From Pseudomonas bijieensis (GTDB lineage: Bacteria; Pseudomonadota; Gammaproteobacteria; Pseudomonadales; Pseudomonadaceae), in assembly GCF_013347965.1 (NCBI RefSeq), contig NZ_CP048810.1, forward strand, positions 1,550,001-1,614,000: DNA of 64,000 bases. Direction: 5' to 3'. Within the stretch, counting starts at the first letter, position 1. Each line of letters starts with the position of its first letter. A model generated the notes under the pieces. The model was given only the letters and a program-made list of their open reading frames with translations. It searched no databases and was not told the origin of the DNA. A program made the translations under genes and the position numbers. Below are positions 1 to 64,000 of this stretch, in pieces.

Positions 1-17
1 TGACACCCCTGTGCCCC

Positions 18-109
18 CTGTGGGAGCGAGCCTGCTCGCGATGGCGGTGTATCAGTCGATATAAATGTTGGCTGACCTGACGCTATCGCGAGCAGGCTCG
101 CTCCCACAG
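18..109. repeat. REP-like inverted pair
   Basis: Two copies of a palindromic core (GTGGGAGCGAGCCTGCTCGC and its inverse) face each other about 40 bases apart. This is the common REP doublet of fluorescent pseudomonads and recurs many times in this window. It can fold as a long hairpin upstream of the aldo/keto reductase gene. Confidence 0.9.
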
Positions 110-200
110 TGGATTTTGGTGGGGTTGAGAAAACGGTTGGATCCACGCGACGGTTCTGGTATTTGATTGAGCCTTTCCCCATGGATAAAAGGATCTTGTC

Positions 201-1235
201 ATGAGCTACCGCACGCTAGGCCATTCCGGGTTGCAAGTCTCGACGTTGACCCTGGGCACCATGATGTTCGGCGAACAGACCAGCACCGAGGATTCGCTGC
301 GGATCATCGACAAGGCCTGGGACCAGGGCATCAATTTCATCGACACCGCGGACGTCTACACCAACGGCCGCTCCGAAGAGATCGTCGGCGAAGCGATCGC
401 CAGTCGCCGCCAGGAATGGGTGCTGGCCACCAAGGTCGGCTTCGGTCCGGCGGACGGCGTGCCCAACCGCAGTGGCCTGAGTCGCAAGCACATTTTCAAT
501 GGCATCGAGGCCAGCCTGACGCGCCTGGGCACCGATTACCTGGACATCTATTACCTGCATCGCGAAGACCACAACACGCCGCTGCATGTCACGGTGTCGG
601 CCATCGGCGACTTGATTCACCAGGGCAAGATCCGCTACTGGGGCCTGTCGAACTACCGTGGCTGGCGCATCGCCGAGGTGATCCGGATCGCCGACAGCCT
701 GGGCATCGACCGGCCGGTGATCAGCCAACCGCTGTACAACATCGTCAACCGCCAGGCGGAAACCGAACAGATCACTGCCGCGCAGAACTACGGCCTCGGC
801 GTGGTGCCGTTCAGCCCCCTCGCCCGCGGCGTGCTCAGCGGCAAGTACGCCCCGGACGTGGCACCGGACGCCAACAGCCGCGCCGGACGCCAGGACAAAC
901 GCATCCTGGAAACCGAATGGCGGATCGAGTCCCTGCGCATCGCCCAGCAGATCCTGCAATACACCCAGGGCCGGGGCGTGGGAATCGTCGAGTTCGCCAT
1001 TGCCTGGGTGCTGAACAACAGCGCCGTGACCTCGGCCATCGTCGGGCCGCGTACTGAGGAGCAGTGGGATTCGTACACCAAGGCGCAGTCGGTGAAGATC
1101 AGCGCGGAAGACGAAGCCTTCATCGATTCGCTGGTGACACCGGGGCATGCTTCGACACCGGGGTTCAATGATGTGAGTCATTTCGTGCCGGGGCGCGTGC
1201 CTGTGGGAGCAGGGCTTGCCCGCGATGAACGATAA
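201..1235 (+). CDS. Aldo/keto reductase
   Basis: A 344-residue NAD(P)H-dependent oxidoreductase of the aldo/keto reductase superfamily, probably reducing aldehydes or ketones in the cytosol; the substrate is not evident. The N-terminus LGHSGLQVSTLTLGTMMFG, the catalytic Asp/Tyr region FIDTADVYTNGRSEE and the Lys in VLATKVGF follow the family pattern of a TIM barrel. A closer match is the YajO/PdxI-like group by overall pattern. GATCTTG precedes the ATG as a weak ribosome site. The last residues (VGAGLARDER) are read from the REP element that starts at 1201, so the stop codon lies inside the repeat. No operon partner is obvious; rarD follows after 155 bases. Confidence 0.9.
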   Translation: MSYRTLGHSGLQVSTLTLGTMMFGEQTSTEDSLRIIDKAWDQGINFIDTADVYTNGRSEEIVGEAIASRRQEWVLATKVGFGPADGVPNRSGLSRKHIFNGIEASLTRLGTDYLDIYYLHREDHNTPLHVTVSAIGDLIHQGKIRYWGLSNYRGWRIAEVIRIADSLGIDRPVISQPLYNIVNRQAETEQITAAQNYGLGVVPFSPLARGVLSGKYAPDVAPDANSRAGRQDKRILETEWRIESLRIAQQILQYTQGRGVGIVEFAIAWVLNNSAVTSAIVGPRTEEQWDSYTKAQSVKISAEDEAFIDSLVTPGHASTPGFNDVSHFVPGRVPVGAGLARDER

Positions 1236-1292
1236 CGCGGTTCACCTGTTGAACCGCGGCGTGGCTATCGCGGGCAAGCCTTGCTCCCACAG
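1201..1292. repeat. REP-like inverted pair (overlaps CDS end)
   Basis: A REP doublet of the variant core GTGGGAGCAGGGCTTGCCCGCGAT with its inverse at about 1267-1292, plus a further half copy at about 1306-1320. It overlaps the last 35 bases of the upstream reading frame and supplies its stop codon. Confidence 0.85.
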
Positions 1293-1390
1293 GTTTTGCT
1301 ACCGCAGGCCTTGCTCCCACATGACTCGCTCCCACAATCAACACCCTGCCACAGGTAGGGTGTTGGTTGATCGCCCCCAAGAGAATCACT

Positions 1391-2275
1391 GTGTCCAAAG
1401 GCATCGCTCTATCGGTCTCGGCCTCCGCGCTGTTCGCCGTCATGTACTACTACACCTCGCTGCTCTCACCCCTTACCGGCGTGGAAATCTTCGGCTGGCG
1501 CATGCTGCTGACAATGCCGTGCATGACCGCCTTCCTGCTGGTAACGCGGGACTGGAACCTGGTCATGGCGCTGATTCAACGCCTGGTCGCCACGCCACGA
1601 CTGTTGATCGCAGCGATAGCCTCTTCGGCCCTGATGGGTGCGCAACTGTGGCTGTTCATGTGGGCGCCACTCAATGGCTACAGCCTGGACGTGTCGCTGG
1701 GGTATTTCCTGTTGCCGCTGTCGATGGTTCTGACCGGGCGCATCGTCTATGGCGAACGCCTGTCCTACTTGCAGAAAGTCGCCGTATTCTTCGCCACCCT
1801 TGGCGTGTTCAACGAGTTGTACCAGGTGGGTGGGTTTTCCTGGGCGACCTTGCTGGTGGTGATCGGCTACCCGATCTATTTCATCCTGCGCAAACGCATC
1901 AAGACCGACAACCTGGGCGGGCTCTGGCTAGACATGACCCTGATGCTGCCCGTGGCACTGTGGTTCGTGCAAAGCGGCGAACAGGGTCTCGGCGTTTTCG
2001 ATCAGTCCCCATGGCTGTCCCTGCTGATCCCGTTGCTCGGAGTGATCAGCGCCAGCGCGCTGGTGTCCTACATCGTCGCCAGCCGGCTGCTGCCGTTCAG
2101 CCTGTTCGGGTTGTTGAGTTATGTCGAACCGGTGTTGCTGCTGGGCGTTGCGCTGTTATTGGGCGAAAGCATCAAGGCCGGTGAATGGCTGACCTACATC
2201 CCCATCTGGATGGCGGTGGCAGTGCTGGTGTTCGAAGGGTTCAAGCACCTGGTGCGGCAGCAGCGCCGGAATTAA
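1391..2275 (+). CDS. rarD: RarD-type EamA/DMT permease
   Basis: A 294-residue inner-membrane protein with about ten hydrophobic helices and two EamA repeats. Its start (SKGIALSVSASALFAVMYYY) and the FGWRML segment are typical of Pseudomonas RarD proteins, named for predicted chloramphenicol permease activity; the true substrate of the family is unsettled. The GTG at 1391 is preferred because the family starts at this Ser-Lys-Gly and an AAGAGA lies 7-12 bases upstream. A TTG start eight codons earlier (1367) would add an unusual extension. It is transcribed alone and ends before a REP pair and a terminator shared with the convergent hpd gene. Confidence 0.88.
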   Translation: MSKGIALSVSASALFAVMYYYTSLLSPLTGVEIFGWRMLLTMPCMTAFLLVTRDWNLVMALIQRLVATPRLLIAAIASSALMGAQLWLFMWAPLNGYSLDVSLGYFLLPLSMVLTGRIVYGERLSYLQKVAVFFATLGVFNELYQVGGFSWATLLVVIGYPIYFILRKRIKTDNLGGLWLDMTLMLPVALWFVQSGEQGLGVFDQSPWLSLLIPLLGVISASALVSYIVASRLLPFSLFGLLSYVEPVLLLGVALLLGESIKAGEWLTYIPIWMAVAVLVFEGFKHLVRQQRRN

Positions 2276-2290
2276 GGTCACCACTTAACC

Positions 2291-2380
2291 CTGTGGGAGC
2301 GAGCCTGCTCGCGATGGCGGTGGCACATGCCCCACTGATGTACCAACCAGATCGCAATCGCGAGCAGGCTCGCTCCCACA
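2291..2380. repeat. REP-like inverted pair
   Basis: REP doublet (core GTGGGAGCGAGCCTGCTCGC and inverse) between the convergent genes rarD and hpd. Confidence 0.9.
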
Positions 2381-2401
2381 TTTTGATCTGCGTCTGGCAA
2401 C

Positions 2402-2439
2402 AAAAAGCCCGCCTGGCAATGACCTCAGGCGGGCTTTTT
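2402..2439. terminator. Bidirectional rho-independent terminator
   Basis: Perfect stem GCCCGCCTG/CAGGCGGGC flanked by A5 on one side and T5 on the other, sitting between the ends of rarD (+) and hpd (-). The symmetric A and T tracts let it work in both directions. Confidence 0.9.
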
Positions 2440-2450
2440 GGTCTCAGGCT

Positions 2451-3527
2451 TTACTCGGTAGCAAGCACGCCACGACGCACCTGGTCACGCTCGATGGACT
2501 CGAACAACGCCTTGAAGTTGCCTTCGCCGAAACCATCATCACCCTTGCGCTGGATGAATTCGAAGAACACCGGCCCCATCAGGGTTTCCGAGAAGATCTG
2601 CAGCAGCAGGCGCTTGTCGCCTTGCTCGGAAGCACCATCCAGCAGAATGCCCCTCGATTGCAGTTCCGCCACGGGCTCACCGTGGTTCGGCAGGCGGCCT
2701 TCGAGCATTTCGTAGTAGGTGTCCGGCGGCGCGGTCATGAAGCGCATGCCGATGCTTTTCAGCTTGTCCCAGGTATTGATCAGGTCATCGGTGAGGAAAG
2801 CCACGTGCTGGATGCCTTCGCCGTTGAACTGCATCAGGAACTCTTCGATCTGCCCGGCGCCCTTGGACGATTCTTCGTTCAACGGAATGCGGATCATGCC
2901 GTCCGGGGCGGTCATGGCCTTGGAGGTCAGGCCGGTGTATTCGCCCTTGATGTCGAAGTAGCGGATCTCGCGGAAGTTGAACAGTTTCTCGTAGAAACCG
3001 GCCCAATAGGCCATGCGCCCACGATAGACGTTGTGGGTCAGGTGGTCGATGATTTTCAGGCCCGCGCCCACCGGGTTGCGGTCAACGCCCTCGAGGAAGA
3101 CGAAGTCGATGTCATAGATGGAGCTGCCTTCGCCAAAACGGTCGATCAGGTACAGGGGCGCGCCGCCAATGCCCTTGATCGCCGGCAGGTTCAGCTCCAT
3201 CGGGCCGGTCTCGATGTGGATCGGCTGGGCGCCGAGTTCCAGGGCGCGCTTGTAAGCCTGTTGCGAATCCTTGACCCGGAACGCCATGCCGCACACCGAC
3301 GGACCGTGCTCGGCCGCGAAGTACGAGGCCACGCTGTGGGGCTCGTTGTTGAGGATCAGGTTGATCGCGCCCTGGCGATACAGGTGCACGTCCTTGGAGC
3401 GGTGCGTGGCCACTTTGGTGAAGCCCATGATCTCGAAGATCGGCTCCAGGGTGTTGGGTGTGGGCGATGCGAATTCAATGAATTCGAAGCCCATCAGGCC
3501 CATGGGGTTTTCGTATAGATCTGCCAT
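2451..3527 (-). CDS. hpd: 4-hydroxyphenylpyruvate dioxygenase
   Basis: A 358-residue non-haem Fe(II) dioxygenase that converts 4-hydroxyphenylpyruvate to homogentisate in tyrosine catabolism, a cytosolic step that also feeds pyomelanin. The sequence is a two-domain vicinal oxygen chelate fold. The C-terminal domain carries the iron ligands expected of the family: His in [10 protein letters not shown], His in [11 protein letters not shown] and Glu in [12 protein letters not shown]. The length equals that of known Pseudomonas enzymes. AGGCGCCGAC precedes the ATG. It is monocistronic here with its own terminator; homogentisate genes are not in the window. Confidence 0.97.
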
Positions 3528-3777
3528 GTCGGCGCCTCATCATTCTGGTCAATTAACAAAAAAAGTTAGTTGCAAGCGATGCAGGGGACACGGGGCGGCG
3601 CGCAGGAAATGCCACGAACGCTGCGGGCGAGGAAATCGCCATAGATCAGTTGAAACCCAAGTATCTTCATTGTCGACCCAAGGCTCTTGCGGGCGAGGCT
3701 TCTGCTGCCAGAAGACGTTATTCTTATATGCGTAAATCGATTCTACACAGCGTAACCAGGTTTGTCCGCCTTCTGTA

Positions 3778-4722
3778 TCAAATCGCCTTTTCCTTCGACC
3801 GCGCAAGGGGTTTGTTGCACAGGAAAATGCCCACCAGGATCACGCCCCCGCCGACACACATCAAGGCCGTGAGCCGTTCGTCGAGCAGCAGCGCCCCCAG
3901 CAGCACCGCCGTCAGCGGATTGAGTGCGATGAACACCCCGGAACGGGTCGCACCGATCCGGCGAATGCCGTCGTACCAGGCGATATAAGCCAGGGCCGAG
4001 CCCAGCACGCCGAGGTACAACAGGCTCAGCCATTGCTCCATGTCCAGTGCGCACAAGGCTTCGAGGCGGATCTCCCCCGCCGTTGCGCAGGCCAGCCACA
4101 ACATCAACGTGCCCAGCAGAATCGACCAGGTCACGGTCTGCAAGGGGCCGAGGCTTTCATTCAGGTTCCTGGAAAACAGCGAATAGATGCCCCAGCCCAG
4201 CACGCAGCCAAAAATCAGCAGGTCACCGGCCCAGCCCTGTACTGCGTCTTGCAACAAGGCCGGATCACGACTGACGATCACCAGTCCCGCTCCGCCGATG
4301 CACAGCGCGATGCCCACCACTTTCAAGCGGCTCAGCCGCTCCTTGAACAACCACCAGGACGCCAGTCCGATCACCGCCGGGTTCAAGGCCACGATCAACG
4401 ACGCCCGCGACGCATTGATGTACTGCAAGCCATAGAAGAAGCACAGGTTATAGAAAAAGATTCCGAAGAACCCCAGGGCGGCCAATTGCAACCCCTGCTT
4501 CACACTGGGCCTGACCAGCGGGATCCCGGCCAGGGCGAGAAACGACAGCAGCGCGATACTGGCCAGCAGAAAACGCAGGCTGGCGGCAAACATCGGAGCC
4601 AAGGCATCGGAAAGGATCCGGCCGGCCACGAAGGTCCCGCCCCAGATCATGGTGACCATGGCGAGCTTCAGATAGACCGGCAGGTCCGATGGGATTGGGA
4701 CGGTTTGTTCGAGGGCTTTCAT
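3778..4722 (-). CDS. EamA-family (DMT) transporter
   Basis: A 314-residue inner-membrane protein with ten predicted helices in two EamA repeats, the layout of drug/metabolite exporters. Clear segments are MVTMIWGGTFVAGRILSD, the helix-ending Pro-Ala motif ALNPAVIGLASWWLF and its repeat ALNPLTAVLLGALLL. The ATG at 4722 (MKALEQTVP) is chosen; the frame stays open 35 codons further but that part is translated REP sequence. It is divergent from the LysR gene at 4960, which is the likely local regulator, with a REP pair between them. The substrate is not predictable. Confidence 0.88.
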   Translation of the reverse strand: MKALEQTVPIPSDLPVYLKLAMVTMIWGGTFVAGRILSDALAPMFAASLRFLLASIALLSFLALAGIPLVRPSVKQGLQLAALGFFGIFFYNLCFFYGLQYINASRASLIVALNPAVIGLASWWLFKERLSRLKVVGIALCIGGAGLVIVSRDPALLQDAVQGWAGDLLIFGCVLGWGIYSLFSRNLNESLGPLQTVTWSILLGTLMLWLACATAGEIRLEALCALDMEQWLSLLYLGVLGSALAYIAWYDGIRRIGATRSGVFIALNPLTAVLLGALLLDERLTALMCVGGGVILVGIFLCNKPLARSKEKAI

Positions 4723-4777
4723 GGTTTCACCGCGGCACGCTAATGAGAACGACACAACCTGTGGTGAAGGGATTGAT

Positions 4778-4868
4778 TGTGGGAGCAAAGCTTGCTCGCG
4801 ATGGAGGCGGCGCGATTCAGCAGGCAAACCGAGTCATCGTTCATCGCGAGCAAGCTTTGCTCCCACAG
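4778..4868. repeat. REP-like inverted pair
   Basis: REP doublet with core TGTGGGAGCAAAGCTTGCTC and its inverse, located in the divergent region between a DMT transporter and a LysR regulator. Confidence 0.9.
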
Positions 4869-4959
4869 CCCCCACACCAGGGCGATGCTGCTTCCTGATT
4901 CAGGTCAGATACGTCAGTATTGGGGTCATGCTTGATCATCGTAAAATGAGCAATCCCTC

Positions 4960-5823
4960 ATGACTCTCACCCAACTCGAAATCTTCTCCCTGGTCGCCGA
5001 GCTCCGTGGTTTCACGGCGGCGGCAATGCGCCTGGGCATCGGCCAGTCGGCGGTCTCCCACGCCATCAAATCCCTGGAACAGGAGTTGGGGGTGGAATTG
5101 CTCCGGCGTCATCAGTCGGCGGTGGAGCTCAGCGACATTGGCCAGCAGTTGCTGCTGCGGGCCCGGGCCATGCTCGGGTTGGCCAACACTTTGCGCCAGG
5201 AAGCCGCCGATGCCCGGGGCATGCGCCGAGGTACCTTGCGCATCGGCTCGTTCGGGCCAACTTCATCGATGAAACTGTTGCCCGGTATCCTGCGGCGCTA
5301 TCGAGACTTGCATCCAGGAATCGAAGTACACATCGATGAAGGGCCTGACAGGCAGGTCATCCAGTGGTTGGACGAACGGCGGATCGACGTCGGCTTCGTG
5401 GTGCTGCCCGAGGACCGTTTCGATACGTTCATGCTGCTGGAAGATCAGATGGTCGCCCTGCTGCCCACTTCACACCCCCTCGCCACCCAGGCCAGCCTGA
5501 GCCTCAAGGATCTGTGCAACGACCCCTTCGTGCTCACCGAGGCAGGATCGTCGGAGCTGGTCACTCGCCTGTTCAATGCCGCCCGGCTGACGCCGAACGT
5601 GCGTTTCCGTTGCTCGCAACTGCTCAGCACCCTGGATGTCGTCAGGCGTGGCGAAGCGGTGAGCGTGGTTTCCGAAGGTTCGTTGCCGGACGTCGAGAGC
5701 CCGGGCTTCGTCGCGCGGCCATTGTCACCGCGAGTGCCGCGCCAGATTGGCCTGGCGGTATTGGACAGCCGCCAGGCCTCGCCCGCCACCCTGGCGTTCA
5801 TCGAACTGGCCCGACAGCCATGA
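4960..5823 (+). CDS. LysR-family transcriptional regulator
   Basis: A 287-residue LTTR: N-terminal winged helix-turn-helix (residues about 1-60, with GFTAAAMRLGIGQSAVSHAIKS as the recognition region) and a periplasmic-binding-like effector domain starting near LRIGSFGPTSS. It is divergent from the DMT transporter at 3778-4722, an arrangement typical of a LysR that controls its neighbour. The ATG is weakly preceded by GAGCAATCCC. The effector cannot be inferred. Confidence 0.9.
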   Translation: MTLTQLEIFSLVAELRGFTAAAMRLGIGQSAVSHAIKSLEQELGVELLRRHQSAVELSDIGQQLLLRARAMLGLANTLRQEAADARGMRRGTLRIGSFGPTSSMKLLPGILRRYRDLHPGIEVHIDEGPDRQVIQWLDERRIDVGFVVLPEDRFDTFMLLEDQMVALLPTSHPLATQASLSLKDLCNDPFVLTEAGSSELVTRLFNAARLTPNVRFRCSQLLSTLDVVRRGEAVSVVSEGSLPDVESPGFVARPLSPRVPRQIGLAVLDSRQASPATLAFIELARQP

Positions 5824-5838
5824 GCCCAGCACTGAACC

Positions 5839-5967
5839 TGTGGGAGCCTGGCATTGAACCTGTGGGAGCAAAGCTTGCTCGCGATGAAGGCACCTCGGTT
5901 CTCCAAGTGGACCGCATGATCGTTCATCGCGGGCAAGCCTTGCTCCCACAGACCTCGCTCCCACAGT
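5839..5967. repeat. REP-like cluster
   Basis: A REP doublet (cores around 5861-5885 and 5926-5951) with extra half copies at each end (CTGTGGGAGCCTGG at 5839 and CTCGCTCCCACAG at 5955-5967), indicating local rearrangement of the element. Confidence 0.8.
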
Positions 5968-6055
5968 CACACTGCTGTCAGCAAGTAACCGACAGGCCAT
6001 CTATCATGGTCGGCATCCAACGTTTCCCCCTCATCCCCTTTTCCAGGTTGTGCCG

Positions 6056-7600
6056 ATGCCCTTGACCGCTACCCGCTCGCACACCCGGCCCCGTCGCTAT
6101 CTGGTCACCCTGCTTTGCGGCCTGGTGCCAATACTGTCAGGGCTGGCCATTTTGTACATGCAGGCCGAACGGACGCTGGCGCAACAAACCCGGCAGACTG
6201 CCGAGGAATCGGTCAGGCAGATCGAACTGATGCTCGACAATACCGCCTTGGCGGCTCGGGAACTATTGCCCCTGGCCGGCCAACCCTGCGAAGCGGTAAA
6301 GCTGGCATTACGCGAGCAAGTGACACGCCGGCCCTTTGTCCGCTCGACCAATCTTATCTGGGACAACAGCCTGTATTGCAGCTCGCTGTTCGGGGCCTTC
6401 GAGGAACGGGTCAACCCGGGCGACTACCATCAAGGCACGTTGTGGCTCATGGACGGCAACCCGGTCACGCCGGATACCGCGCTGCTGGTTTATCGGCTCA
6501 ACGTGGGCCATCAAGGCGCCTTGGCCACGCTTGACGGGTATCACCTGGCCAACGTCTTGCGCTTGATCGGTCGCCAGACCCGCCTACGGTTGCAAGTCGG
6601 GCCGAACTGGCTGACGGCGGACGGCAAGGTCCGCCCAGCCCCGTTGCCCATGCTGCCGGTCGCCCGGCATGAGCTGGGGTCATCGCGCTACGCCTTCAAT
6701 GTGGAAGCCGGATTCGATAAGGGTGAAACCTGGCGCTACATGGCCCGGGAATATCCACCGCTGTTCAGCCTGCTGATCTTTTTTGGCGTCGTTGCCGGGA
6801 CGCTCGGGCACTGGCTGCAAAAACGCGCCTCGTCACCCAGCCGTGAACTGCAACGGGCACTGGAAGCCGGCGAGTTCGTTCCGTATCTGCAACCGGTCGT
6901 GCACAGCGATAGCAAACGCTGGGCCGGCGTCGAAGTACTGATGCGCTGGAACCACCCCAAGGAAGGCCTGGTTCGCCCGGACCTGTTCATTCCCTTCGCC
7001 GAACACAGCGGCCTGATCGTAGCGATGACCCGGGCGCTGATGCAGCAGACCATGCACCTGCTGGTGCCGCTGGCGCCTCGACTCGAAGCGCCGTTTCATG
7101 TCGGCATCAACATCACCGCCCGTCACTGCCAGGACTTGGCACTGGTGGACGATTGTCGCGAATTTCTCGGTGCCTTCGCGCCAGGTACGATTACCCTGGT
7201 ACTGGAGTTGACCGAGCGCGAACTGATCGAACCTACGCCCGTTACCCAGCAACTGTTTGGCCAACTGCGGGAACTGGGCGTCAAGATCGCCCTCGACGAT
7301 TTCGGCACGGGTCATTCCAGCCTGGCGTACTTGCGTCAGTTCAATGTGGACTTCTTGAAGATCGACCAGAGTTTTGTCGCGATGATCGGTGCCGATACCC
7401 TGTCGCGGCACCTACTGGACAGCATTATCGAACTGTCGGGCAAGCTGGGCCTGGACATGGTTGCCGAGGGTGTCGAAACCGTCGAACAAAGCGACTACCT
7501 GAGCGCCCATGGGGTGAACTTTCTACAGGGTTACCTATTTGGTCGACCGATTAGCGGGCAGGCGTTCATTGAGACGTTGGCCGGCATTAATGGCAGTTAA
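6056..7600 (+). CDS. CSS-motif/EAL c-di-GMP phosphodiesterase
   Basis: A 514-residue inner-membrane protein. One N-terminal helix (about residues 17-33) is followed by a periplasmic CSS-motif sensor domain (about 35-235, with YCSSLFG), a second helix near LFSLLIFFGVVAG, and a cytosolic EAL domain (about 265-505). The EAL signature reads EVLMRW, a common active variant, and the metal and catalytic motifs DDFGTGHSS and VAEGVET are intact, so hydrolysis of c-di-GMP to pGpG is expected. In related PdeC/PdeB-type proteins the periplasmic cysteine pair senses redox state. A GTG two codons earlier (6050) is an alternative start. The gene stands alone. Confidence 0.9.
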   Translation: MPLTATRSHTRPRRYLVTLLCGLVPILSGLAILYMQAERTLAQQTRQTAEESVRQIELMLDNTALAARELLPLAGQPCEAVKLALREQVTRRPFVRSTNLIWDNSLYCSSLFGAFEERVNPGDYHQGTLWLMDGNPVTPDTALLVYRLNVGHQGALATLDGYHLANVLRLIGRQTRLRLQVGPNWLTADGKVRPAPLPMLPVARHELGSSRYAFNVEAGFDKGETWRYMAREYPPLFSLLIFFGVVAGTLGHWLQKRASSPSRELQRALEAGEFVPYLQPVVHSDSKRWAGVEVLMRWNHPKEGLVRPDLFIPFAEHSGLIVAMTRALMQQTMHLLVPLAPRLEAPFHVGINITARHCQDLALVDDCREFLGAFAPGTITLVLELTERELIEPTPVTQQLFGQLRELGVKIALDDFGTGHSSLAYLRQFNVDFLKIDQSFVAMIGADTLSRHLLDSIIELSGKLGLDMVAEGVETVEQSDYLSAHGVNFLQGYLFGRPISGQAFIETLAGINGS

Positions 7601-7823
7601 CCGCCGCCGATCTATTGACGACGATGCGCCAACTGGTAAAAACGTTTGCTGTTGTTACATAACGAAAAAGTTACGATTTACACTTTCCGGATTAACTACT
7701 ACAATTTTTTCTACCTGTGCCAGATAGCAGGAGAGTCATTAACACTGAGTCGCTTCAAGGCGCTTAGCTTATAGCTTTGTTTGCGGTTGATATCAGCCAA
7801 ATATTTTGATTGGAGTAACGATT

Positions 7824-8189
7824 TTGTCCAGACTCGCTGAATTTCGTGCAGCCGAAAAGGCCCTTCAAGAACAGCTCAAGCAGCTGGAGTCGCTGAAGAA
7901 CGATGCCGGGCTCAAGAAGGAAATCGAATTCGAGGAAAAGCTCCAGGGACTGATGAAAACCTACGGCAAGAGCCTGCGCGACATCGTCGCGATCCTCGAC
8001 CCGAACCCGTCCAAGGCAAGCCTGCAATCGACCAAACCCACCAAGACCCGCCGTGCGCGAGTGGTAAAGGTTTACCAGAACCCGCACACCGGCGAGTTGA
8101 TCGAGACCAAAGGCGGCAATCACCGCGGCCTGAAAGCCTGGAAAGAACAATACGGTGCAGCGACCGTCGATTCCTGGTTGCGTGGTTGA
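7824..8189 (+). CDS. mvaU: MvaU/MvaT-family H-NS-like xenogeneic silencer
   Basis: A 121-residue nucleoid protein. The N-terminal half (about 1-60) is a coiled coil for oligomerisation; the C-terminal half carries the AT-hook-like DNA-binding region with YQNPHTGELIETKGGNHRGLK, characteristic of MvaT/MvaU. The start LAEFRAAEKALQEQL matches MvaU rather than MvaT. I place the start at TTG 7824, with TGGAG 9-14 bases upstream; another TTG at 7806 precedes the ribosome site. A rare start codon fits tight dosing of a silencer. The long AT-rich leader (7601-7823) probably holds its promoter. A strong terminator follows. Confidence 0.92.
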   Translation: MSRLAEFRAAEKALQEQLKQLESLKNDAGLKKEIEFEEKLQGLMKTYGKSLRDIVAILDPNPSKASLQSTKPTKTRRARVVKVYQNPHTGELIETKGGNHRGLKAWKEQYGAATVDSWLRG

Positions 8190-8215
8190 TAATGCGTGGC
8201 TGACAGCCTCCCTGC

Positions 8216-8246
8216 AAAAGCCCTGAATACACTCAGGGCTTTTTTA
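8216..8246 (+). terminator. Rho-independent terminator of mvaU
   Basis: Stem AGCCCTGA/TCAGGGCT with a 6-base loop followed by TTTTTT, 27 bases after the mvaU stop. Confidence 0.9.
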
Positions 8247-8293
8247 TGGGCTAAACTTCTGGATTAAATCCCGGGTGTATTACGCTGACGGCG

Positions 8294-8821
8294 TTATAGT
8301 TTCAAACTGTTTCGCACCGACTGTATTTCATCCTGGCTTTCAACAAACACCTGCGCCTGCCCTGCATAGGACAGCACATAAGCCTTGCCCTCATTTAGTG
8401 CCGCGACGAGGGCCTGAGACAATACATGTCGCCCGTTTTGCGTGATCGTACAAGTGGTTTCCAATGCAGTTACGCCGCCCAACATGGAAGCATGGATCTT
8501 AGTGCACACACTCTGGTAACCGCCCTGGAAAAAATCCTTCTGGATTGATTTGCGCATTTCCAACAATACGCCCTGTAAGTTGACCTGATGATCGGGCTCG
8601 ACGGTGGTCGTGGTCAGTTCCATGACCATCACGGCATTGCCTGCCGAATCACTCTTGGTTGCACGTTGTCGCTGGGGGGCCGGCGCCGCAGAGGCCGATA
8701 CATCGGCGGGCAGCGGCTCGACAACCCAACCCTGGGGCCAAGCGACCTGCGGTTCGGCCGCCTGGACGCCACCAACACAGGCAAATAGCAGGACAAACAG
8801 CGAAAGGAACGGTCGAATCAT
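8294..8821 (-). CDS. Exported protein, DUF4946-like
   Basis: A 175-residue protein with an N-terminal signal peptide (MIRPFLSLFVLLFACVGGVQA, cleavage after VQA). The mature part is a small domain with VNLQGVLLEMRKSIQKDF and a final Leu-Lys-Leu, resembling a Pseudomonas family of unknown function that I recall as DUF4946. Two cysteines (SVCTKIH and TTCTIT) could form a disulfide in the periplasm. The ATG at 8821 begins the signal peptide; the open frame extends 22 codons further without reason. No functional partner is adjacent. Confidence 0.75.
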   Translation of the reverse strand: MIRPFLSLFVLLFACVGGVQAAEPQVAWPQGWVVEPLPADVSASAAPAPQRQRATKSDSAGNAVMVMELTTTTVEPDHQVNLQGVLLEMRKSIQKDFFQGGYQSVCTKIHASMLGGVTALETTCTITQNGRHVLSQALVAALNEGKAYVLSYAGQAQVFVESQDEIQSVRNSLKL

Positions 8822-9015
8822 TGCGTTGGCACCCAGGGACGAATCGTCAAGTCTGAAGCTCGAGGCAGGACCAGGCAAGAGCCACACGCGGTTTGGCGAT
8901 GCCGCGCCCCTTGCGTATCATGGGCGCACCTGCAAGGACGCCGTTTGACGCAAGCCCAGGAACCGCCGCAGCAAGGTTGCGGCGTCGTTTGCCCCACTTA
9001 TTTTCCGGAGGGCCC

Positions 9016-9537
9016 ATGAGCCTGCACGAACTCAATACTTTCCCGGGCGTCACCGCCCAACCTGACGCCGCCACAGCCAAGTTCGTCTTCAACCACACCA
9101 TGCTGCGGGTCAAGGACATCACCCAGTCGCTGGATTTCTACACCCGCGTGCTGGGTTTCTCGCTGGTGGAGAAACGCGACTTCCCGGAAGCCGAATTCAG
9201 CTTGTATTTCCTGGCTTTGGTGGATAAAAGCCAGATCCCAGCGGATGCCGCAGCACGTACCGAATGGATGAAGTCGATCCCTGGCATCCTCGAACTGACC
9301 CACAACCATGGCACCGAAAGCGACCCGGCGTTCGCCTACCATAATGGCAACAGCGACCCACGCGGCTTCGGCCACATCTGCATCTCTGTACCGGACATCG
9401 TCGCCGCCTGCGAGCGCTTCGAAGCACTGGGCTGCGATTTCCAGAAGCGCCTGAACGATGGCCGTATGAAAAGCCTGGCCTTCATCAAGGACCCGGATGG
9501 CTACTGGGTCGAAATCATCCAGCCTGCGCCGCTTTAA
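9016..9537 (+). CDS. gloA: Lactoylglutathione lyase (glyoxalase I)
   Basis: A 173-residue metalloenzyme of the vicinal oxygen chelate fold that converts the methylglyoxal-glutathione hemithioacetal to S-lactoylglutathione, in the cytosol. Metal-binding positions fit the long (Zn-type) class: [31 protein letters not shown] and [10 protein letters not shown]. The region [12 protein letters not shown] is the insertion seen in eukaryote-like long GloA proteins. GGAGGGCCC sits just before the ATG at 9016. The frame continues upstream to 8893 but without a ribosome site. It is monocistronic, followed by a REP pair. Confidence 0.94.
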
Positions 9538-9600
9538 CACTCACCAGCGCTCCCACATTTGATTGTCAGTGACGTGGACTTTTCGCCCCGCACAAATCCC

Positions 9601-9692
9601 CTGTGGGAGCGAGCCTGCTCGCGATGACGGCGGCACATTCAGCATTGATGCAGGCTGACCCACTGCTATCGCGAGCAGGCTCGCTCCCACAT
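9601..9692. repeat. REP-like inverted pair
   Basis: REP doublet (core GTGGGAGCGAGCCTGCTCGC and inverse) between the convergent genes gloA and ahpF. Confidence 0.9.
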
Positions 9693-9723
9693 CGGTTAGT
9701 GGTGAGTGCGTGAAATAGCCAAT

Positions 9724-9762
9724 AAAAAACCCCATGAGCCAGGCTCATGGGGTTTTGTTTTT
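9724..9762. terminator. Rho-independent terminator (ahpF/gloA side)
   Basis: Stem ACCCCATGAGCC/GGCTCATGGGGT with A-rich 5' flank and T-rich 3' flank, just past the ahpF stop on the minus strand; it may act in both directions. Confidence 0.85.
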
Positions 9763-9777
9763 GCTGCTATCGGTTGT

Positions 9778-11340
9778 TCAAGCCGGCGCAGAGGTACGGA
9801 TCAGGTGATCGAAGGCGCTCAACGAGGCCTTGGCGCCCTCGCCCACGGCAATCACGATCTGCTTGTACGGCACGGTGGTCACGTCACCTGCGGCGAACAC
9901 ACCAGGGATCGAGGTTTCACCACGGGCATCGACAATGATCTCGCCCCGCGGCGACAGCTCGACGGTGCCTTTGAGCCAATCGGTGTTGGGCAACAGGCCG
10001 ATCTGCACGAAGATCCCTTCCAGCGCCACATCCCGTACTTCACCGCTCGGGCGGTCCTTGTAGCGCAAGCCATTGACCTTCTGGCCATCCCCCGTCACTT
10101 CAGTGGTCTGGGCGTTGGTAATCACGGTGACGTTCGACAGGCTGTGCAGTTTGCGCTGCAACACCGCGTCGGCACGCAATTGCACATCGAACTCCAGCAA
10201 GGTGACATGGGCGACGATACCGGCCAGGTCGATAGCCGCTTCGACACCGGAGTTACCGCCACCAATCACCGCCACGCGCTTGCCTTTGAACAGCGGACCG
10301 TCGCAGTGCGGGCAGTACGCCACACCCTTGTTACGATACTGCTGCTCGCCCGGCACGTTCATTTCGCGCCAGCGGGCACCGGTCGCCAGGATCACGGTCT
10401 TGGCCTTGAGGTTCGCACCGCTGGCGAACTTGATTTCATGCAGCCCGCCGTCCTTGCCCGGCACCAGGGCGTCGGCGCGCTGCAGGTTCATGATGTCCAC
10501 GTCGTACTGCTTGACGTGTTCTTCCAGGGCGACGGCCAGTTTCGGCCCTTCGGTCTCCTGGACCGAGATGAAGTTCTCGATGGCCATGGTGTCGAGCACC
10601 TGGCCGCCGAAACGTTCGGCCGCCACGCCAGTGCGGATGCCTTTACGGGCCGCGTAGATCGCCGCCGAAGCGCCAGCCGGGCCACCGCCGACCACCAGTA
10701 CATCAAAGGCGTCCTTGGCACTGATTTTCTCGGCCTGGCGTTCGATACCGCTGGTGTCGATCTTGGCGAGAATTTCTTCCAGGCCCATGCGGCCCTGGCC
10801 GAAGTTCACGCCATTGAGGTAAATGCTTGGCACGGCCATGATCTGACGTTCATCGACTTCGGCCTGGAACAGCGCGCCGTCGATGGCGACGTGGTGAATG
10901 TTCGGGTTCAGCACCGCCATCAGGTTCAGCGCCTGGACCACGTCCGGGCAGTTCTGGCACGACAGCGAGAAATAGGTCTCGAAGTTGAACTCGCCCTTGA
11001 GGGAGCGGATCTGTTCGATGACTTCGACACTGGCCTTCGAAGGGTGGCCGCCGACTTGCAACAAGGCCAACACCAGCGAAGTGAATTCGTGGCCCATGGG
11101 AATGCCGGCAAAACGCAGGCTGATATCGGCTCCCGGGCGATTCAACGAGAACGAAGGCTTGCGCGCATCGCTGCCGTTGTCGAGCAAGGTAATCTGGTGG
11201 GAAAGACTGGCGACGTCTTGGAGTAACGCGAGCATTTCCTGGGATTTCGCACCGTCGTCGAGGGAGGCGACGATCTCGATCGGCTGGGTGACCCGTTCCA
11301 GGTATGACTTCAACTGAGCTTTAAGATTGGCGTCCAACAT
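9778..11340 (-). CDS. ahpF: Alkyl hydroperoxide reductase subunit F
   Basis: A 520-residue FAD-dependent, NADH-using disulfide reductase that recycles AhpC. The N-terminal domain has two thioredoxin-like folds with the redox pair in [10 protein letters not shown]. The C-terminal thioredoxin reductase-like part has the FAD motif [19 protein letters not shown], the active-site pair in [11 protein letters not shown] and the NADH motif [17 protein letters not shown]. Full length for the family. The ATG at 11340 follows GGAA by nine bases; five upstream codons are open but not needed. It lies downstream of ahpC in the same direction with a hairpin terminator in the 124-base gap, so part of its expression may be read-through from ahpC. 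Confidence 0.97.
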
Positions 11341-11376
11341 ACGGGCGATTTCCATTTTTTGAATTTCAGAAAAAAC

Positions 11377-11416
11377 AACGCCCGAGCGAATCTCGCCCGG
11401 GCGTTTTTTGGGGCGA
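11377..11416 (-). terminator. Intercistronic terminator/attenuator between ahpC and ahpF
   Basis: Stem AACGCCCG/CGGGCGTT with inner CGA/TCG pairing, followed on the minus strand by a T-rich run. It lies after ahpC and before ahpF, so it could end or attenuate the ahpC transcript and lower AhpF relative to AhpC. Confidence 0.8.
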
Positions 11417-11464
11417 AGCGGCTTACTTGATTAAGAGCGAATCGCCCTCGGATGACTCACAGAC

Positions 11465-12028
11465 TCAGATCTTGCCGACCAGGTCCAGGGACGGAGCCAG
11501 GGTGGCCTCGCCTTCTTTCCACTTGGCTGGGCAGACTTCGCCCGGGTGAGCGGCAACGTACTGAGCGGCCTTGATCTTGCGCAGCAGCTCGGAAGCGTCA
11601 CGGCCTACGCCGCCGTCGTTGAGTTCAACGATCTTGATCTGGCCTTCTGGGTTGATCACGAAAGTGCCGCGGTCAGCCAGGCCAACTTCTTCGATCAGCA
11701 CGTCGAAGTTGCGGGAGATAACGTGGGTTGGGTCGCCGATCATGGTGTACTGGATCTTGCCGATGGCTGGCGAAGTGTTGTGCCAGGCCGCATGGGCAAA
11801 GTGGGTGTCGGTCGACACGCTGTAGATCTCGACGCCCAGTTTCTTGAACTCGGCGTAATTGTCGGCCAGGTCTTCCAGCTCGGTTGGGCAAACGAAGGTG
11901 AAGTCGGCTGGGTAGAAGAACACTACAGACCACTTGCCTTTCAGGTCGGCGTCCGATACCGGAACGAATTCGCCGTTTTTGAAAGCGGTAGCGTTGAACG
12001 GTTTAACTTGGCTGTTGATGATAGGCAT
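11465..12028 (-). CDS. ahpC: Alkyl hydroperoxide reductase subunit C (peroxiredoxin)
   Basis: A 187-residue typical 2-Cys peroxiredoxin that reduces H2O2, organic peroxides and peroxynitrite in the cytosol. The peroxidatic cysteine lies in [16 protein letters not shown], with Thr and Arg elements of the PxxxT/SxxC site; the resolving cysteine is in [12 protein letters not shown] near the C-terminus. The start [11 protein letters not shown] is preceded by GGAGAAACATCG. The frame is open 25 codons upstream, but the family starts here. It pairs with ahpF downstream, and a candidate OxyR site lies 68-104 bases upstream. Confidence 0.97.
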
Positions 12029-12095
12029 CGATGTTTCTCCGTCAGGGTTGAAAGTTGATGGAGAGGATCTTAACCACTCATCCCCGGGCTGGCTC

Positions 12096-12132
12096 ATTGG
12101 CAAACCTCATGTGAATGATTGGTTTTGGCTAT
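12096..12132 (-). promoter_or_regulatory. Candidate OxyR-binding site upstream of ahpC
   Basis: Read on the minus strand the region gives ATAG-N7-CAAT-N7-ATGA-N7-CAAT. The known OxyR consensus is ATAG-N7-CTAT-N7-ATAG-N7-CTAT, so spacing is exact and 12 of 16 specified bases agree. Position (68-104 bases before the ahpC start) fits activation by OxyR. This is a motif match only. Confidence 0.5.
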
Positions 12133-12201
12133 CAGCAGCTAAATAGATAGAAGAAAACTTAATATGGCGAGCAGACTCGCTCGCCATCGGTTCGGCAGGG
12201 A

Positions 12202-13560
12202 TCAGGAGGCCACGGGGGTACGCATCGTCACGAACTCTTCGGCGGCGGTCGGGTGCACGCCGATGGTTTCGTCGAAGTCGCGCTTGGTGGCGCCGGCCTT
12301 GAGGGCAATGGCCAGCCCCTGGACGATTTCCCCGGCATCCGGCCCGACCATGTGGCAACCCAGCACCTTGTCGGTCTTGGCATCCACCACCAGTTTCATC
12401 AGGGTGCGCTCCTGGCAGTCGGTCAAGCTCAGCTTCATCGGCCGGAAGCGGCTTTCGAAAATCTCTACCGTATAGCCCTCCTCCTCGGCCTGCTCCTGGG
12501 TCAAACCCACCGTACCAATGTTCGGCAGGCTGAACACGGCGGTGGGAATCATCCGGTAATCCACCAGGCGATACTGCTCGGGCTTGAACAGACGTCGCGC
12601 CACCGCCATGCCTTCGGCCAGGGCGACGGGGGTGAGCTGGACACGACCGGTCACGTCGCCAATGGCCAGGATCGACGGTTCAGTGGTCTCGTATTTTTCG
12701 TTGACCTGGACAAAGCCCTTCTCATCCAGCGTGACACCAGTATTTTCCAGCCCCAGATTGTCGAGCATCGGCCGTCGGCCGGTGGCGTAGAACACGCAAT
12801 CGGTGATCAACGTCTTGCCATCCTTGAGCTCGACACTGAGGCTGCCATCGTCGAGTTTTTCGATGGATTTGATGTCGGCGTTGAACTGCAGGTCCAGGCC
12901 ACGGCGGGTCAGCTCTTGCGCCAGGTGCATGCGCACCGCACCGTCAAAGCCGCGCAGGAACAGCTCACCGCGGTAGAGCAACGACGTCTGCGCGCCCATG
13001 CCGTGGAAAATCCCGGCGAACTCCACCGCGATGTAGCCACCGCCCACCACGATGACGCGCTTGGGCAGTTCCTTGAGGAAAAATGCCTCGTTGGAGCTGA
13101 TGGCATGCTCGCGCCCCGGAATGTCCGGGATCACCGGCCAGCCGCCGGTGGCGATCATGATGTGCTTGGCGCTGTAACGCTGGCCGTTGATCTCGACCTC
13201 ATGGGGCCCGGTGATCCTGGCGTGACCTTCGTGCAGCACCACGCCGCTGTTGACCAGCAGGTTGCGGTAGATGTCGTTGAGGCGATTGATCTCCCGGTTC
13301 TTGTTGGCGATCAGCGTGGCCCAGTCGAAACTCGGCTCCCCCGCCGTCCAGCCATAGGCCGACGCTTGTTCGAAGTCTTCGGCGTAATGCGCGCCGTAGA
13401 CCAGCAGCTTCTTGGGCACGCAGCCCACGTTCACGCAGGTGCCGCCCAGGTAGCGGCTTTCCGCCACGGCAACCTTGGCCCCGAAACCAGCGGCAAACCG
13501 CGCCGCCCGTACACCACCGGAACCGGCGCCAATCACATACAAGTCAAAATCGTAGGCCAT
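12202..13560 (-). CDS. gor: Glutathione-disulfide reductase
   Basis: A 452-residue homodimeric flavoenzyme that reduces GSSG with NADPH in the cytosol. The FAD motif is [20 protein letters not shown], the redox-active disulfide is [13 protein letters not shown], the NADPH site is [20 protein letters not shown], and the C-terminal His-Glu dyad is in [13 protein letters not shown]. The start [11 protein letters not shown] at 13560 is preceded by AAGGAGATAGAA. The frame stays open upstream to 13659 without family support. It lies behind ahpC in the same orientation but 170 bases away, so independent transcription is likely. The context is peroxide and thiol defence. Confidence 0.97.
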
Positions 13561-13678
13561 TTCTATCTCCTTCGGCAGTCCATCAGCATACCCGCTGTTT
13601 TCACCTGAGGCAGCGTTGCGATGGTTATGGGGGGCGGAACCTGAAAAGCCAAACGGCATCTTTCGCAGCTTGCCTTAG

Positions 13679-13807
13679 TGGCGAGGGAGCTTGCTCCCGC
13701 TCGGCTGCGAAGCAGTCGTAAAACCTGCTGGCGCGGTCTACCCGAAAGAACGCGTCAGTGAGTTTGGGTCGGCTTCGCCGCCCAGCGGGAGCAAGCTCCC
13801 TCGCCAC
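13679..13807. repeat. 129-bp inverted repetitive element, type 2
   Basis: Ends GTGGCGAGGGAGCTTGCTCC and its inverse flank an interior with CGGCTGCGAAGCAGTCG. A nearly identical copy lies at 17033-17162. This is a second repeat family, distinct in core from the REP doublets elsewhere in the window. Open frames across it (starting MARELAPAGRRSRP) are not genes. Confidence 0.88.
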
Positions 13808-13834
13808 GGGATCTTCAGTGCCTGCGATTTGTAG

Positions 13835-13868
13835 AAAAAAAACGCCCCGAACCAGTCGGGGCGTTTTT
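13835..13868 (-). terminator. Rho-independent terminator of galU
   Basis: Stem ACGCCCCGA/TCGGGGCGT with A8 on one flank and T5 on the other, directly past the galU stop on the minus strand. Confidence 0.9.
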
Positions 13869-13887
13869 CAAGGCGCGGCGCAGGCTA

Positions 13888-14727
13888 TCAGTAAGCCTTG
13901 CCGGTCTTGTAGAAGTTCTCGAAGCAGAAGTTGGTCGCGTCGATGTAGCCTTCGGCGCCACCGCAGTCGAAACGCTTGCCCTTGAACTTGTAGGCCATGA
14001 CGCAGCCGTTCTGGGCCTGCTTCATCAGGGCGTCGGTGATCTGGATTTCACCGCCCTTGCCTGGCTCGGTCTGTTCGATCAGGTCGAAGATGTCCGGGGT
14101 CAGGATGTAGCGACCGATGATCGCCAGGTTCGACGGTGCGTCTTCAGGTTTTGGTTTTTCAACCATGCTGTGGACGCGGTAGATGTCGTCGCGGATCATT
14201 TCGCCGGCAATGACGCCGTACTTGTTGGTTTCCTGCGGATCGACTTCCTGGATCGCCACGATGGAGCAGCGGAACTGCTTGTACAGCTTGACCATCTGGG
14301 TCAGTACGCCGTCGCCTTCGAGGTTGACGCACAGGTCGTCCGCCAGGACCACGGCGAACGGTTCGTCACCGATCAGCGGGCGACCGGTCAGGATCGCGTG
14401 GCCCAGGCCTTTCATTTCGGTCTGGCGGGTGTAGGAGAACGAGCACTCATCCAGCAGTTTGCGGATGCCGACCAGGTATTTTTCCTTGTCGGTGCCCTTG
14501 ATCTGGTTTTCCAGCTCGTAGCTGATGTCGAAATGGTCTTCCAGCGCGCGCTTGCCGCGGCCAGTCACGATGGAGATTTCAGTCAGGCCCGCATCGAGGG
14601 CTTCTTCGACGCCGTACTGGATCAGTGGCTTGTTCACCACCGGCAGCATTTCTTTGGGCATGGCTTTAGTCGCTGGCAGGAAGCGAGTACCGTAACCGGC
14701 TGCTGGGAACAAGCATTTCTTGATCAT
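13888..14727 (-). CDS. galU: UTP-glucose-1-phosphate uridylyltransferase
   Basis: A 279-residue nucleotidyltransferase making UDP-glucose for lipopolysaccharide, exopolysaccharide and trehalose-type pathways. It shows the N-terminal nucleotide signature FPAAGYGTRFLPATKAMPKE, the metal Asp in VVLADDLCVN, the sugar-phosphate site VEKPKPEDAPSN and KGGEIQITDAL. Length matches the bacterial family. AAGGACTTATATG places the ribosome site at the ATG. It is single, with its own terminator. Confidence 0.97.
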   Translation of the reverse strand: MIKKCLFPAAGYGTRFLPATKAMPKEMLPVVNKPLIQYGVEEALDAGLTEISIVTGRGKRALEDHFDISYELENQIKGTDKEKYLVGIRKLLDECSFSYTRQTEMKGLGHAILTGRPLIGDEPFAVVLADDLCVNLEGDGVLTQMVKLYKQFRCSIVAIQEVDPQETNKYGVIAGEMIRDDIYRVHSMVEKPKPEDAPSNLAIIGRYILTPDIFDLIEQTEPGKGGEIQITDALMKQAQNGCVMAYKFKGKRFDCGGAEGYIDATNFCFENFYKTGKAY

Positions 14728-14961
14728 ATAAGTCCTTGAAAAGGCGGTGTGTACGAGTTTCGGCGCAGTCTAATCAGGCGACGGGCACCTTACAATGCCC
14801 GCACTGGCCAACCGATGCCATCATAGAGAAATAAAAAACGACGGATAGTTCAATCGCCTTTCGTTTCGATGGCTGCAGCGGCCCCACTCTACGCCAGTGA
14901 GCGCTGTTTGCGAGCATTTGACGTATCATGGCGGCCTTGATCACGCCAATGAGGCAACTAG

Positions 14962-15177
14962 ATGTCGGCAACAAGAAACGCAAACGGTTATTCGGTCAGC
15001 CAGGACAAGGACGGCCAATGGTGGATTATCAACTACCACGGTGAGCAGGTCGCCGGCCCCTTGCCCAGCAAGGCCATGGCCGTGGAAGTGGCCGCGGTTT
15101 TCCAGGACGAACGCGCCGCGCCTGCGGCGAAAGAACGCGACACCGCCCCCGCACGCAGCCCCCGCCGCAAGAAGTAA
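14962..15177 (+). CDS. Conserved small protein of unknown function
   Basis: A 71-residue protein starting SATRNANGYSVSQDKDGQWWIIN. The first half has a WW-rich short strand pattern that ends PSKAMAVEVAAVF, a helix; the tail is basic and disordered (ARSPRRKK). I recognise no named domain. GAGGCAACTAG precedes the ATG and codon use matches the core genome, which supports a real gene. Its neighbours (galU and a small lipoprotein) give no functional hint. Confidence 0.7.
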   Translation: MSATRNANGYSVSQDKDGQWWIINYHGEQVAGPLPSKAMAVEVAAVFQDERAAPAAKERDTAPARSPRRKK

Positions 15178-15291
15178 ACAGACAAGCCTCAAGTAAATGA
15201 CGCACGGCATTGAACGGGGCTTTGTTTATCTGTACCGGAATGGCCATTCGCTATATTCTCGCGCCTGCCCTCCCTTCCTGATGACGATTCC

Positions 15292-15573
15292 ATGAAAACA
15301 CTTTTGGCGCTGTTTGCCGTCCTGGCCTTGGCGGGCTGTGCCTCTGCCGAAAAAACCTACCTGGCAAATGGCGAGCAGGGACTGGCCATCGATTGCTCCG
15401 GCGAAGCCAATGACTGGGCCACCTGTTATGAAAAAGCCGATGCGTCCTGTGCCGGCACCGGCTACCGCATCGTCGGCACCGATGGCACACCGCAGGCCAA
15501 GGAAAGCGAAAAGACCCTGGGTGTCGACGTCGGCAACTACACCAGCCGCAGTGTCGTGGTGGTGTGCAAGTAA
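15292..15573 (+). CDS. Small outer-membrane lipoprotein, unknown function
   Basis: A 93-residue predicted lipoprotein with signal peptide MKTLLALFAVLALAGC: lipobox LAGC, lipidated Cys16, followed by Ala so outer-membrane sorting is expected. The mature part has four further cysteines (IDCSGEAN, ATCYEK, ASCAGTGY, VVCK at the very end), which suggests two disulfides in the periplasm. Family resemblance is to short Pseudomonas secreted proteins of unknown role. It is convergent with the 76-residue gene starting at 15807, only three bases apart. Confidence 0.8.
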   Translation: MKTLLALFAVLALAGCASAEKTYLANGEQGLAIDCSGEANDWATCYEKADASCAGTGYRIVGTDGTPQAKESEKTLGVDVGNYTSRSVVVVCK

Positions 15574-15576
15574 GAA

Positions 15577-15807
15577 CTACATGTGGATCTCGGCGAACTT
15601 GATACCCAGGCCGCGTATGGTCTCGATCAGTTCGTCGAGGCTGCTGAAGGATTCGACTTCGTCCTGCTCATCCACCAGGAAAAAGCTGCGCCCGGCGCTT
15701 TTCTTGAAGAACACGATCCATTCGCCCGGGCTCGCCGGATTCTGGATCACATGAGTGGCAGATATAAGACCTTCTGCATGGCGCTCACGCACCTGCTCGC
15801 GCTTCAT
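15577..15807 (-). CDS. Conserved small cytosolic protein
   Basis: A 76-residue protein (starts MKREQVRERHAEGLISATHV) with a compact mixed pattern WIVFFKKSAGRSFFLVDEQDE followed by a helix SSLDELIETIRGLG. No signal peptide or membrane helix. I know conserved Pseudomonas homologues by pattern but no function. GGAG lies seven bases before the ATG. It is convergent with the lipoprotein gene ending at 15573. Confidence 0.75.
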   Translation of the reverse strand: MKREQVRERHAEGLISATHVIQNPASPGEWIVFFKKSAGRSFFLVDEQDEVESFSSLDELIETIRGLGIKFAEIHM

Positions 15808-15827
15808 CGACTGACTCCATAAATGAC

Positions 15828-15862
15828 AATGCCGCCAACGTTGACCGTGGCGGCATTTTTTG
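15828..15862 (+). terminator. Terminator-like hairpin
   Basis: Stem AATGCCGCCA/TGGCGGCATT with a short loop followed by T6 on the plus strand. It lies just upstream of the minus-strand 76-residue gene; on the minus strand no T run follows, so it would mainly stop plus-strand transcripts coming from the lipoprotein gene. Confidence 0.6.
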
Positions 15863-15916
15863 TCGAGGGCAACAGTTTATCCGATGCCCGGCCCGCTCGT
15901 CAGGCGCAGCCTGCGA

Positions 15917-16270
15917 TCAGCCGGAAATGCAGGCGTTGGCCGCATCCTGCACGTCGCCCGGACGTACCGGTACGTTGGACATGCTTTCGTGCAACTTGAT
16001 GCTGCTGCCACTGGAGCGCTCGTCAATGTCGAACACCGCAGCCGGCAGGGTCGACAGTTTGCCCGGGACGATCAGCCGCACACCACCATTCTTGTGCGGC
16101 TCCACTTGCAATGGACCACGGCTGCTGGCCAGTTTGTCAGAAACACACTTGGCATATTCGTGGGGTTTCTTTCCGGAAATGACGCTCATGGTGGGCGGCG
16201 TCTGGTTGATGTCCGATACCGATGCACATCCACTCATGGCCAATGCCAACACCCACACGCTGCGCTTCAT
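15917..16270 (-). CDS. Predicted lipoprotein
   Basis: A 117-residue protein with signal peptide MKRSVWVLALAMSGC and lipobox MSGC (lipidated Cys15). The mature domain has SGKKPHEYAKCVSDKLASS, then RLIVPGKLSTLPAAVFDID and a C-terminal cysteine (AANACISG) that may pair with the first. No known domain recognised. The ATG at 16270 is preceded by TGGAGGAATCAT. The long upstream open frame is not supported. It stands alone between small genes of unknown role. Confidence 0.78.
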   Translation of the reverse strand: MKRSVWVLALAMSGCASVSDINQTPPTMSVISGKKPHEYAKCVSDKLASSRGPLQVEPHKNGGVRLIVPGKLSTLPAAVFDIDERSSGSSIKLHESMSNVPVRPGDVQDAANACISG

Positions 16271-16472
16271 ATGATTCCTCCAATAAAGACCCTCCGACAG
16301 TGCAGATGCCGTTTTTCTCCGGTACCGCACCGCTTTTTTTATCCCGCTTCCTGCGATAAATGAACAAAGCCTGGAGCGCGGGCCGGATATTAACACTCGG
16401 GGCTGATAAACTGCGCATCATTGCCCTTGCTATCGTTTTGATTTGGTAGAAAAAGCCCTCTGGAGGCGCCCC

Positions 16473-16775
16473 ATGAAATTCATTCACCAGCGCGAGCACC
16501 TGAACGAAGACGACATCGTCGTCATCGAATGCTCCCAAATGTGCAACATCCGTTTGATGAACGACGCCAACTTCCGCAGCTTCAAGAACGGCGGCCGGCA
16601 CACTTATCACGGCGGCGCGTTCGACACCTTCCCGGCCAGGATCACCGCCCCTAGCACCGGTTTCTGGAACATCACCATCGACACCGTCAACCGCCGTGCA
16701 ATCAGCGTCACGCGCAAGCCGAACCTGACTCACAAGATCAAAATCATCCGGCGTTCCAGCTCGAAACTGAGCTGA
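16473..16775 (+). CDS. DUF1883 domain protein
   Basis: A 100-residue cytosolic protein, beta-rich, whose opening KFIHQREHLNEDDIVVIECS and the segment FWNITIDTVNRRAISVT are typical of the DUF1883 family. Its function is unknown; the domain is elsewhere found fused to TIR domains. GGAGGCGCCCC sits before the ATG at 16473, ruling out the earlier in-frame start at 16443. A 56-residue gene follows after 28 bases in the same direction, and the two likely form one transcript. Confidence 0.85.
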   Translation: MKFIHQREHLNEDDIVVIECSQMCNIRLMNDANFRSFKNGGRHTYHGGAFDTFPARITAPSTGFWNITIDTVNRRAISVTRKPNLTHKIKIIRRSSSKLS

Positions 16776-16803
16776 GCATCGCCCCTTCAAGAAAGGTAAA
16801 ACC

Positions 16804-16974
16804 GTGGCCCAGACGACCAAATACGTCATCAAGTACAAGCTCAACGGCGAACGCCGCTTCGAATTCGCGCAACTGGAAAACGGCACCGAGGAAGAAGCCA
16901 GGGCCGCGTTGCAGAAACTGCATGGCGAAACCGACGATGTGATCAGCGAAATCGGTGTCAGCAAAGCGCTGTAA
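16804..16974 (+). CDS. Short conserved-looking protein, 56 residues
   Basis: A GTG-started frame (16804) of 56 residues: AQTTKYVIKYKLNGERRFEF, then a helical acidic segment and a C-terminal EIGVSKAL. AAGAAAGG lies seven bases before the GTG. The alternating strand-helix pattern and core-like codon use support a real gene that common length cut-offs would miss. It follows the DUF1883 gene closely, so they are probably co-transcribed. Function unknown. Confidence 0.65.
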   Translation: MAQTTKYVIKYKLNGERRFEFAQLENGTEEEARAALQKLHGETDDVISEIGVSKAL

Positions 16975-17032
16975 CGACTCATCCCGATTGATTTCAGCTG
17001 ATGGCCCCATGGCCAGTGAACGCCATGCTCTT

Positions 17033-17162
17033 GTGGCGAGGGAGCTTGCTCCCGCTCGGCTGCGCAGCAGTCGTAAAACCTGCTGGCGCGGTCTACCTGA
17101 AAGAATGCGTCAGTGAGTTTGGGTCGGCTTCGCCGCCCAGCGGGAGCAAGCTCCCTCGCCAC
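17033..17162. repeat. 130-bp inverted repetitive element, type 2
   Basis: Second copy of the element at 13679-13807, in the same orientation, with only a few substitutions (for example GCGCAGCAG for GCGAAGCAG). Ends GTGGCGAGGGAGCTTGCTCC and inverse. Confidence 0.88.
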
Positions 17163-17250
17163 AGGGAATGGCTGCGCACCGCAAGAATCGGAGTGCCCGG
17201 CAACGCAGCACTACGCAGACTGAACAGTCCTTCCCAACAGGATTGCTATC

Positions 17251-17970
17251 GTGCCCCCTACGCCTTCCCTGCCCCAACACCTCGCCGACCTTGACTGGCC
17301 CGCCCTGGAACAGAGCCTCGACCAGGACGGCTGTGCAATCATTCGCAACCTGCTGCTGCCAGCGCAATGCCGGCTGCTCAGTGATTTGTACGCCGAACCC
17401 GGGCTTTTTCGTTCCCGGGTGATCATGGCCCGCCATGGATTCGGGCGCGGCGAGTATCAGTATTTTCGCTATCCGCTGCCGGACCTCATCCAACAGCTGC
17501 GTCAGGCGTTGTATCCGATGCTGGTACCGCTGGCGAACCGCTGGAACGAATGCATGGGCCTTGAGGTGCGATACCCCGACGAGCACGCAGACTTTATTCA
17601 ACGCTGCCATGTCGCCGGGCAGCAACGTCCTACGCCGTTGTTGCTGCAATACGGCCCCCAGGACTACAACTGCCTGCACCAGGATCTGTACGGCGAGCAG
17701 GTGTTCCCACTGCAAGTCGCGATCCTGTTGTCGGAACCGGGCCGGGACTTCAGCGGCGGTGAGTTCGTGCTGACCGAGCAACGCCCGCGCATGCAATCGC
17801 GGCCGCAGGTCATCGATCTGAAACAGGGCGATGCAGTGGTATTTGCCGTGCATCAACGGCCGGTCAAAGGCGTTCGCGGTTATTATCGGGTGAACATGCG
17901 TCATGGCGTCAGCTGCGTGCACAGCGGCAGGCGGCACACCTTGGGAATCATTTTTCATGATGCGCAGTAG
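17251..17970 (+). CDS. 2OG-Fe(II) oxygenase of the alkylation-repair operon
   Basis: A 239-residue protein with a double-stranded beta-helix oxygenase core. The Fe site HxD is visible in NCLHQDLYGEQVFPL, the distal His and the 2-oxoglutarate Arg in HGVSCVHSGRRHTLGIIFHD. The GTG at 17251 is the first good start, with AGGATTGC upstream. The frame overlaps the start of alkB by 14 bases and ada follows, so all three are one transcription unit and share regulation. It is a separate family from AlkB (prolyl-hydroxylase-like); a role in repair or protein hydroxylation under alkylation stress is inferred from context only. Confidence 0.82.
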   Translation: MPPTPSLPQHLADLDWPALEQSLDQDGCAIIRNLLLPAQCRLLSDLYAEPGLFRSRVIMARHGFGRGEYQYFRYPLPDLIQQLRQALYPMLVPLANRWNECMGLEVRYPDEHADFIQRCHVAGQQRPTPLLLQYGPQDYNCLHQDLYGEQVFPLQVAILLSEPGRDFSGGEFVLTEQRPRMQSRPQVIDLKQGDAVVFAVHQRPVKGVRGYYRVNMRHGVSCVHSGRRHTLGIIFHDAQ

Positions 17971-18637
17971 TGACACACCGCTCACATTGGACCTGTTCGC
18001 CGACCAGGCGCCCACCACGCCCGGCCAGGTCGAACAGATCGGCCAACAATCCTTCGTGCTACGCGGGTTCGCCCTGCCCTGGCTGGAGCATTTGCTGCCG
18101 GCCCTGGAAAGCGTCTTGCAGGCCGCGCCGTTCCGGCAGATGGTCACGCCCGGCGGCTTTACCATGTCGGTGGCCCTGAGCAGTTGCGGCGCGCTGGGCT
18201 GGACCACCGACCGCAGCGGCTATCGCTACACCGCCCATGACCCGCAGACCGGCCAGCCCTGGCCCGAGATGCCGGCGGTGTTTCGCGAGCTGGCCCAGGC
18301 CGCCGCCCGGCAGGCACAGTTCGAGCATTTCGAGCCCGACAGCTGCCTGATCAACCGCTACGTGCCCGGCGCGCGGATGTCGCTGCATCAGGACAAGAAC
18401 GAACGTTCCCTCGCCGCCCCCATCGTCTCGGTGTCCCTGGGCTTGCCAGCGGTGTTCCAGTTCGGCGGCTTCGAGCGCAGCGACAAGAGCCTGCGCATCC
18501 CGTTGCTGCACGGCGACATCGTGGTCTGGGGCGGCGTGGACCGCTTGCGTTACCACGGCGTGCTGCCCCTTAAGGAAGGACAGCATCCGCGCCTGGGCAG
18601 CCAGCGGATCAACCTGACGTTTCGCACCGCCGGATGA
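17957..18637 (+). CDS. alkB: AlkB-type alpha-ketoglutarate-dependent DNA repair dioxygenase
   Basis: A 226-residue Fe(II)/2OG dioxygenase that removes 1-methyladenine and 3-methylcytosine from DNA oxidatively. Key motifs: 2OG-binding Asn-Arg-Tyr in CLINRYVPGARMSLHQDKNE, which also carries the Fe-binding HxD; the second Fe His in RLRYHGVLPL; and RINLTFR with the 2OG-binding and substrate Arg residues. It overlaps the end of the upstream oxygenase, so translation is likely coupled; ATG 17957 and ATG 17960 are both possible. Full length for the family. Confidence 0.95.
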   Translation: MMRSSDTPLTLDLFADQAPTTPGQVEQIGQQSFVLRGFALPWLEHLLPALESVLQAAPFRQMVTPGGFTMSVALSSCGALGWTTDRSGYRYTAHDPQTGQPWPEMPAVFRELAQAAARQAQFEHFEPDSCLINRYVPGARMSLHQDKNERSLAAPIVSVSLGLPAVFQFGGFERSDKSLRIPLLHGDIVVWGGVDRLRYHGVLPLKEGQHPRLGSQRINLTFRTAG

Positions 18638-18725
18638 CGGTGCAGAATTCAACCGCAAGACCCGGAGTGTTGCCACCCCACAGGCTCGCTACTGTAGACA
18701 AAACGGGCCAATGGACATAACGACC

Positions 18726-19799
18726 ATGAACAGCACTTCGAACAATCTCGCCCCTGAACTAGATCCGCGCTGGGCCGCCGTGCTCGCCCGGGATCCGCGC
18801 GCCGATGGGCAATTCGTCTATGGCGTGAAAACCACCGGCATCTACTGCCACCCCAGCAGCCTGTCGCGGCTGCCCAACCCGCGTAACGTCGAGTTCTTCG
18901 ACACCCCGGAACAAGCCCAGGCAGCCGGTTATCGCCCCAGCAAGCGCGCGGCCAGGGACCAGACCCAGGTCGCCGCCCAACAAGCGGCCCGGGTCGCGGC
19001 GGCCTGCCGGCAGATCGAGGCGGCCGAGGAGCTGCCGGGGCTGAATGAACTGGCAGCCAGCGCCGGCTTGAGCCCCTTCCATTTTCATCGGATCTTCAAG
19101 GCCATCACCGGCCTGACCCCCAAGGGTTACGCCGCCGCCCATCGCTCACGCAGGATGCGCGAGCGCCTGGCCGATGGTGGGACGATCACTGATGCGCTGT
19201 ACGACGCCGGTTTCAATTCCAACAGCCGCTTCTATGAAGCCGCCGACAAAGTCCTCGGCATGAAACCCACCGACTACCGCGCCAAGGGCCAGAACACCGA
19301 CATCCGTTTCGCCGTCGGCCAATGCTCCCTCGGGGCGATCCTGGTGGCGCAAAGCGAACGTGGCGTGTGCGCGATCCTGCTGGGAGACGACCCGGACACG
19401 CTGGTGCGGGACCTGCAAGACAAATTCCGTCGGGCCAATCTCATCGGTGCCGACCGCGAATTCGAGCAGTTGATCGCCCAAGTAGTGGGCTTTATCGAAG
19501 CCCCGGCGCTGGGCCTGGACCTGCCCCTGGACCTGCGCGGCACCGCGTTCCAGGAGCGGGTCTGGCAAGCCCTGCGGGACATTCCACCGGGCAGCACCGC
19601 CAGCTACGCCGAGATCGCCCAGCGCATCGGCATGCCCAAGGCCGTGCGCGCCGTGGCCCAGGCCTGCGGTGCCAACAGCCTGGCGGTGGCGATCCCTTGT
19701 CACCGGGTGGTGCGCAGCGACGGCAACCTGTCGGGCTATCGCTGGGGCGTGGAACGCAAGCGTCAGTTGCTGGCGCTGGAACGCTCGTCCGCGGACTGA
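18726..19799 (+). CDS. ada: Ada methylation regulator/O6-methylguanine methyltransferase, degenerate zinc site
   Basis: A 357-residue protein in the Ada layout: N-terminal phosphotriester-repair domain (about 8-80), AraC-type helix-turn-helix (about 85-185), and C-terminal O6-methylguanine methyltransferase (about 195-352) with the active site AIPCHRVV and SGYRWGVERK intact. In E. coli Ada four cysteines bind zinc (C38, C42, C69, C72). Here only the equivalent of C38 remains (GIYCHPSSLSRLP, Cys41); the others read Ser45, Ser72 and Ala75 (GYRPSKRAARD). Methyl transfer from phosphotriesters to Cys41 is therefore doubtful. It may instead act as a methyltransferase with altered regulation. ATG 18711 is an alternative start. 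The 3' end overlaps the convergent GyrI-like gene by 37 bases. Confidence 0.9.
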   Translation: MNSTSNNLAPELDPRWAAVLARDPRADGQFVYGVKTTGIYCHPSSLSRLPNPRNVEFFDTPEQAQAAGYRPSKRAARDQTQVAAQQAARVAAACRQIEAAEELPGLNELAASAGLSPFHFHRIFKAITGLTPKGYAAAHRSRRMRERLADGGTITDALYDAGFNSNSRFYEAADKVLGMKPTDYRAKGQNTDIRFAVGQCSLGAILVAQSERGVCAILLGDDPDTLVRDLQDKFRRANLIGADREFEQLIAQVVGFIEAPALGLDLPLDLRGTAFQERVWQALRDIPPGSTASYAEIAQRIGMPKAVRAVAQACGANSLAVAIPCHRVVRSDGNLSGYRWGVERKRQLLALERSSAD

Positions 19800-20251
19800 A
19801 CGCCAATGTAGATCGCCACGGATTCGTCGCCGCTGTAGACCTCGAAATCGGTGGTGAAGCGACGCAGTGTCTGCGGGTTATCGGCGAAGTACGCCCAGAT
19901 CAGGCCCCAGGTCTGGATTACGCAATCGGGCATCGGCCCTTTGGCCGCAAACATCAGGTAGTCCCCGCCTTCGATGTCCACGGCGGGGTAGCCTGCGCTG
20001 GTCGCATCCACCTGCACCCCGGCCGTCACGTCGAAATAGCCGGTGGCGTCGGACTCGTAATTGGAATACACCCCGTAGACGAACGACTCCGACTGCCTGG
20101 CCGGAATCGTGTCGAACAGCTCTTCGGTGAAGAACTGCTGCCACATCGGACCGATCCTGGCCGTGTCGGGTTGCTGCTCGTCGGTGTTGCGGGTACGCAC
20201 CTGCAGGCCGGCCACGGTGAAGGGTTCGACGGTCTTGAGTTTCACTTCCAT
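19763..20251 (-). CDS. GyrI-like/AraC effector-binding domain protein
   Basis: A 162-residue stand-alone small-molecule-binding (GyrI/Rob-like) domain: opening VKLKTVEPFTVAGLQVRTRN, then VYGVYSNYESDATGYFDVTA and the conserved Trp region CVIQTWGLIWAYF. Such proteins bind amphipathic ligands, or cleave cyclopropanoids in some branches; no specific role can be assigned. It ends inside the 3' end of ada on the opposite strand. TCAAGGAGCCTGACTC precedes the ATG, giving a strong ribosome site. Confidence 0.88.
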   Translation of the reverse strand: MEVKLKTVEPFTVAGLQVRTRNTDEQQPDTARIGPMWQQFFTEELFDTIPARQSESFVYGVYSNYESDATGYFDVTAGVQVDATSAGYPAVDIEGGDYLMFAAKGPMPDCVIQTWGLIWAYFADNPQTLRRFTTDFEVYSGDESVAIYIGVQSADERSSASN

Positions 20252-20399
20252 GAGTCAGGCTCCTTGATGAATGAAGCCGCATGGTAACCCTCCCGTTGTG
20301 GGGATCAAGTTACGGTGCGCCATTGAAAAACTCGACTGGCCCTGGCCGGGGTACACCTGCTAAAAACGCTGTTTCCTTTCTGCCGTCGGAGACCCGCAC

Positions 20400-21473
20400 A
20401 TGAGCCAGTGGCCAGATACGCGCATTCTTGACCTGCTCGGAATCGAGCTGCCGATTATCCAGGGGCCGCTGGCCGGGGTGACCGGGCCGGACATGGTGGT
20501 GGCGACCTGCAATGCCGGCGGGCTGGGTTCGATGCCGGCGGCGATGCTGGATGTCGAGCAACTGCGCCAGGCACTGACGACCATCGGTGAACAGACCGAC
20601 AAGCCATTCAATGTGAATTTTTTCTGTCACCAGCCGCCGGCGTTCGATGAACAGCGGGCCGAGGCCTGGAAGCAGCGGCTCAAGCCGTACTACCAGGAGC
20701 TGGGCGCGGACTTCGACACGCCGACGCCGGTGTCCAACCGCACGCCGTTCGATGATGCGGCCTGTCGCGTGCTGGAGGAGATGCGTCCGAAAGTGGTCAG
20801 TTTCCACTTCGGCCTACCGGAAAAATCCTTGCTGGATCGGGTGAAGGCCACTGGCGCGAAAATCCTTTCGTCGGCCACCACCGTCGAGGAAGCCATCTGG
20901 CTGGAACAGCACGGTTGCGACGCGATCATCGCCATGGGCTATGAAGCAGGCGGGCATCGCGGGATGTTTCTCAGTGACGACCTCAATACCCAGGTCGGGC
21001 TGTTCGCCTTGTTGCCCCAGGTGGTGGACGCGGTGAAGGTGCCGGTGATCGCTACCGGCGGCATTGGCGATGCGCGGGGGATCGTCGCGGCGTTTGCCCT
21101 TGGCGCCTCGGCGGTGCAACTGGGCAGCGCCTATCTGTTCACGCCCGAGGCCAAGATCAGCGCGTCCCATCACCGGGCGCTGCGCACAGCCAAGGAAAGC
21201 CAGACCGCCGTCACCAACCTGTTCACCGGCCGCCCGGCCCGGGGCATCGTCAACCGGGTGATGCGCGAAGTGGGCCCGATGAGCCCGCTGGCCCCGGCCT
21301 TTCCCCTGGCCGGTGGGGCCTTGATGCCGTTGCGCGCCAAGGATGAAGCGGACTTCAGCAACCTCTGGGCCGGCCAGGCGTTTCCCCTGGGTCGCGAGTT
21401 GTCGAGCGCCGAGCTGACCCGGCGGCTGGCCGAGGAGACATTGGCCCGATTGAACAGCCGTGGCAGTTCCTGA
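20400..21473 (+). CDS. Nitronate monooxygenase (2-nitropropane dioxygenase family)
   Basis: A 357-residue FMN-dependent TIM-barrel enzyme that oxidises nitronates such as propionate-3-nitronate. Recognisable features are PIIQGPLAGVTGPD at the N-terminus, the catalytic-His region AMGYEAGGHRGMF, and the FMN phosphate site VPVIATGGIGDARGIVAAFALGA followed by QLGSAYLFTPEA. Length agrees with class I enzymes. It is monocistronic, with the REP pair at 21498 directly after it. The physiological substrate is uncertain. Confidence 0.92.
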   Translation: MSQWPDTRILDLLGIELPIIQGPLAGVTGPDMVVATCNAGGLGSMPAAMLDVEQLRQALTTIGEQTDKPFNVNFFCHQPPAFDEQRAEAWKQRLKPYYQELGADFDTPTPVSNRTPFDDAACRVLEEMRPKVVSFHFGLPEKSLLDRVKATGAKILSSATTVEEAIWLEQHGCDAIIAMGYEAGGHRGMFLSDDLNTQVGLFALLPQVVDAVKVPVIATGGIGDARGIVAAFALGASAVQLGSAYLFTPEAKISASHHRALRTAKESQTAVTNLFTGRPARGIVNRVMREVGPMSPLAPAFPLAGGALMPLRAKDEADFSNLWAGQAFPLGRELSSAELTRRLAEETLARLNSRGSS

Positions 21474-21497
21474 CTCATCATCGCCTGTCAGGCCGCC

Positions 21498-21590
21498 ATC
21501 GCGAGCAGGCTCGCTCCCACAGGGGTTCTGGTGTGGCTGCAAAAGGTATGTTCGCCATAGATTCAATGTGGGAGCGAGCCTGCTCGCGAT
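21498..21590. repeat. REP-like inverted pair
   Basis: REP doublet in the opposite arm order (inverse core first), between the nitronate monooxygenase gene and the mod operon. Confidence 0.9.
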
Positions 21591-21648
21591 GGCGGCAGTC
21601 CTCTCACACCAATGTCCCCGACAAATTGCCGCGTTCCGTTTGCCAGTC

Positions 21649-21678
21649 ATTCGCTATATATTCTGGTATATAGCGAAT
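21649..21678. promoter_or_regulatory. ModE-type operator of modABC
   Basis: A perfect inverted repeat ATTCGCTATATA-N6-TATATAGCGAAT, ending 22 bases before modA. E. coli ModE binds a palindrome with CGnTATAT and ATATAnCG arms and similar spacing, so molybdate-bound ModE probably represses modABC here. No modE gene is in the window. Confidence 0.85.
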
Positions 21679-21682
21679 ATGA

Positions 21683-22453
<771 letters not shown>

Positions 22454-23134
22454 ATGCCACTGACCAGTGCCGACTTCGCAGCGATCTGGCTGACCCTGAA
22501 ACTGGCGTCGTTGACCACGGTGATCCTGCTGCTCATCGGCACGCCCATCGCCTTATGGCTGTCGCGCACCCGCTCCTGGCTGCGCGGGCCAGTGGGTGCG
22601 GTGGTGGCGTTGCCGTTGGTATTGCCGCCCACGGTGATCGGCTTTTACCTGTTGCTGGCGTTGGGGCCTAACGGCTGGATCGGCCAGCTCACCCAGACCC
22701 TCGGGTTGGGCACCCTCACCTTCAGCTTCACCGGGTTGGTGATCGGCTCGGTGATCTATTCCATGCCGTTTGTGGTGCAGCCATTGCAGAACGCCTTTTC
22801 CGCCATCGGTAACCGCCCCCTTGAAGTCGCCGCCACCCTGCGGGCCAGTCCCTGGGATACTTTCTTCAGCGTCATCCTGCCCCTGGCTCGCCCCGGTTTT
22901 ATCACCGCGGCGATTCTCGGTTTCGCCCATACCGTCGGCGAATTCGGCGTGGTACTGATGATCGGCGGCAACATCCCGGAGAAAACCCGGGTGGTGTCAG
23001 TACAGATCTACGACCATGTCGAAGCCCTGGAATATGCCCAGGCCCACTGGCTGGCGGCGGCGATGCTGGTGTTTTCATTCGTTGTGCTGCTGGCGCTGTA
23101 CTCCAGCCGCAGAACCCGTGCCGGTTGGAGCTGA
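22454..23134 (+). CDS. modB: Molybdate ABC transporter permease
   Basis: A 226-residue inner-membrane protein with about five or six helices, forming the homodimeric channel of the ModABC importer. The EAA loop that contacts ModC is visible as [25 protein letters not shown], and [14 protein letters not shown] is a ModB hallmark. It begins immediately after the modA stop and ends three bases before modC. Confidence 0.96.
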
Positions 23135-23137
23135 TCG

Positions 23138-24217
23138 ATGATTCACGCGCGTTTGCAGCTCGACCATGGGGCTTTTTCAATGGACCTGGATGTGCAACTG
23201 CCAGGCCGTGGCGTGACCGCACTGTATGGGCCTTCCGGTTCCGGCAAAACCACCTGCCTGCGCTGCATCGCCGGACTGGAGCGGCCGCCCCGTGGTTTTA
23301 TCGAGGTCAATGGCGACGTGTGGCAGGACAGTGAACACGGTGTATTCGTGCCGCCCCATAAACGGCCAGTGGGGTATGTGTTCCAGGAGGCGAGCCTGTT
23401 CGCCCATTTGTCGGTGCGGGCCAACCTGGCGTTCGGCCTCAAGCGCATTGCGCCGGCTCAACGACGGGTGGATATGGACCAGGCGACCGACTTGCTGGGC
23501 ATCGGCCCCTTGCTCGATCGGCCGCCGCACAACCTGTCCGGCGGCGAACGCCAGCGGGTGGGCATCGCCCGCGCCTTGCTCACCAGCCCGCGGCTGTTGT
23601 TGATGGATGAGCCGCTGGCGGCCCTCGATACCCGGCGCAAAAACGAAATCCTGCCGTATCTGCAACGGCTCCACGATGAGCTGGATATCCCGGTGCTGTA
23701 CGTCAGCCATTCCCAGGACGAAGTGGCGCGCCTGGCCGACCACATCGTGCTGCTCGATGCTGGCCGCGCTCAGGCCAGCGGCCCCATCGGTGAGACCCTG
23801 GCCCGGCTCGACCTGCCATTGGCCCTGGGGGATGACGCTGGGGTGGTGATCGAGGGCAAGGTCAGCGGTTATGACCCGACTTATCAATTGCTGACCCTGA
23901 ACCTGCCCGGCAGCCAACTGAACGTACGTGTGGCCCACACGTCCCTGGCCCTCGGCCAACCGCTGCGCTTCAAGGTCCAGGCCCGGGACGTCAGCCTGAG
24001 CCTGGCAAACGACGCCCAGACCAGCATCCTCAATCGCCTGCCAGTGACCGTGGTCAGCGAACAGGCCGCCGACAACGCCGCCCATGTGCTGATCCGTCTG
24101 GAAGCCGCCGGCACGCCACTGTTGGCGCGTATCACCCGGTATTCGCGCGACCAGTTGAAGCTGCATCCGGGGCAGGTGTTGTGGGCGCAGATCAAGGCGG
24201 TGGCGGTGTTGGCGTAG
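23138..24217 (+). CDS. modC: Molybdate ABC transporter ATP-binding protein
   Basis: A 359-residue ATPase driving molybdate uptake. Walker [15 protein letters not shown]-loop [11 protein letters not shown], signature [15 protein letters not shown], Walker [13 protein letters not shown] and the switch His in [15 protein letters not shown] are all intact. The C-terminal third (about 290-355) is the Mop/TOBE domain that binds oxyanion and regulates activity. Third gene of modABC; a REP pair follows its stop. Confidence 0.96.
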
Positions 24218-24240
24218 GACCCTGTAGCCAGATGATGTCA

Positions 24241-24332
24241 CTGTGGGAGCGAGCCTGCTCGCGATAGCGGTGGTTCAGTCAACATTGATGTGGGCTGGTC
24301 TGACGCCATCGCGAGCAGGCTCGCTCCCACAG
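24241..24332. repeat. REP-like inverted pair
   Basis: REP doublet (core GTGGGAGCGAGCCTGCTCGC and inverse) following modC. Confidence 0.9.
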
Positions 24333-24426
24333 GGGTTCCTGTCCCCTTCAGAAACTTGGCACGACCGCAACCGCCCGTGGTCAATGAATTCACAGGCCAC
24401 CGGATTCGCTGCCAAGGACTTTTTTC

Positions 24427-25482
24427 ATGCCCGACACCCTGCCCCCGGACGCACTGCCGGCCGACCTGCATTACGTCGACGACACCGCCCCGGGCATCAC
24501 CCGGCGCAAATTGCGCGGCAAGTTCTGCTACTTCAACCCGCAGGGCCAGCGGATTACCGACGCCGCCGAAATCCAACGCATCAACGCCTTGGCCGTACCG
24601 CCTGCCTACACCGATGTGTGGATCTGCACCGACCCACGCGGCCATCTCCAGGCCACCGGTCGCGATGCCCGGGGCCGCAAGCAATACCGTTACCACGCGC
24701 GCTGGCGTGAAGTGCGCGATGCGGACAAATACTCGCGCATGCTCGAATTCGGCCGCACCCTGCCGCGCTTGCGCAAACGCCTGGAAGAGATCCTGGCCCA
24801 GCCCGGTTTCAGCCGCGACAAGGTCATGGCCACGGTCATCACCTTGCTGGACGTAACCCTGATCCGCGTCGGCAACACCCAGTACGCCCGAGACAATCGC
24901 TCCTACGGCCTGACGACCCTGCGCAGCAAACATGTCGAGGTCAACGGCAGCGCCATCGCCTTCCAGTTCCGTGGCAAGAGCGGCGTCGAACACCAGATCA
25001 CCGTGAAAGACCGGCGCCTGGCACGGATCATCAAGCGCTGCCAGGAGATCCCCGGGCAGAACCTGTTCCAGTATCTGGACGAACACGGCGAGCGCCACGC
25101 CATCACTTCTTCGGACATCAACGCCTACCTCAAGACCCTCACCGGTGCGGACTTCACCGCCAAGGACTACCGCACCTGGGCCGGCAGTGCGGCGGCCCTG
25201 GCCGGGCTGCGGACGCTGCGTTGGGAAACCGAGACCGAGGCCAAGAAACACGTGGCCGAGATGGTCAGGCACGTCGCCCGGCAACTGGGCAACACGCCGA
25301 CCGTCTGTCGCAAGTGCTACATTCATCCTGCAGTGGTCGAGGGTTTCCTGCTCGGCGCCCTGGGGGAACTGCCCAAACCCCGGGCACGTAAAGGCCTCAG
25401 TGAGGAAGAAGCCGGGTTGACGCTGTTCCTGCAGCGCATGAGAGACGCCGCCCAGGCGTGCGAACAACAGCAACCGGCTTGA
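24427..25482 (+). CDS. DNA topoisomerase IB (poxvirus type)
   Basis: A 351-residue type IB topoisomerase that relaxes positive and negative supercoils through a 3'-phosphotyrosyl intermediate. The N-terminal DNA-binding part has GKFCYFNPQGQRITD; the catalytic domain has VTLIRVGNTQYARDNRSYGL, the catalytic Lys-Arg region FRGKSGVEHQITVKDRRLARI, and the nucleophile Tyr298 in CRKCYIHPAV. Full length. GGACTTTTTTC precedes the ATG as a poor ribosome site. Single gene; the ClpP-like gene starts 116 bases after it and may share a transcript. Confidence 0.94.
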   Translation: MPDTLPPDALPADLHYVDDTAPGITRRKLRGKFCYFNPQGQRITDAAEIQRINALAVPPAYTDVWICTDPRGHLQATGRDARGRKQYRYHARWREVRDADKYSRMLEFGRTLPRLRKRLEEILAQPGFSRDKVMATVITLLDVTLIRVGNTQYARDNRSYGLTTLRSKHVEVNGSAIAFQFRGKSGVEHQITVKDRRLARIIKRCQEIPGQNLFQYLDEHGERHAITSSDINAYLKTLTGADFTAKDYRTWAGSAAALAGLRTLRWETETEAKKHVAEMVRHVARQLGNTPTVCRKCYIHPAVVEGFLLGALGELPKPRARKGLSEEEAGLTLFLQRMRDAAQACEQQQPA

Positions 25483-25598
25483 TGCGTCCATGGGCTGCTA
25501 GCCCTGGATGAGGAACATCCGCAGACCGCTGGACTCCCAACTGTACAGCGCCACCGTTGCGCAGGCACGTCAACGGATGAAGTCGACAGGAGTTTCAG

Positions 25599-26162
25599 AT
25601 GTCCGAACACATTGTCCATTTCCATTGCCAGATCGATCAGGGCACCACGGAACGCTTCCGGGACAATTGCCTGGAAGCCATCGAAAAAGGCGCCGATTCG
25701 CTGATGCTCAATCTCTCCACGGTCGGTGGCAGTACCAACTTCGGTTTCACCCTCTACACCTTCATCAAGTCCCTTCCGGTGCCAGTACGTGCGGTGAACG
25801 CCGGCAACATAGAGTCGATGGGCATCGTCATGTACCTGGCCGCCAGCGACCGCACCACCACCCCGCACTCGCGTTTTCTGATCCACCCCATGAACTGGTA
25901 CTTCGGCCAGAAATCGGTGGACCATTCACGCTTGCGCGAATACCTGTCCAGCCTGGACAACGACGTGGCGCGCTATGTGGAAATCTACGTCAAGGAGACC
26001 GCCGGCGCCGCGACACAGCTGGATATCTTCAAATGCCTGTGCGCCGAGGAACGGGTCATTCCGGCGGAAAACTCCCTGGCATTCGGCATTGCCCATCGAG
26101 TCGAGCAAGTGGTTTTTCCGACAGATGCCAAGCATTGGAAAGTCAGCGGCGGCGAGGATTAG
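25599..26162 (+). CDS. ClpP-like serine protease, orphan
   Basis: A 187-residue protein of the ClpP/crotonase fold. The oxyanion Gly-Gly is in LNLSTVGGSTNFGF, the nucleophile is Ser73 in NAGNIESMGIVMYLAA, and the catalytic His is His96 in SRFLIHPMNWYFG, all at ClpP-like spacing; the Asp is less clear. It is not the housekeeping ClpP, which sits with clpX and tig and is better conserved. ACAGGAGTTTCAG before the ATG is a good ribosome site. No ATPase partner is adjacent, so a protease role or its unfoldase partner is uncertain. Confidence 0.8.
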   Translation: MSEHIVHFHCQIDQGTTERFRDNCLEAIEKGADSLMLNLSTVGGSTNFGFTLYTFIKSLPVPVRAVNAGNIESMGIVMYLAASDRTTTPHSRFLIHPMNWYFGQKSVDHSRLREYLSSLDNDVARYVEIYVKETAGAATQLDIFKCLCAEERVIPAENSLAFGIAHRVEQVVFPTDAKHWKVSGGED

Positions 26163-26288
26163 AACTACACATCCACGGGCTGACCATTCGTCGCCAGCCA
26201 GAGAGTTTTTTTAAACTTCCCCCGGCCATTTTCTTTCCCAAATAATGCGAGGCACGTTGCTCGCTCAACCAAAATGAGGATTCTCGAG

Positions 26289-26468
26289 ATGGCCAGTAGC
26301 GGAAACAAAAACCCAGGCAACTTCGCAAACGATCGTGAAAAGGCATCTGAAGCCGGCAAGAAAGGCGGACAAGCGTCGGGCGGCAACGTTGCCAACGACC
26401 GGCAGAAAGGCACCGGCGCCGGTAACAAAGGCAGTGAACGCGGCCAAGGCGGCGGCAGAAAATCGTAA
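26289..26468 (+). CDS. KGG-repeat general stress protein
   Basis: A 59-residue hydrophilic, glycine-rich protein with two KGG-type repeats: NPGNFANDREKASEAGKKGG and GGNVANDRQKGTGAGNKGS. These are typical of the KGG/GsiB-YciG family, tied to desiccation and stationary-phase stress in other bacteria; the protein is expected to be disordered. GAGGA lies about ten bases before ATG 26289; an in-frame ATG at 26274 lacks a ribosome site. The preceding region is AT-rich and could hold a stress promoter. Confidence 0.85.
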   Translation: MASSGNKNPGNFANDREKASEAGKKGGQASGGNVANDRQKGTGAGNKGSERGQGGGRKS

Positions 26469-26609
26469 CTCTCCCAACCGCTGGGGCGCAGGCATCCTGC
26501 GCCCTGGCGCTATCTGCTCATATCCTCATCACAAATACGAAATTCCATATATTCGATTGTCCGCATATACTCCGGCGCAGCCCTACCTTGCGCTTATCGG
26601 AGCCGATCG

Positions 26610-27080
26610 ATGAAAGTCCTCTTCATGTGCACAGCCAACAGCTGTCGCAGCATTCTCAGCGAAGCGATGTTCAACCACCTGGCTCCCGTCGAGTTCGAAG
26701 CCGTCAGCGCCGGCAGCTTCCCCAAGGGCCAGGTGCTGCCGCGCAGCCTGAGTACCTTGCAGGAGGCCGGCATCAGCATCAAAGGCTTGCGCAGCAAGGG
26801 CAACGACGCCTTCGAAAGCAACCCGCCGGACATCGTCATCACGGTGTGCGACAACGCCGCGAATGAAGCTTGCCCGGTGTACTTTGGCCCGGCGATCAAG
26901 ACCCATTGGGGCCTGGCGGATCCGTCGGAAATCCAAGGCAGCGACGATCAGATCGGCCAGGCTTTCCACAGCACGCTGGACCGTATCGAAACCCGCTGCA
27001 GGGCCTTTTTCGCCCTGCCCTTCGACCAGCTCGACGCCCAGGCCTTGAAAGCCGAGCTCGACCGCATCGGCACCCTCTGA
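26610..27080 (+). CDS. arsC: Arsenate reductase, low-molecular-weight phosphatase type
   Basis: A 156-residue protein of the LMW tyrosine phosphatase fold. The P-loop MCTANSCRS (Cys7-x5-Arg13) and two further cysteines in TVCDNAANEACPVYFG match the relay of arsenate reductases of this class, which reduce As(V) to As(III). The Asp in LADPSEIQG fits the general acid. No arsR, arsB or arsH is next to it, so a solo phosphatase role cannot be excluded. The 140-base upstream gap is AT-rich with ATAT-containing repeats. Confidence 0.85.
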   Translation: MKVLFMCTANSCRSILSEAMFNHLAPVEFEAVSAGSFPKGQVLPRSLSTLQEAGISIKGLRSKGNDAFESNPPDIVITVCDNAANEACPVYFGPAIKTHWGLADPSEIQGSDDQIGQAFHSTLDRIETRCRAFFALPFDQLDAQALKAELDRIGTL

Positions 27081-27084
27081 GCGA

Positions 27085-27618
27085 TCAACCTGCGCGATAA
27101 GCCTGCTTCAGCGTCTCGATCCAGCTCGGGTCCAGGCGCGACTGTTCAGGATCCAGGCCCAGCGCCTGCATCTTCGCCAAGTGCGCGTCGGCCTCCCGGG
27201 CCAGCGAGCCCTGGGCGCTGGAGTTGGCATCCAACTGATGCATCTGGGCCAACCCCAGGTGGTAGAAACGCAGCAATTTCATGGCGGTGGGGTCTTGGGC
27301 CTGCACGCCGGCGGTCACCTGATGCATCACGTTGGTGATTTTCATCAGGCTGCGCTTGAGCTGCCAACCGTACACCGCCGCGGCCATCCACGGCTGCGAC
27401 CAGAAATACAGGCGCATCAGCGCCGCCATCGCCAGCACCGCGACAATCACCCCGCCGAGATTGAAACGAAAGTTATCGCCCCCCGGCGTACCGAACAGCA
27501 TCACCGCCAGGCTGGACAGCAGCATCGCCAGGGCCAGGAACACCACCGCGATGATCAGGGTGCTGCGGCGGGTCTGCTTGCGGTAGGTGTCGCCATCCCA
27601 CGGTTTGATCTCGAACAT
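27085..27618 (-). CDS. DUF3087-family membrane protein
   Basis: A 177-residue protein with two adjacent transmembrane helices (about 20-40 STLIIAVVFLALAMLLSSLAV; about 52-72) followed by a soluble helical tail (about 80-177). The opening MFEIKPWDGDTYRKQTRRST is that of Pseudomonas DUF3087 proteins, of unknown function. The start at ATG 27618 fits this family; the open frame runs upstream 69 codons without support. It is convergent with arsC (four bases between stops) and divergent from ppnN. Confidence 0.82.
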   Translation of the reverse strand: MFEIKPWDGDTYRKQTRRSTLIIAVVFLALAMLLSSLAVMLFGTPGGDNFRFNLGGVIVAVLAMAALMRLYFWSQPWMAAAVYGWQLKRSLMKITNVMHQVTAGVQAQDPTAMKLLRFYHLGLAQMHQLDANSSAQGSLAREADAHLAKMQALGLDPEQSRLDPSWIETLKQAYRAG

Positions 27619-27835
27619 CGCGGTGCAATTTCCTTGTACGGCATCAAAAGAGTCACGCATTATCGCCTGCCCGGTCGATTTAGCTATGCTGGGGCTCATT
27701 TTGTAGCGCAACCGACTCGCCGGGTCCGGATCAAAGTCCATGGCGATAGCGCAAGGATCGTGCGATCTTTCTGCGTGGACGTTTTTTTCAAGATGCCGTC
27801 GTTGTGTGCATGGCATCGTTTTCAAGGAAAGCTGA

Positions 27836-29209
27836 ATGACTCAAAGACATGTAATCAACGCCTCGGTAAGCCCCAAGGGCAGCCTGGAGACCTTGTCCCA
27901 GCGCGAAGTCCAGCAACTGAGCGAAGCCGGTTCCGGCAGTATCTATACCCTCTTCCGCCAGTGCGCCCTGGCCATCCTCAACACTGGCGCCCATGTTGAT
28001 AACGCCAAGACCATCCTGGAAGCCTACAAGGACTTCGAGATCCGTATTCACCAGCAGGACCGCGGTGTGCGCCTGGAGCTGCTGAACGCGCCAGCCGATG
28101 CGTTCGTCGACGGCGAGATGATCGCCAGCACCCGCGAGATGCTCTTCAGCGCCCTGCGCGACATCGTCTACACCGAGAACGAACTGGACAGCCAGCGCAT
28201 CGACCTGAGCTCGTCCCAGGGCATCAGCGACTACGTGTTCCACCTGTTGCGCAACGCCCGCACCTTGCGCCCTGGCGTGGAGCCGAAAATCGTCGTGTGC
28301 TGGGGCGGTCACTCGATCAACACCGAAGAATACAAATACACCAAGAAAGTCGGCCACGAACTGGGCTTGCGCAGCCTGGACATCTGCACCGGTTGCGGCC
28401 CCGGCGTGATGAAAGGCCCGATGAAAGGCGCCACCATCGCCCACGCCAAGCAACGCATCCATGGCGGTCGCTACCTGGGCCTGACGGAGCCGGGCATCAT
28501 CGCGGCCGAAGCGCCGAACCCGATCGTCAATGAGCTGGTGATCCTGCCGGACATCGAGAAGCGCCTGGAAGCCTTCGTGCGCGTCGGCCACGGCATCATC
28601 ATCTTTCCGGGCGGTGCCGGTACGGCGGAGGAATTCCTCTACCTGCTGGGCATCCTGATGCACCCGGCCAACCAGGACCTGCCCTTCCCGGTGGTCCTCA
28701 CCGGGCCGAAAAGCGCCGCGCCGTACCTCGACCAGTTGCATGCGTTTGTCGGTGCGACCCTGGGCGAGGCGGCGCAGAAGCACTACCAGATCATCATCGA
28801 CGACCCGGCCGAAGTGGCACGGCAGATGACCCAGGGGCTCAAGGAGGTCAAGCAGTTCCGCCGCGAACGCAACGACGCCTTCCACTTCAACTGGCTGCTG
28901 AAGATCGACGAAGGTTTCCAGCGCCCGTTCGACCCGACCCACGCCAACATGGCCAGCCTGGGCCTGAGCCGCGACCTGCCCGCCCACGAACTGGCGGCCA
29001 ACCTGCGCCGGGCGTTTTCGGGCATCGTGGCGGGTAACGTCAAGGACAAGGGCATCCGCCTGATCGAAGAACATGGCCCTTACGAGATCCACGGCGACGC
29101 CGCCATCATGGAACCCCTCGACCGCCTGCTCCAGGCCTTCGTCGCCCAGCACCGCATGAAACTGCCGGGCGGCGCGGCGTATGTGCCGTGCTATCGCGTG
29201 GTGACCTGA
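27836..29209 (+). CDS. ppnN: PpnN nucleotide 5'-monophosphate nucleosidase
   Basis: A 457-residue LOG-family enzyme that hydrolyses purine and pyrimidine monophosphates to base and ribose-5-phosphate. The central Rossmann-like domain has VVCWGGHSI, CTGCGPGVMKGPMKGA and the PGGxGTxxE motif FPGGAGTAEEFLYL. Flanking N- and C-terminal domains, as in E. coli YgdH/PpnN, are known to bind (p)ppGpp and tune activity in the stringent response. AAGGAAAGCTGA places the ribosome site at the ATG. Monocistronic, followed by a REP pair. Confidence 0.94.
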   Translation: MTQRHVINASVSPKGSLETLSQREVQQLSEAGSGSIYTLFRQCALAILNTGAHVDNAKTILEAYKDFEIRIHQQDRGVRLELLNAPADAFVDGEMIASTREMLFSALRDIVYTENELDSQRIDLSSSQGISDYVFHLLRNARTLRPGVEPKIVVCWGGHSINTEEYKYTKKVGHELGLRSLDICTGCGPGVMKGPMKGATIAHAKQRIHGGRYLGLTEPGIIAAEAPNPIVNELVILPDIEKRLEAFVRVGHGIIIFPGGAGTAEEFLYLLGILMHPANQDLPFPVVLTGPKSAAPYLDQLHAFVGATLGEAAQKHYQIIIDDPAEVARQMTQGLKEVKQFRRERNDAFHFNWLLKIDEGFQRPFDPTHANMASLGLSRDLPAHELAANLRRAFSGIVAGNVKDKGIRLIEEHGPYEIHGDAAIMEPLDRLLQAFVAQHRMKLPGGAAYVPCYRVVT

Positions 29210-29230
29210 GCCGCAAAGTCCTCGCTCCCC

Positions 29231-29322
29231 CTGTGGGAGCGAGCCTGCTCGCGAAGGCGTCGGCACATCCAATATTGATGCAAGCTGACCCACCGCTATC
29301 GCGAGCAGGCTCGCTCCCACAG
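29231..29322. repeat. REP-like inverted pair
   Basis: REP doublet (core GTGGGAGCGAGCCTGCTCGC and inverse) between the convergent ppnN and HAD genes. Confidence 0.9.
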
Positions 29323-29335
29323 AGGACTTGTGCGG

Positions 29336-29983
29336 TTACTGAATCCGTATCAGGCCGGCTTCATTCATCTCAACAGCAAGCCCAAGGTAATCCTTGATCT
29401 GCGGATGGTGGGTGACCACCGGGTGCGTATGGGTCGCCGTCACCACCATCACGTCGGCCCCTGATGCCTCGCCAGCGCGGATGCCGGCATCTGCGTCTTC
29501 AAAGACCAGACATTCCTGCGACGCCACTTGCAAGCGCTCTGCGGCCAGTCGATAGCAGGCCGGGTTGGGCTTGCCATCGTTGACATCTTCGGAAGTGACC
29601 ATCACCAAGGGGCGTGGAATCCCGGCGGCGTCCATGCGCCGCAAGGCCAGTGCCATCGGCGCCGAGGTGACAATCGCCCATTGGCTAGGCGGCAGGCCTT
29701 TCAGAAACGCAGCCGCACCGGCCACTTGCACCACGCCTTCGACATCCTCGATTTCCTCCCGGGTAATCTGCTCAGCCTCGGCCTGGGCATCCACCCCCGG
29801 CAGATGCTGGCGGGCGATGGTGTCGATGGCGCGCACGCCATGGATCGTCGGCAGGAACGTCGCCACGTCCACGCCGTGGCGCAGGGCCCAGCGTGTCCAG
29901 ATGCGCTCGGCGGCGGCGATGGAATTGAGCAGGGTGCCGTCCATGTCGAAGAGGAAGGCGCGGTAGGAACGGTGGTCTGGCAT
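29336..29983 (-). CDS. HAD-superfamily sugar-phosphate phosphatase
   Basis: A 215-residue HAD-IA hydrolase. Motif I is FLFDMDGTLLNS (Asp13 nucleophile, Asp15 acid), motif II the Ser in AIVTSAPM, motif III the Lys in DVNDGKPNPACY, motif IV EDADAGIRAG. A C1-type helical cap (about 20-80) places it with the YfbT/HxpB-like sugar or hexitol phosphatases. ATG 29983 is used because the upstream extension has no homology pattern. TCATTGAGGATCCG precedes it. Single gene. Confidence 0.88.
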   Translation of the reverse strand: MPDHRSYRAFLFDMDGTLLNSIAAAERIWTRWALRHGVDVATFLPTIHGVRAIDTIARQHLPGVDAQAEAEQITREEIEDVEGVVQVAGAAAFLKGLPPSQWAIVTSAPMALALRRMDAAGIPRPLVMVTSEDVNDGKPNPACYRLAAERLQVASQECLVFEDADAGIRAGEASGADVMVVTATHTHPVVTHHPQIKDYLGLAVEMNEAGLIRIQ

Positions 29984-30056
29984 CGGATCCTCAATGATGA
30001 AGGGGTGGATAACAGCCACTGTAACATCGCCAGGCACCGAACCTGTGAGCAGAGCC

Positions 30057-30150
30057 TGTGGGAGCAAAGCTTGCTCGCGATAGCGGTTTCAAAGCCCATG
30101 GGGGGCGTTGTATGTGACGACGTCATCGCGAGCAAGCTTTGCTCCCACAG
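30057..30150. repeat. REP-like inverted pair
   Basis: REP doublet with core TGTGGGAGCAAAGCTTGCTC and its inverse, between a HAD hydrolase and a MATE transporter. Confidence 0.9.
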
Positions 30151-30192
30151 GTTCGCACACAGGGCGTTTGTGTTGTTTTACAAAACGGCGAT

Positions 30193-31539
30193 CTAAACGA
30201 GGCGCTCGATCGGCTGATGCTGCCACACCAGCTTGTAATACAGCGTCTGCAACAACAGCATGCCCAGGTAAGCCACCGGGAACGCCATCCACACCCCTTG
30301 CAGCCCGAAGTGAGCGTCCAACAGGTACGCCGCTGGCACCTGCACACCGACAATGCAGAAGATCGAGATGGCGACCGGCACCAGCACCGTGCCGCTGGCC
30401 CGCATGATGCCGCCGACAATCGCCTGGAAGCCGAACACCAGCAAGCTCCAGAGCATGATATGCAGCAAGTGTTCGGCCTGGACCCGGGCCGCCGGGTCGG
30501 TGATGAACAGCCCCAGCAGCCAGTGGGACAGCAGATAGCCCAGCAGCACCAGTCCACCGGTGAGCCAGAGGTTGAATACAAGCCCCATGCGCAGGATCGG
30601 CCCCAGGCGCTCCAGGCGTCCGGCACCGATGGCCTGGGCGCCGAGGATCGAGGCGGTGATGGCAATCGACAGCGCCGGAAACTGCACATAGTTGACGATC
30701 TGCGTCACCGCGCCGTAAGCCGCCGTGGCCTGGGAACCGTGGCGGTTGACCAGCGCCAGGATCACCAGCTCCGACAACGAAATCACCACCATCTGCAACC
30801 CCGTGGGCAGGCCGATGCGCAGCACCTTGCCAAGGATGTCCATGTCCAGGCGCATCGCCGCGAACAACGCACGGTCCGGTGCCAAGGCGTGCGCGCGACG
30901 GTTCAGGCGCCACGCCAGCATCAGCATCGCCGACGTCGTCCCCGCCAGCCCCGCCAACGCCGCGCTCTGGATGCCCATCTGCGGCAGCCCCAGCCAGCCG
31001 CGAATCAACGCTGGCGTCAGGATCAACCCGACACTGGTGGACACCAGCAACGCCAACATCGGTGACACCGTATCGCTCACCCCGCGCAGCAGTTGGGTGA
31101 ACAGCACAAAGACCAGCAACATCGGCAGGATCCACAGCATCACCCGAGCATAGGAAACGGCGTCCTCCAGCACATCGGCCGGCGTGCCGAGCCCTTGCAA
31201 CGCCTGGCGCGCAAAGACGCTGCCCAGCACCGCCGCCACCAGGCCGATGATCGCCCCCAGCAACAAGGTCGAACCAGCAATCGCCTTCACCGTGCCGGTT
31301 TCGCCGGCGCCATAGGCCTGCCCGATCAGTACCCCCGCCCCCGCGCCCAGGCCGATCACCAGAGCGATGAAGAAAAACACGATGGGAAACATGCCCGACA
31401 CCGACGCCAAGGCCTGGGTGCCAAGCATCTGGCCGATGTAGATGCTGTTGAATGTGCCGGACATGGACTGCAGGAAGTTGGACAGAACCATGGGGATCAG
31501 GAACAGGAGATAGGTTTTCCAGAGGGGCTGGGTGGGCAT
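30193..31539 (-). CDS. MATE-family efflux transporter
   Basis: A 448-residue inner-membrane protein with about twelve helices and two MATE repeats. Typical segments are LIPMVLSNFLQSMSGTFNSIYIGQMLG at the N-terminus and GIMRASGTVLVPVAISIFC in the second half. It should export organic cations or drugs with Na+ or H+ exchange; the substrate is unknown. I set the start at ATG 31539 (MPTQPLWKTY), though a TTG at 31608 would add 23 residues and neither has a strong ribosome site. Single gene. Confidence 0.88.
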   Translation of the reverse strand: MPTQPLWKTYLLFLIPMVLSNFLQSMSGTFNSIYIGQMLGTQALASVSGMFPIVFFFIALVIGLGAGAGVLIGQAYGAGETGTVKAIAGSTLLLGAIIGLVAAVLGSVFARQALQGLGTPADVLEDAVSYARVMLWILPMLLVFVLFTQLLRGVSDTVSPMLALLVSTSVGLILTPALIRGWLGLPQMGIQSAALAGLAGTTSAMLMLAWRLNRRAHALAPDRALFAAMRLDMDILGKVLRIGLPTGLQMVVISLSELVILALVNRHGSQATAAYGAVTQIVNYVQFPALSIAITASILGAQAIGAGRLERLGPILRMGLVFNLWLTGGLVLLGYLLSHWLLGLFITDPAARVQAEHLLHIMLWSLLVFGFQAIVGGIMRASGTVLVPVAISIFCIVGVQVPAAYLLDAHFGLQGVWMAFPVAYLGMLLLQTLYYKLVWQHQPIERLV

Positions 31540-31630
31540 GAGGGCTCTGATGGCAGGTTCGAAATCCAATGCGGGGTAATTTAGCTCAATCCATTGAGTC
31601 TGTTTCAAAGAATCAACTGGAGAACACTCT

Positions 31631-31763
31631 TGTGGCGAGGGGATTTATCCCCGCTGGGTTGCGAAGCGACCCCAAACCCGACACCTCGCTATGACAGATG
31701 GATTGCGCTCATCTTGCAGGGGGGCTGCTTCGCACCCCAACGGGGATAAATCCCCTCGCCACA
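31631..31763. repeat. 133-bp inverted repetitive element, type 3
   Basis: Ends TGTGGCGAGGGGATTTATCC and inverse, with inner GGTTGCGAAGCGACC. A related copy is at 40866-40995 and a decayed half copy near 49761. Together with a possible promoter this fills most of the 424-base gap between the MATE and MCP genes. Confidence 0.88.
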
Positions 31764-31963
31764 AAGTCACCCGACCTTCGTCGGGTGCATTCGACATTTT
31801 CCAGACTGCGTCTAATCTGAAGTAGCACAGTGCCACGTACTGCGTAGGTCAATGCCTACAGCAATACCGGAATCGGACAGCCGGTCTTAAAGTCCGAACG
31901 AGGGTCGCAGATAACCAGTTATTCGCAAATAACCTGTTGGCAACACTGTTCAAGGACCGAACC

Positions 31964-33181
31964 ATGACGTCGTATTCTCACGGTCATCCCCTTTCCCAAT
32001 CAAAACCACGCATCCTCTGGAGTGCTGTGCTAGTGGCCATTGCCGCGAGCATTGGCGTGCTGGCGCTCAATGGTGCGAGTGGGCAAAACATCGGTTTGAG
32101 CGTGGCGATCCTGGCCTTGGGCGTCGGTGCTGGCGTATGGGGTGCGCGTTCGCAACGCCAGCAGTTTGACAGCGCCCTGGCCGCCGCCATGGCCCACCAC
32201 GACCTGCAAGGCAGCGAGCAGCTGGCCCATAAAACCCACGCACAACTCAACGAAGTCATTCTCGGGGCCATGCCGATCTGGGCCAAGCAGGTCGAAAGCT
32301 CCCGGCAACAGACCGAAACCGCAATCGTCTCCCTGACCAGCCGCTTCACCGGCATTTCGTCACGCCTGGAAGACACCGTGCAGGCTTCGCAACTGGCCGC
32401 CGGTGAACTGGCCGGCAGCAGCAGTGGCGGCGCCGTGCAGGTACTGGCCCAGAGCGAAGGTGAACTGGTCAAGGTCATCGACTCGCTGAAAGCCACCCAG
32501 GCCAGCCGCGATGAAACCCTGGCCCAGGTGCGTAACCTGACGGCCTATACCGGCGAGCTGCGGACCATGGCCGCCGATGTCGCGGCGATTGCCGCACAGA
32601 CCAACCTGCTGGCGCTCAACGCCGCCATCGAAGCCGCCCGTGCCGGCGAAGCCGGGCGTGGCTTTGCCGTGGTGGCCGACGCCGTGCGCAGCCTGTCGAG
32701 CAAGTCCAGCGAGACCGGCCAGCAGATGTCGGCCAAGGTCGACATCATCAACACCGCCATCACCCAACTGGTCCATGCCGCGTCCAGCGGAGCCGACCAG
32801 GACAGCCATTCGGTCAGTGCCTCCGAGCAAAGCATCCAGCAGGTGCTGGAGCGCTTCAAGAGTGTCACCGGCCGGTTGGCCGACTCGGCCGACATGCTGC
32901 AGCGGGAAAGCTTCGGCATTCGCGATGAACTCACCGAAGTGCTGGTCAGCCTGCAATTCCAGGATCGGGTCAGCCAGATCCTCAGCCACGTGCGCGACAA
33001 CATCGAGGACCTGCATGTGCACCTGCATCAGGCCAGTCAGTCGCCCGACCAGGCCGTCTCCATCGATGCCCGCCAATGGCTGGCGCGCATGGAGACCACT
33101 TACGCCACCGACGAGCAACGCCGCAACCACCACGGCGACTCGAGTGCGCAACAGGTTTCACAGGAAATAACCTTCTTTTAG
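31964..33181 (+). CDS. Methyl-accepting chemotaxis-type signalling protein without a sensor domain
   Basis: A 405-residue protein that opens the chemosensory operon. Two adjacent hydrophobic segments near the N-terminus (about 17-36 and 43-60) are separated by only a few residues, so no periplasmic domain exists. The signalling tip [30 protein letters not shown] is well conserved, but the whole coiled-coil hairpin is short, there is no HAMP domain, and the tail (about 300-405) contains [24 protein letters not shown], a helix resembling a PilJ- or CheZ-like bundle. It may read membrane state or take input from another protein. CAAGGACCG precedes ATG 31964. Confidence 0.82.
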
Positions 33182-33192
33182 GAGAGCCTTTC

Positions 33193-33561
33193 ATGGCTAA
33201 AAGTGTATTGGTTGTCGACGACTCCGCGAGCGTTCGGCAGGTGGTCGGCATCGCGTTGAAAAGTGCCGGCTATGACGTGATCGAGGCGAGCGATGGCAAG
33301 GATGCGCTGGGCAAGCTCAATGGCCAGAAAGTGCACTTGATCATCAGTGACGTGAACATGCCCAACATGGACGGCATCACCTTCGTCAAGGAGGTCAAGA
33401 AGCTGGCCAGCTACAAGTTCACGCCAATCATCATGCTGACCACCGAATCCCAGGAATCGAAGAAACAGGAAGGCCAGGCCGCCGGGGCCAAGGCCTGGGT
33501 GGTCAAGCCGTTCCAGCCGGCGCAGATGCTGGCAGCGGTATCCAAGCTGATTCTTCCCTGA
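33193..33561 (+). CDS. cheY: CheY-like single-domain response regulator
   Basis: A 122-residue receiver domain: acidic pair VVDDSAS, phospho-acceptor Asp53 in HLIISDVNMPNMDG, Thr in IIMLTTES and Lys in AWVVKPFQPA. AGGAGAGCC sits before ATG 33193, 11 bases after the upstream gene. It is the output or phosphate-sink partner of the operon's CheA. Pseudomonas has another CheY for flagellar motors, so this one may serve a different target. Confidence 0.93.
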   Translation: MAKSVLVVDDSASVRQVVGIALKSAGYDVIEASDGKDALGKLNGQKVHLIISDVNMPNMDGITFVKEVKKLASYKFTPIIMLTTESQESKKQEGQAAGAKAWVVKPFQPAQMLAAVSKLILP

Positions 33562-33576
33562 TGACCGGAGGCTCCA

Positions 33577-33861
33577 ATGCCGTTGCACTACGAAACACAG
33601 GATGACACCGCCCAGGTGCACATCGACGGCGAGCTGACGATCTACACCGCCGCCGACCTGGCCGCGCAATGGTTACCGCACCTGGGCGCAACACCGCGAA
33701 TGGCCCTCGATCTGTCGCAGATCACCGAGATGGACGGGGCCGGCCTGCAACTACTGCTGATGGTGCAGCGCGAGGCGTCCCGGGCCGGGACCCAGCTGAC
33801 ACTGACCGGCCAAAGCAAGGCCGTTACGCAAACACTTGCCCTGTGCAACCTGGTTGCCTAG
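33577..33861 (+). CDS. STAS-domain protein of the chemosensory operon
   Basis: A 94-residue STAS (anti-anti-sigma-like) domain lying between cheY and cheA. The fold signature VHIDGELTIYTAADLAAQWL and LDLSQITEMDGAGLQLLLM is clear. In phospho-regulated STAS proteins such as SpoIIAA the residue after the conserved Asp is Ser or Thr; here it is Gly54 (Met-Asp-Gly-Ala-Gly), so classical phosphorylation there is not possible. GGAGGCTCCA precedes the ATG. STAS genes occur in several alternative che clusters, function untested. Confidence 0.88.
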   Translation: MPLHYETQDDTAQVHIDGELTIYTAADLAAQWLPHLGATPRMALDLSQITEMDGAGLQLLLMVQREASRAGTQLTLTGQSKAVTQTLALCNLVA

Positions 33862-33891
33862 GGCTGCAATACGTCGGACACGACAAAGGAT

Positions 33892-36000
33892 ATGAGCGTG
33901 AGCATCAATCTGGATCAGGCACAGCAGACCTTCATCGTCGAGGCACGGGAACAGTTGCAAGCGATGGAAGAGTCGCTGCTGCAACTGGAAACCGACCCCG
34001 GCGACGACGATGCCATCGGCGCGATCTTTCGGGCGGCCCACACCATCAAGGGCTCGGCCGGGCTGTTCGGCCTGGAACCGATCGTCAGCTTCACCCACAT
34101 CGTCGAAGACGTGCTCGATCGCCTGCGCAACGGCAGCGTCGAGGTGGACGCCGGCCTGATCGCGGTGCTGCTCAAGTCCAGCGATCACATGCTGGAACTG
34201 ATCAACGTGGCCGCCAACCAGGGTGGAGCGCTGCCGCCACCGGCCCTGCAGCGGGAAGTGGAACTGTGCCAGATCCTGCAGGAGTACCAGGCGCCCTCGC
34301 CCGCTGCGGCCCCGACGCCTGCCCATGAAACCGCGACCAGCGAACCCGGCGAAACACGGCTCTGGCACATTTCCCTGCGCTTCGGCCACGACGTGTTCCG
34401 CAACGGCATGGACCCGCTGTCATTCCTGCGTTATCTGCAAACCCTGGGTGAAATCGTCGACATCGTCACCTTGACCGACGCCCTGCCCGCCGCCGACGCC
34501 TGGGACGCCGAGTCCTGCTACCTGGGCTTCGACATCGAGTTTCGCTCCGCCGCCAGCCATGGGGCGATCAACGAAGTGTTCGACTTCGTCCGGGAAGACT
34601 GCGTGATCGAGATCGTTGCCCTGGATGACGACGTCGCCCCCCAAGCCAACACTGGCATGGTGACCACATCGCCGGAACCGGCCGAGGAAACCACCGCGTT
34701 GGTCGCCACCGGCGAGTTGCTGTCCGACCAGCGCAAGACGCCGCGCATGCCCGCCCAGATCGCCACCGACAAACAGGCGGTGACCAGCGACAGCAAGGCC
34801 AAGGACGGCACCTATGTACGGGTCAATGCCGACAAGCTCGACGAGCTGATCAACCTGGTGGGGGAACTGGTCATCGCCAGCGCCGGCGCCAGCCTGCTGG
34901 CCCGCACCTGCCACAACGACCCGTTGCAGGAAGCCACCTCATCCGTGTCCGGGCTGGTGGAAGAAATTCTCGACGGCGCCCTGCGCCTGCGCATGATCCC
35001 CATCGGCGAAACCTTCAACCGTTTCCGTCGGGTGGTGCGCGATGTCAGTCAGGAACTGGGCAAGGACATCGACCTGATCATCAGCGGTGCGGAGACCGAG
35101 CTGGACAAGACCGTGGTGGAAAAAATCGGCGACCCGCTCATGCACCTGCTGCGCAACGCCATGGACCACGGCATCGAAACCGCCGAGGCGCGGCGGGCGG
35201 CGGGCAAACCGGCCAAGGGGCATTTGCACCTCAACGCCTATCACGACTCGGGCAGTATCGTGCTGGAGATCGCCGACGACGGTGCCGGCCTGAACCGCGA
35301 CCGGATCCTTGAAAAAGCCCAGGAGCGTGGCCTGGTGACGCCCGGGGCCAGCCCCACCGACCAGGAAATCTACAACCTGATCTTCGAGCCCGGCTTCTCC
35401 ACCGCCCAGGCCGTGACCAACCTTTCGGGGCGCGGCGTGGGCATGGACGTGGTCAAGCGCAACATCACCCTGCTACGCGGCACCGTCGACCTGGACAGCC
35501 AACCTGGCAAGGGCACCGTGGTGCGCATCCGCCTGCCGCTGACCCTGGCGATCATCAACGGTTTTCTGGTGGGCATCGGTCAGTCGACCTACGTCATTCC
35601 GCTGGACATGGTCCAGGAATGCATCGAGCTGAGCGAAGACGATGGACTCGCCAGCCGCGAACAAGGCTACCTCGACCTGCGCGGCGAGGTGTTGCCGCTG
35701 GTTTACCTGCGCGATCACTTCAGCCATGAAGGCCCGGCCGCGCGCCGGCAGAACGTGGTGGTGGTGCGCTACGCCGAACTCAAGGCCGGGCTGGTGGTGG
35801 ATGACTTGCTGGGTGAATTCCAGACCGTGATCAAGCCGCTGGGCAAGCTGTTCGGCGCCCTTCGCGGCATCAGCGGCTCGACCATCCTGGGCAGCGGCGC
35901 CGTGGCGTTGATTCTCGACGTGCCGGCGCTGCTCACCCAGATCGCCCAAGTGGAAAACCGCTACACCCCAACTCAATTACAACAAGCCAACGCTCGCTGA
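33892..36000 (+). CDS. cheA: Chemotaxis histidine kinase CheA
   Basis: A 702-residue hybrid-free CheA. Hpt domain (about 1-110) with phospho-acceptor His50 in FRAAHTIKGSAG; a linker and P2-like region (about 150-250) with ISLRFGHDVFRNGMDP; dimerisation helices near VRVNADKLDELINLVGELV; HATPase domain with N box DPLMHLLRNAMDHGIE, G1 IADDGAGL and G2 LSGRGVGMDVVKRN; and C-terminal CheW-like domain (about 555-690). AAAGGAT lies just before the ATG. It phosphorylates the operon's CheY and CheB. No receiver domain is fused. Confidence 0.96.
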   Translation: MSVSINLDQAQQTFIVEAREQLQAMEESLLQLETDPGDDDAIGAIFRAAHTIKGSAGLFGLEPIVSFTHIVEDVLDRLRNGSVEVDAGLIAVLLKSSDHMLELINVAANQGGALPPPALQREVELCQILQEYQAPSPAAAPTPAHETATSEPGETRLWHISLRFGHDVFRNGMDPLSFLRYLQTLGEIVDIVTLTDALPAADAWDAESCYLGFDIEFRSAASHGAINEVFDFVREDCVIEIVALDDDVAPQANTGMVTTSPEPAEETTALVATGELLSDQRKTPRMPAQIATDKQAVTSDSKAKDGTYVRVNADKLDELINLVGELVIASAGASLLARTCHNDPLQEATSSVSGLVEEILDGALRLRMIPIGETFNRFRRVVRDVSQELGKDIDLIISGAETELDKTVVEKIGDPLMHLLRNAMDHGIETAEARRAAGKPAKGHLHLNAYHDSGSIVLEIADDGAGLNRDRILEKAQERGLVTPGASPTDQEIYNLIFEPGFSTAQAVTNLSGRGVGMDVVKRNITLLRGTVDLDSQPGKGTVVRIRLPLTLAIINGFLVGIGQSTYVIPLDMVQECIELSEDDGLASREQGYLDLRGEVLPLVYLRDHFSHEGPAARRQNVVVVRYAELKAGLVVDDLLGEFQTVIKPLGKLFGALRGISGSTILGSGAVALILDVPALLTQIAQVENRYTPTQLQQANAR

Positions 36001-36033
36001 CGCTTTAGCAATTCCATGGAGAGGTACTTCCCA

Positions 36034-37692
36034 ATGAAATGGTTCTACGACCTGAGAATCGCCACCAAACTGATCACTTCATTTCTTGTGGTGCTGGCGC
36101 TGACAGCCGTCATGGGAGTGTTCTCGATTATCCAACTGGGCCAGGTGAACGACACCGCCCTTGAAATCCGCGAAAACTGGATGCCCTCCATGCGCGCGGC
36201 CTCGGGCATGCGCTTCTTTGGCGCAAGCTACCGCCTCAAGGAAAATCGCCACATTACCGCCGACTCCGAGCCGGAGCGCGCGACCCTTGAACAGGAAGCC
36301 GACGAAGCCAAAAAGGCATTCGAAACTCGCTTGGCGACGTATGAAAAGCTGTTGTCCAACGCCGAAGACCGCCGGCTGTTCGAAACCACCCGCAACGACT
36401 GGAACGCTTACCTGACCATCAGCAAAGACCTGCTCGCGCTGTCTCGGCAAAACCTGACCGAGCAGGCCCACGCGCTGCTCAAGGGCGAGTCGAAGCGTCA
36501 GTTCGACCTGGTGACCTCCGACTTGCAAAAACTGGTGGAACTCAATGACGCCGGTGCGGGCGCCGCCAGCGAGAAAGGCACCGCACTGTATGAAAAAGCG
36601 CGCCTGTCGATCATCGTGGTACTGGTTGCCGCCTTGCTGGCGGGCCTGGGCCTGGCGCTGTTCATCTCGCGCATCATCTCCCGCCCATTGAGACAGGCCG
36701 CAACCGTCGCCGAGCAATTGGCCGAAGGCAACCTGAACGCGAAAATCGAAGGCGGCTCCAAGGACGAAACCGGCATGGTGCTCAACGCCATGCAGAACAT
36801 GGTCGGCAAGCTCTCGCACATCATCGGTGAAGTGCGCAACGCCGCGGATAACCTGGCCAGTGCTTCGGAACAAGTCAGCGCCACTGCGCAATCCATGAGC
36901 CAGGCCACCAGCGAACAAGCGGCCAGCGTCGAGGAAACCAGTGCGTCCATCGAGCAGATGAGCGCCAGCATCAACCAGAACACCGAGAACGCCAAAGTCA
37001 CCGACGGCATGGCCAGCAAGGCTGCCAAGGAAGCCACCGACGGCGGCGAATCGGTGCAGCAGACCGTGGTGGCGATGAAAAAAATCGCCCAGCGCATCAG
37101 CATCATCGACGACATCGCCTACCAGACCAACTTGCTGGCGCTCAACGCGGCCATCGAAGCGGCCCGCGCCGGCGAACACGGCAAAGGCTTCGCCGTCGTC
37201 GCCGCTGAAGTGCGCAAACTGGCCGAACGCAGCCAGGTCGCGGCCCAGGAAATCGGCGAGCTGTCGTCCAGCAGCGTCGATATGGCGGAAAAGGCCGGGA
37301 ACCTGCTCAACGAGATGGTCCCTTCGATCAACAAGACGTCGGACCTGGTGCAGGAAATCAGCGCCGCCTCCGAAGAACAGGCCGCTGGCGTGGCGCAGAT
37401 CAACACCGCCATGACCCAACTCAACCAGGTGACCCAGCAAAACGCCTCCAGCAGCGAAGAACTGGCCGCCACCGCCGAGGAAATGAGCAGCCAGGCCGAA
37501 CAGCTGCAACAGGCCATGAGCTTCTTCACCCTGGACACGCCGCCGAAATCGGCCAGCCAGCCCTTGAAGGTGGACAACACGCCGGGGCCGTCCAACCGCA
37601 AGCCGGCTCGAGCTGCCGTGCCTGCGCTCCCCAAGGCCTTTGCCTACAGCATGGCCAGCGCTCCGGACGAATCCGAATTCACCCGGTTCTGA
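36034..37692 (+). CDS. Methyl-accepting chemotaxis protein (4HB sensor, HAMP)
   Basis: A 552-residue classical transmembrane chemoreceptor. First helix about 11-31, a periplasmic four-helix-bundle domain of about 160 residues (starts [18 protein letters not shown]), second helix near [24 protein letters not shown] (about 212-265), and an MA domain with tip [36 protein letters not shown] 36034 is chosen because GGAGAGG lies nine bases before it; the earlier ATG at 36016 overlaps that site. The protein ends in a long linker and EFTRF, resembling the xWxxF pentapeptide that tethers CheR/CheB. It is the likely ligand receptor of the operon. Confidence 0.93.
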
Positions 37693-37731
37693 CGGTCCGT
37701 TCCCACAGGCTCGCTTAAAGGAGATAAAGGC

Positions 37732-38268
37732 ATGGGCGCCATCGCGACCACACGTCAAACCGCCATCGCGGTCGAGGAAGAAGCGCAGTACCTGACGTTT
37801 ATGCTCGGCACGGAGATGTTTGCCATCGGCATCCTGTGCATCAAGGAAATCATCGAATACGGCAACCTCACCGTGGTGCCGATGATGCCGGCCTTCGTGC
37901 GCGGGGTGATCAACCTGCGGGGCGCAGTGGTGCCGGTTGTGGACCTGTCGGCCCGTTTCGGCCGACCGAACTCGGCGATCAGTCGGCGCAGTTGCGTGGT
38001 GATCATCGAGGCGGCCAGTGCGGACGGCCAGGCCCAGGACATTGGCTTGCTGGTGGACACGGTCTCGGCGGTCCTGGAAATCCCGGCCTCGCAGATCGAG
38101 CCGCCACCGAGCTTCGGGGCGAAGATCCGCGCCGATTTCATCAGTGGCATGGCCAAGGTCGATGGCAAGTTCGTCATCGTGCTGGAGGTGGACCGCGTAC
38201 TGTCCATCGACGAAATGTCCCAACTCGCAGAAACCAGCCCGAACGCGCTGGAAGTGGATGCCCAGTGA
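37732..38268 (+). CDS. cheW: CheW coupling protein
   Basis: A 178-residue SH3-like scaffold that joins receptors to CheA: QYLTFMLGTEMFAIGILCIKEI, then VPMMPAFVRGVINLRGAVVPVVDLSARFG and the second-half strand VGLLVDTVSAVLE-like IGLLVDTVSAVLEIP. AAGGAGATAAAGGC precedes the ATG, a very strong ribosome site. It sits 39 bases after the MCP gene, in the same operon. Confidence 0.95.
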   Translation: MGAIATTRQTAIAVEEEAQYLTFMLGTEMFAIGILCIKEIIEYGNLTVVPMMPAFVRGVINLRGAVVPVVDLSARFGRPNSAISRRSCVVIIEAASADGQAQDIGLLVDTVSAVLEIPASQIEPPPSFGAKIRADFISGMAKVDGKFVIVLEVDRVLSIDEMSQLAETSPNALEVDAQ

Positions 38269-38294
38269 ACGCCGATACCTGCAAGGAACGCACG

Positions 38295-39101
38295 GTGAAT
38301 TCACTGGCGCTCAGTGACCGCGAGTTCGGTCAGTTCCAGTCCTGGCTGTACCAGGCCGCCGGCATCAGCCTGTCCGAAGCCAAGAAAGCCCTGGTGGCCG
38401 GGCGTTTGTTCAAGCGCCTCAAGCACTATGGGCTGGACAGCTACGGCGAGTATTTCAAGCTGATCATGAACGGCCAACGCACCGATGAATTGCAGGTGGC
38501 GCTGGACCTGCTCACCACCAATGAGACCTATTTTTTCCGCGAACCCAAGCATTTCGATTTCCTGCGCCAACACGTGCTGCCCCACGCGACACCGGGCAAG
38601 ACCTTTCGCTTGTGGAGCGCGGCCAGCTCATCGGGCGAAGAGCCCTACAGCCTGGCCATGACCTTGGCCGAAGGATTGGGCACCACGCCTTGGGAGGTCA
38701 TCGGTTCAGACATCAGCAGCCAGGTGCTGGCCAAGGCACGCTCAGGGCACTACCCAATGGAACGCGCCAGCAACCTGCCCCATCCGCTGCTGGTGAAGTA
38801 CTGTCTCAAGGGCACTGGCAGCCAGCAAGGCACGTTCCTCATCGACCGGGCGTTGCGTAACCGGGTCCACTTTATCCAGGTCAACCTCAACGACACCTTG
38901 CCGGAGCTGGGGGAGTTCGACGTGATTTTCCTGCGTAATGTCATGATCTATTTCGACCAACCCACCAAAAGCCGAGTGGTCGCCCGCTTGATCCCCCGGC
39001 TCAAGCCCGGCGGCTATTTTATCGTGAGCCATTCGGAGAGCCTCAACGGCGTGTCCGATGCGTTGAAACTCGTATCGCCTTCGATTTATCGCAAACCATG
39101 A
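38295..39101 (+). CDS. cheR: Chemotaxis protein methyltransferase CheR
   Basis: A 268-residue SAM-dependent glutamate methyltransferase for receptor adaptation. The N-terminal helical domain (about 1-75) is followed by the SAM domain with TTNETYFFREPKHF, LWSAASSSGEEPYSLAM (SAM loop), IGSDISSQVLAKAR and VIFLRNVMIYF. GTG 38295 is chosen because AAGGA lies seven bases before it. A GTG at 38265 overlapping the cheW stop (GTGA) is an alternative giving 278 residues. The stop overlaps cheD (ATGA). Confidence 0.94.
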   Translation: MNSLALSDREFGQFQSWLYQAAGISLSEAKKALVAGRLFKRLKHYGLDSYGEYFKLIMNGQRTDELQVALDLLTTNETYFFREPKHFDFLRQHVLPHATPGKTFRLWSAASSSGEEPYSLAMTLAEGLGTTPWEVIGSDISSQVLAKARSGHYPMERASNLPHPLLVKYCLKGTGSQQGTFLIDRALRNRVHFIQVNLNDTLPELGEFDVIFLRNVMIYFDQPTKSRVVARLIPRLKPGGYFIVSHSESLNGVSDALKLVSPSIYRKP

Positions 39102-39595
39102 GCGTCGCGATGAGGGAAGTGGCCGAGATGTACCTGGCGCCGGGGGAGTTTCGCTTCGCCACCTGCCCGACCCGGCTGCGTACCATCCTCGGTTCTTGCG
39201 TGGCGATCACGCTGTGGCATCCCGAACGCAGGATCGGCGGCATGTGCCACTTCATGTTGCCCAGTCGGATGCGCTGCTCCAAGGCGCTCAATGGCATGTA
39301 CGCCGACGAAGCCATCGAACTGTTCCTGCGCCAGGCAAAGGCCCATCACACTGAACCCGAGGACTATCAGCTCAAGCTGTTCGGCGGCGGCGAAATGTTC
39401 CCTGAACTGCAACGCCACGTGCCCTACGGCGATGTGGCGCGGATGAACGTCAATGCCGCGCTGGAAATCGCCGCCCTCTATCGCCTGGACCTGATCGCCC
39501 AGGACATGGGCAGCACCGGCCACCGCAGCATCATCTTCGACCTTTGCAGCGGCGATGTGTGGGTCAGGCACCAACCGATAAGGACCCGGCATTAA
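39098..39595 (+). CDS. cheD: Receptor glutamine deamidase CheD
   Basis: A 165-residue enzyme that deamidates glutamines of receptors. The catalytic Cys34 in [15 protein letters not shown] and His51 in [12 protein letters not shown] are present; the FGGGEMF motif follows the family. The start overlaps the cheR stop by four bases (ATGA), so translation is coupled. Confidence 0.94.
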
Positions 39596-39597
39596 CC

Positions 39598-40671
39598 ATG
39601 TCAAAAAAGATCAATGTACTGCTGGTGGATGACTCCGCCGTGGTTCGCCAGGTGTTGCTGGCAATCCTCAGCGACACGCCGGACATCCACGTCATGGGCG
39701 CGGCGTCCGACCCGATTTTCGCCATGGACAAATTGGCCAAGGAATGGCCCGACGTCATCGTGCTGGACGTGGAAATGCCGCGCATGGACGGCATCACCTT
39801 CCTGAAGAAAATCATGAGCGAGCGCCCGACACCAGTGGTGATCTGCTCGTCCCTGACGCCCCGGGGCGCGGAAACCACCTTGCAGGCGATGGCCGCCGGC
39901 GCGGTGGAAATCATCACCAAGCCCACCACCGGCCTGAAGAACTTTCTATTGGAATCGGCGCCGGAACTGGTGGCGGCGATCCGCGCCGCCGCCCAGGTCA
40001 ATGTGCGCAACCTGGGCAAGCGCCCTGCCCCGACCGCACTGACGCCGGCCACCAAACTCACCGCCGACGCCATGCTGCCCGCCGCCAACGGCCACGCCAT
40101 GGCGCAGACCACCGAACGAATCGTCGCCCTGGGCACTTCCACTGGCGGCACCCAGGCCCTGGAAGCGGTGCTCACCGCCCTGCCACGGGTGTGCCCGGGC
40201 ATCGTCATCGTCCAGCACATGCCGGAAAAATTCACCGCCTCGTTCGCCGCCAGGCTTAACAGCCTGTGCCAGATCGAAGTGCGCGAAGCCCGCAACAACG
40301 ACCGCATCCACCCCGGCCTGGCGCTCATCGCCCCCGGTGGCAAACACATGATGGTGACCCGCAGCGGGGCGTTCTACCACGTGCAGGTGGTGGACGGCCC
40401 ACTGGTCAACCGCCACCGTCCTTCAGTGGATGTGCTGTTCCGCTCCGTGGCCAAATTCGCCGGCCGCAACGCCACCGGCATCATCATGACCGGCATGGGC
40501 GACGACGGTGCCCGTGGACTGAAGGAAATGCTCGACGCCGGCAGCAGCACCGTGGCCCAGGACGAAGCCAGCTGCGTGGTCTTCGGCATGCCCAAGGAAG
40601 CGATCAAACTCAACGCCGCACAGCGGGTGATGGGGTTGCAGGAGATTGCGCAGGTGATTTTGCATAAGTAA
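39598..40671 (+). CDS. cheB: Protein-glutamate methylesterase CheB
   Basis: A 357-residue two-domain methylesterase that removes receptor methyl groups. Receiver domain (about 1-125) with Asp57 in [13 protein letters not shown]; linker (about 130-170); catalytic domain with nucleophile Ser in [14 protein letters not shown], His in [10 protein letters not shown] and Asp in [10 protein letters not shown]. It begins two bases after the cheD stop and closes the operon; a REP pair follows. Confidence 0.95.
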
Positions 40672-40711
40672 GGAGCTGAGGACTGTTCCCCCCGATCCAC
40701 ACAGAACTCAT

Positions 40712-40801
40712 TGTGGGAGCAAGACTTGCCCGCGATGGCATTGGCACATTCAACATGAATGCAAGCTGACCCACCGCTATCGCGAGCAAGCTTTGCTCCC
40801 A
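40712..40801. repeat. REP-like inverted pair
   Basis: REP doublet with mixed cores (TGTGGGAGCAAGACTTGCCC and GCGAGCAAGCTTTGCTCCCA), after the chemosensory operon. Confidence 0.88.
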
Positions 40802-40865
40802 CAAATAAATCCCCTTGCCACAAAAACAGTTGAGTTCACATCCATTCGCCCGACACACCAATCAC

Positions 40866-40995
40866 CTGTGGCGAGGGGATTTATCCCCGCGGGCTGCGAA
40901 GCAGCCCAAGAGGCTTGCAGCTGATCGACCGGTGGATCGGGGGATGAGCTTTAGGGCTGCTTCGCTGCCAACGGGGATAAATCCCCTCGCCACAG
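40866..40995. repeat. 130-bp inverted repetitive element, type 3
   Basis: Copy of the element at 31631-31763: ends TGTGGCGAGGGGATTTATCC and inverse, inner GGGCTGCGAAGCAGCCC and GGGCTGCTTCGCTGCC. With the adjacent REP pair it fills the 366 bases between cheB and the small membrane protein. Confidence 0.88.
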
Positions 40996-41037
40996 GGTTC
41001 GCTTCAGTATTGGGTTGCCTTGTCTGTGGGCCGGTGG

Positions 41038-41121
41038 CTACACCGGCGAAATCGTCGCCAGCACGCCGATCAAAAGAGTCAGGGCCAAAAACCCACCTAG
41101 AAAAATCGCCATCTTCGCCAT
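41038..41121 (-). CDS. 27-residue membrane microprotein
   Basis: A frame of 28 codons: AKMAIFLGGFLALTLLIGVL followed by ATISPV. It is a single hydrophobic helix with a Lys near the N-terminus and a short polar end, so an inner-membrane microprotein is likely. TTCAGGAGTGCTC before the ATG is a near-ideal Shine-Dalgarno site with five-base spacing. An inverted repeat TTACAG-N6-CTGTAA lies 86-103 bases upstream. Too short for routine annotation. No partner is evident; function unknown. Confidence 0.6.
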   Translation of the reverse strand: MAKMAIFLGGFLALTLLIGVLATISPV

Positions 41122-41206
41122 GAGCACTCCTGAAGCAAAAAATTGCAGTACACGGGCGGTCTGATAGGCAAACCGCGCGGTTATTCTGGGCTGGGGATTG
41201 GGTTCA

Positions 41207-41224
41207 TTACAGAGGCAGCTGTAA
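41207..41224. promoter_or_regulatory. Inverted repeat, possible operator
   Basis: TTACAG-AGGCAG-CTGTAA, a perfect 6-base inverted repeat upstream of the 27-residue frame, followed by related ATACAG. It could bind a dimeric regulator; the protein is unknown. Confidence 0.3.
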
Positions 41225-41385
41225 CAGCAAAATACAGATCAGACGAAAAAACCTAGCCCTCGCCGCGCAGCTTTTTGTGAGCCAGTCTGGCCTGCGCGAC
41301 TCCGGTTTTCTACATGGTTTTTCATCGACGCTGAATCACCACGTCGCGGGTACTCATAGGAAAAAGAAGTTGCCTCATCTCAAAA

Positions 41386-41775
41386 TCATCGACTTTTTGC
41401 AATCACACCACTCATGTACTGATTTAAATCGCGCAAGCTCTCAACCCCCCAGGCGTGCGGCGGTAGTTTTATACCATTCTCTCGCAAAGTTCTTGGAATC
41501 AAGTCTCCATTTGGACGAAGTATTATCGAGGACACGATTACACCCGGATAATCATTCAGCCGCTTCTTGAAAACGGACGTTGTAAGATCAGGCGTGGGAG
41601 GATTGCTTTTATTAGCCAACGGCCCTGTTCCCTTGAGATCCGCTCCATGGCACATGGCACATCTTTGCAAATAGAGTTTTTTCCCATTGGCATTATCGGC
41701 GAGGGATAACGATATTTGAATGAGCGATAACATTCCTAGCGAAACGATGAATAATTTTTTCATTTTCGTTTTCAT
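41386..41775 (-). CDS. Monohaem c-type cytochrome
   Basis: A 129-residue periplasmic cytochrome c. Signal peptide MKTKMKKLFIVSLGMLSLIQISLSLA; haem site LYLQRCAMCHGADLKGTGPLA (CxxCH); a likely axial Met in LNQYMSGVIA. The small class I fold fits an electron carrier or a subunit of a dehydrogenase. CAAGGCCAC precedes ATG 41775. Base composition is visibly AT-richer than the flanks, which suggests acquisition. It is divergent from the ABC permease 359 bases away; no oxidoreductase partner is adjacent. Confidence 0.85.
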   Translation of the reverse strand: MKTKMKKLFIVSLGMLSLIQISLSLADNANGKKLYLQRCAMCHGADLKGTGPLANKSNPPTPDLTTSVFKKRLNDYPGVIVSSIILRPNGDLIPRTLRENGIKLPPHAWGVESLRDLNQYMSGVIAKSR

Positions 41776-41924
41776 GTGGCCTTGGTGTAAAAATCAGATC
41801 TGAATCAGGGGCAGCAGACGCTTGAGCAAAGCCTGCGACCGTGGTTAGAAGTCGGCATTCTCTCTTCGGGAGGCCCTTGCTTGCAAGGATCGTCCAGAAA
41901 GGCCAATGAACAATTTCGGCTAGA

Positions 41925-41954
41925 ACCAAGGGACCTTAAACCAAGGGAACTTAC
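41925..41954. repeat. 15-bp tandem repeat and nearby palindrome
   Basis: ACCAAGGGACCTTAA is directly followed by ACCAAGGGAACTTAC. A palindrome ATATAC-CAAA-GTATAT follows at 41961-41976. They lie in the 358-base gap between the cytochrome and ABC permease genes, where I see no reading frame; they could be regulatory. Confidence 0.45.
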
Positions 41955-42133
41955 CCTCCGATATACCAAAGTATATTTCCATGTCCCAAGGCATTCTGGC
42001 GATCTTCGAAGACGTCCCTTAATCTAGCCGGACATTTAACGCGCCAGGTCGAGCACACTTTAATTTCATGACTTCCAATGACTGCTGGCGAGGTCGCAGC
42101 CCTGGCTTTTAATCGTGTAAACAGAGGTGTTCA

Positions 42134-43882
<1,749 letters not shown>

Positions 43883-43892
43883 GGGTCAAGCA

Positions 43893-45197
43893 ATGGAAGT
43901 GATAGACAAGCGTTGCCTCGTCGACGTGCAGCAACTGGGACACGTCTATGGCACGGCGGGCGGTGCCGAGCGAGTAGTGTTAGACAACGTCTGCATGCGC
44001 CTGGACGACGGGGAAATCGTCGGCCTGCTGGGGCGTTCGGGGTCTGGGAAGTCGACCCTGCTGCGCTCCATCGCGGGCCTGATTTCACCCACCACCGGCA
44101 TGGTTGATTTTCCGGCCAACGCTCAAGGGGTTTCGAGCTCGGTACGCATGGTATTCCAGAGTTTCGCCCTGTTCCCCTGGCTGACCGTACTGCAGAACGT
44201 CGAGATCGGCCTCGAGGCCCTGGACGTGGCGGCCCCGGAGCGCCGGCGTCGGGCCTTGGCCGCCATCGACATGATCGGTCTCGATGGTTTCGAAAGCGCT
44301 TTCCCGAAAGAATTGTCCGGCGGTATGCGCCAACGCGTCGGCCTGGCCCGGGCCCTGGTGGTCGCCCCGGATGTGCTGTTGATGGACGAGCCGTTCTCCG
44401 CGCTCGACGTATTGACCGCCGAAACCCTGCGCACTGACCTGCTGGATTTGTGGGGCGAAGGACGGATGCCGATCAAATCGATATTGATGGTCACCCATAA
44501 CATCGAAGAAGCCGTACTGATGTGTGATCGGATCCTGATTTTTTCCTCCAACCCGGGACGGGTCATGCAAGAAATCAGCGTGGACCTGCGTCAGCCGCGC
44601 AATCGCACGGACCCGGCCTTCCAAGCCTTGGTCGAACACATCTATGTACAAATGGCAGGGGGAACGAACGTCGGTTCACCACGCCAGGGCATGTTTGCCG
44701 GCACCGGCACGGGCATGGTCTTGCCGGCGATTTCCACCAACGCCCTGGCCGGGCTGATCGAGGCGGTGCAGGCTCAGCCGTTTGCCGGCCAGGCGGATCT
44801 GCGCGAGCTCGCCGGAGTGTTACGCTACACCGCCAGTGATTTGTTTCCGGTGGCTGAGGTACTGCAACTCATGCGTTTGGCCGACATGCAGGACGGCCAC
44901 ATAACGCTGCTGCCGGCCGGGCAACGCTACGCCGATTCAACAGTGGATGAGCGCAAGCAACTGTTTGCCCAGCACCTGCTTAAATACGTGCCGCTGGTGG
45001 GTCATATCCGCAGGGTGCTGGACGAGCGCCCTACCCGCACGGCACCGGCCAGGCGTTTCCGCGATCAGCTGGAAGATTTCATGTCCGAGCACGACGCCGC
45101 CCATACCCTGGATTGCGTCACGCAATGGGGACGCTACGCCGAGTTGTTCGCCTATGACGAAGTGGCCGATCTGTTCAGCCTCGACAATCCATCCTGA
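43893..45197 (+). CDS. ABC ATPase with AAA-associated C-terminal domain
   Basis: A 434-residue ATPase. Walker A GLLGRSGSGKSTLLRSIAG, Q-loop VRMVFQSFALFPW, signature LSGGMRQRVGLARAL, Walker B VLLMDEPFSALD and switch His in ILMVTHNIEEAVLM form a NitT/TauT-type NBD (about 1-255). The remaining about 150 residues (from SPRQGMFAGTG) form the AAA_assoc_C domain, a winged-helix-like region of unknown role that often replaces a separate regulator. It starts ten bases after the permease stop. A two-component system follows. Confidence 0.9.
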   Translation: MEVIDKRCLVDVQQLGHVYGTAGGAERVVLDNVCMRLDDGEIVGLLGRSGSGKSTLLRSIAGLISPTTGMVDFPANAQGVSSSVRMVFQSFALFPWLTVLQNVEIGLEALDVAAPERRRRALAAIDMIGLDGFESAFPKELSGGMRQRVGLARALVVAPDVLLMDEPFSALDVLTAETLRTDLLDLWGEGRMPIKSILMVTHNIEEAVLMCDRILIFSSNPGRVMQEISVDLRQPRNRTDPAFQALVEHIYVQMAGGTNVGSPRQGMFAGTGTGMVLPAISTNALAGLIEAVQAQPFAGQADLRELAGVLRYTASDLFPVAEVLQLMRLADMQDGHITLLPAGQRYADSTVDERKQLFAQHLLKYVPLVGHIRRVLDERPTRTAPARRFRDQLEDFMSEHDAAHTLDCVTQWGRYAELFAYDEVADLFSLDNPS

Positions 45198-45241
45198 GTG
45201 GGCGGTATAAACTGCGTGGATCAGGCCCAAGCGTTGGAGCG

Positions 45242-46318
45242 ATGCGAGATGAACACCCCATGAGAAGCACCCGGATGACGCTTCGCCTGCTGCTGTTACT
45301 GGGCTTGGCGCTGGGCATTGCCGCGATCGATACCGTCACCGATCTGGAAATTGCGGTCGGGGTGTTCCAGATCGCCGTGGTGCTGATCGCCGTGCGGATC
45401 CTGCCGACGCGGGCGGTGGCCGGCGTCTCGATCGTCTGCATGATTTTGACGATCCTGAGTTATCGGTTCACCCGTTTTGGCGACACCGAGGCCGGACTGA
45501 TCAATGTCTTGATCAGCCTTGCGGCGATCGCCGGCACGACGTATCTGGCGCTGCGCCTGTCCGCCGCGATCCGTACGGTGCATCAGACCCGCGCCCACCT
45601 GGCGCACATCACCCGCATCAACATGCTCGGCGAACTCGCCGCCTCGATTGCCCATGAAGTCAACCAGCCATTGGCTGCGGTGGCCACCAGCAGTGGCGCC
45701 TGCCTGCGCTGGATGGCCACCGAGCCGCCCAACCTGATCAAAGCCCAGCAAGCGCTGGAGCGGATCATCGCCGACACCCACCGGGCCAGCGACATCATTG
45801 CCCGCTTGCGCGGCATGGCTCGGCATCAAGCGCCGACCAAGCAATGGCTGAACGTCGCTGACACGCTCAACGCCGCGCTGCGGCTGTTGGCGGGAGAGCT
45901 GAACGAACAGAACGTCACCTTGCGCGTGCATGTCGAGGAAGGCCTGCCGCCGATGCTCGCCGATGAGGTGCAGATCCAACAAGTCATCCTCAACCTGGCG
46001 ATGAACGCGGTCGAGGCGATGCGCCAGGTAGACCTCGAGCGTCGGATCCTGCAATTTGATGTGGCGCTGGAGTCACGCCAGCAACTGCTGTTTTCGGTTT
46101 CCGACCAGGGCAGCGGTCTGTCGGCAAGTGATCGCGAGCGAGTGTTCGAGGCCTTCTACAGCACCAAGCGGGATGGCATGGGCATGGGGTTGGCGATCAG
46201 CCGTTCAATCATCGAAGCCCATGACGGTCGTCTCTGGGCCTCAAGCGACCCACAGACCGGCGCGACTTTCCACTTCACCCTGCCAGCCGTCACAAGGGAA
46301 ACCGATGAGCCAAACTGA
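45242..46318 (+). CDS. Membrane sensor histidine kinase (FixL-like)
   Basis: A 358-residue kinase with about four N-terminal helices (about 13-110) and almost no external loop, then a His-kinase core: phospho-acceptor His138 in LGELAASIAHEVNQPLAAV, N box ILNLAMNAVEAM, G1 VSDQGSGLSA, G2 GMGMGLAISRSIIEAHDG. The H-box HEVNQPL is that of FixL/DctB-type kinases. GTTGGAGCG lies before ATG 45242; ATG 45260 is an alternative. The response regulator overlaps its end by 14 bases. It lies 44 bases after the ABC ATPase and may control or be controlled with that transporter. Confidence 0.9.
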   Translation: MRDEHPMRSTRMTLRLLLLLGLALGIAAIDTVTDLEIAVGVFQIAVVLIAVRILPTRAVAGVSIVCMILTILSYRFTRFGDTEAGLINVLISLAAIAGTTYLALRLSAAIRTVHQTRAHLAHITRINMLGELAASIAHEVNQPLAAVATSSGACLRWMATEPPNLIKAQQALERIIADTHRASDIIARLRGMARHQAPTKQWLNVADTLNAALRLLAGELNEQNVTLRVHVEEGLPPMLADEVQIQQVILNLAMNAVEAMRQVDLERRILQFDVALESRQQLLFSVSDQGSGLSASDRERVFEAFYSTKRDGMGMGLAISRSIIEAHDGRLWASSDPQTGATFHFTLPAVTRETDEPN

Positions 46319-46943
46319 CGTTCAAGACCTGGCCGAATCGATGATCTACATCGTCGACGATGACAGCTCGGTGCGCGAATCGCTGCAAGACCTGTTGGCC
46401 TCCGTAGGCCTGGCGAGCCGGGCATTCGGCTCGGCCCGCGAGTTCATGGACGCCGATCTGCCGGATGTCCCGGCGTGCCTGATCCTCGATGTGCGGATGC
46501 CGGGTTTGAGCGGGCTGGATTTCCAACAGGAAATGACCCGATTGAATATTCGCGTCCCGGTTGTGTTCATCACCGCCCATGGCGACATCCCCATGTCGGT
46601 CAAAGCCATGAAGGCCGGGGCCCTCGAATTCTTGACCAAGCCATTCCGTGAACAGGACCTGCTCGATGCAATCAGCCTGGGCCTGGGCCGTGACAAGGAA
46701 CGGCGCAAGGCCTCGGCGCTGGTCGACGACTTGAAACGCCGTCATGCCGGGCTGACTGACGGCGAACGCGAGGTGATGGAGTTAGTCGTGTCAGGGCTGC
46801 TGAACAAACAGGTGGCCGGCCAACTGGGTTTGAGCGAAGTGACCGTGAAAGTGCGCCGCGGGTCGTTGATGCGCAAGATGAATGCGGACTCGTTGGCAAC
46901 GCTGGTGAAGATGTCGGAAAAACTCAAGGAAGCAGATCGCTAG
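46305..46943 (+). CDS. FixJ/NarL-type response regulator
   Basis: A 212-residue regulator: receiver domain (about 12-130) with acidic IVDDDSSVRES, Asp62 in CLILDVRMPGLSG, Thr in VVFITAHGD and Lys in FLTKPFRE, followed by a LuxR-type HTH (about 145-205; LTDGEREVMELVVSGLLNKQVAGQLGLS). It starts inside the 3' end of the kinase gene, so the two are translationally coupled. Targets may include the adjacent ABC transporter. Confidence 0.92.
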   Translation: MSQTDVQDLAESMIYIVDDDSSVRESLQDLLASVGLASRAFGSAREFMDADLPDVPACLILDVRMPGLSGLDFQQEMTRLNIRVPVVFITAHGDIPMSVKAMKAGALEFLTKPFREQDLLDAISLGLGRDKERRKASALVDDLKRRHAGLTDGEREVMELVVSGLLNKQVAGQLGLSEVTVKVRRGSLMRKMNADSLATLVKMSEKLKEADR

Positions 46944-47019
46944 CGGCCCCTGATCACGGCTATCATTGCCGTTCGCCCAGTTGACGGGCGATGTCGCAGC
47001 CCCCCTCAAGGACTCAGGT

Positions 47020-47562
47020 ATGACTCTTCTGCCGTCACGCTCCACCCTCTTCGTCTCCAGCCTCCTGCTAAGTTCCCTGTGCTTTGCCGAAGGCGAGCCG
47101 GCGGACGGCAGCCTCATCAAGGACTCGACCAAAGCAGCCGTCTCAACGTTCATTACTGCCGGCAAAAACCTGCTTGGCGGTGTCAGCGAGGGCGTGCTCG
47201 ATGGCCGCGAGTCGGCCCAAGGCACCGATGGCGCCGCGATCATTTCCTCCGGCGAGCAAATGAAAGACCGCATCGCCGTTGAAGTGTTGAAGCTCGAACC
47301 CAGCGACGATAACGTCAGCATTACCCTCGGTTTCAAGAACAGCACCGACACCCAACTGCGCGTGGTCAACCTCGGCCAGACCGGCGTGCTGCTGGCCATC
47401 GACCAGGCGGGCTACGCCAACCGCCTCACCGGCCTGGACAACCCGGACGAAGTCACCATTCCGCCGAAGACCGCCGTGCGGCAGAAATTCGTGTTCGAAG
47501 GCATGAATGAGGCGGTCAGCACCGTACGGGTGTGGGGGCAGGATTACCCGGTCAAGAAATAG
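47020..47562 (+). CDS. Exported protein of unknown function
   Basis: A 180-residue protein with signal peptide MTLLPSRSTLFVSSLLLSSLCFA (cleavage before EGEPADG). The mature part has a Gly/Ala-rich helix (AAVSTFITAGKNLLGGVSEGV) and then a beta-sandwich-like domain (about 85-180) with ITLGFKNSTDTQLRVVNL and TIPPKTAVRQKFVFEG, similar in pattern to immunoglobulin-like periplasmic domains. No named family recognised. CAAGGACTCAGGT precedes ATG 47020. It lies 77 bases after the regulator gene. The 289-base gap that follows holds no convincing gene. Confidence 0.75.
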   Translation: MTLLPSRSTLFVSSLLLSSLCFAEGEPADGSLIKDSTKAAVSTFITAGKNLLGGVSEGVLDGRESAQGTDGAAIISSGEQMKDRIAVEVLKLEPSDDNVSITLGFKNSTDTQLRVVNLGQTGVLLAIDQAGYANRLTGLDNPDEVTIPPKTAVRQKFVFEGMNEAVSTVRVWGQDYPVKK

Positions 47563-47851
47563 TGCGCCGGGCAGCCGAAAACATTGGCGGCGTGCTCCAA
47601 GGCCTTGGCATATGGGATTTCAGGCATCGATCTGTCCTCACGATATAAAACGAAGCTGAGCATGCCGGATACCACACGGAGCACCGAGGCAACGCCAGAT
47701 CGTAAGTGCGGTACTTCCGAAGGCCAACCCTAAAAAGTTGTCAGAGATTTCCTCGACTTTCCCCAAAGTGATCACCTGTCCGTAGGACAGGGTTTCGTGG
47801 CACTCCGTGTGGCGACAACATCCAACGTCATTGCCCATATACACGACAGAA

Positions 47852-48769
47852 TCAACCGACTTTTGCCCCACTCCCCGGCTCAAGCCTCAACGCCAGCACG
47901 CTCATCAACACAATCACCGCCCCAACAACAACCATCATTGACGGGCGCTCGGCCAGCACCAAAGAAGCCATCAACATCGCCGTGGGCGGTATCAGGTACA
48001 GCGCCATGGAGGCGCGGCTCACGTTGCTGTGTGCCAACACGTAGGCCCAAGCAAGGTACGCCAGCGCGCTGGGAAAAATACCCAGGATCAACACCGCCAG
48101 ATTCACCGAAGCCGAAGCCTGTCGCGCCGCGCTCAATATCCCCGGCGCGGAAATGAACAACAGGAGTGTGCCCGACCAGACGGTGTAACAAACCACGGTC
48201 AAACCGTCGTAGCGATGGGAATGGCGCTTTTGCAAAGAGAAATACAAACTCCAGGACAGCGCCGCCAGCAGGATCAATAGTCCATGGGCGTCCATGTCAC
48301 CCACGCCACGATCCCCCGCGACGACCACACCAGCGCCAAGCAAGCCGCACAGTACACAAACCCATTGCCAACCGCTGGCTCGGTCCTTGAAAACAAAATG
48401 CGCCAGTAACGTGCTGAACAAAGGCGTGGACTGAGCCAGCACACTCGCCGCCCCAGCACTGACGCCCCGCTGACCGTAATTGAGAGCGATGTGGTGCAGG
48501 CTGACGGCAAAGAAACCCAACACCGCCAGCCATGGCAGATCCCTGAGACGCGGCCGGGAAATGCCTTTCAGCAACGCGATGAGGGCCATGAACACCGAAG
48601 CAATGAGAAACCGCATCAGCGCCAGTTGACCGGGCTCGTAAGCCTGCAAGCCGATGCGAATGCCAATTGGCGAATAGGCCCAGCAAAGAACCACGAACAT
48701 CGTCGCCAGGACAACTTTCGCACCGGGTTTGCTGACGGAACCTTCAAAAGGCACGCAACGCACTTCCAT
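47852..48769 (-). CDS. EamA-family (DMT) transporter
   Basis: A 305-residue inner-membrane exporter with ten predicted helices and two EamA repeats (for example WAYSPIGIRIGLQAYEPGQLALMRFL and the repeat AYVLAHSNVSRASMALYLIPPTAMLMAS). The substrate is unknown. It is divergent from the LysR gene at 48880, 110 bases away, which probably controls it. This mirrors the DMT-LysR pair at 3778-5823, but the sequences are not close. Confidence 0.88.
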   Translation of the reverse strand: MEVRCVPFEGSVSKPGAKVVLATMFVVLCWAYSPIGIRIGLQAYEPGQLALMRFLIASVFMALIALLKGISRPRLRDLPWLAVLGFFAVSLHHIALNYGQRGVSAGAASVLAQSTPLFSTLLAHFVFKDRASGWQWVCVLCGLLGAGVVVAGDRGVGDMDAHGLLILLAALSWSLYFSLQKRHSHRYDGLTVVCYTVWSGTLLLFISAPGILSAARQASASVNLAVLILGIFPSALAYLAWAYVLAHSNVSRASMALYLIPPTAMLMASLVLAERPSMMVVVGAVIVLMSVLALRLEPGSGAKVG

Positions 48770-48879
48770 CTAGAGTTCCTGCTCACTGAGCGTCTGGCCG
48801 ATGTGCCTGGAAGTATCGAAACCACCTCCCCTCAGCACAAGTGACTTAAACTCAGTTCATCATTCACTTTTGGTGAGCC

Positions 48880-49746
48880 ATGGAACTGTCTCAACTGCGC
48901 ATGCTCAAGACGGTCTGCGACACCGGCAGCATCGCCCGCGCTGCCGAAGTGCTGCACTGTGTGCCGTCCAACATCACCGCACGCCTCAAGTCCCTGGAAC
49001 GGGAACTCGGCACGCCGCTGTTTTTTCGCGAAGGTCGCGGGCTGCGAGTCAGCCCGGCGGGCGAAGTGTTTCTGGAGTACGCGACAAAAATACTGAGCCT
49101 GACGGAAGAGGCCCGCCGCGCAGTAGCCCCCACCCGCGCACCGAGTGGCCCACTGCGCATAGGCGCGATCGAGTCCAGCGCCACCGGCCGCCTGCCTCAG
49201 TTGCTCGCCAAATACCACGCGCAGTACCCGCAAGTGTCGCTGGAACTGAGCACCGGCACCTGGGCGCAGTTGCTGGACGATATCCAGCATCACCGGCTCG
49301 ATGGAGTGATCGTGGCGGTGGACATAGAACGGCCAGGGCTCAAGCGAGCCGTGATGTACCGCGAAGACCTGGTGCTCATCGCCTCCGAGTCCCACGGCCC
49401 GCTACGCAGCGCCGCCGATTTGCAAGGCAAAGCGATCTTCATGTGGCCCACAGGCTGTCCGTACCGGTTAGCGCTGGAGCAATGGCTGCTGCGTCATGAC
49501 CAAGTGCAACCGATCATCAGCATCGCCAGCTATGGCGCCATCGTCGGCTGCGTCAGCGCGGGCGCAGGCGTCTCGCTGGTGCCCCGGGGGATCTATGAAC
49601 AATACCGCCAGGGGGCGGGTTGGACGGGGTATGAATTCCCTGAGTTGACGGGGATCGATAACCTTTTCTACTGGCATGAAAACGCCGGGAGGCATCCTGC
49701 CCGGGAGGCGTTTTTGGCGATGTTGCAAACGGAGTTCGAAGGCTAG
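48880..49746 (+). CDS. LysR-family transcriptional regulator
   Basis: A 288-residue LTTR with HTH region GSIARAAEVLHCVPSNITARLKSLE and effector domain starting LRIGAIESSATGRLPQL. The pattern, with a Cys in the recognition helix and the TGCPYR segment, resembles PtrR/CynR-type regulators linked to DMT exporters. It is divergent from the DMT gene. Its last codons and 3' flank are part of a 58-base direct repeat found again at 51940. Confidence 0.9.
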   Translation: MELSQLRMLKTVCDTGSIARAAEVLHCVPSNITARLKSLERELGTPLFFREGRGLRVSPAGEVFLEYATKILSLTEEARRAVAPTRAPSGPLRIGAIESSATGRLPQLLAKYHAQYPQVSLELSTGTWAQLLDDIQHHRLDGVIVAVDIERPGLKRAVMYREDLVLIASESHGPLRSAADLQGKAIFMWPTGCPYRLALEQWLLRHDQVQPIISIASYGAIVGCVSAGAGVSLVPRGIYEQYRQGAGWTGYEFPELTGIDNLFYWHENAGRHPAREAFLAMLQTEFEG

Positions 49747-49789
49747 CCGCATCACCCTCCCCTGTGGCGAGGGGATTTAGCGAAACGTC
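49732..49789. repeat. 58-bp direct repeat, copy A
   Basis: Covers the last 5 codons of the LysR gene (TTCGAAGGCTAG) and its 3' flank with CCTCCCCTGTGGCGAGG. It matches 51940-51997 at 55 of 58 positions in the same orientation, with about 2.2 kb between copies. After it, 49790-50192 holds a decayed type 3 repeat half and no clear gene (one weak 54-residue frame on the minus strand ending at 49924). Confidence 0.85.
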
Positions 49790-50192
49790 CTACCGTCCCC
49801 ACTGGATTGCGAAGCAATCCCAAGATGCTGCTAGGTGATCGACTGCTAAATCGAGATGTAAGCTTTAGTCGCATGTAAGCCCAAACCGCAGGATGACAGG
49901 GAGTCCATTTTGGAATTAGCTCTTTAAGTGAGAGAGTCATGACAATGCTTGATAAACACGACGAGGATGCCGAACAGCAAGACGCCCCAACCGATAGCGC
50001 GCAATCCAGCAGCCTGCTTCGATCCTGAATCCTCTGAAGACTGCTCTATCCACTCAAAACCACAGACAAGTCGGGGTATCTGGCGCATATGAAATCCACG
50101 AATGCGCGGAACTTTGGAGGCGCAAGGCGCCTGGAGGTATGCAATACCCAAAGCGCGGGATTAGCCAACTGCCCCCTGGCTCGGCGAAATCG

Positions 50193-50825
50193 TCAGTAAA
50201 GCGTGCTCGCGATACGCCCTGGCAAGGCCTTGTCGTACGCGTCGCCATCCACTTTCGATGGGCAGATGCGCTTGAACACCTCGCCTGCGGTGGGCAGTGC
50301 ACTGCGTTCGATCTGCCGCGTCACATCCCACAGCCCCGCCCTGATCACAGCCCTGCTGCACTGGAAGTAAACGCTGGCTACGGTGATCTCCAGCACCGTT
50401 CGAGGGAGTTGCCCATTTACCGCGAACCGAGCCAACAGCGCTGGCTCGACCGATATCCTGGCCGTGCCGTTCACGCGCAAGGTTTCCCCTACGCCAGGCA
50501 CAAGGAAGAGCAGTGCAACCCGGGGATCCTCGACGATATTGCGCAGCGAATCGATGCGGTTGTTGCCACGGCGGTCGGGCAAATACAGGGTCTTGCTGTC
50601 GTGGACATGAACGAACCCGTTCGCGTCGCCCCTCGGTGAGGCATCCAGCCCTCCAGGGCCTGAGGAAGCGAGGATCACAAAGGAAGCAGCCTCTATGAAG
50701 GGCTGGTAAACCGGATGAATATGGTCGACTTCCTTGAGAATCGAGGGCGCCGCGACGGGGCCGTAAAGGCTTTCCAGCGCTTGTGTGGTCGTGATGTAGG
50801 CGCTGCTGTCGTTATCGCGTTCCAT
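50193..50825 (-). CDS. Pyridoxamine 5'-phosphate oxidase-like FMN flavoprotein
   Basis: A 210-residue split-barrel flavin-binding protein. Typical of the PPOX family are ASFVILASSGPGGLDASPRGDANGFVHV, then LYLPDRRGNNRIDSLRNIVEDPRVALLFLVPG. It resembles the MSMEG_1061 subgroup, whose members bind FMN or F420; the substrate is unknown. GAGGAG lies six to eleven bases before ATG 50825, which is preferred to the ATG at 50831 that abuts the ribosome site. It is followed upstream by a membrane protein gene in the same direction. Confidence 0.88.
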   Translation of the reverse strand: MERDNDSSAYITTTQALESLYGPVAAPSILKEVDHIHPVYQPFIEAASFVILASSGPGGLDASPRGDANGFVHVHDSKTLYLPDRRGNNRIDSLRNIVEDPRVALLFLVPGVGETLRVNGTARISVEPALLARFAVNGQLPRTVLEITVASVYFQCSRAVIRAGLWDVTRQIERSALPTAGEVFKRICPSKVDGDAYDKALPGRIASTLY

Positions 50826-50859
50826 GCTCATCTCCTCTGTAGATGTCTAAAAACCGCAT

Positions 50860-51810
50860 TCAGGGATTGGATTTCATCCGGCCCTGGATCGCCGTGCGCA
50901 GGCAACCCCAGGCGACGACGCCGACGATCAATACCTCGGCGATGCCCACAAACAGGTTGAGTGAAAAGCTCAACGGTTGCTCGGCCCAGTAGAAGGTCGT
51001 CGAGCGATAGCCACCGACACCCAGCCGTCCGGCAAACAGAGCCGGAACCAATGCGATAACCTGGCTCAGCTCCAGCACAGCCAGGAAAGTGCCCACCAGC
51101 AAGAGCAAGACGCGCGCGGGAATGCCGAACTTCTCGGTCGGCTCAGGCGCCGGCGTAGCCCCCTTTCCTCGGCGCTGCCTGGCTTCCCTCACCGCCTTAC
51201 CGCTGGTGGGCGCTGGGGCAGGCCTATAGGGTGCCTTCACACCAGGCGCCAACCCCTCGATGACCTCGGCGGGCACCGCCACGTTCAGGTAGTCGGCCAA
51301 CTCGCGCAACCATAAGGCGGTGCGTTGACTTCCCGGCACGACCGGAACGTTGTCGGACGTTAAGCGGTGCGCAGTGCCGTCGCGCAGCATCAGCCACAGC
51401 TGGGTGTGGGCTCGCTCAGCCTGTGGACGGCGGCGTAGCTCGAGGTACTTGGCGGCATCGATCCGAAAGACCGACTGCACCCGCTCGCGGCGTCCAAAAA
51501 AGTTTCGAGTGAGGCGCTTGCCCTCACCGTCGACTCGCGACAACACCAAGGTCTCGCGGATGCCGGTGTAAACCAGCAGTAAAAGGCCAAGGGCAGGAAT
51601 CAGCAGCAGCCCGAGAACAATCAGCAGAGAGGACAGCGGATCCGCGTCAGCCAACGGCGAGAGACCATCAGCCATCACAAATACGGCGAACGCCACCGGC
51701 AAGATGAAGGCCAACGCGCCCGTCAGCAGCACGAATATGCTCTGCACCAGGTTGCGCGAGTGGATGTGCAGGTCGTCCTGCGCGGTGCGCTCGAACCGAT
51801 ATCCAATCAA
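50860..51810 (-). CDS. Integral membrane protein, unknown function
   Basis: A 316-residue protein with two N-terminal helices (about 22-45 and 60-82), a soluble domain (about 85-225) with FRIDAAKYLELRRRPQAERAHTQLWLML, and two C-terminal helices (about 235-260 and 285-307). The soluble domain contains strands typical of a PH-like membrane-associated fold, but I cannot name it. The TTG at 51810 is used because CAGGAGG lies eight bases before it. It is upstream of the PPOX gene by 34 bases, probably in one transcript. Both lie between the 58-base direct repeats. Confidence 0.75.
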   Translation of the reverse strand: MIGYRFERTAQDDLHIHSRNLVQSIFVLLTGALAFILPVAFAVFVMADGLSPLADADPLSSLLIVLGLLLIPALGLLLLVYTGIRETLVLSRVDGEGKRLTRNFFGRRERVQSVFRIDAAKYLELRRRPQAERAHTQLWLMLRDGTAHRLTSDNVPVVPGSQRTALWLRELADYLNVAVPAEVIEGLAPGVKAPYRPAPAPTSGKAVREARQRRGKGATPAPEPTEKFGIPARVLLLLVGTFLAVLELSQVIALVPALFAGRLGVGGYRSTTFYWAEQPLSFSLNLFVGIAEVLIVGVVAWGCLRTAIQGRMKSNP

Positions 51811-51939
51811 TATGCAAGCCTCCTGGGGCGCCGCTTTCAGACCGTTCGAGGGCTGAGACAGGCGATTTGCATGCCGCAGGCCGGGATGGTGTTTGAGGGC
51901 GGAGAATACCTGATGTCAGGGAGCTTGGGGGTTGGGGCT

Positions 51940-51997
51940 GAGTTCGAAGGCTAGCCACACCACCCTCCCCTGTGGCGAGGGAATTTAGCGAAACGTC
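51940..51997. repeat. 58-bp direct repeat, copy B
   Basis: Second copy of the repeat at 49732-49789. Here TTCGAAGGCTAG is not the end of any functional gene, so this copy is the duplicated fragment of the LysR 3' end. The following 51998-52260 has no clear gene. Confidence 0.85.
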
Positions 51998-52277
51998 GCA
52001 CCGCCCTCTGGCCGGCGAAGCCGACCGCAAACCAACACCACGGTCGATCTGTCGATGGTTTGAATAAGTCGATTCGACCCTGTCAGATCCCTCCGGCAAA
52101 AGACGATCACAGCTCCTACGAAGCTTTAGGAACCCATCACCTTCCCCGCCCAATCCGACAAAACCTATAGTGATGCCCATCGCTCAATGGCGATCAGGTT
52201 TGGCGACCTGAGGATCGAGTGCGAAAGTGCTGCGTTTTTTGCAGAGGCTTTGGCACACTTGCACGGCTGCCCGTTAC

Positions 52278-52349
52278 GGCAGTTGTGCGTGGGAGACCTT
52301 CGGGTCTGCCGGTTTCCGATCCCGGTTCGCCAACCTGCGTACAACTGCC
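52278..52349 (+). ncRNA. C4-like antisense leader RNA
   Basis: A compact structure: closing stem GGCAGTTGT/ACAACTGCC (9 perfect pairs), hairpin AGACC-TTCG-GGTCT with a UUCG loop extended by GG/CC, and hairpin GGTT/AACC. Segment TCGCCAA (52327-52333) is complementary to TTGGCGA at 52360-52366, and TCCGATC (52315-52321) to GATCGGA at 52392-52398, which is the ribosome site of the downstream DUF3077 gene. Phage P1 C4 RNA represses its downstream gene through two such pairings. I assign it to that family by architecture. Confidence 0.6.
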
Positions 52350-52407
52350 ACCCAATTGTTTGGCGACGATTGAGTGGTTAAAACCTCATTAGATCGGAGT
52401 TTTTAAC

Positions 52408-52680
52408 ATGGAAAGATACGTCCCTATCACTGGCATCGACTGCACCCCTGCTTCCCTCCTCATTGATACCCAAGCCCCGCTGGACGTCCTGCACGCCACC
52501 GCCGATTACCGCATCCGTGTGGTGACTCAGGTACTGGAGAACATTGCATTCCGCTCTGAAATCACCAGCGATACGGTGGTGCTTTCGGACTTTGCACAGC
52601 TTTTGGTGATCCCGTTGCGAGATGGGTGTGATTTGCTGGAGGTGATTGGTCGGCGGCTTCAGGCGCAGGTTGAAAGTTGA
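52408..52680 (+). CDS. DUF3077-domain protein
   Basis: A 90-residue cytosolic protein of the Pseudomonas DUF3077 family: MERYVPITGIDCTPASLLID, then APLDVLHATADYRIRVVTQVL and a C-terminal helix LRDGCDLLEVIGRRLQAQ. Function unknown. The ribosome site GATCGGAG, 10 bases before the ATG, is complementary to the leader RNA at 52315-52321, so translation is probably repressed by that element. Monocistronic. Confidence 0.82.
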   Translation: MERYVPITGIDCTPASLLIDTQAPLDVLHATADYRIRVVTQVLENIAFRSEITSDTVVLSDFAQLLVIPLRDGCDLLEVIGRRLQAQVES

Positions 52681-52852
52681 TAGCGCTTCGGGCGCATAAA
52701 GCGCCCGTTTCTGCTTATCTACCAGATAGGTTCTGCACGGACTTCCCCTGCGGCGTTAATTCGACCTTACCTGCCATTTGTATCGGACTTGACCACCTAT
52801 GACCGGCAGAGAGTGGCTATGTGCAGACGTTCGTCAAAGTCTGCTTTCGGCC

Positions 52853-53030
52853 GATTCTGTTGAAAAAGTCGGTTTTCCCAAAGCGCTCGAATTTTGATGG
52901 ATGAAAACACCTCTTTTGCACGCTGCTACGTGAAATCCGAGTCCTGAACCTTCTGCCCAAAACTCAGACTTCAATCTCAGGTGCGTACTTTTCTGCAGTG
53001 GAATTCGAAGCCGACTTTTTCAACAGAATC
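52853..53030. mobile_element. 178-bp MITE-like element
   Basis: Perfect 20-base terminal inverted repeats GATTCTGTTGAAAAAGTCGG (52853-52872) and CCGACTTTTTCAACAGAATC (53011-53030); similarity extends a few bases beyond each end (GGC and TT). The 138-base interior has no coding potential. This looks like a non-autonomous element or an IS deletion derivative. It occupies much of the gene-free 52681-53420 interval, in which I see no other gene. Confidence 0.65.
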
Positions 53031-53420
53031 AGCCAATAGCGGCCGTTCTGGAATGGCAGGAAACGACCGATAACTGTCTTCGATACGCAACTTTCGCCCG
53101 GAAGCGGCTCGTTCGTAAGAATATGGCGGAGAGCTGCAAAACCGCCTACGCTTATAGAATGATTCCTCGAACGCCTTGCCCATCTGGTGGTATAGAGCCG
53201 AGAGATCTGACTTCCTTTGACCGGCCGCTTAACACCCACCCGGACCAACCCGCGCCTATCGCCAGCAACTGGCCCCTGAATCCGGTCCACACGACCAGCA
53301 GTACGGCGCAACGGGTAAAAGCCAGACCCAGTTCCCCCACCTGTCGTTCAAAAGCGACCGATGCCGCAGCACCGCTGGAAACGGGGGCGCTGTTCACGTT
53401 CTGTCATGAGGTCAATCCGT

Positions 53421-54404
53421 ATGTATCGGCCGAGCACGATTCCTTACCAGCAGCATAAAGGGTTCAGCCGAACCTTCACTCAGGGGCATTTGAGCCTTGG
53501 ATTATTCTTTCCCATGGAGGCGTTCGACGGGGACACTCCGAGCATGCTCAACCAGGTCACACTGGCTAAACAAGCCGAGGCGCTGGGCTTCTGTGCGCTC
53601 TGGTTTCGCGACGTGCCGCTTCGCGACACTGGCTTCGGCGATGTCGGCCAAGTCTTCGACCCCTGGGTTTACCTGGGTTATATGGCCGCCCATACCTCGG
53701 AGATTGCACTTGGCACCGCCTCCATCGCCATCCCGCTGCACCATCCCCTGCACACGGCCAAGGCGTCAGCCAGCGTCGATCAGTTGAGCACTGGTCGCTT
53801 GATTCTGGGGGTTGCTTCGGGAGATCGGCCAGTGGAGTTTTCGGCGTTTGGCGTCGATCCCGAAAAGCGTGGAGAGATCTTTCGAGAACACTACGAGGTG
53901 ATTCGCCGCGCCCACAGCACCAGTTTTGAGCCCATCCACTGGAGCACTGGTGAAATGCAAGGCGCAGACCTGATTCCGAAACCCACCACCCAATTCATTC
54001 CAATGTTCGTTACCGGCAACAGTCGCCAGTCACTGGATTGGATCGCGCGTGAGAGCAACGGATGGATCAACTATCCACGCATACCGAATATGCAGCGGCT
54101 GGTCGTGGAAGATTGGCGGCTGGAGGTCACCAGGCAATGTGGCTCTGTGTACAAGCCCTTTACTCAGTCGCTGTACATCGATCTCGATGAGAATCCATCC
54201 ACGCCACCCACACGTATCCATTTGGGGTTCAGACTTGGACGTTACCATCTACGGTTTTTGCTGGAGTCGCTTGAGGAAATCGGCGTGGACCACGTCATTC
54301 TCAATCTCAAATATGGCAAGCGCCCTGCGGCGGAGGTTATTGAGGAATTGGGTACGCACATCGTTGCGCAGTTCGGAGTGCAGCCGCGTCCGGCAGCGCA
54401 TTGA
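53421..54404 (+). CDS. LLM-class flavin-dependent oxidoreductase
   Basis: A 327-residue luciferase-like TIM-barrel monooxygenase using FMN or F420. Typical segments: LSLGLFFPMEAFDGDTPSML, AEALGFCALWFRDVPLRD, IALGTASIAIPLHHPLHTAKASASVDQLSTGRLILGVASG. It fits the subgroup of uncharacterised bacterial LLM oxidoreductases. ATG 53421 is chosen, with ATGAGG about ten bases upstream; in-frame starts at 53361 and 53406 are alternatives. It ends just before a decayed gene fragment, and the flanks are low in gene content. Confidence 0.87.
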   Translation: MYRPSTIPYQQHKGFSRTFTQGHLSLGLFFPMEAFDGDTPSMLNQVTLAKQAEALGFCALWFRDVPLRDTGFGDVGQVFDPWVYLGYMAAHTSEIALGTASIAIPLHHPLHTAKASASVDQLSTGRLILGVASGDRPVEFSAFGVDPEKRGEIFREHYEVIRRAHSTSFEPIHWSTGEMQGADLIPKPTTQFIPMFVTGNSRQSLDWIARESNGWINYPRIPNMQRLVVEDWRLEVTRQCGSVYKPFTQSLYIDLDENPSTPPTRIHLGFRLGRYHLRFLLESLEEIGVDHVILNLKYGKRPAAEVIEELGTHIVAQFGVQPRPAAH

Positions 54405-54432
54405 ACATCGGTCACTGCTACGCCGACGAAGC

Positions 54433-54627
54433 TCACTTGACGAAACCATAAGGTGTCACGGCGCGGATGACCTCCGGATCTATATCAATGATGGAGATCT
54501 TCGCGCCATGAGCGACCGGTGCCCGGCAAGCAATCTACCCTACCCGGCCTAAACCAATGATGAGCACATTGCCTTGCAGATTCTGTGCGGCTTCCACGCC
54601 GTCCATGGACACGATTTGCGCGCGCAT
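54433..54627 (-). pseudogene. Fragment of a Kef-type potassium/proton antiporter (RCK NAD-binding domain)
   Basis: One continuous frame encodes MRAQIVSMDGVEAAQNLQGN, then VLIIGLGRVG, an amber stop (TAG at 54537-54535) where Gln is usual, IACRAPVAHGAK, ISIIDIDPEVIRAV and TPYGFVK before a stop. GLGRVGQ and the acidic strand end IDIDPE are hallmarks of RCK/TrkA-N domains in KefB/KefC-like proteins. The membrane part and the rest of the domain are gone. It is a remnant caught between the LLM and ABM genes. Confidence 0.75.
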
Positions 54628-54818
54628 CCTTTCACTTATACCGAGCGCGCAAGCATGGCATGAATCCTGGACACGGCACTTTAGCCATGACATTTATCTT
54701 AAATACAAGTGTTTTAATTGATCACCGCCCGGGACAGCAGCAGGCCCAGGCGATCCCGATTTTCATACAAGACATCGTAAGCCTCCCCGAACTGAATGGA
54801 ACTTCCTGTTGGATTTGC

Positions 54819-55121
54819 TTAACCGGGCAGCTTGGCCGCAAGGACGTCAACCTTCTCGATTGATGGCGGTTCGGCAAACAGCTCGGCAGCGTTTGCCATA
54901 AGCGCCGCCGCGACCTTGCCCGAAAGATGAGCCTGCCGGCCCGCTTCATCCGGGAATGCGTCAAAGATGCCAAAGGTGGACGGCCCCAAGCGGATTCCAA
55001 ACCAGGCTGTAGTGGCTGGCTCCTCCTCCACTAATGGAAGGCCGCTCAAGAGAAAGCGCTCCACCTCTTTCTCTTTCCCAGGTTTTGCTTCCAGACGAAC
55101 GAACAACGCTACTTTGACCAT
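54819..55121 (-). CDS. ABM-domain monooxygenase (YgiN-like)
   Basis: A 100-residue ferredoxin-like dimeric domain: VKVALFVRLEAKPGKEKEVERFL, TTAWFGIRLGPSTFGIFDAFPDEAGRQAHLSG. Such antibiotic biosynthesis monooxygenase proteins act as quinol monooxygenases or bind small aromatic ligands without cofactor; the role here is open. GAGCCGCGTC precedes the ATG. It stands alone, followed on its 5' side by 226 bases with no gene. Confidence 0.85.
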   Translation of the reverse strand: MVKVALFVRLEAKPGKEKEVERFLLSGLPLVEEEPATTAWFGIRLGPSTFGIFDAFPDEAGRQAHLSGKVAAALMANAAELFAEPPSIEKVDVLAAKLPG

Positions 55122-55347
55122 GACGCGGCTCCTGTCGTTACGATGCGGCTGGTGCTATCTGGTCGCAATAGCTAAAAGGGGCATCCGGCTATTAACTATG
55201 GTCGACGACACCAGGATTACAAACCCAAAGAGACCAAGGGTAGCGTCGCATGTCGCTCGGACACTGAGAATGACGTAGTGGGCAGCGCGCAAGCCGCAGA
55301 CCAGCCGCTTGATCACTTTTCCCGAGCTGTGGCCTGATAATAAAGAC

Positions 55348-56448
55348 TCAACGATATCTGAAATTCAGGAGAACATAACAGATCATGGTTACTGTCAGGC
55401 CGACCAATATGTACTCGACACGCGGTAGAAATATAACTAACCCACCTAAAGAAAACACGATCAAGGTGTTTTGTAGTATGTATTTCCTTATTCGACTCAC
55501 AGCTATGAAATAGCCATATTGCTTCCCCAGGAAAAACAATGCCATGCCGATGATCGACATGATCTGGAAATCGCGCATCGCAATGTCATTCAGGATCGCA
55601 TGCCTGATCAAATTTGCCAGGAGTGCCAGCCCCATAAAAAGAAAAAGGTGCGAGTAGATCAAGGCGTGCCCACTCATACTGCTGTGATTTTTGCTCAGCA
55701 GGTAAAAGCTATCGAAATAGATCCACCAGATACTGCAAATCATGATGAATCCGGTGATTGCCGCCGTCACATTATAACGATCCCATTGAATGTTAGATAA
55801 ACCTCCAGAAAGACTGATCACTGACTCACCCAACAAGATGAGGGTGAGCAAGCCTATGCGTTCAACCAAGTGTTCTGTATGGGCTGGCAGTGGCTTGAGT
55901 TTAGTCCAGAAAAATACAGGAAACAGAATATCGAGAATAATTCCAACATAAGCGACAAGGTAACGCACGGGCGGGTCAAAAATAACCGATGAGAGACTAA
56001 TGACTGCGCTAATTAACAGGGCGAAGCCGAGCCTGGAGGAGAGCTCGCCGCGGGAATCGAATTTACTTATGGACGAAATGTACATGATGCTGATGATGGC
56101 ACGTATGCCAAAATAGCAGGCAATAATAAGCGGGTAGTTCACTTCCAGGTCTTCCCCGATCCGTGCCGATAGCACAATGAGCAGGAGCATTATGAATAAT
56201 GTTGCCAAACGGTGAATATTGCTGTCTGTATCAAACCTGTTGGAGTAAATCGTGTGACTGGACCAGATCCACCACAACGGTACAAAAAGCAGTAAGAATA
56301 TCCATAATTGCTTATGTTCAAAGTGGCCTTCATGAACATGTCCGAGAGTATGCGTAACCTGGCCTATCGTAACAACGAAAGTCAGGTCGAAAAACAACTC
56401 CAACCATGTGGCGTGTCGATTTTTTTCATAATACTTCAAAGATTTCAT
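55348..56448 (-). CDS. Low temperature requirement protein A (LtrA) family
   Basis: A 366-residue polytopic membrane protein with about ten helices. The family signature WLELFFDLTFVVTIGQVTHTL sits at the N-terminus, and LVERIGLLTLILLGESVISL is the second hallmark. LtrA was linked to cold growth in Listeria; the function is unknown. The gene is strongly AT-biased against the flanking core genes (many ATT, AAT and TTA codons), a sign of horizontal origin. It begins a stretch of remnants (56449-57700). Confidence 0.88.
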   Translation of the reverse strand: MKSLKYYEKNRHATWLELFFDLTFVVTIGQVTHTLGHVHEGHFEHKQLWIFLLLFVPLWWIWSSHTIYSNRFDTDSNIHRLATLFIMLLLIVLSARIGEDLEVNYPLIIACYFGIRAIISIMYISSISKFDSRGELSSRLGFALLISAVISLSSVIFDPPVRYLVAYVGIILDILFPVFFWTKLKPLPAHTEHLVERIGLLTLILLGESVISLSGGLSNIQWDRYNVTAAITGFIMICSIWWIYFDSFYLLSKNHSSMSGHALIYSHLFLFMGLALLANLIRHAILNDIAMRDFQIMSIIGMALFFLGKQYGYFIAVSRIRKYILQNTLIVFSLGGLVIFLPRVEYILVGLTVTMICYVLLNFRYR

Positions 56449-56590
56449 TAGCTGCCGGCTCCGTGTACACCTCTTTAATGTAGAAGGAAGCTAACGCTGG
56501 TTTGCCCTCGGCTCTGGTGTGGGTGATGCCAGGCCGATGTGGCTATCTAGCGATTTCGTCCGCGCACTAACAGAAGCTCAATCATCTGAC

Positions 56591-56767
56591 TCATCTCGTT
56601 GAACTCTGGGACCCCGTCATAGCGAAGCCCTTTAGCTCACGCAGCGACAACTGTTGATCAGGGGTTGCGTGAAGAGTGAAGTCGGGCGCGACAGTGCCGG
56701 CCGGCAGCGGACCCTGAACCAGGTCGCCATTGGTTTTTTGTGCATCATCGAACTCTAAAGTATTCAT
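56591..56767 (-). pseudogene. Truncated peroxiredoxin/redoxin
   Basis: A 58-codon frame. MNTLEFDDAQKTNGDLVQGP leads into LPAGTVAPDFTLHATPDQQL and SLRELKG, the N-terminus of an AhpC/TSA-type redoxin, but the sequence breaks down just before the place where FYPxDxxPVC with the peroxidatic Cys should follow. A second fragment on the same strand (about 57000-56804, containing ERERFAAEITQAQAEIEA) is open without a start and unrecognised. Confidence 0.65.
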
Positions 56768-57277
56768 TGCTTGAACCTTGATAGATGGGTGGTTGGGACG
56801 TGCTCAGTGGGATACGACGTGCCCGGCGGGATAACTCCATCCACCATCAATGGGTTCAAAAAAAGACAACGCTGCCTCGATCTCAGCCTGAGCCTGAGTG
56901 ATTTCGGCAGCGAAACGTTCACGTTCCGCATCAAGGAACACAAGAAGATCCGCCGTGTAATCGCGGAATTGGATTAGGCCAGGTTGGCAGGGGAATGGTC
57001 GGATTCGCTCTGGCTCACCAATGACTATAGTCGTTGATGACGCTTACCGTAGTAGCTGAGCGAATTTTCGGTACCCTCCAGTGCCAACAACACTCACGCG
57101 CTTATCTTGCTGCCATTTCAGGCGGCGTTTTAACACGATGATTTTGGCAGCTATTTCGCCACTTCAGACAAATCTACATCTGCTTTCTGGACGACAACTG
57201 CTGCCCGTTACGACAAGCAGAAATCGACCAGAGGCAGACACTGAAACCGCCTTCAGGTCGACAGAGTGAAGGTTGAT

Positions 57278-57556
57278 ATGGGAAATGCTCTGGACAAACG
57301 AGTCGTTGTCATTAGTGCCGGCATCGTGGGCGCTTCGCTGGCGTATCACCTGGCTGATAAAGGCGCGAATATCACCTTGGTTGAGGCTGAAGGTATCGCG
57401 TCGGGAGTGATTGGAGGTTCACTCGCATGGATCAACATCCTATGCGGATAACGTGACCCCATTGCAGCACTGCGCGGAGCAGCAATCAAAGATGCGGCTC
57501 GTGCAGCGATGGTGCTGTACTTAACGAATAGTCGAGATCGGTCTTCGGGAAGCTGA
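57278..57556 (+). pseudogene. N-terminal fragment of an FAD-dependent oxidoreductase
   Basis: Frame starts MGNALDKRVVVISAGIVGAS, then LAYHLADKGANITLVEAEGI, the Rossmann FAD site with the first Gly of GxGxxG changed to Ser, then SLAWINILCG, a TAA stop (57449-57451), and in the same frame DPIAALRGAAIKDAARAAM before another stop. The FAD-binding oxidase family has WIN...DPIAALRGAAI in one piece, so this is a decayed DAO-type oxidoreductase of which only about 90 codons remain. GAAGG precedes the ATG. Confidence 0.75.
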
Positions 57557-57710
57557 GCGGTAGCCTTTGCGAATATTGTCACTGACCGCTTCTGGCCGAA
57601 ATCGGCTATGGCTCCCGATTGCTCCAATGACGCAGCCCACCCACCGATAGCACATGACTACTTGCTTGATGCGACCTGCCTCACCACATCGCAAGAATCA
57701 ACTGCCCCTC

Positions 57711-58604
57711 TCACATCCGATGATGCTCCAGCAAAAAATCCACAAACAGCCGCACCCGCGCCGGCATTGCCGAGCCCCCTACGAACACCGCATGAATCGG
57801 TTCCCGGTCACCGGGGTTCCAGGCTTCCAGCAGCGGTATCAGGTCGCCGCGCTGCAGGTCCTCGCTCACGGTGAACTCGCCAATACGCGCAATGCCGGCA
57901 CCTACTCGCGCGAGTTGTGCCAGGGCTTCGCCACTGCTGCATTCGATGTTGCCGCTGACCTTCAGGGAGAACTCTCGTCCGTCGCGGATGAATGGCCAGT
58001 TGGGTTCGGCACGTCGGAAGTTGAAGCGTAGGCAGTTGTGCCGTAGCAGGTCTTCCGGTTCCTGGGGGGTGCCGTGGCGCTGCAGATATTCGGGCGACGC
58101 CACCACTACCTGGCCGGTGTCGCCGATCCTGCGCGCGGTCAGTGGACTGTCGGGCAGGTGGCCGAAGCGTACCGCCACGTCGGCCTGGCCGCCGAGAATG
58201 TCGACCACTTCGTCGCCGAGGGTGAGGTCGACGACGATGTTCGGGTAACGGGCGCTGAATGCTGCCACCAAGGGAACGATGGCCAGCCGTCCATGACCAA
58301 GGGCGGCGCTGACCCGCAAACGGCCCCTGGGTACGCCCTGGTCGGCGATGGCTTCTTCGACCTCGGCCATGTCGGCCAGGATACGTCGGGCGCCGCGCAG
58401 GAACGCCTCACCCTCGGCGGTGAAAGTGATCGCTCGGGTGGTGCGCAACAGCAGGCGGGTGCCAAGACGCTGTTCGGTCCGCGCGATGATCCGGCTGACC
58501 GCCGAGGGCGTCAGCCCCAGTGCACGTGCGGCGGCCGACAGGCTGCCCTCCCGTGCCACTGTGACGAACACGTCCATTTCACCTGACCTGCCGTTGAAGT
58601 CCAT
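57711..58604 (-). CDS. LysR-family transcriptional regulator
   Basis: A 297-residue LTTR with HTH region GSLSAAARALGLTPSAVSRIIARTEQRLG and effector domain from RGRLRVSAALGHGRLAIVPLV, of the CrgA/AaeR-like group. It is divergent from the MFS gene at 58699 with a 94-base gap, so it very likely controls that exporter. Core-like codon use in contrast to the decayed genes before it. Confidence 0.92.
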   Translation of the reverse strand: MDFNGRSGEMDVFVTVAREGSLSAAARALGLTPSAVSRIIARTEQRLGTRLLLRTTRAITFTAEGEAFLRGARRILADMAEVEEAIADQGVPRGRLRVSAALGHGRLAIVPLVAAFSARYPNIVVDLTLGDEVVDILGGQADVAVRFGHLPDSPLTARRIGDTGQVVVASPEYLQRHGTPQEPEDLLRHNCLRFNFRRAEPNWPFIRDGREFSLKVSGNIECSSGEALAQLARVGAGIARIGEFTVSEDLQRGDLIPLLEAWNPGDREPIHAVFVGGSAMPARVRLFVDFLLEHHRM

Positions 58605-58698
58605 TTGTGCCTCTTACGCAAAGGTGATTGCCAAAAACGCTATCTACCGCCTGAAAAGGTTGGATCGTAGCATTTACGGCATAGATAAGGAGCCTTCC

Positions 58699-59865
58699 AT
58701 GCGTATCAATCCACCACTTGTCGCACTCGCCATTGGTGCCTTTGGCATCGGCGTTACTGAGTTCGCCCCCATGGGCATGTTGCCGGGCATCGCTGCCGAT
58801 CTCGGCGTTTCCATTCCCGCCGCAGGTCTGTTGGTCAGTGCTTACGCCCTGGGCGTACTGCTTGGCGCGCCGCTGATGACCCTGACCACCGGCAGGATTC
58901 CCCGGCGCTATCTGCTGATCGGACTCATGGCGATTTTCACCCTGGGTAATCTGATGTCAGCCTTGGCTACCGATTACTACAGCCTCATGGTCGCCAGGGT
59001 GGTGACCTCACTAAACCACGGTGCCTTCTTTGGCGTTGGCTCCATCGTCGCCGCCAGTGTGGTCGCCCCGCAGAAACGTGCCGGGGCGGTTGCGGCCATG
59101 TTCATGGGCCTGACCCTGGCGACCATCGGCGGTGTGCCGCTGGCCGCCTGGTTTGGCGAACTGTTCGGCTGGCGCACCGCATTCTGGGGAATTACCGGCC
59201 TCGGCGTGTTGACCATGGCCGCATTGTGGTTCGCCCTGCCCAACCTGCCGGCGCCGCAAAGCGTCGGCGTACTGGCCGAAATTCGGGTACTGGGTCGTGG
59301 CCCGGTGCTGGGGGCGCTGGCCCTGACCGTAGTAGGCTCCGGTGCGATGTTTACCGTCTTCACCTACATCGCGCCGATCCTCAGCAGCGAGACCCATGCG
59401 TCCACCGCGTACATCACCGCCATGCTGGTGCTGTTCGGTGTGGGGTTGACGCTGGGCAACATGTGGGGCGGCAAGGCCGCCGATCGCTCGATAGACCGCA
59501 CTCTGATCGTTTCACTGAGCGTGCTGATTCTCGTCTTGCTGGCGTTCACCGCACTGATGCGTTGGCCGCTGCCCGCCGCCGTTGCCATCCTGATATGGGG
59601 TATCGCCAGCTTCGCCCTGGTGCCGCCGCTACAGATGCGCGTCATGGAAGCGGCCAAGGACGCGCCCAACCTGGCCTCGGCGGTGAACATCGGCGCCTTC
59701 AATCTCGGCAACGCGATTGGTGCGGCGCTGGGCGGAGCGGTGATCAAAGCGGGGTTGGGTTATCCGGCGATTTCCCTGGCCGGGGCGGCAATGGCGGGGT
59801 TGGGGCTGCTGATGGTGCTGGCCTTTGCCTGGCGCTCCAGAACGATTGCAACTGCGGTGGCATGA
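58699..59865 (+). CDS. MFS transporter (AraJ/YdhP-like)
   Basis: A 388-residue major facilitator with twelve predicted helices. The start RINPPLVALAIGAFGIGVTEF and the motif GAPLMTLTTGRIPRRYLL (motif A of DHA1-type exporters) place it with arabinose or drug efflux proteins of the AraJ/YdhP group. AAGGAGCCTTCC precedes the ATG. The LysR gene opposite is the probable regulator. 59866-60137 downstream has no convincing gene. Confidence 0.92.
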   Translation: MRINPPLVALAIGAFGIGVTEFAPMGMLPGIAADLGVSIPAAGLLVSAYALGVLLGAPLMTLTTGRIPRRYLLIGLMAIFTLGNLMSALATDYYSLMVARVVTSLNHGAFFGVGSIVAASVVAPQKRAGAVAAMFMGLTLATIGGVPLAAWFGELFGWRTAFWGITGLGVLTMAALWFALPNLPAPQSVGVLAEIRVLGRGPVLGALALTVVGSGAMFTVFTYIAPILSSETHASTAYITAMLVLFGVGLTLGNMWGGKAADRSIDRTLIVSLSVLILVLLAFTALMRWPLPAAVAILIWGIASFALVPPLQMRVMEAAKDAPNLASAVNIGAFNLGNAIGAALGGAVIKAGLGYPAISLAGAAMAGLGLLMVLAFAWRSRTIATAVA

Positions 59866-60137
59866 CGATGATGTGAGGGGGGCTGTTAGTCGCCATTGAG
59901 GTCGCTACCCGAGATATTCAACCAGCCCTTTTGAAAGGACAATCGAGCGCTCCCATCTCGGTGCAAGCGGCTGCGGGAAGCCCGCTTGCACGTATCCCCT
60001 CTTAGGAGAGAGCTCCAGATGAAGCTCCCGGGAGAGCAAGCCGCCGATCAGCGCTGCCCGGGCGCGGATACCTGCACACGGGAGCGCCACTCACACGAAA
60101 AAGGGGCGGATTTATTTAGAGCAGCCAGTCCGCTCTC

Positions 60138-60157
60138 GGCCGAGAGTGTGTAAAAAC
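60138..60157. repeat. Left inverted repeat of a transposon-like unit
   Basis: GGCCGAGAGTGTGTAAAAAC, matching the inverse of 61574-61593 at 19 of 20 positions. The two bound a 1456-base unit holding a dead transposase and a LysE gene. Confidence 0.65.
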
Positions 60158-60298
60158 GTCAGATTGGGTTTCTATATCGACGCCAGGAGACCGTGCTCAC
60201 GTTTCGCAAACGGATCAAGGTCACGACGTTTCCAGGAACAGTTAAAACGGCTCAGCAACCTCTTAAAGTCTTTTGGATGGGGTAAAAAAGACCGGTTT

Positions 60299-60766
60299 TC
60301 ACGCCGTTAACGCTTTCATCAAGCCAGTGGTGCCGATGATTTTCATAACCCTTTTCAGATTGTAAGCGAGCACATTCAGGCTCATCTCTGCACTCACCCC
60401 GTTAAGCTTTCCTGCGAGACCTGCTGCGATGATCCGCATCGACTTCATCTGGCTCGCCACCGAGCCCATGGACATGCGCGCCGGCACTGAAACCGCTCTG
60501 GCGCGAGTTGTCGCGCCAATCGCATGAAAGTGCTGGATGCGGTTGAGATAACCGTAGATGTAGATCTTCAGCAAGACCGAGGGATGGTAAGCAGGCCGGC
60601 CAGCATCGGCAGGGATGACACCTTCAAAACGCAGATTGACCAGGTCGAGTTCATCGACAAAGACGTCGACTACGCGCACCGGGTTGGTATCGCTGATTTA
60701 GTCGTCGAGACTCTCGGGAAATAAGGTGCCTTGGCCTCGCTGTTCGCCTTGAATAAAGCGCTTCAT
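60299..60766 (-). pseudogene. IS1182-like transposase remnant
   Basis: One frame gives MKRFIQGEQRGQGTLFPESL followed by DD, a TAA stop at 60700-60698 (Tyr expected), then NPVRVVDVFVDELDLVNLRF and AYHPSVLLKIYIYGYLNRIQ, the N-terminus of IS1182-family transposases. After about 60530 the family pattern is lost, and resumes near 60400 with VSAEMSLNVLAYNLKRVMKI and a normal C-terminus. The large catalytic middle is missing and is replaced by an IS66 TnpB piece in antisense (60429-60526). Confidence 0.85.
60429..60526 (+). pseudogene. IS66-family TnpB fragment
   Basis: The plus strand encodes MIRIDFIWLATEPMDMRAGT followed by ETALARVVA, the N-terminus of IS66 TnpB, then jumps in another frame to ANRMKVL, a later TnpB segment. 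This shows an internal deletion. It lies within the remnant of the IS1182-like transposase, antisense to it. Confidence 0.75.
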
Positions 60767-60839
60767 GGGCGATCCTTGCGATGAAATCCTCAGAAATCAT
60801 AGCAAGGGTTTCGGGCTGGATAGATACTCAATCGTAGAC

Positions 60840-61457
60840 TTATTGAACCAGCTGCCGGATCCCTAGAGACAAAATCAAACCACCGCATAATCGATCAATA
60901 GCTTTTTTCCTCTTTCGATACGCTGAAGCAATCTCAGGTAGCGAAAGAGCGATTGCGACCACCCCATACCAAGTCATCGAAACCACCACTACGACTGCCA
61001 GCATCGACAAAAACGTGCTTGGTGAAACGTGGGTGGGGGCTGCTGCTGAGAAAATAGCAGCATAGAAGGCCATGGATTTAGGGTTGCCAATGTTCGTAAC
61101 AACCCCCTGAATGAATGACTGCCGAAAGTTTCCGACGACAGAATTATTGCAGGGGGCAAGCGCGCTCTTCCCGGCCTTGAGCAGCAGTCGGAATCCAAAC
61201 CACATCAGATAGGCAGCCCCCAGAACTTTTACGATCAGCGCCGCCCAAGGGAACGCAGCAAATACAACGCCGATACCTGCGATTGCACAGGTGGCCCAGA
61301 ACAAATTGACCAATACGATGCCTGCTACCAAGGCCAAAGCTTCTGACCGCGTAGCAGCTACCGCTTTGTGGACTACTGCAACGAAATTTGGCCCTGGAAT
61401 AACGACACCGGCCAGGTAAACCAAAAAGACTGTCAAAACGGCGGAACCATCGATCAT
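60840..61457 (-). CDS. LysE-family amino-acid exporter
   Basis: A 205-residue inner-membrane protein with about six helices, of the LysE/RhtB superfamily: LVYLAGVVIPGPNFVAVVHKAV and the motif IGNPKSMAFYAAIFSAA are typical. It should export amino acids or derivatives. ATG 61457 is chosen because AAAGGA lies six bases before it; an ATG at 61463 abuts that site. It lies between the inverted repeats at 60138 and 61574, upstream of the dead transposase, so it may be a passenger gene. Confidence 0.88.
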   Translation of the reverse strand: MIDGSAVLTVFLVYLAGVVIPGPNFVAVVHKAVAATRSEALALVAGIVLVNLFWATCAIAGIGVVFAAFPWAALIVKVLGAAYLMWFGFRLLLKAGKSALAPCNNSVVGNFRQSFIQGVVTNIGNPKSMAFYAAIFSAAAPTHVSPSTFLSMLAVVVVVSMTWYGVVAIALSLPEIASAYRKRKKAIDRLCGGLILSLGIRQLVQ

Positions 61458-61573
61458 GTGCATTCCTTTGCGAGTGTTGTGGCCGGGGACGGTCATCATT
61501 CAGTTCAAAGCCGTCCGCGGCTTCAACGTACAACGAAATAAAAATTCGATACAGGGCTTTTGAGCGTAGTTGT

Positions 61574-61593
61574 GTTTTTACACACTCTGGGCC
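61574..61593. repeat. Right inverted repeat of a transposon-like unit
   Basis: GTTTTTACACACTCTGGGCC, the partner of 60138-60157. No clear target-site duplication is visible in the flanks. Confidence 0.65.
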
Positions 61594-61724
61594 AGGAGGG
61601 GACAGTCAAATCAAGCAGCTTGGCTGTGAGCATAAACGTCCAGCAGGGCTCTCTGCGAGCTTGACCCATCCCTCTTACGGATGATATGCCGGTACCAGGG
61701 ATTGCCATCGATAGGACCTGCTCT

Positions 61725-62456
61725 ATGACCTACCTGTCTTCGTTGCTGCTCGATATCCCCGGCGTGGATCATGGTTTCGAGACTTCTGGAAACTTAACGC
61801 TGCCGGAAGGAACACGTTACTGTGCTCAGGCTCACGGAACGCACATCATCGATGCTGACGTGGAAGGGCGAGATGAACGTCCTGTCGCCGATGCACTGTT
61901 CTCGAGAGGAGTCCGGGGTGCGGTAGCGGTCATCACTGCCGATTGCTTGCCGGTTCTGGTTGCGTCGGTTGATCAACCATTTGTAGCGGCAATCCATGCC
62001 GGATGGCAGGGTTTGAAAGCAGGCATCCTCGGTAATTCGATAGGCCGGTTAGAGAAAGAAGGTGCTTCTCTTGCTGGATTGCGAATAGTGATAGGCCCAT
62101 CCATCGGCCCCTGTTGTTATGAGGTGAACAGGAAGTTTGTCGAGGGTATTGAACATGCCGACAGCCATCTTTGGCAAAACGATTCTCCGCCGTGGACGCC
62201 CCACAGAGTGCCACCCGCAAGTGCGCCTTGGGTCGAACCTGAGGTCACACATAATGAAGCCTGGTTCGATCTACGAAAATATGCGCTGCACCACTTGGTT
62301 GCGAGTGGTGTGAGTATTGAACAGATTCAGGTGCTTGAACATTGTACTTATTGCCACAGCGCTGATCTGGGCAGCTATCGGCGACGGAGCCATCAAACCG
62401 AGCCTAAATCCTTCCAGTATTCCTGGATAAGACGTTATCGGGATCCGGTTTGCTGA
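61725..62456 (+). CDS. PgeF/YfiH-type multicopper polyphenol oxidoreductase (laccase-domain) protein
   Basis: A 243-residue protein of the YfiH family. Metal and active-site segments QAHGTHI, ITADCLPVLV, AIHAGWQGLKAG and GPSIGPCCYEV are all present. E. coli PgeF removes mis-incorporated residues from peptidoglycan precursors, while relatives have purine nucleoside phosphorylase activity. The housekeeping copy in Pseudomonas lies near rluD, so this one is probably a paralogue in an accessory region. AGGACCTGCTCT precedes ATG 61725; an upstream in-frame start at 61686 is less likely. An imperfect hairpin (62460-62495) follows the stop, and 62496-62784 holds no clear gene. Confidence 0.85.
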   Translation: MTYLSSLLLDIPGVDHGFETSGNLTLPEGTRYCAQAHGTHIIDADVEGRDERPVADALFSRGVRGAVAVITADCLPVLVASVDQPFVAAIHAGWQGLKAGILGNSIGRLEKEGASLAGLRIVIGPSIGPCCYEVNRKFVEGIEHADSHLWQNDSPPWTPHRVPPASAPWVEPEVTHNEAWFDLRKYALHHLVASGVSIEQIQVLEHCTYCHSADLGSYRRRSHQTEPKSFQYSWIRRYRDPVC

Positions 62457-62784
62457 ATGGCGATTTCAGCCGGTCGTCGCGACAGGCAGAAATCGGCCAA
62501 TAGCTGCCTTTCGTGTAGAACGACTATCGACAAAGGCCATCTTCCGCCTAGTCTCGCGTCGACTTGCGCAGAAAAGCTGTATGAATGTACAGTTGCCTGG
62601 CCGTGCGGATCGTTGCCCCGGAATCTGCGAGATCGTGCGCAAGTGATTCTCCACATTGGTAACGAAGGAAATGATGATGCTAAAGAGCCATTACTTGTGA
62701 TACGTTTGATTTCCACGCTTGGCAGGGACGTCTAAGCTAGTTGCGTACATCCCTTCCTCGCATTTTTTACACTAAGGGATGTAC

Positions 62785-63255
62785 ATGAGTTCTGAACTAG
62801 AGTTTCGGAGCAGCGCTGAAGTTTTGCAGCGCTGGCTCAAGCGATCCAGAGAGTCACAGCTGTCGCATCAGTTGATGGCAGAACGTCTAAGCTCGGTCCA
62901 CCGCTGGCTGGGTGTGCTAACCATCGGCATCACTGCAATTGCAGGTGCCACCACATTATTGGCGACGCTTGGGGATGTATCCAAAGTGTTGCTCGCTCTC
63001 TTCACGCTGCTGGCAGCAATTCTCTCCTCATTACAAACTTTTTTGAAACTTGAAGATCGCACGAACCTTCACCGAATTTCTGGGGCTGGCTATGGCCATG
63101 TCCGTCGGAAACTGGAGTTAGCCATGGCACTCGAAAGTTCTGAAAAGGAAATCCGGTTGAAGGAGGCTGAGTTTGAGCTGAACAAACTGGCAACAGAAAG
63201 TCCGAGTGTATCAAAGCGGGTCTATGACGCTGCGTTGAAGAGGAATGGTCAATGA
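62785..63255 (+). CDS. SLATT-like two-helix membrane protein
   Basis: A 156-residue protein: N-terminal helical segment (SSAEVLQRWLKRSRESQLSHQL), two adjacent transmembrane helices (about 41-62 and 66-86; LGVLTIGITAIAGATTLLATLG and LLALFTLLAAILSSLQTFL), then a long charged cytosolic coiled coil (about 90-150; LEDRTNLHRISGAGYGHVRRKLELAM). This is the layout of SLATT domains, predicted membrane effectors of nucleotide- or SLOG-linked conflict systems. AAGGG sits seven bases before ATG 62785. Its stop overlaps the next gene's start (ATGA), so the two form an operon. Confidence 0.78.
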   Translation: MSSELEFRSSAEVLQRWLKRSRESQLSHQLMAERLSSVHRWLGVLTIGITAIAGATTLLATLGDVSKVLLALFTLLAAILSSLQTFLKLEDRTNLHRISGAGYGHVRRKLELAMALESSEKEIRLKEAEFELNKLATESPSVSKRVYDAALKRNGQ

Positions 63256-64000
63256 GCAATCCATTCAACAACTTGATCTTTGATCGTATTATTTTGCATA
63301 ACGTACATAAGCCTAATGAGCATGGCGCTACGCCCGCCACAATCAGCCTTGAGTTGACTACCCTCGATCAAGCGGGTAAGCAAATGCTTCAGGAGCGGGT
63401 CAGCAAGGTTCTCGGGACAGGGTCAGGGTCGTTGGCAATGGATGTCTCCAACAAAACGACTGCGAGTTGCTACGAGTACTCTAAGCAACTAGTTCAAGCA
63501 TCTGATCGGGGATTTATTACCACCTCGGCAGCGATTGCCCACCACCATACTTCCATCCACACCAGCAAACGCTGGCCTGGCGGCACTTTGGTGATTATTT
63601 CCGGGACCACGGACACAGACAACAAGCGGTGCTTGATCATTATCAAGGCCGAACAGCAAGCTGGTTTCACGGAAACGGAAGAGGATGGCAAGATCACTCT
63701 CGCCTACCTTGAAAACCTGATCCTCACCCCGCAATCTAAACTTTATAAGATCGGTATTTTTTACGAAACGGTTTCCAAAACTAGCGGAGCGGTTGTTGAC
63801 CTTAATGCGCATGTATTCGACAGCAATATAAAATCCGATGACGATCGTCAAGCTGCGAAATATTTTTACTCCAGCTTCTTAGGGCTCAGAATTCCGGACA
63901 ACGCGGTGCAGCGGACCCGCGATTTTTTCGATTACACCGCCGAATTTATCGGAGGGATGGATGTGCCACCGGAGCGAAAAATCGACTTGCAACAAGCGTT
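63252..64000 (+). CDS. NdpA-like (37-kDa nucleoid-associated) protein, partial
   Basis: At least 249 residues, cut by the window end. It opens MSNPFNNLIFDRIILHNVHK and contains GGTLVIISGTTDTDNKRCLI, IIKAEQQAGFTETEEDGKITL and NLILTPQSKLYKIGIFY. The run CLIIIKAEQQAGF resembles the IIKLxxxxGF core of NdpA/YejK-type nucleoid-associated proteins. That assignment is moderate; the C-terminal half is not available. The start overlaps the SLATT-like gene by four bases (ATGA), showing coupling. Codon use is more AT-rich than the core genes. Confidence 0.65.
   Translation, partial: MSNPFNNLIFDRIILHNVHKPNEHGATPATISLELTTLDQAGKQMLQERVSKVLGTGSGSLAMDVSNKTTASCYEYSKQLVQASDRGFITTSAAIAHHHTSIHTSKRWPGGTLVIISGTTDTDNKRCLIIIKAEQQAGFTETEEDGKITLAYLENLILTPQSKLYKIGIFYETVSKTSGAVVDLNAHVFDSNIKSDDDRQAAKYFYSSFLGLRIPDNAVQRTRDFFDYTAEFIGGMDVPPERKIDLQQA

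Follow-up and report, generated by a model that had tools for sequence, protein, structure and literature searches.

A candidate mobile conflict module pairing an NA37 protein with a RelA/SpoT-type synthetase, with an occasional SLATT membrane protein, in Pseudomonas bijieensis

Introduction

In the toxSAS modules (CapRel, FaRel2/ATfaRel2), a partner controls a small synthetase of the RelA/SpoT type; this partner is fused to the enzyme in CapRel and encoded by a neighbouring gene in FaRel2. In Kiwa (KwaA-KwaB), a membrane protein is paired with a soluble protein, KwaA being thought to hold KwaB at the membrane. CBASS-type SMODS+SLATT pairs associate a two-helix SLATT protein with an adjacent nucleotide-making nucleotidyltransferase. 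According to the consulted parts of the corresponding articles, CapRel is a phage-sensing toxSAS (PMC9712102), SLATT proteins are predicted to be pore effectors responsive to nucleotide signals (PMC7159879), and DRT9 is an antiviral core with an adjacent SLATT gene only in some cases, for which a nucleic-acid control of membrane proteins has been suggested by its authors (PMC12483538).

Here we present a three-gene operon, SLATT-NA37-RSH, that resembles each of these systems in part. It begins near the end of the window, i.e. the whole stretch of 64,000 nucleotides that was analysed (bases 1550001-1614000 of one 6.73-Mb contig), which contains SLATT in full and NA37 in part; the same locus extended past the window end is designated L002. 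Its enzyme is a RelA/SpoT-type synthetase (RSH) as in toxSAS, but the partner in the operon is an NA37-fold protein of ~350 aa, the RSH carries ~100 further C-terminal residues, and a SLATT gene may be added. Where CBASS has a CD-NTase, the operon has a RelA/SpoT pyrophosphokinase, with NA37 as its constant partner; the core enzyme of DRT9 is a reverse transcriptase making poly-dA and not an RSH. The operon differs from Kiwa by its RSH enzyme and by a SLATT protein in place of KwaA, and its NA37 differs from housekeeping YejK/NdpA by a lower family score (44 bits vs 330 for the other NA37 of the genome), a sporadic distribution and its pairing with RSH. No description of the NA37-RSH-SLATT combination was found in the openly licensed literature searched, and the words nucleoid and YejK are absent from the main text of a study on toxSAS neutralisation (PMC11782079, word search).

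Results

Organisation of the operon and families of its proteins

The first gene encodes a two-helix membrane protein of the SLATT_4 family (62785..63255, plus strand, 156 aa). Its frame can open at 62779 (158 aa) or at a second ATG at 62785, and the latter, which the original prediction had chosen, is favoured as the start found in 15 of 18 aligned relatives, the other three having longer annotated starts. The predicted SLATT family was recovered with NCBIfam SLATT_4 (NF033632; 102.8 bits for a cut-off of 55); the Pfam SLATT_4 score (24.3) lies just below its cut-off of 27, and the PADLOC 2TM effector model matched with an E value of 8e-15. Two membrane segments were predicted by a hydropathy scan at about residues 41-59 and 60-78, and no relative with a solved structure was found.

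The SLATT gene is joined by the ATGA overlap noticed at the outset to an NA37 (NdpA/YejK-like) gene (63252-64310, in-window part 63252..64000, plus strand, 352 aa). The NdpA-like assignment proved equally sound, with a Pfam NA37 match of 44.2 bits (cut-off 24.6) spanning residues 14-324 of 352 and a predicted fold matching YejK (9be2). PADLOC gave no match for this protein. Both genes are under purifying selection, with dN/dS values of 0.056 for NA37 and 0.125 for SLATT against the P. caspiana copy (L003). Elsewhere in the same genome, a separate and strong NA37 match (330 bits), presumably NdpA itself, was found along with two RelA_SpoT matches. The N-terminal domain of the operon NA37 also bears a weak fold resemblance to KwaB; homology to KwaB was considered and set aside as a fold lead only, with no sequence relation (profile comparison probability of 0.6%) and no match to the KwaB family PF16162 in the genome.

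Extending the sequence past position 64000, a check that had been proposed from the start, revealed a third coupled gene that the first reading had missed because the window edge hid it. This gene encodes an RSH of 334 aa (64307-65311, L002 6308-7312, plus strand) and follows NA37 through a second ATGA overlap past 64000. The protein matches Pfam RelA_SpoT (50.4 bits, cut-off 27) with intact synthetase motifs; no SMODS family was listed for the operon proteins. A structure search assigned it the fold of a small alarmone synthetase, with CapRel and FaRel2 among its structural matches; the ~100 extra C-terminal residues, mostly helical, fall outside the listed structural alignments. Twenty-two motif positions were examined, the catalytic ones being those that we take to be so. 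Fifteen are invariant in 124/124 RSHs (R52, K54, K62, D79, R84, S129, H131, E154, Q156, R158, H163, H170, Y174, K175 and R186), six vary in 1-7 rows each, and K80 varies in 34 rows (n=124). In PADLOC, RSH gave only a partial PDC-S33 match, and the top matches of a viral-structure search were mainly other RelA/SpoT-type proteins. RSH is likely the enzymatic heart of the operon.

A gap of 220 bases separates the end of RSH from the gene of a 280-aa protein (65532-66374, L002 7533-8375, past the window end), to which Pfam, PADLOC and NCBIfam assigned no family under the limits applied, and which has no solved relative either (best match E 0.3); by motif, we take it to be PIN-like. A role as fourth component was considered and is unsupported, since a tblastn search of 133 related loci recovered this protein from a single one, namely the G005 copy described below, where it is 99% identical and lies inside the transferred block. 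It is probably a passenger. Scans of the locus for promoters (6 promoter-like sites vs 5.7 expected) and terminators (3 vs 4.2 expected) gave no signal, and a tRNA scan found no tRNA genes in L002.

NA37 and RSH as the conserved core

Comparison across genomes and viral contigs shows that the conserved core is NA37+RSH rather than SLATT+NA37. In genome loci searched with the RSH alignment alone, NA37 lay directly upstream of RSH in 80/80 cases (the best 80 of 120 relatives, a best-scoring sample whose counts are therefore not prevalence figures). In viral-contig loci anchored on NA37, RSH was directly downstream in 47 of 48, the 48th (L084) being at a contig end. These loci thereby display the adjacent cognate partner of toxSAS modules. 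SLATT, by comparison, was recognised in 13/80 genome loci and 8/48 viral loci, counts from which other SLATT subfamilies could be missing. The SLATT+NA37 unit of the original prediction consequently gives way to NA37+RSH: the two genes do co-occur, SLATT accompanying NA37-RSH in 21 of 128 loci, but the constant partner of NA37 in the loci examined is RSH. With SLATT unrecognised in the remaining 107/128 loci, the core does not need it.

The two core proteins also vary in concert, as the pairwise-identity matrices of NA37 and RSH are strongly correlated (r = 0.934 over 124 loci, a value reached by 0/999 permutations in a Mantel test). This test and the residue counts given above covered 124 of the 129 loci (L002-L130); in the five excluded, the NA37 or RSH frame was absent, too short or broken, and among them are L053, L068 and L130, where one or both genes are broken. 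Among 298 genomes of the genus, NA37 was detected in six and RSH in the same six, with RSH matches at E ~1e-69 or better for these six and the next match at 8e-31; such a coincidence would arise by chance with a probability of ~1e-12 if relatedness and the choice of cut are ignored. In 16 further genomes of the genus, 19 more distant RSH loci had no NA37 within at most ~1.5 kb on each side.

The NA37-RSH pair occurs in viral contigs as well as in records labelled with twelve phyla, several of these records being contigs from metagenome bins; the module is therefore more than a local peculiarity. No NA37 match was found among 50,697 annotated phage records, so that sequenced phages do not carry it routinely, and RSH gave one weak partial match in phage records. 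Plasmid records held four NA37 matches at 30-33% identity, of which one lies over an annotated RelA/SpoT gene and two come from Neisseria records of chromosome size. Among E. coli, no near match to one prophage version (L113) was found in 20,395 records. Taken as a whole, it is close to certain that NA37+RSH constitutes a real, conserved and mobile functional unit.

One of the loci (L049) belongs to Acidithiobacillus sulfurivorans RW2, the strain of an article on a mobile element discussed below, and an RSH gene adjoins NA37 there; the terms SpoT, ppGpp and pyrophosphokinase are absent from the main text of that article (PMC10561277, word search).

SLATT as an addition to the core

In the genome loci, SLATT stands just upstream of the pair in 12/80 cases (broken in two frames in L004) and just downstream in one (L063). 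The rule for an upstream SLATT was passed by 6/48 viral loci; in L102 the gene is downstream, and in L119 it fails the rule only through a too-early mechanical start of NA37 that makes the gene calls overlap. Ten adjacent two-helix proteins picked for verification all passed an NCBIfam SLATT cut-off (nine SLATT_1, one SLATT_4), as did 4/7 further candidates. Models built from the adjacent SLATTs (two models) detected no SLATT elsewhere in the flanks of the loci, and small proteins located downstream of the pair in L117, L066 and L124, considered as alternative effectors, had no NCBIfam family match.

SLATT_4 occurs in a Pseudomonas clade and SLATT_1 in a Vibrio/Oceanospirillum/enteric clade. 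On a quick RSH tree (109 rows after removal of near-copies), SLATT occupied 4/4 rows of the first clade, 13/13 rows of the second and the isolated rows L063 and L102, the latter on a long branch and of unsure placement. This pattern requires 4 changes (gains or losses), at least 3 of them forced by well-supported branches, vs ~18 for shuffled labels. In L063 (7046-7495) and L102 (8019-8456), the SLATT_1 gene lies downstream of RSH and not upstream of NA37. Because subfamilies and gene order differ, separate gains offer the simpler account, and the distribution is best read as three or more acquisitions of SLATT.

Within the genus survey, three genomes carried a close SLATT relative, and each of them belongs to the six with NA37+RSH. 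In one genome (G271), an in-frame stop interrupts SLATT (L164); NA37 and RSH are open. Eleven more distant SLATT relatives occur elsewhere in the genus, and the neighbours of eight were scanned: only one (L172) is beside a nucleotide-signal enzyme, and for the remaining seven the neighbours were of a different kind or belonged to no known family. At L172 (1000-2684), the SLATT relative (a 305-codon frame) overlaps a SMODS nucleotidyltransferase gene, forming a CBASS-like pair within the same genus.

Mobility and genomic surroundings

The operon is contained in a block of 4.0 kb (62461-66471, in-window part 62461..64000) that shares 98-99% DNA identity with an unrelated place in the genome G005. 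Its GC content of 46.9%, vs 59.6% in the window, bears out the AT-richer interval originally noticed. The G005 copy is flanked by IS21 genes on one side and by a KAP NTPase / weak HSDR_N_2 gene on the other; in this copy, an ISL3 transposase gene splits RSH (L161 6098-7399), and SLATT and NA37 are open. The flanking gene (L161 1364-3817, minus strand) encodes an 818-aa KAP P-loop NTPase protein with weaker HSDR_N_2 and DrmMI matches, of restriction- or defence-like type.

An imperfect 28-nt repeat marks the borders of the block, with copies at 62481-62508 (plus strand), 66417-66444 and 68194-68221, the last two past the window (L002 4482, 8418 and 10195, respectively). Both ends of the stretch shared with G005 fall within 30 nt of a repeat copy. 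An 18-nt form of the repeat occurs without mismatch at two sites of the genome, both here, the reversed control giving none; with at most one mismatch, it occurs at 15 sites, five of them here, for three control matches. A 24-nt form is present in 19/99 genomes of the genus, never in more than two copies per genome. In G022, the 97% identity of the left flank extends into the repeat, and the DNA differs beyond it. Because this genome carries other DNA after the same repeat, the sequence comparison suggests that the repeat is an exchange site. Between the second and third repeat copies, past the window, lies the gene of a 435-aa protein (66569-67876, minus strand, L002 8570-9877), with no confident match in Pfam, PADLOC or NCBIfam and no relative in 133 loci.

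To the left of the block are a DUF772 transposase fragment (60302-60679, minus strand), in agreement with the transposon scars originally described, a LysE transporter gene (60843-61499, minus strand) and a laccase-domain (Cu-oxidase_4) gene (61686-62453, plus strand); none of the left neighbours scanned in the window is a known defence gene. The defence-island setting that had been proposed was not borne out on a wider scale either: among the matches listed for 123 neighbouring proteins from 70 genome loci, phage integrase was the commonest Pfam domain (7 proteins), and restriction-type domains were few (ResIII 3, C5 methylase 2, among the top 25 of 146 families).

Discussion

We propose that the operon is a mobile toxSAS-like conflict module, in which NA37 would control RSH and SLATT would be a membrane effector answering the RSH product. 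This reading draws on the architecture of the locus, its sporadic distribution and the recruitment of SLATT, and the sparse distribution and the transferred block fit it as well. The occasional SLATT partner of DRT9 and the SMODS overlap at L172 also speak for it. Against it stand the 107/128 loci with no recognised SLATT, the stop in the SLATT of G271, the single nucleotide-signal enzyme beside the eight SLATT relatives scanned, the near absence of PADLOC matches for NA37 and RSH, the lack of known defence genes among the left neighbours scanned, and the supercoiling role proposed in print for a member of this NA37 family (PMC10561277). The defence role, the product and the gating are steps that we infer, and we consider this the most likely reading, at about even odds. 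The conflict function suggested by the original prediction, together with mobility, thus finds support, but for a unit that is not the SLATT/NA37 pair. NA37 would bind the nucleoid or an invader DNA complex and would either keep RSH silent or switch it on. Once active, RSH would transfer the pyrophosphate of ATP to a purine nucleotide, or possibly to tRNA ends, and its product would arrest the cell; where SLATT is present, this product would also open the SLATT membrane protein. Phage growth would ultimately be stopped by abortive infection.

A more specific scheme, which we advance only tentatively, is an alarmone-signalled counterpart of CBASS, where NA37 would trigger RSH on infection and a pyrophosphorylated nucleotide messenger would open independently recruited SLATT effectors. 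A response of SLATT to the RSH product offers the best single explanation for why SLATT recurs beside the pair, but most of the pairs examined have no recognised SLATT. In a plain toxin-antitoxin arrangement, RSH would be the toxin (alarmone-making or tRNA-pyrophosphorylating), NA37 both antitoxin and phage sensor, and SLATT a separate accessory deaf to the RSH product; we consider this rather unlikely. A Kiwa-like organisation, where SLATT would be a membrane anchor or sensor holding NA37 at the membrane with RSH as effector, echoes the weak fold resemblance of NA37 to KwaB; neither a sequence relation to KwaB nor a PF16162 match in the genome was found, and we judge this organisation improbable.

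Alternatively, the module may have no part in defence and may be a regulator borne by a prophage or island, acting through NA37 and additional alarmone synthesis on growth, on lysogeny or on the topology of the element's DNA. The 48 viral-contig loci encoding NA37 and the prominence of phage integrase in the listed neighbour matches are consistent with this, as is the ndpA of A. sulfurivorans RW2, which lies in a mobile element at tRNA-Met and is proposed to modulate the supercoiling of that element (PMC10561277, consulted in part). Two P. protegens phages also carry NdpA/YejK near an integrase, although this protein may or may not belong to the subfamily of the operon NA37 (PMC10305613, consulted in part). 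A supercoiling role however leaves the RSH and SLATT genes unexplained, and the lack of any NA37 match in the annotated phage records searched argues against a regulator of this kind, which we judge improbable.

If the conflict-module reading is right, it would link three groups of proteins, the NA37 nucleoid family, the stringent-response-type synthetases and the SLATT effectors, that are unlinked in the open papers searched. The NA37 proteins of mobile elements, read as DNA-topology factors in the consulted part of PMC10561277, would gain a concrete partner. It would also become directly testable whether, during anti-phage immunity, a membrane effector can be gated by nucleotides of the (p)ppGpp or (p)ppApp type, in the way that cyclic oligonucleotides act in CBASS.
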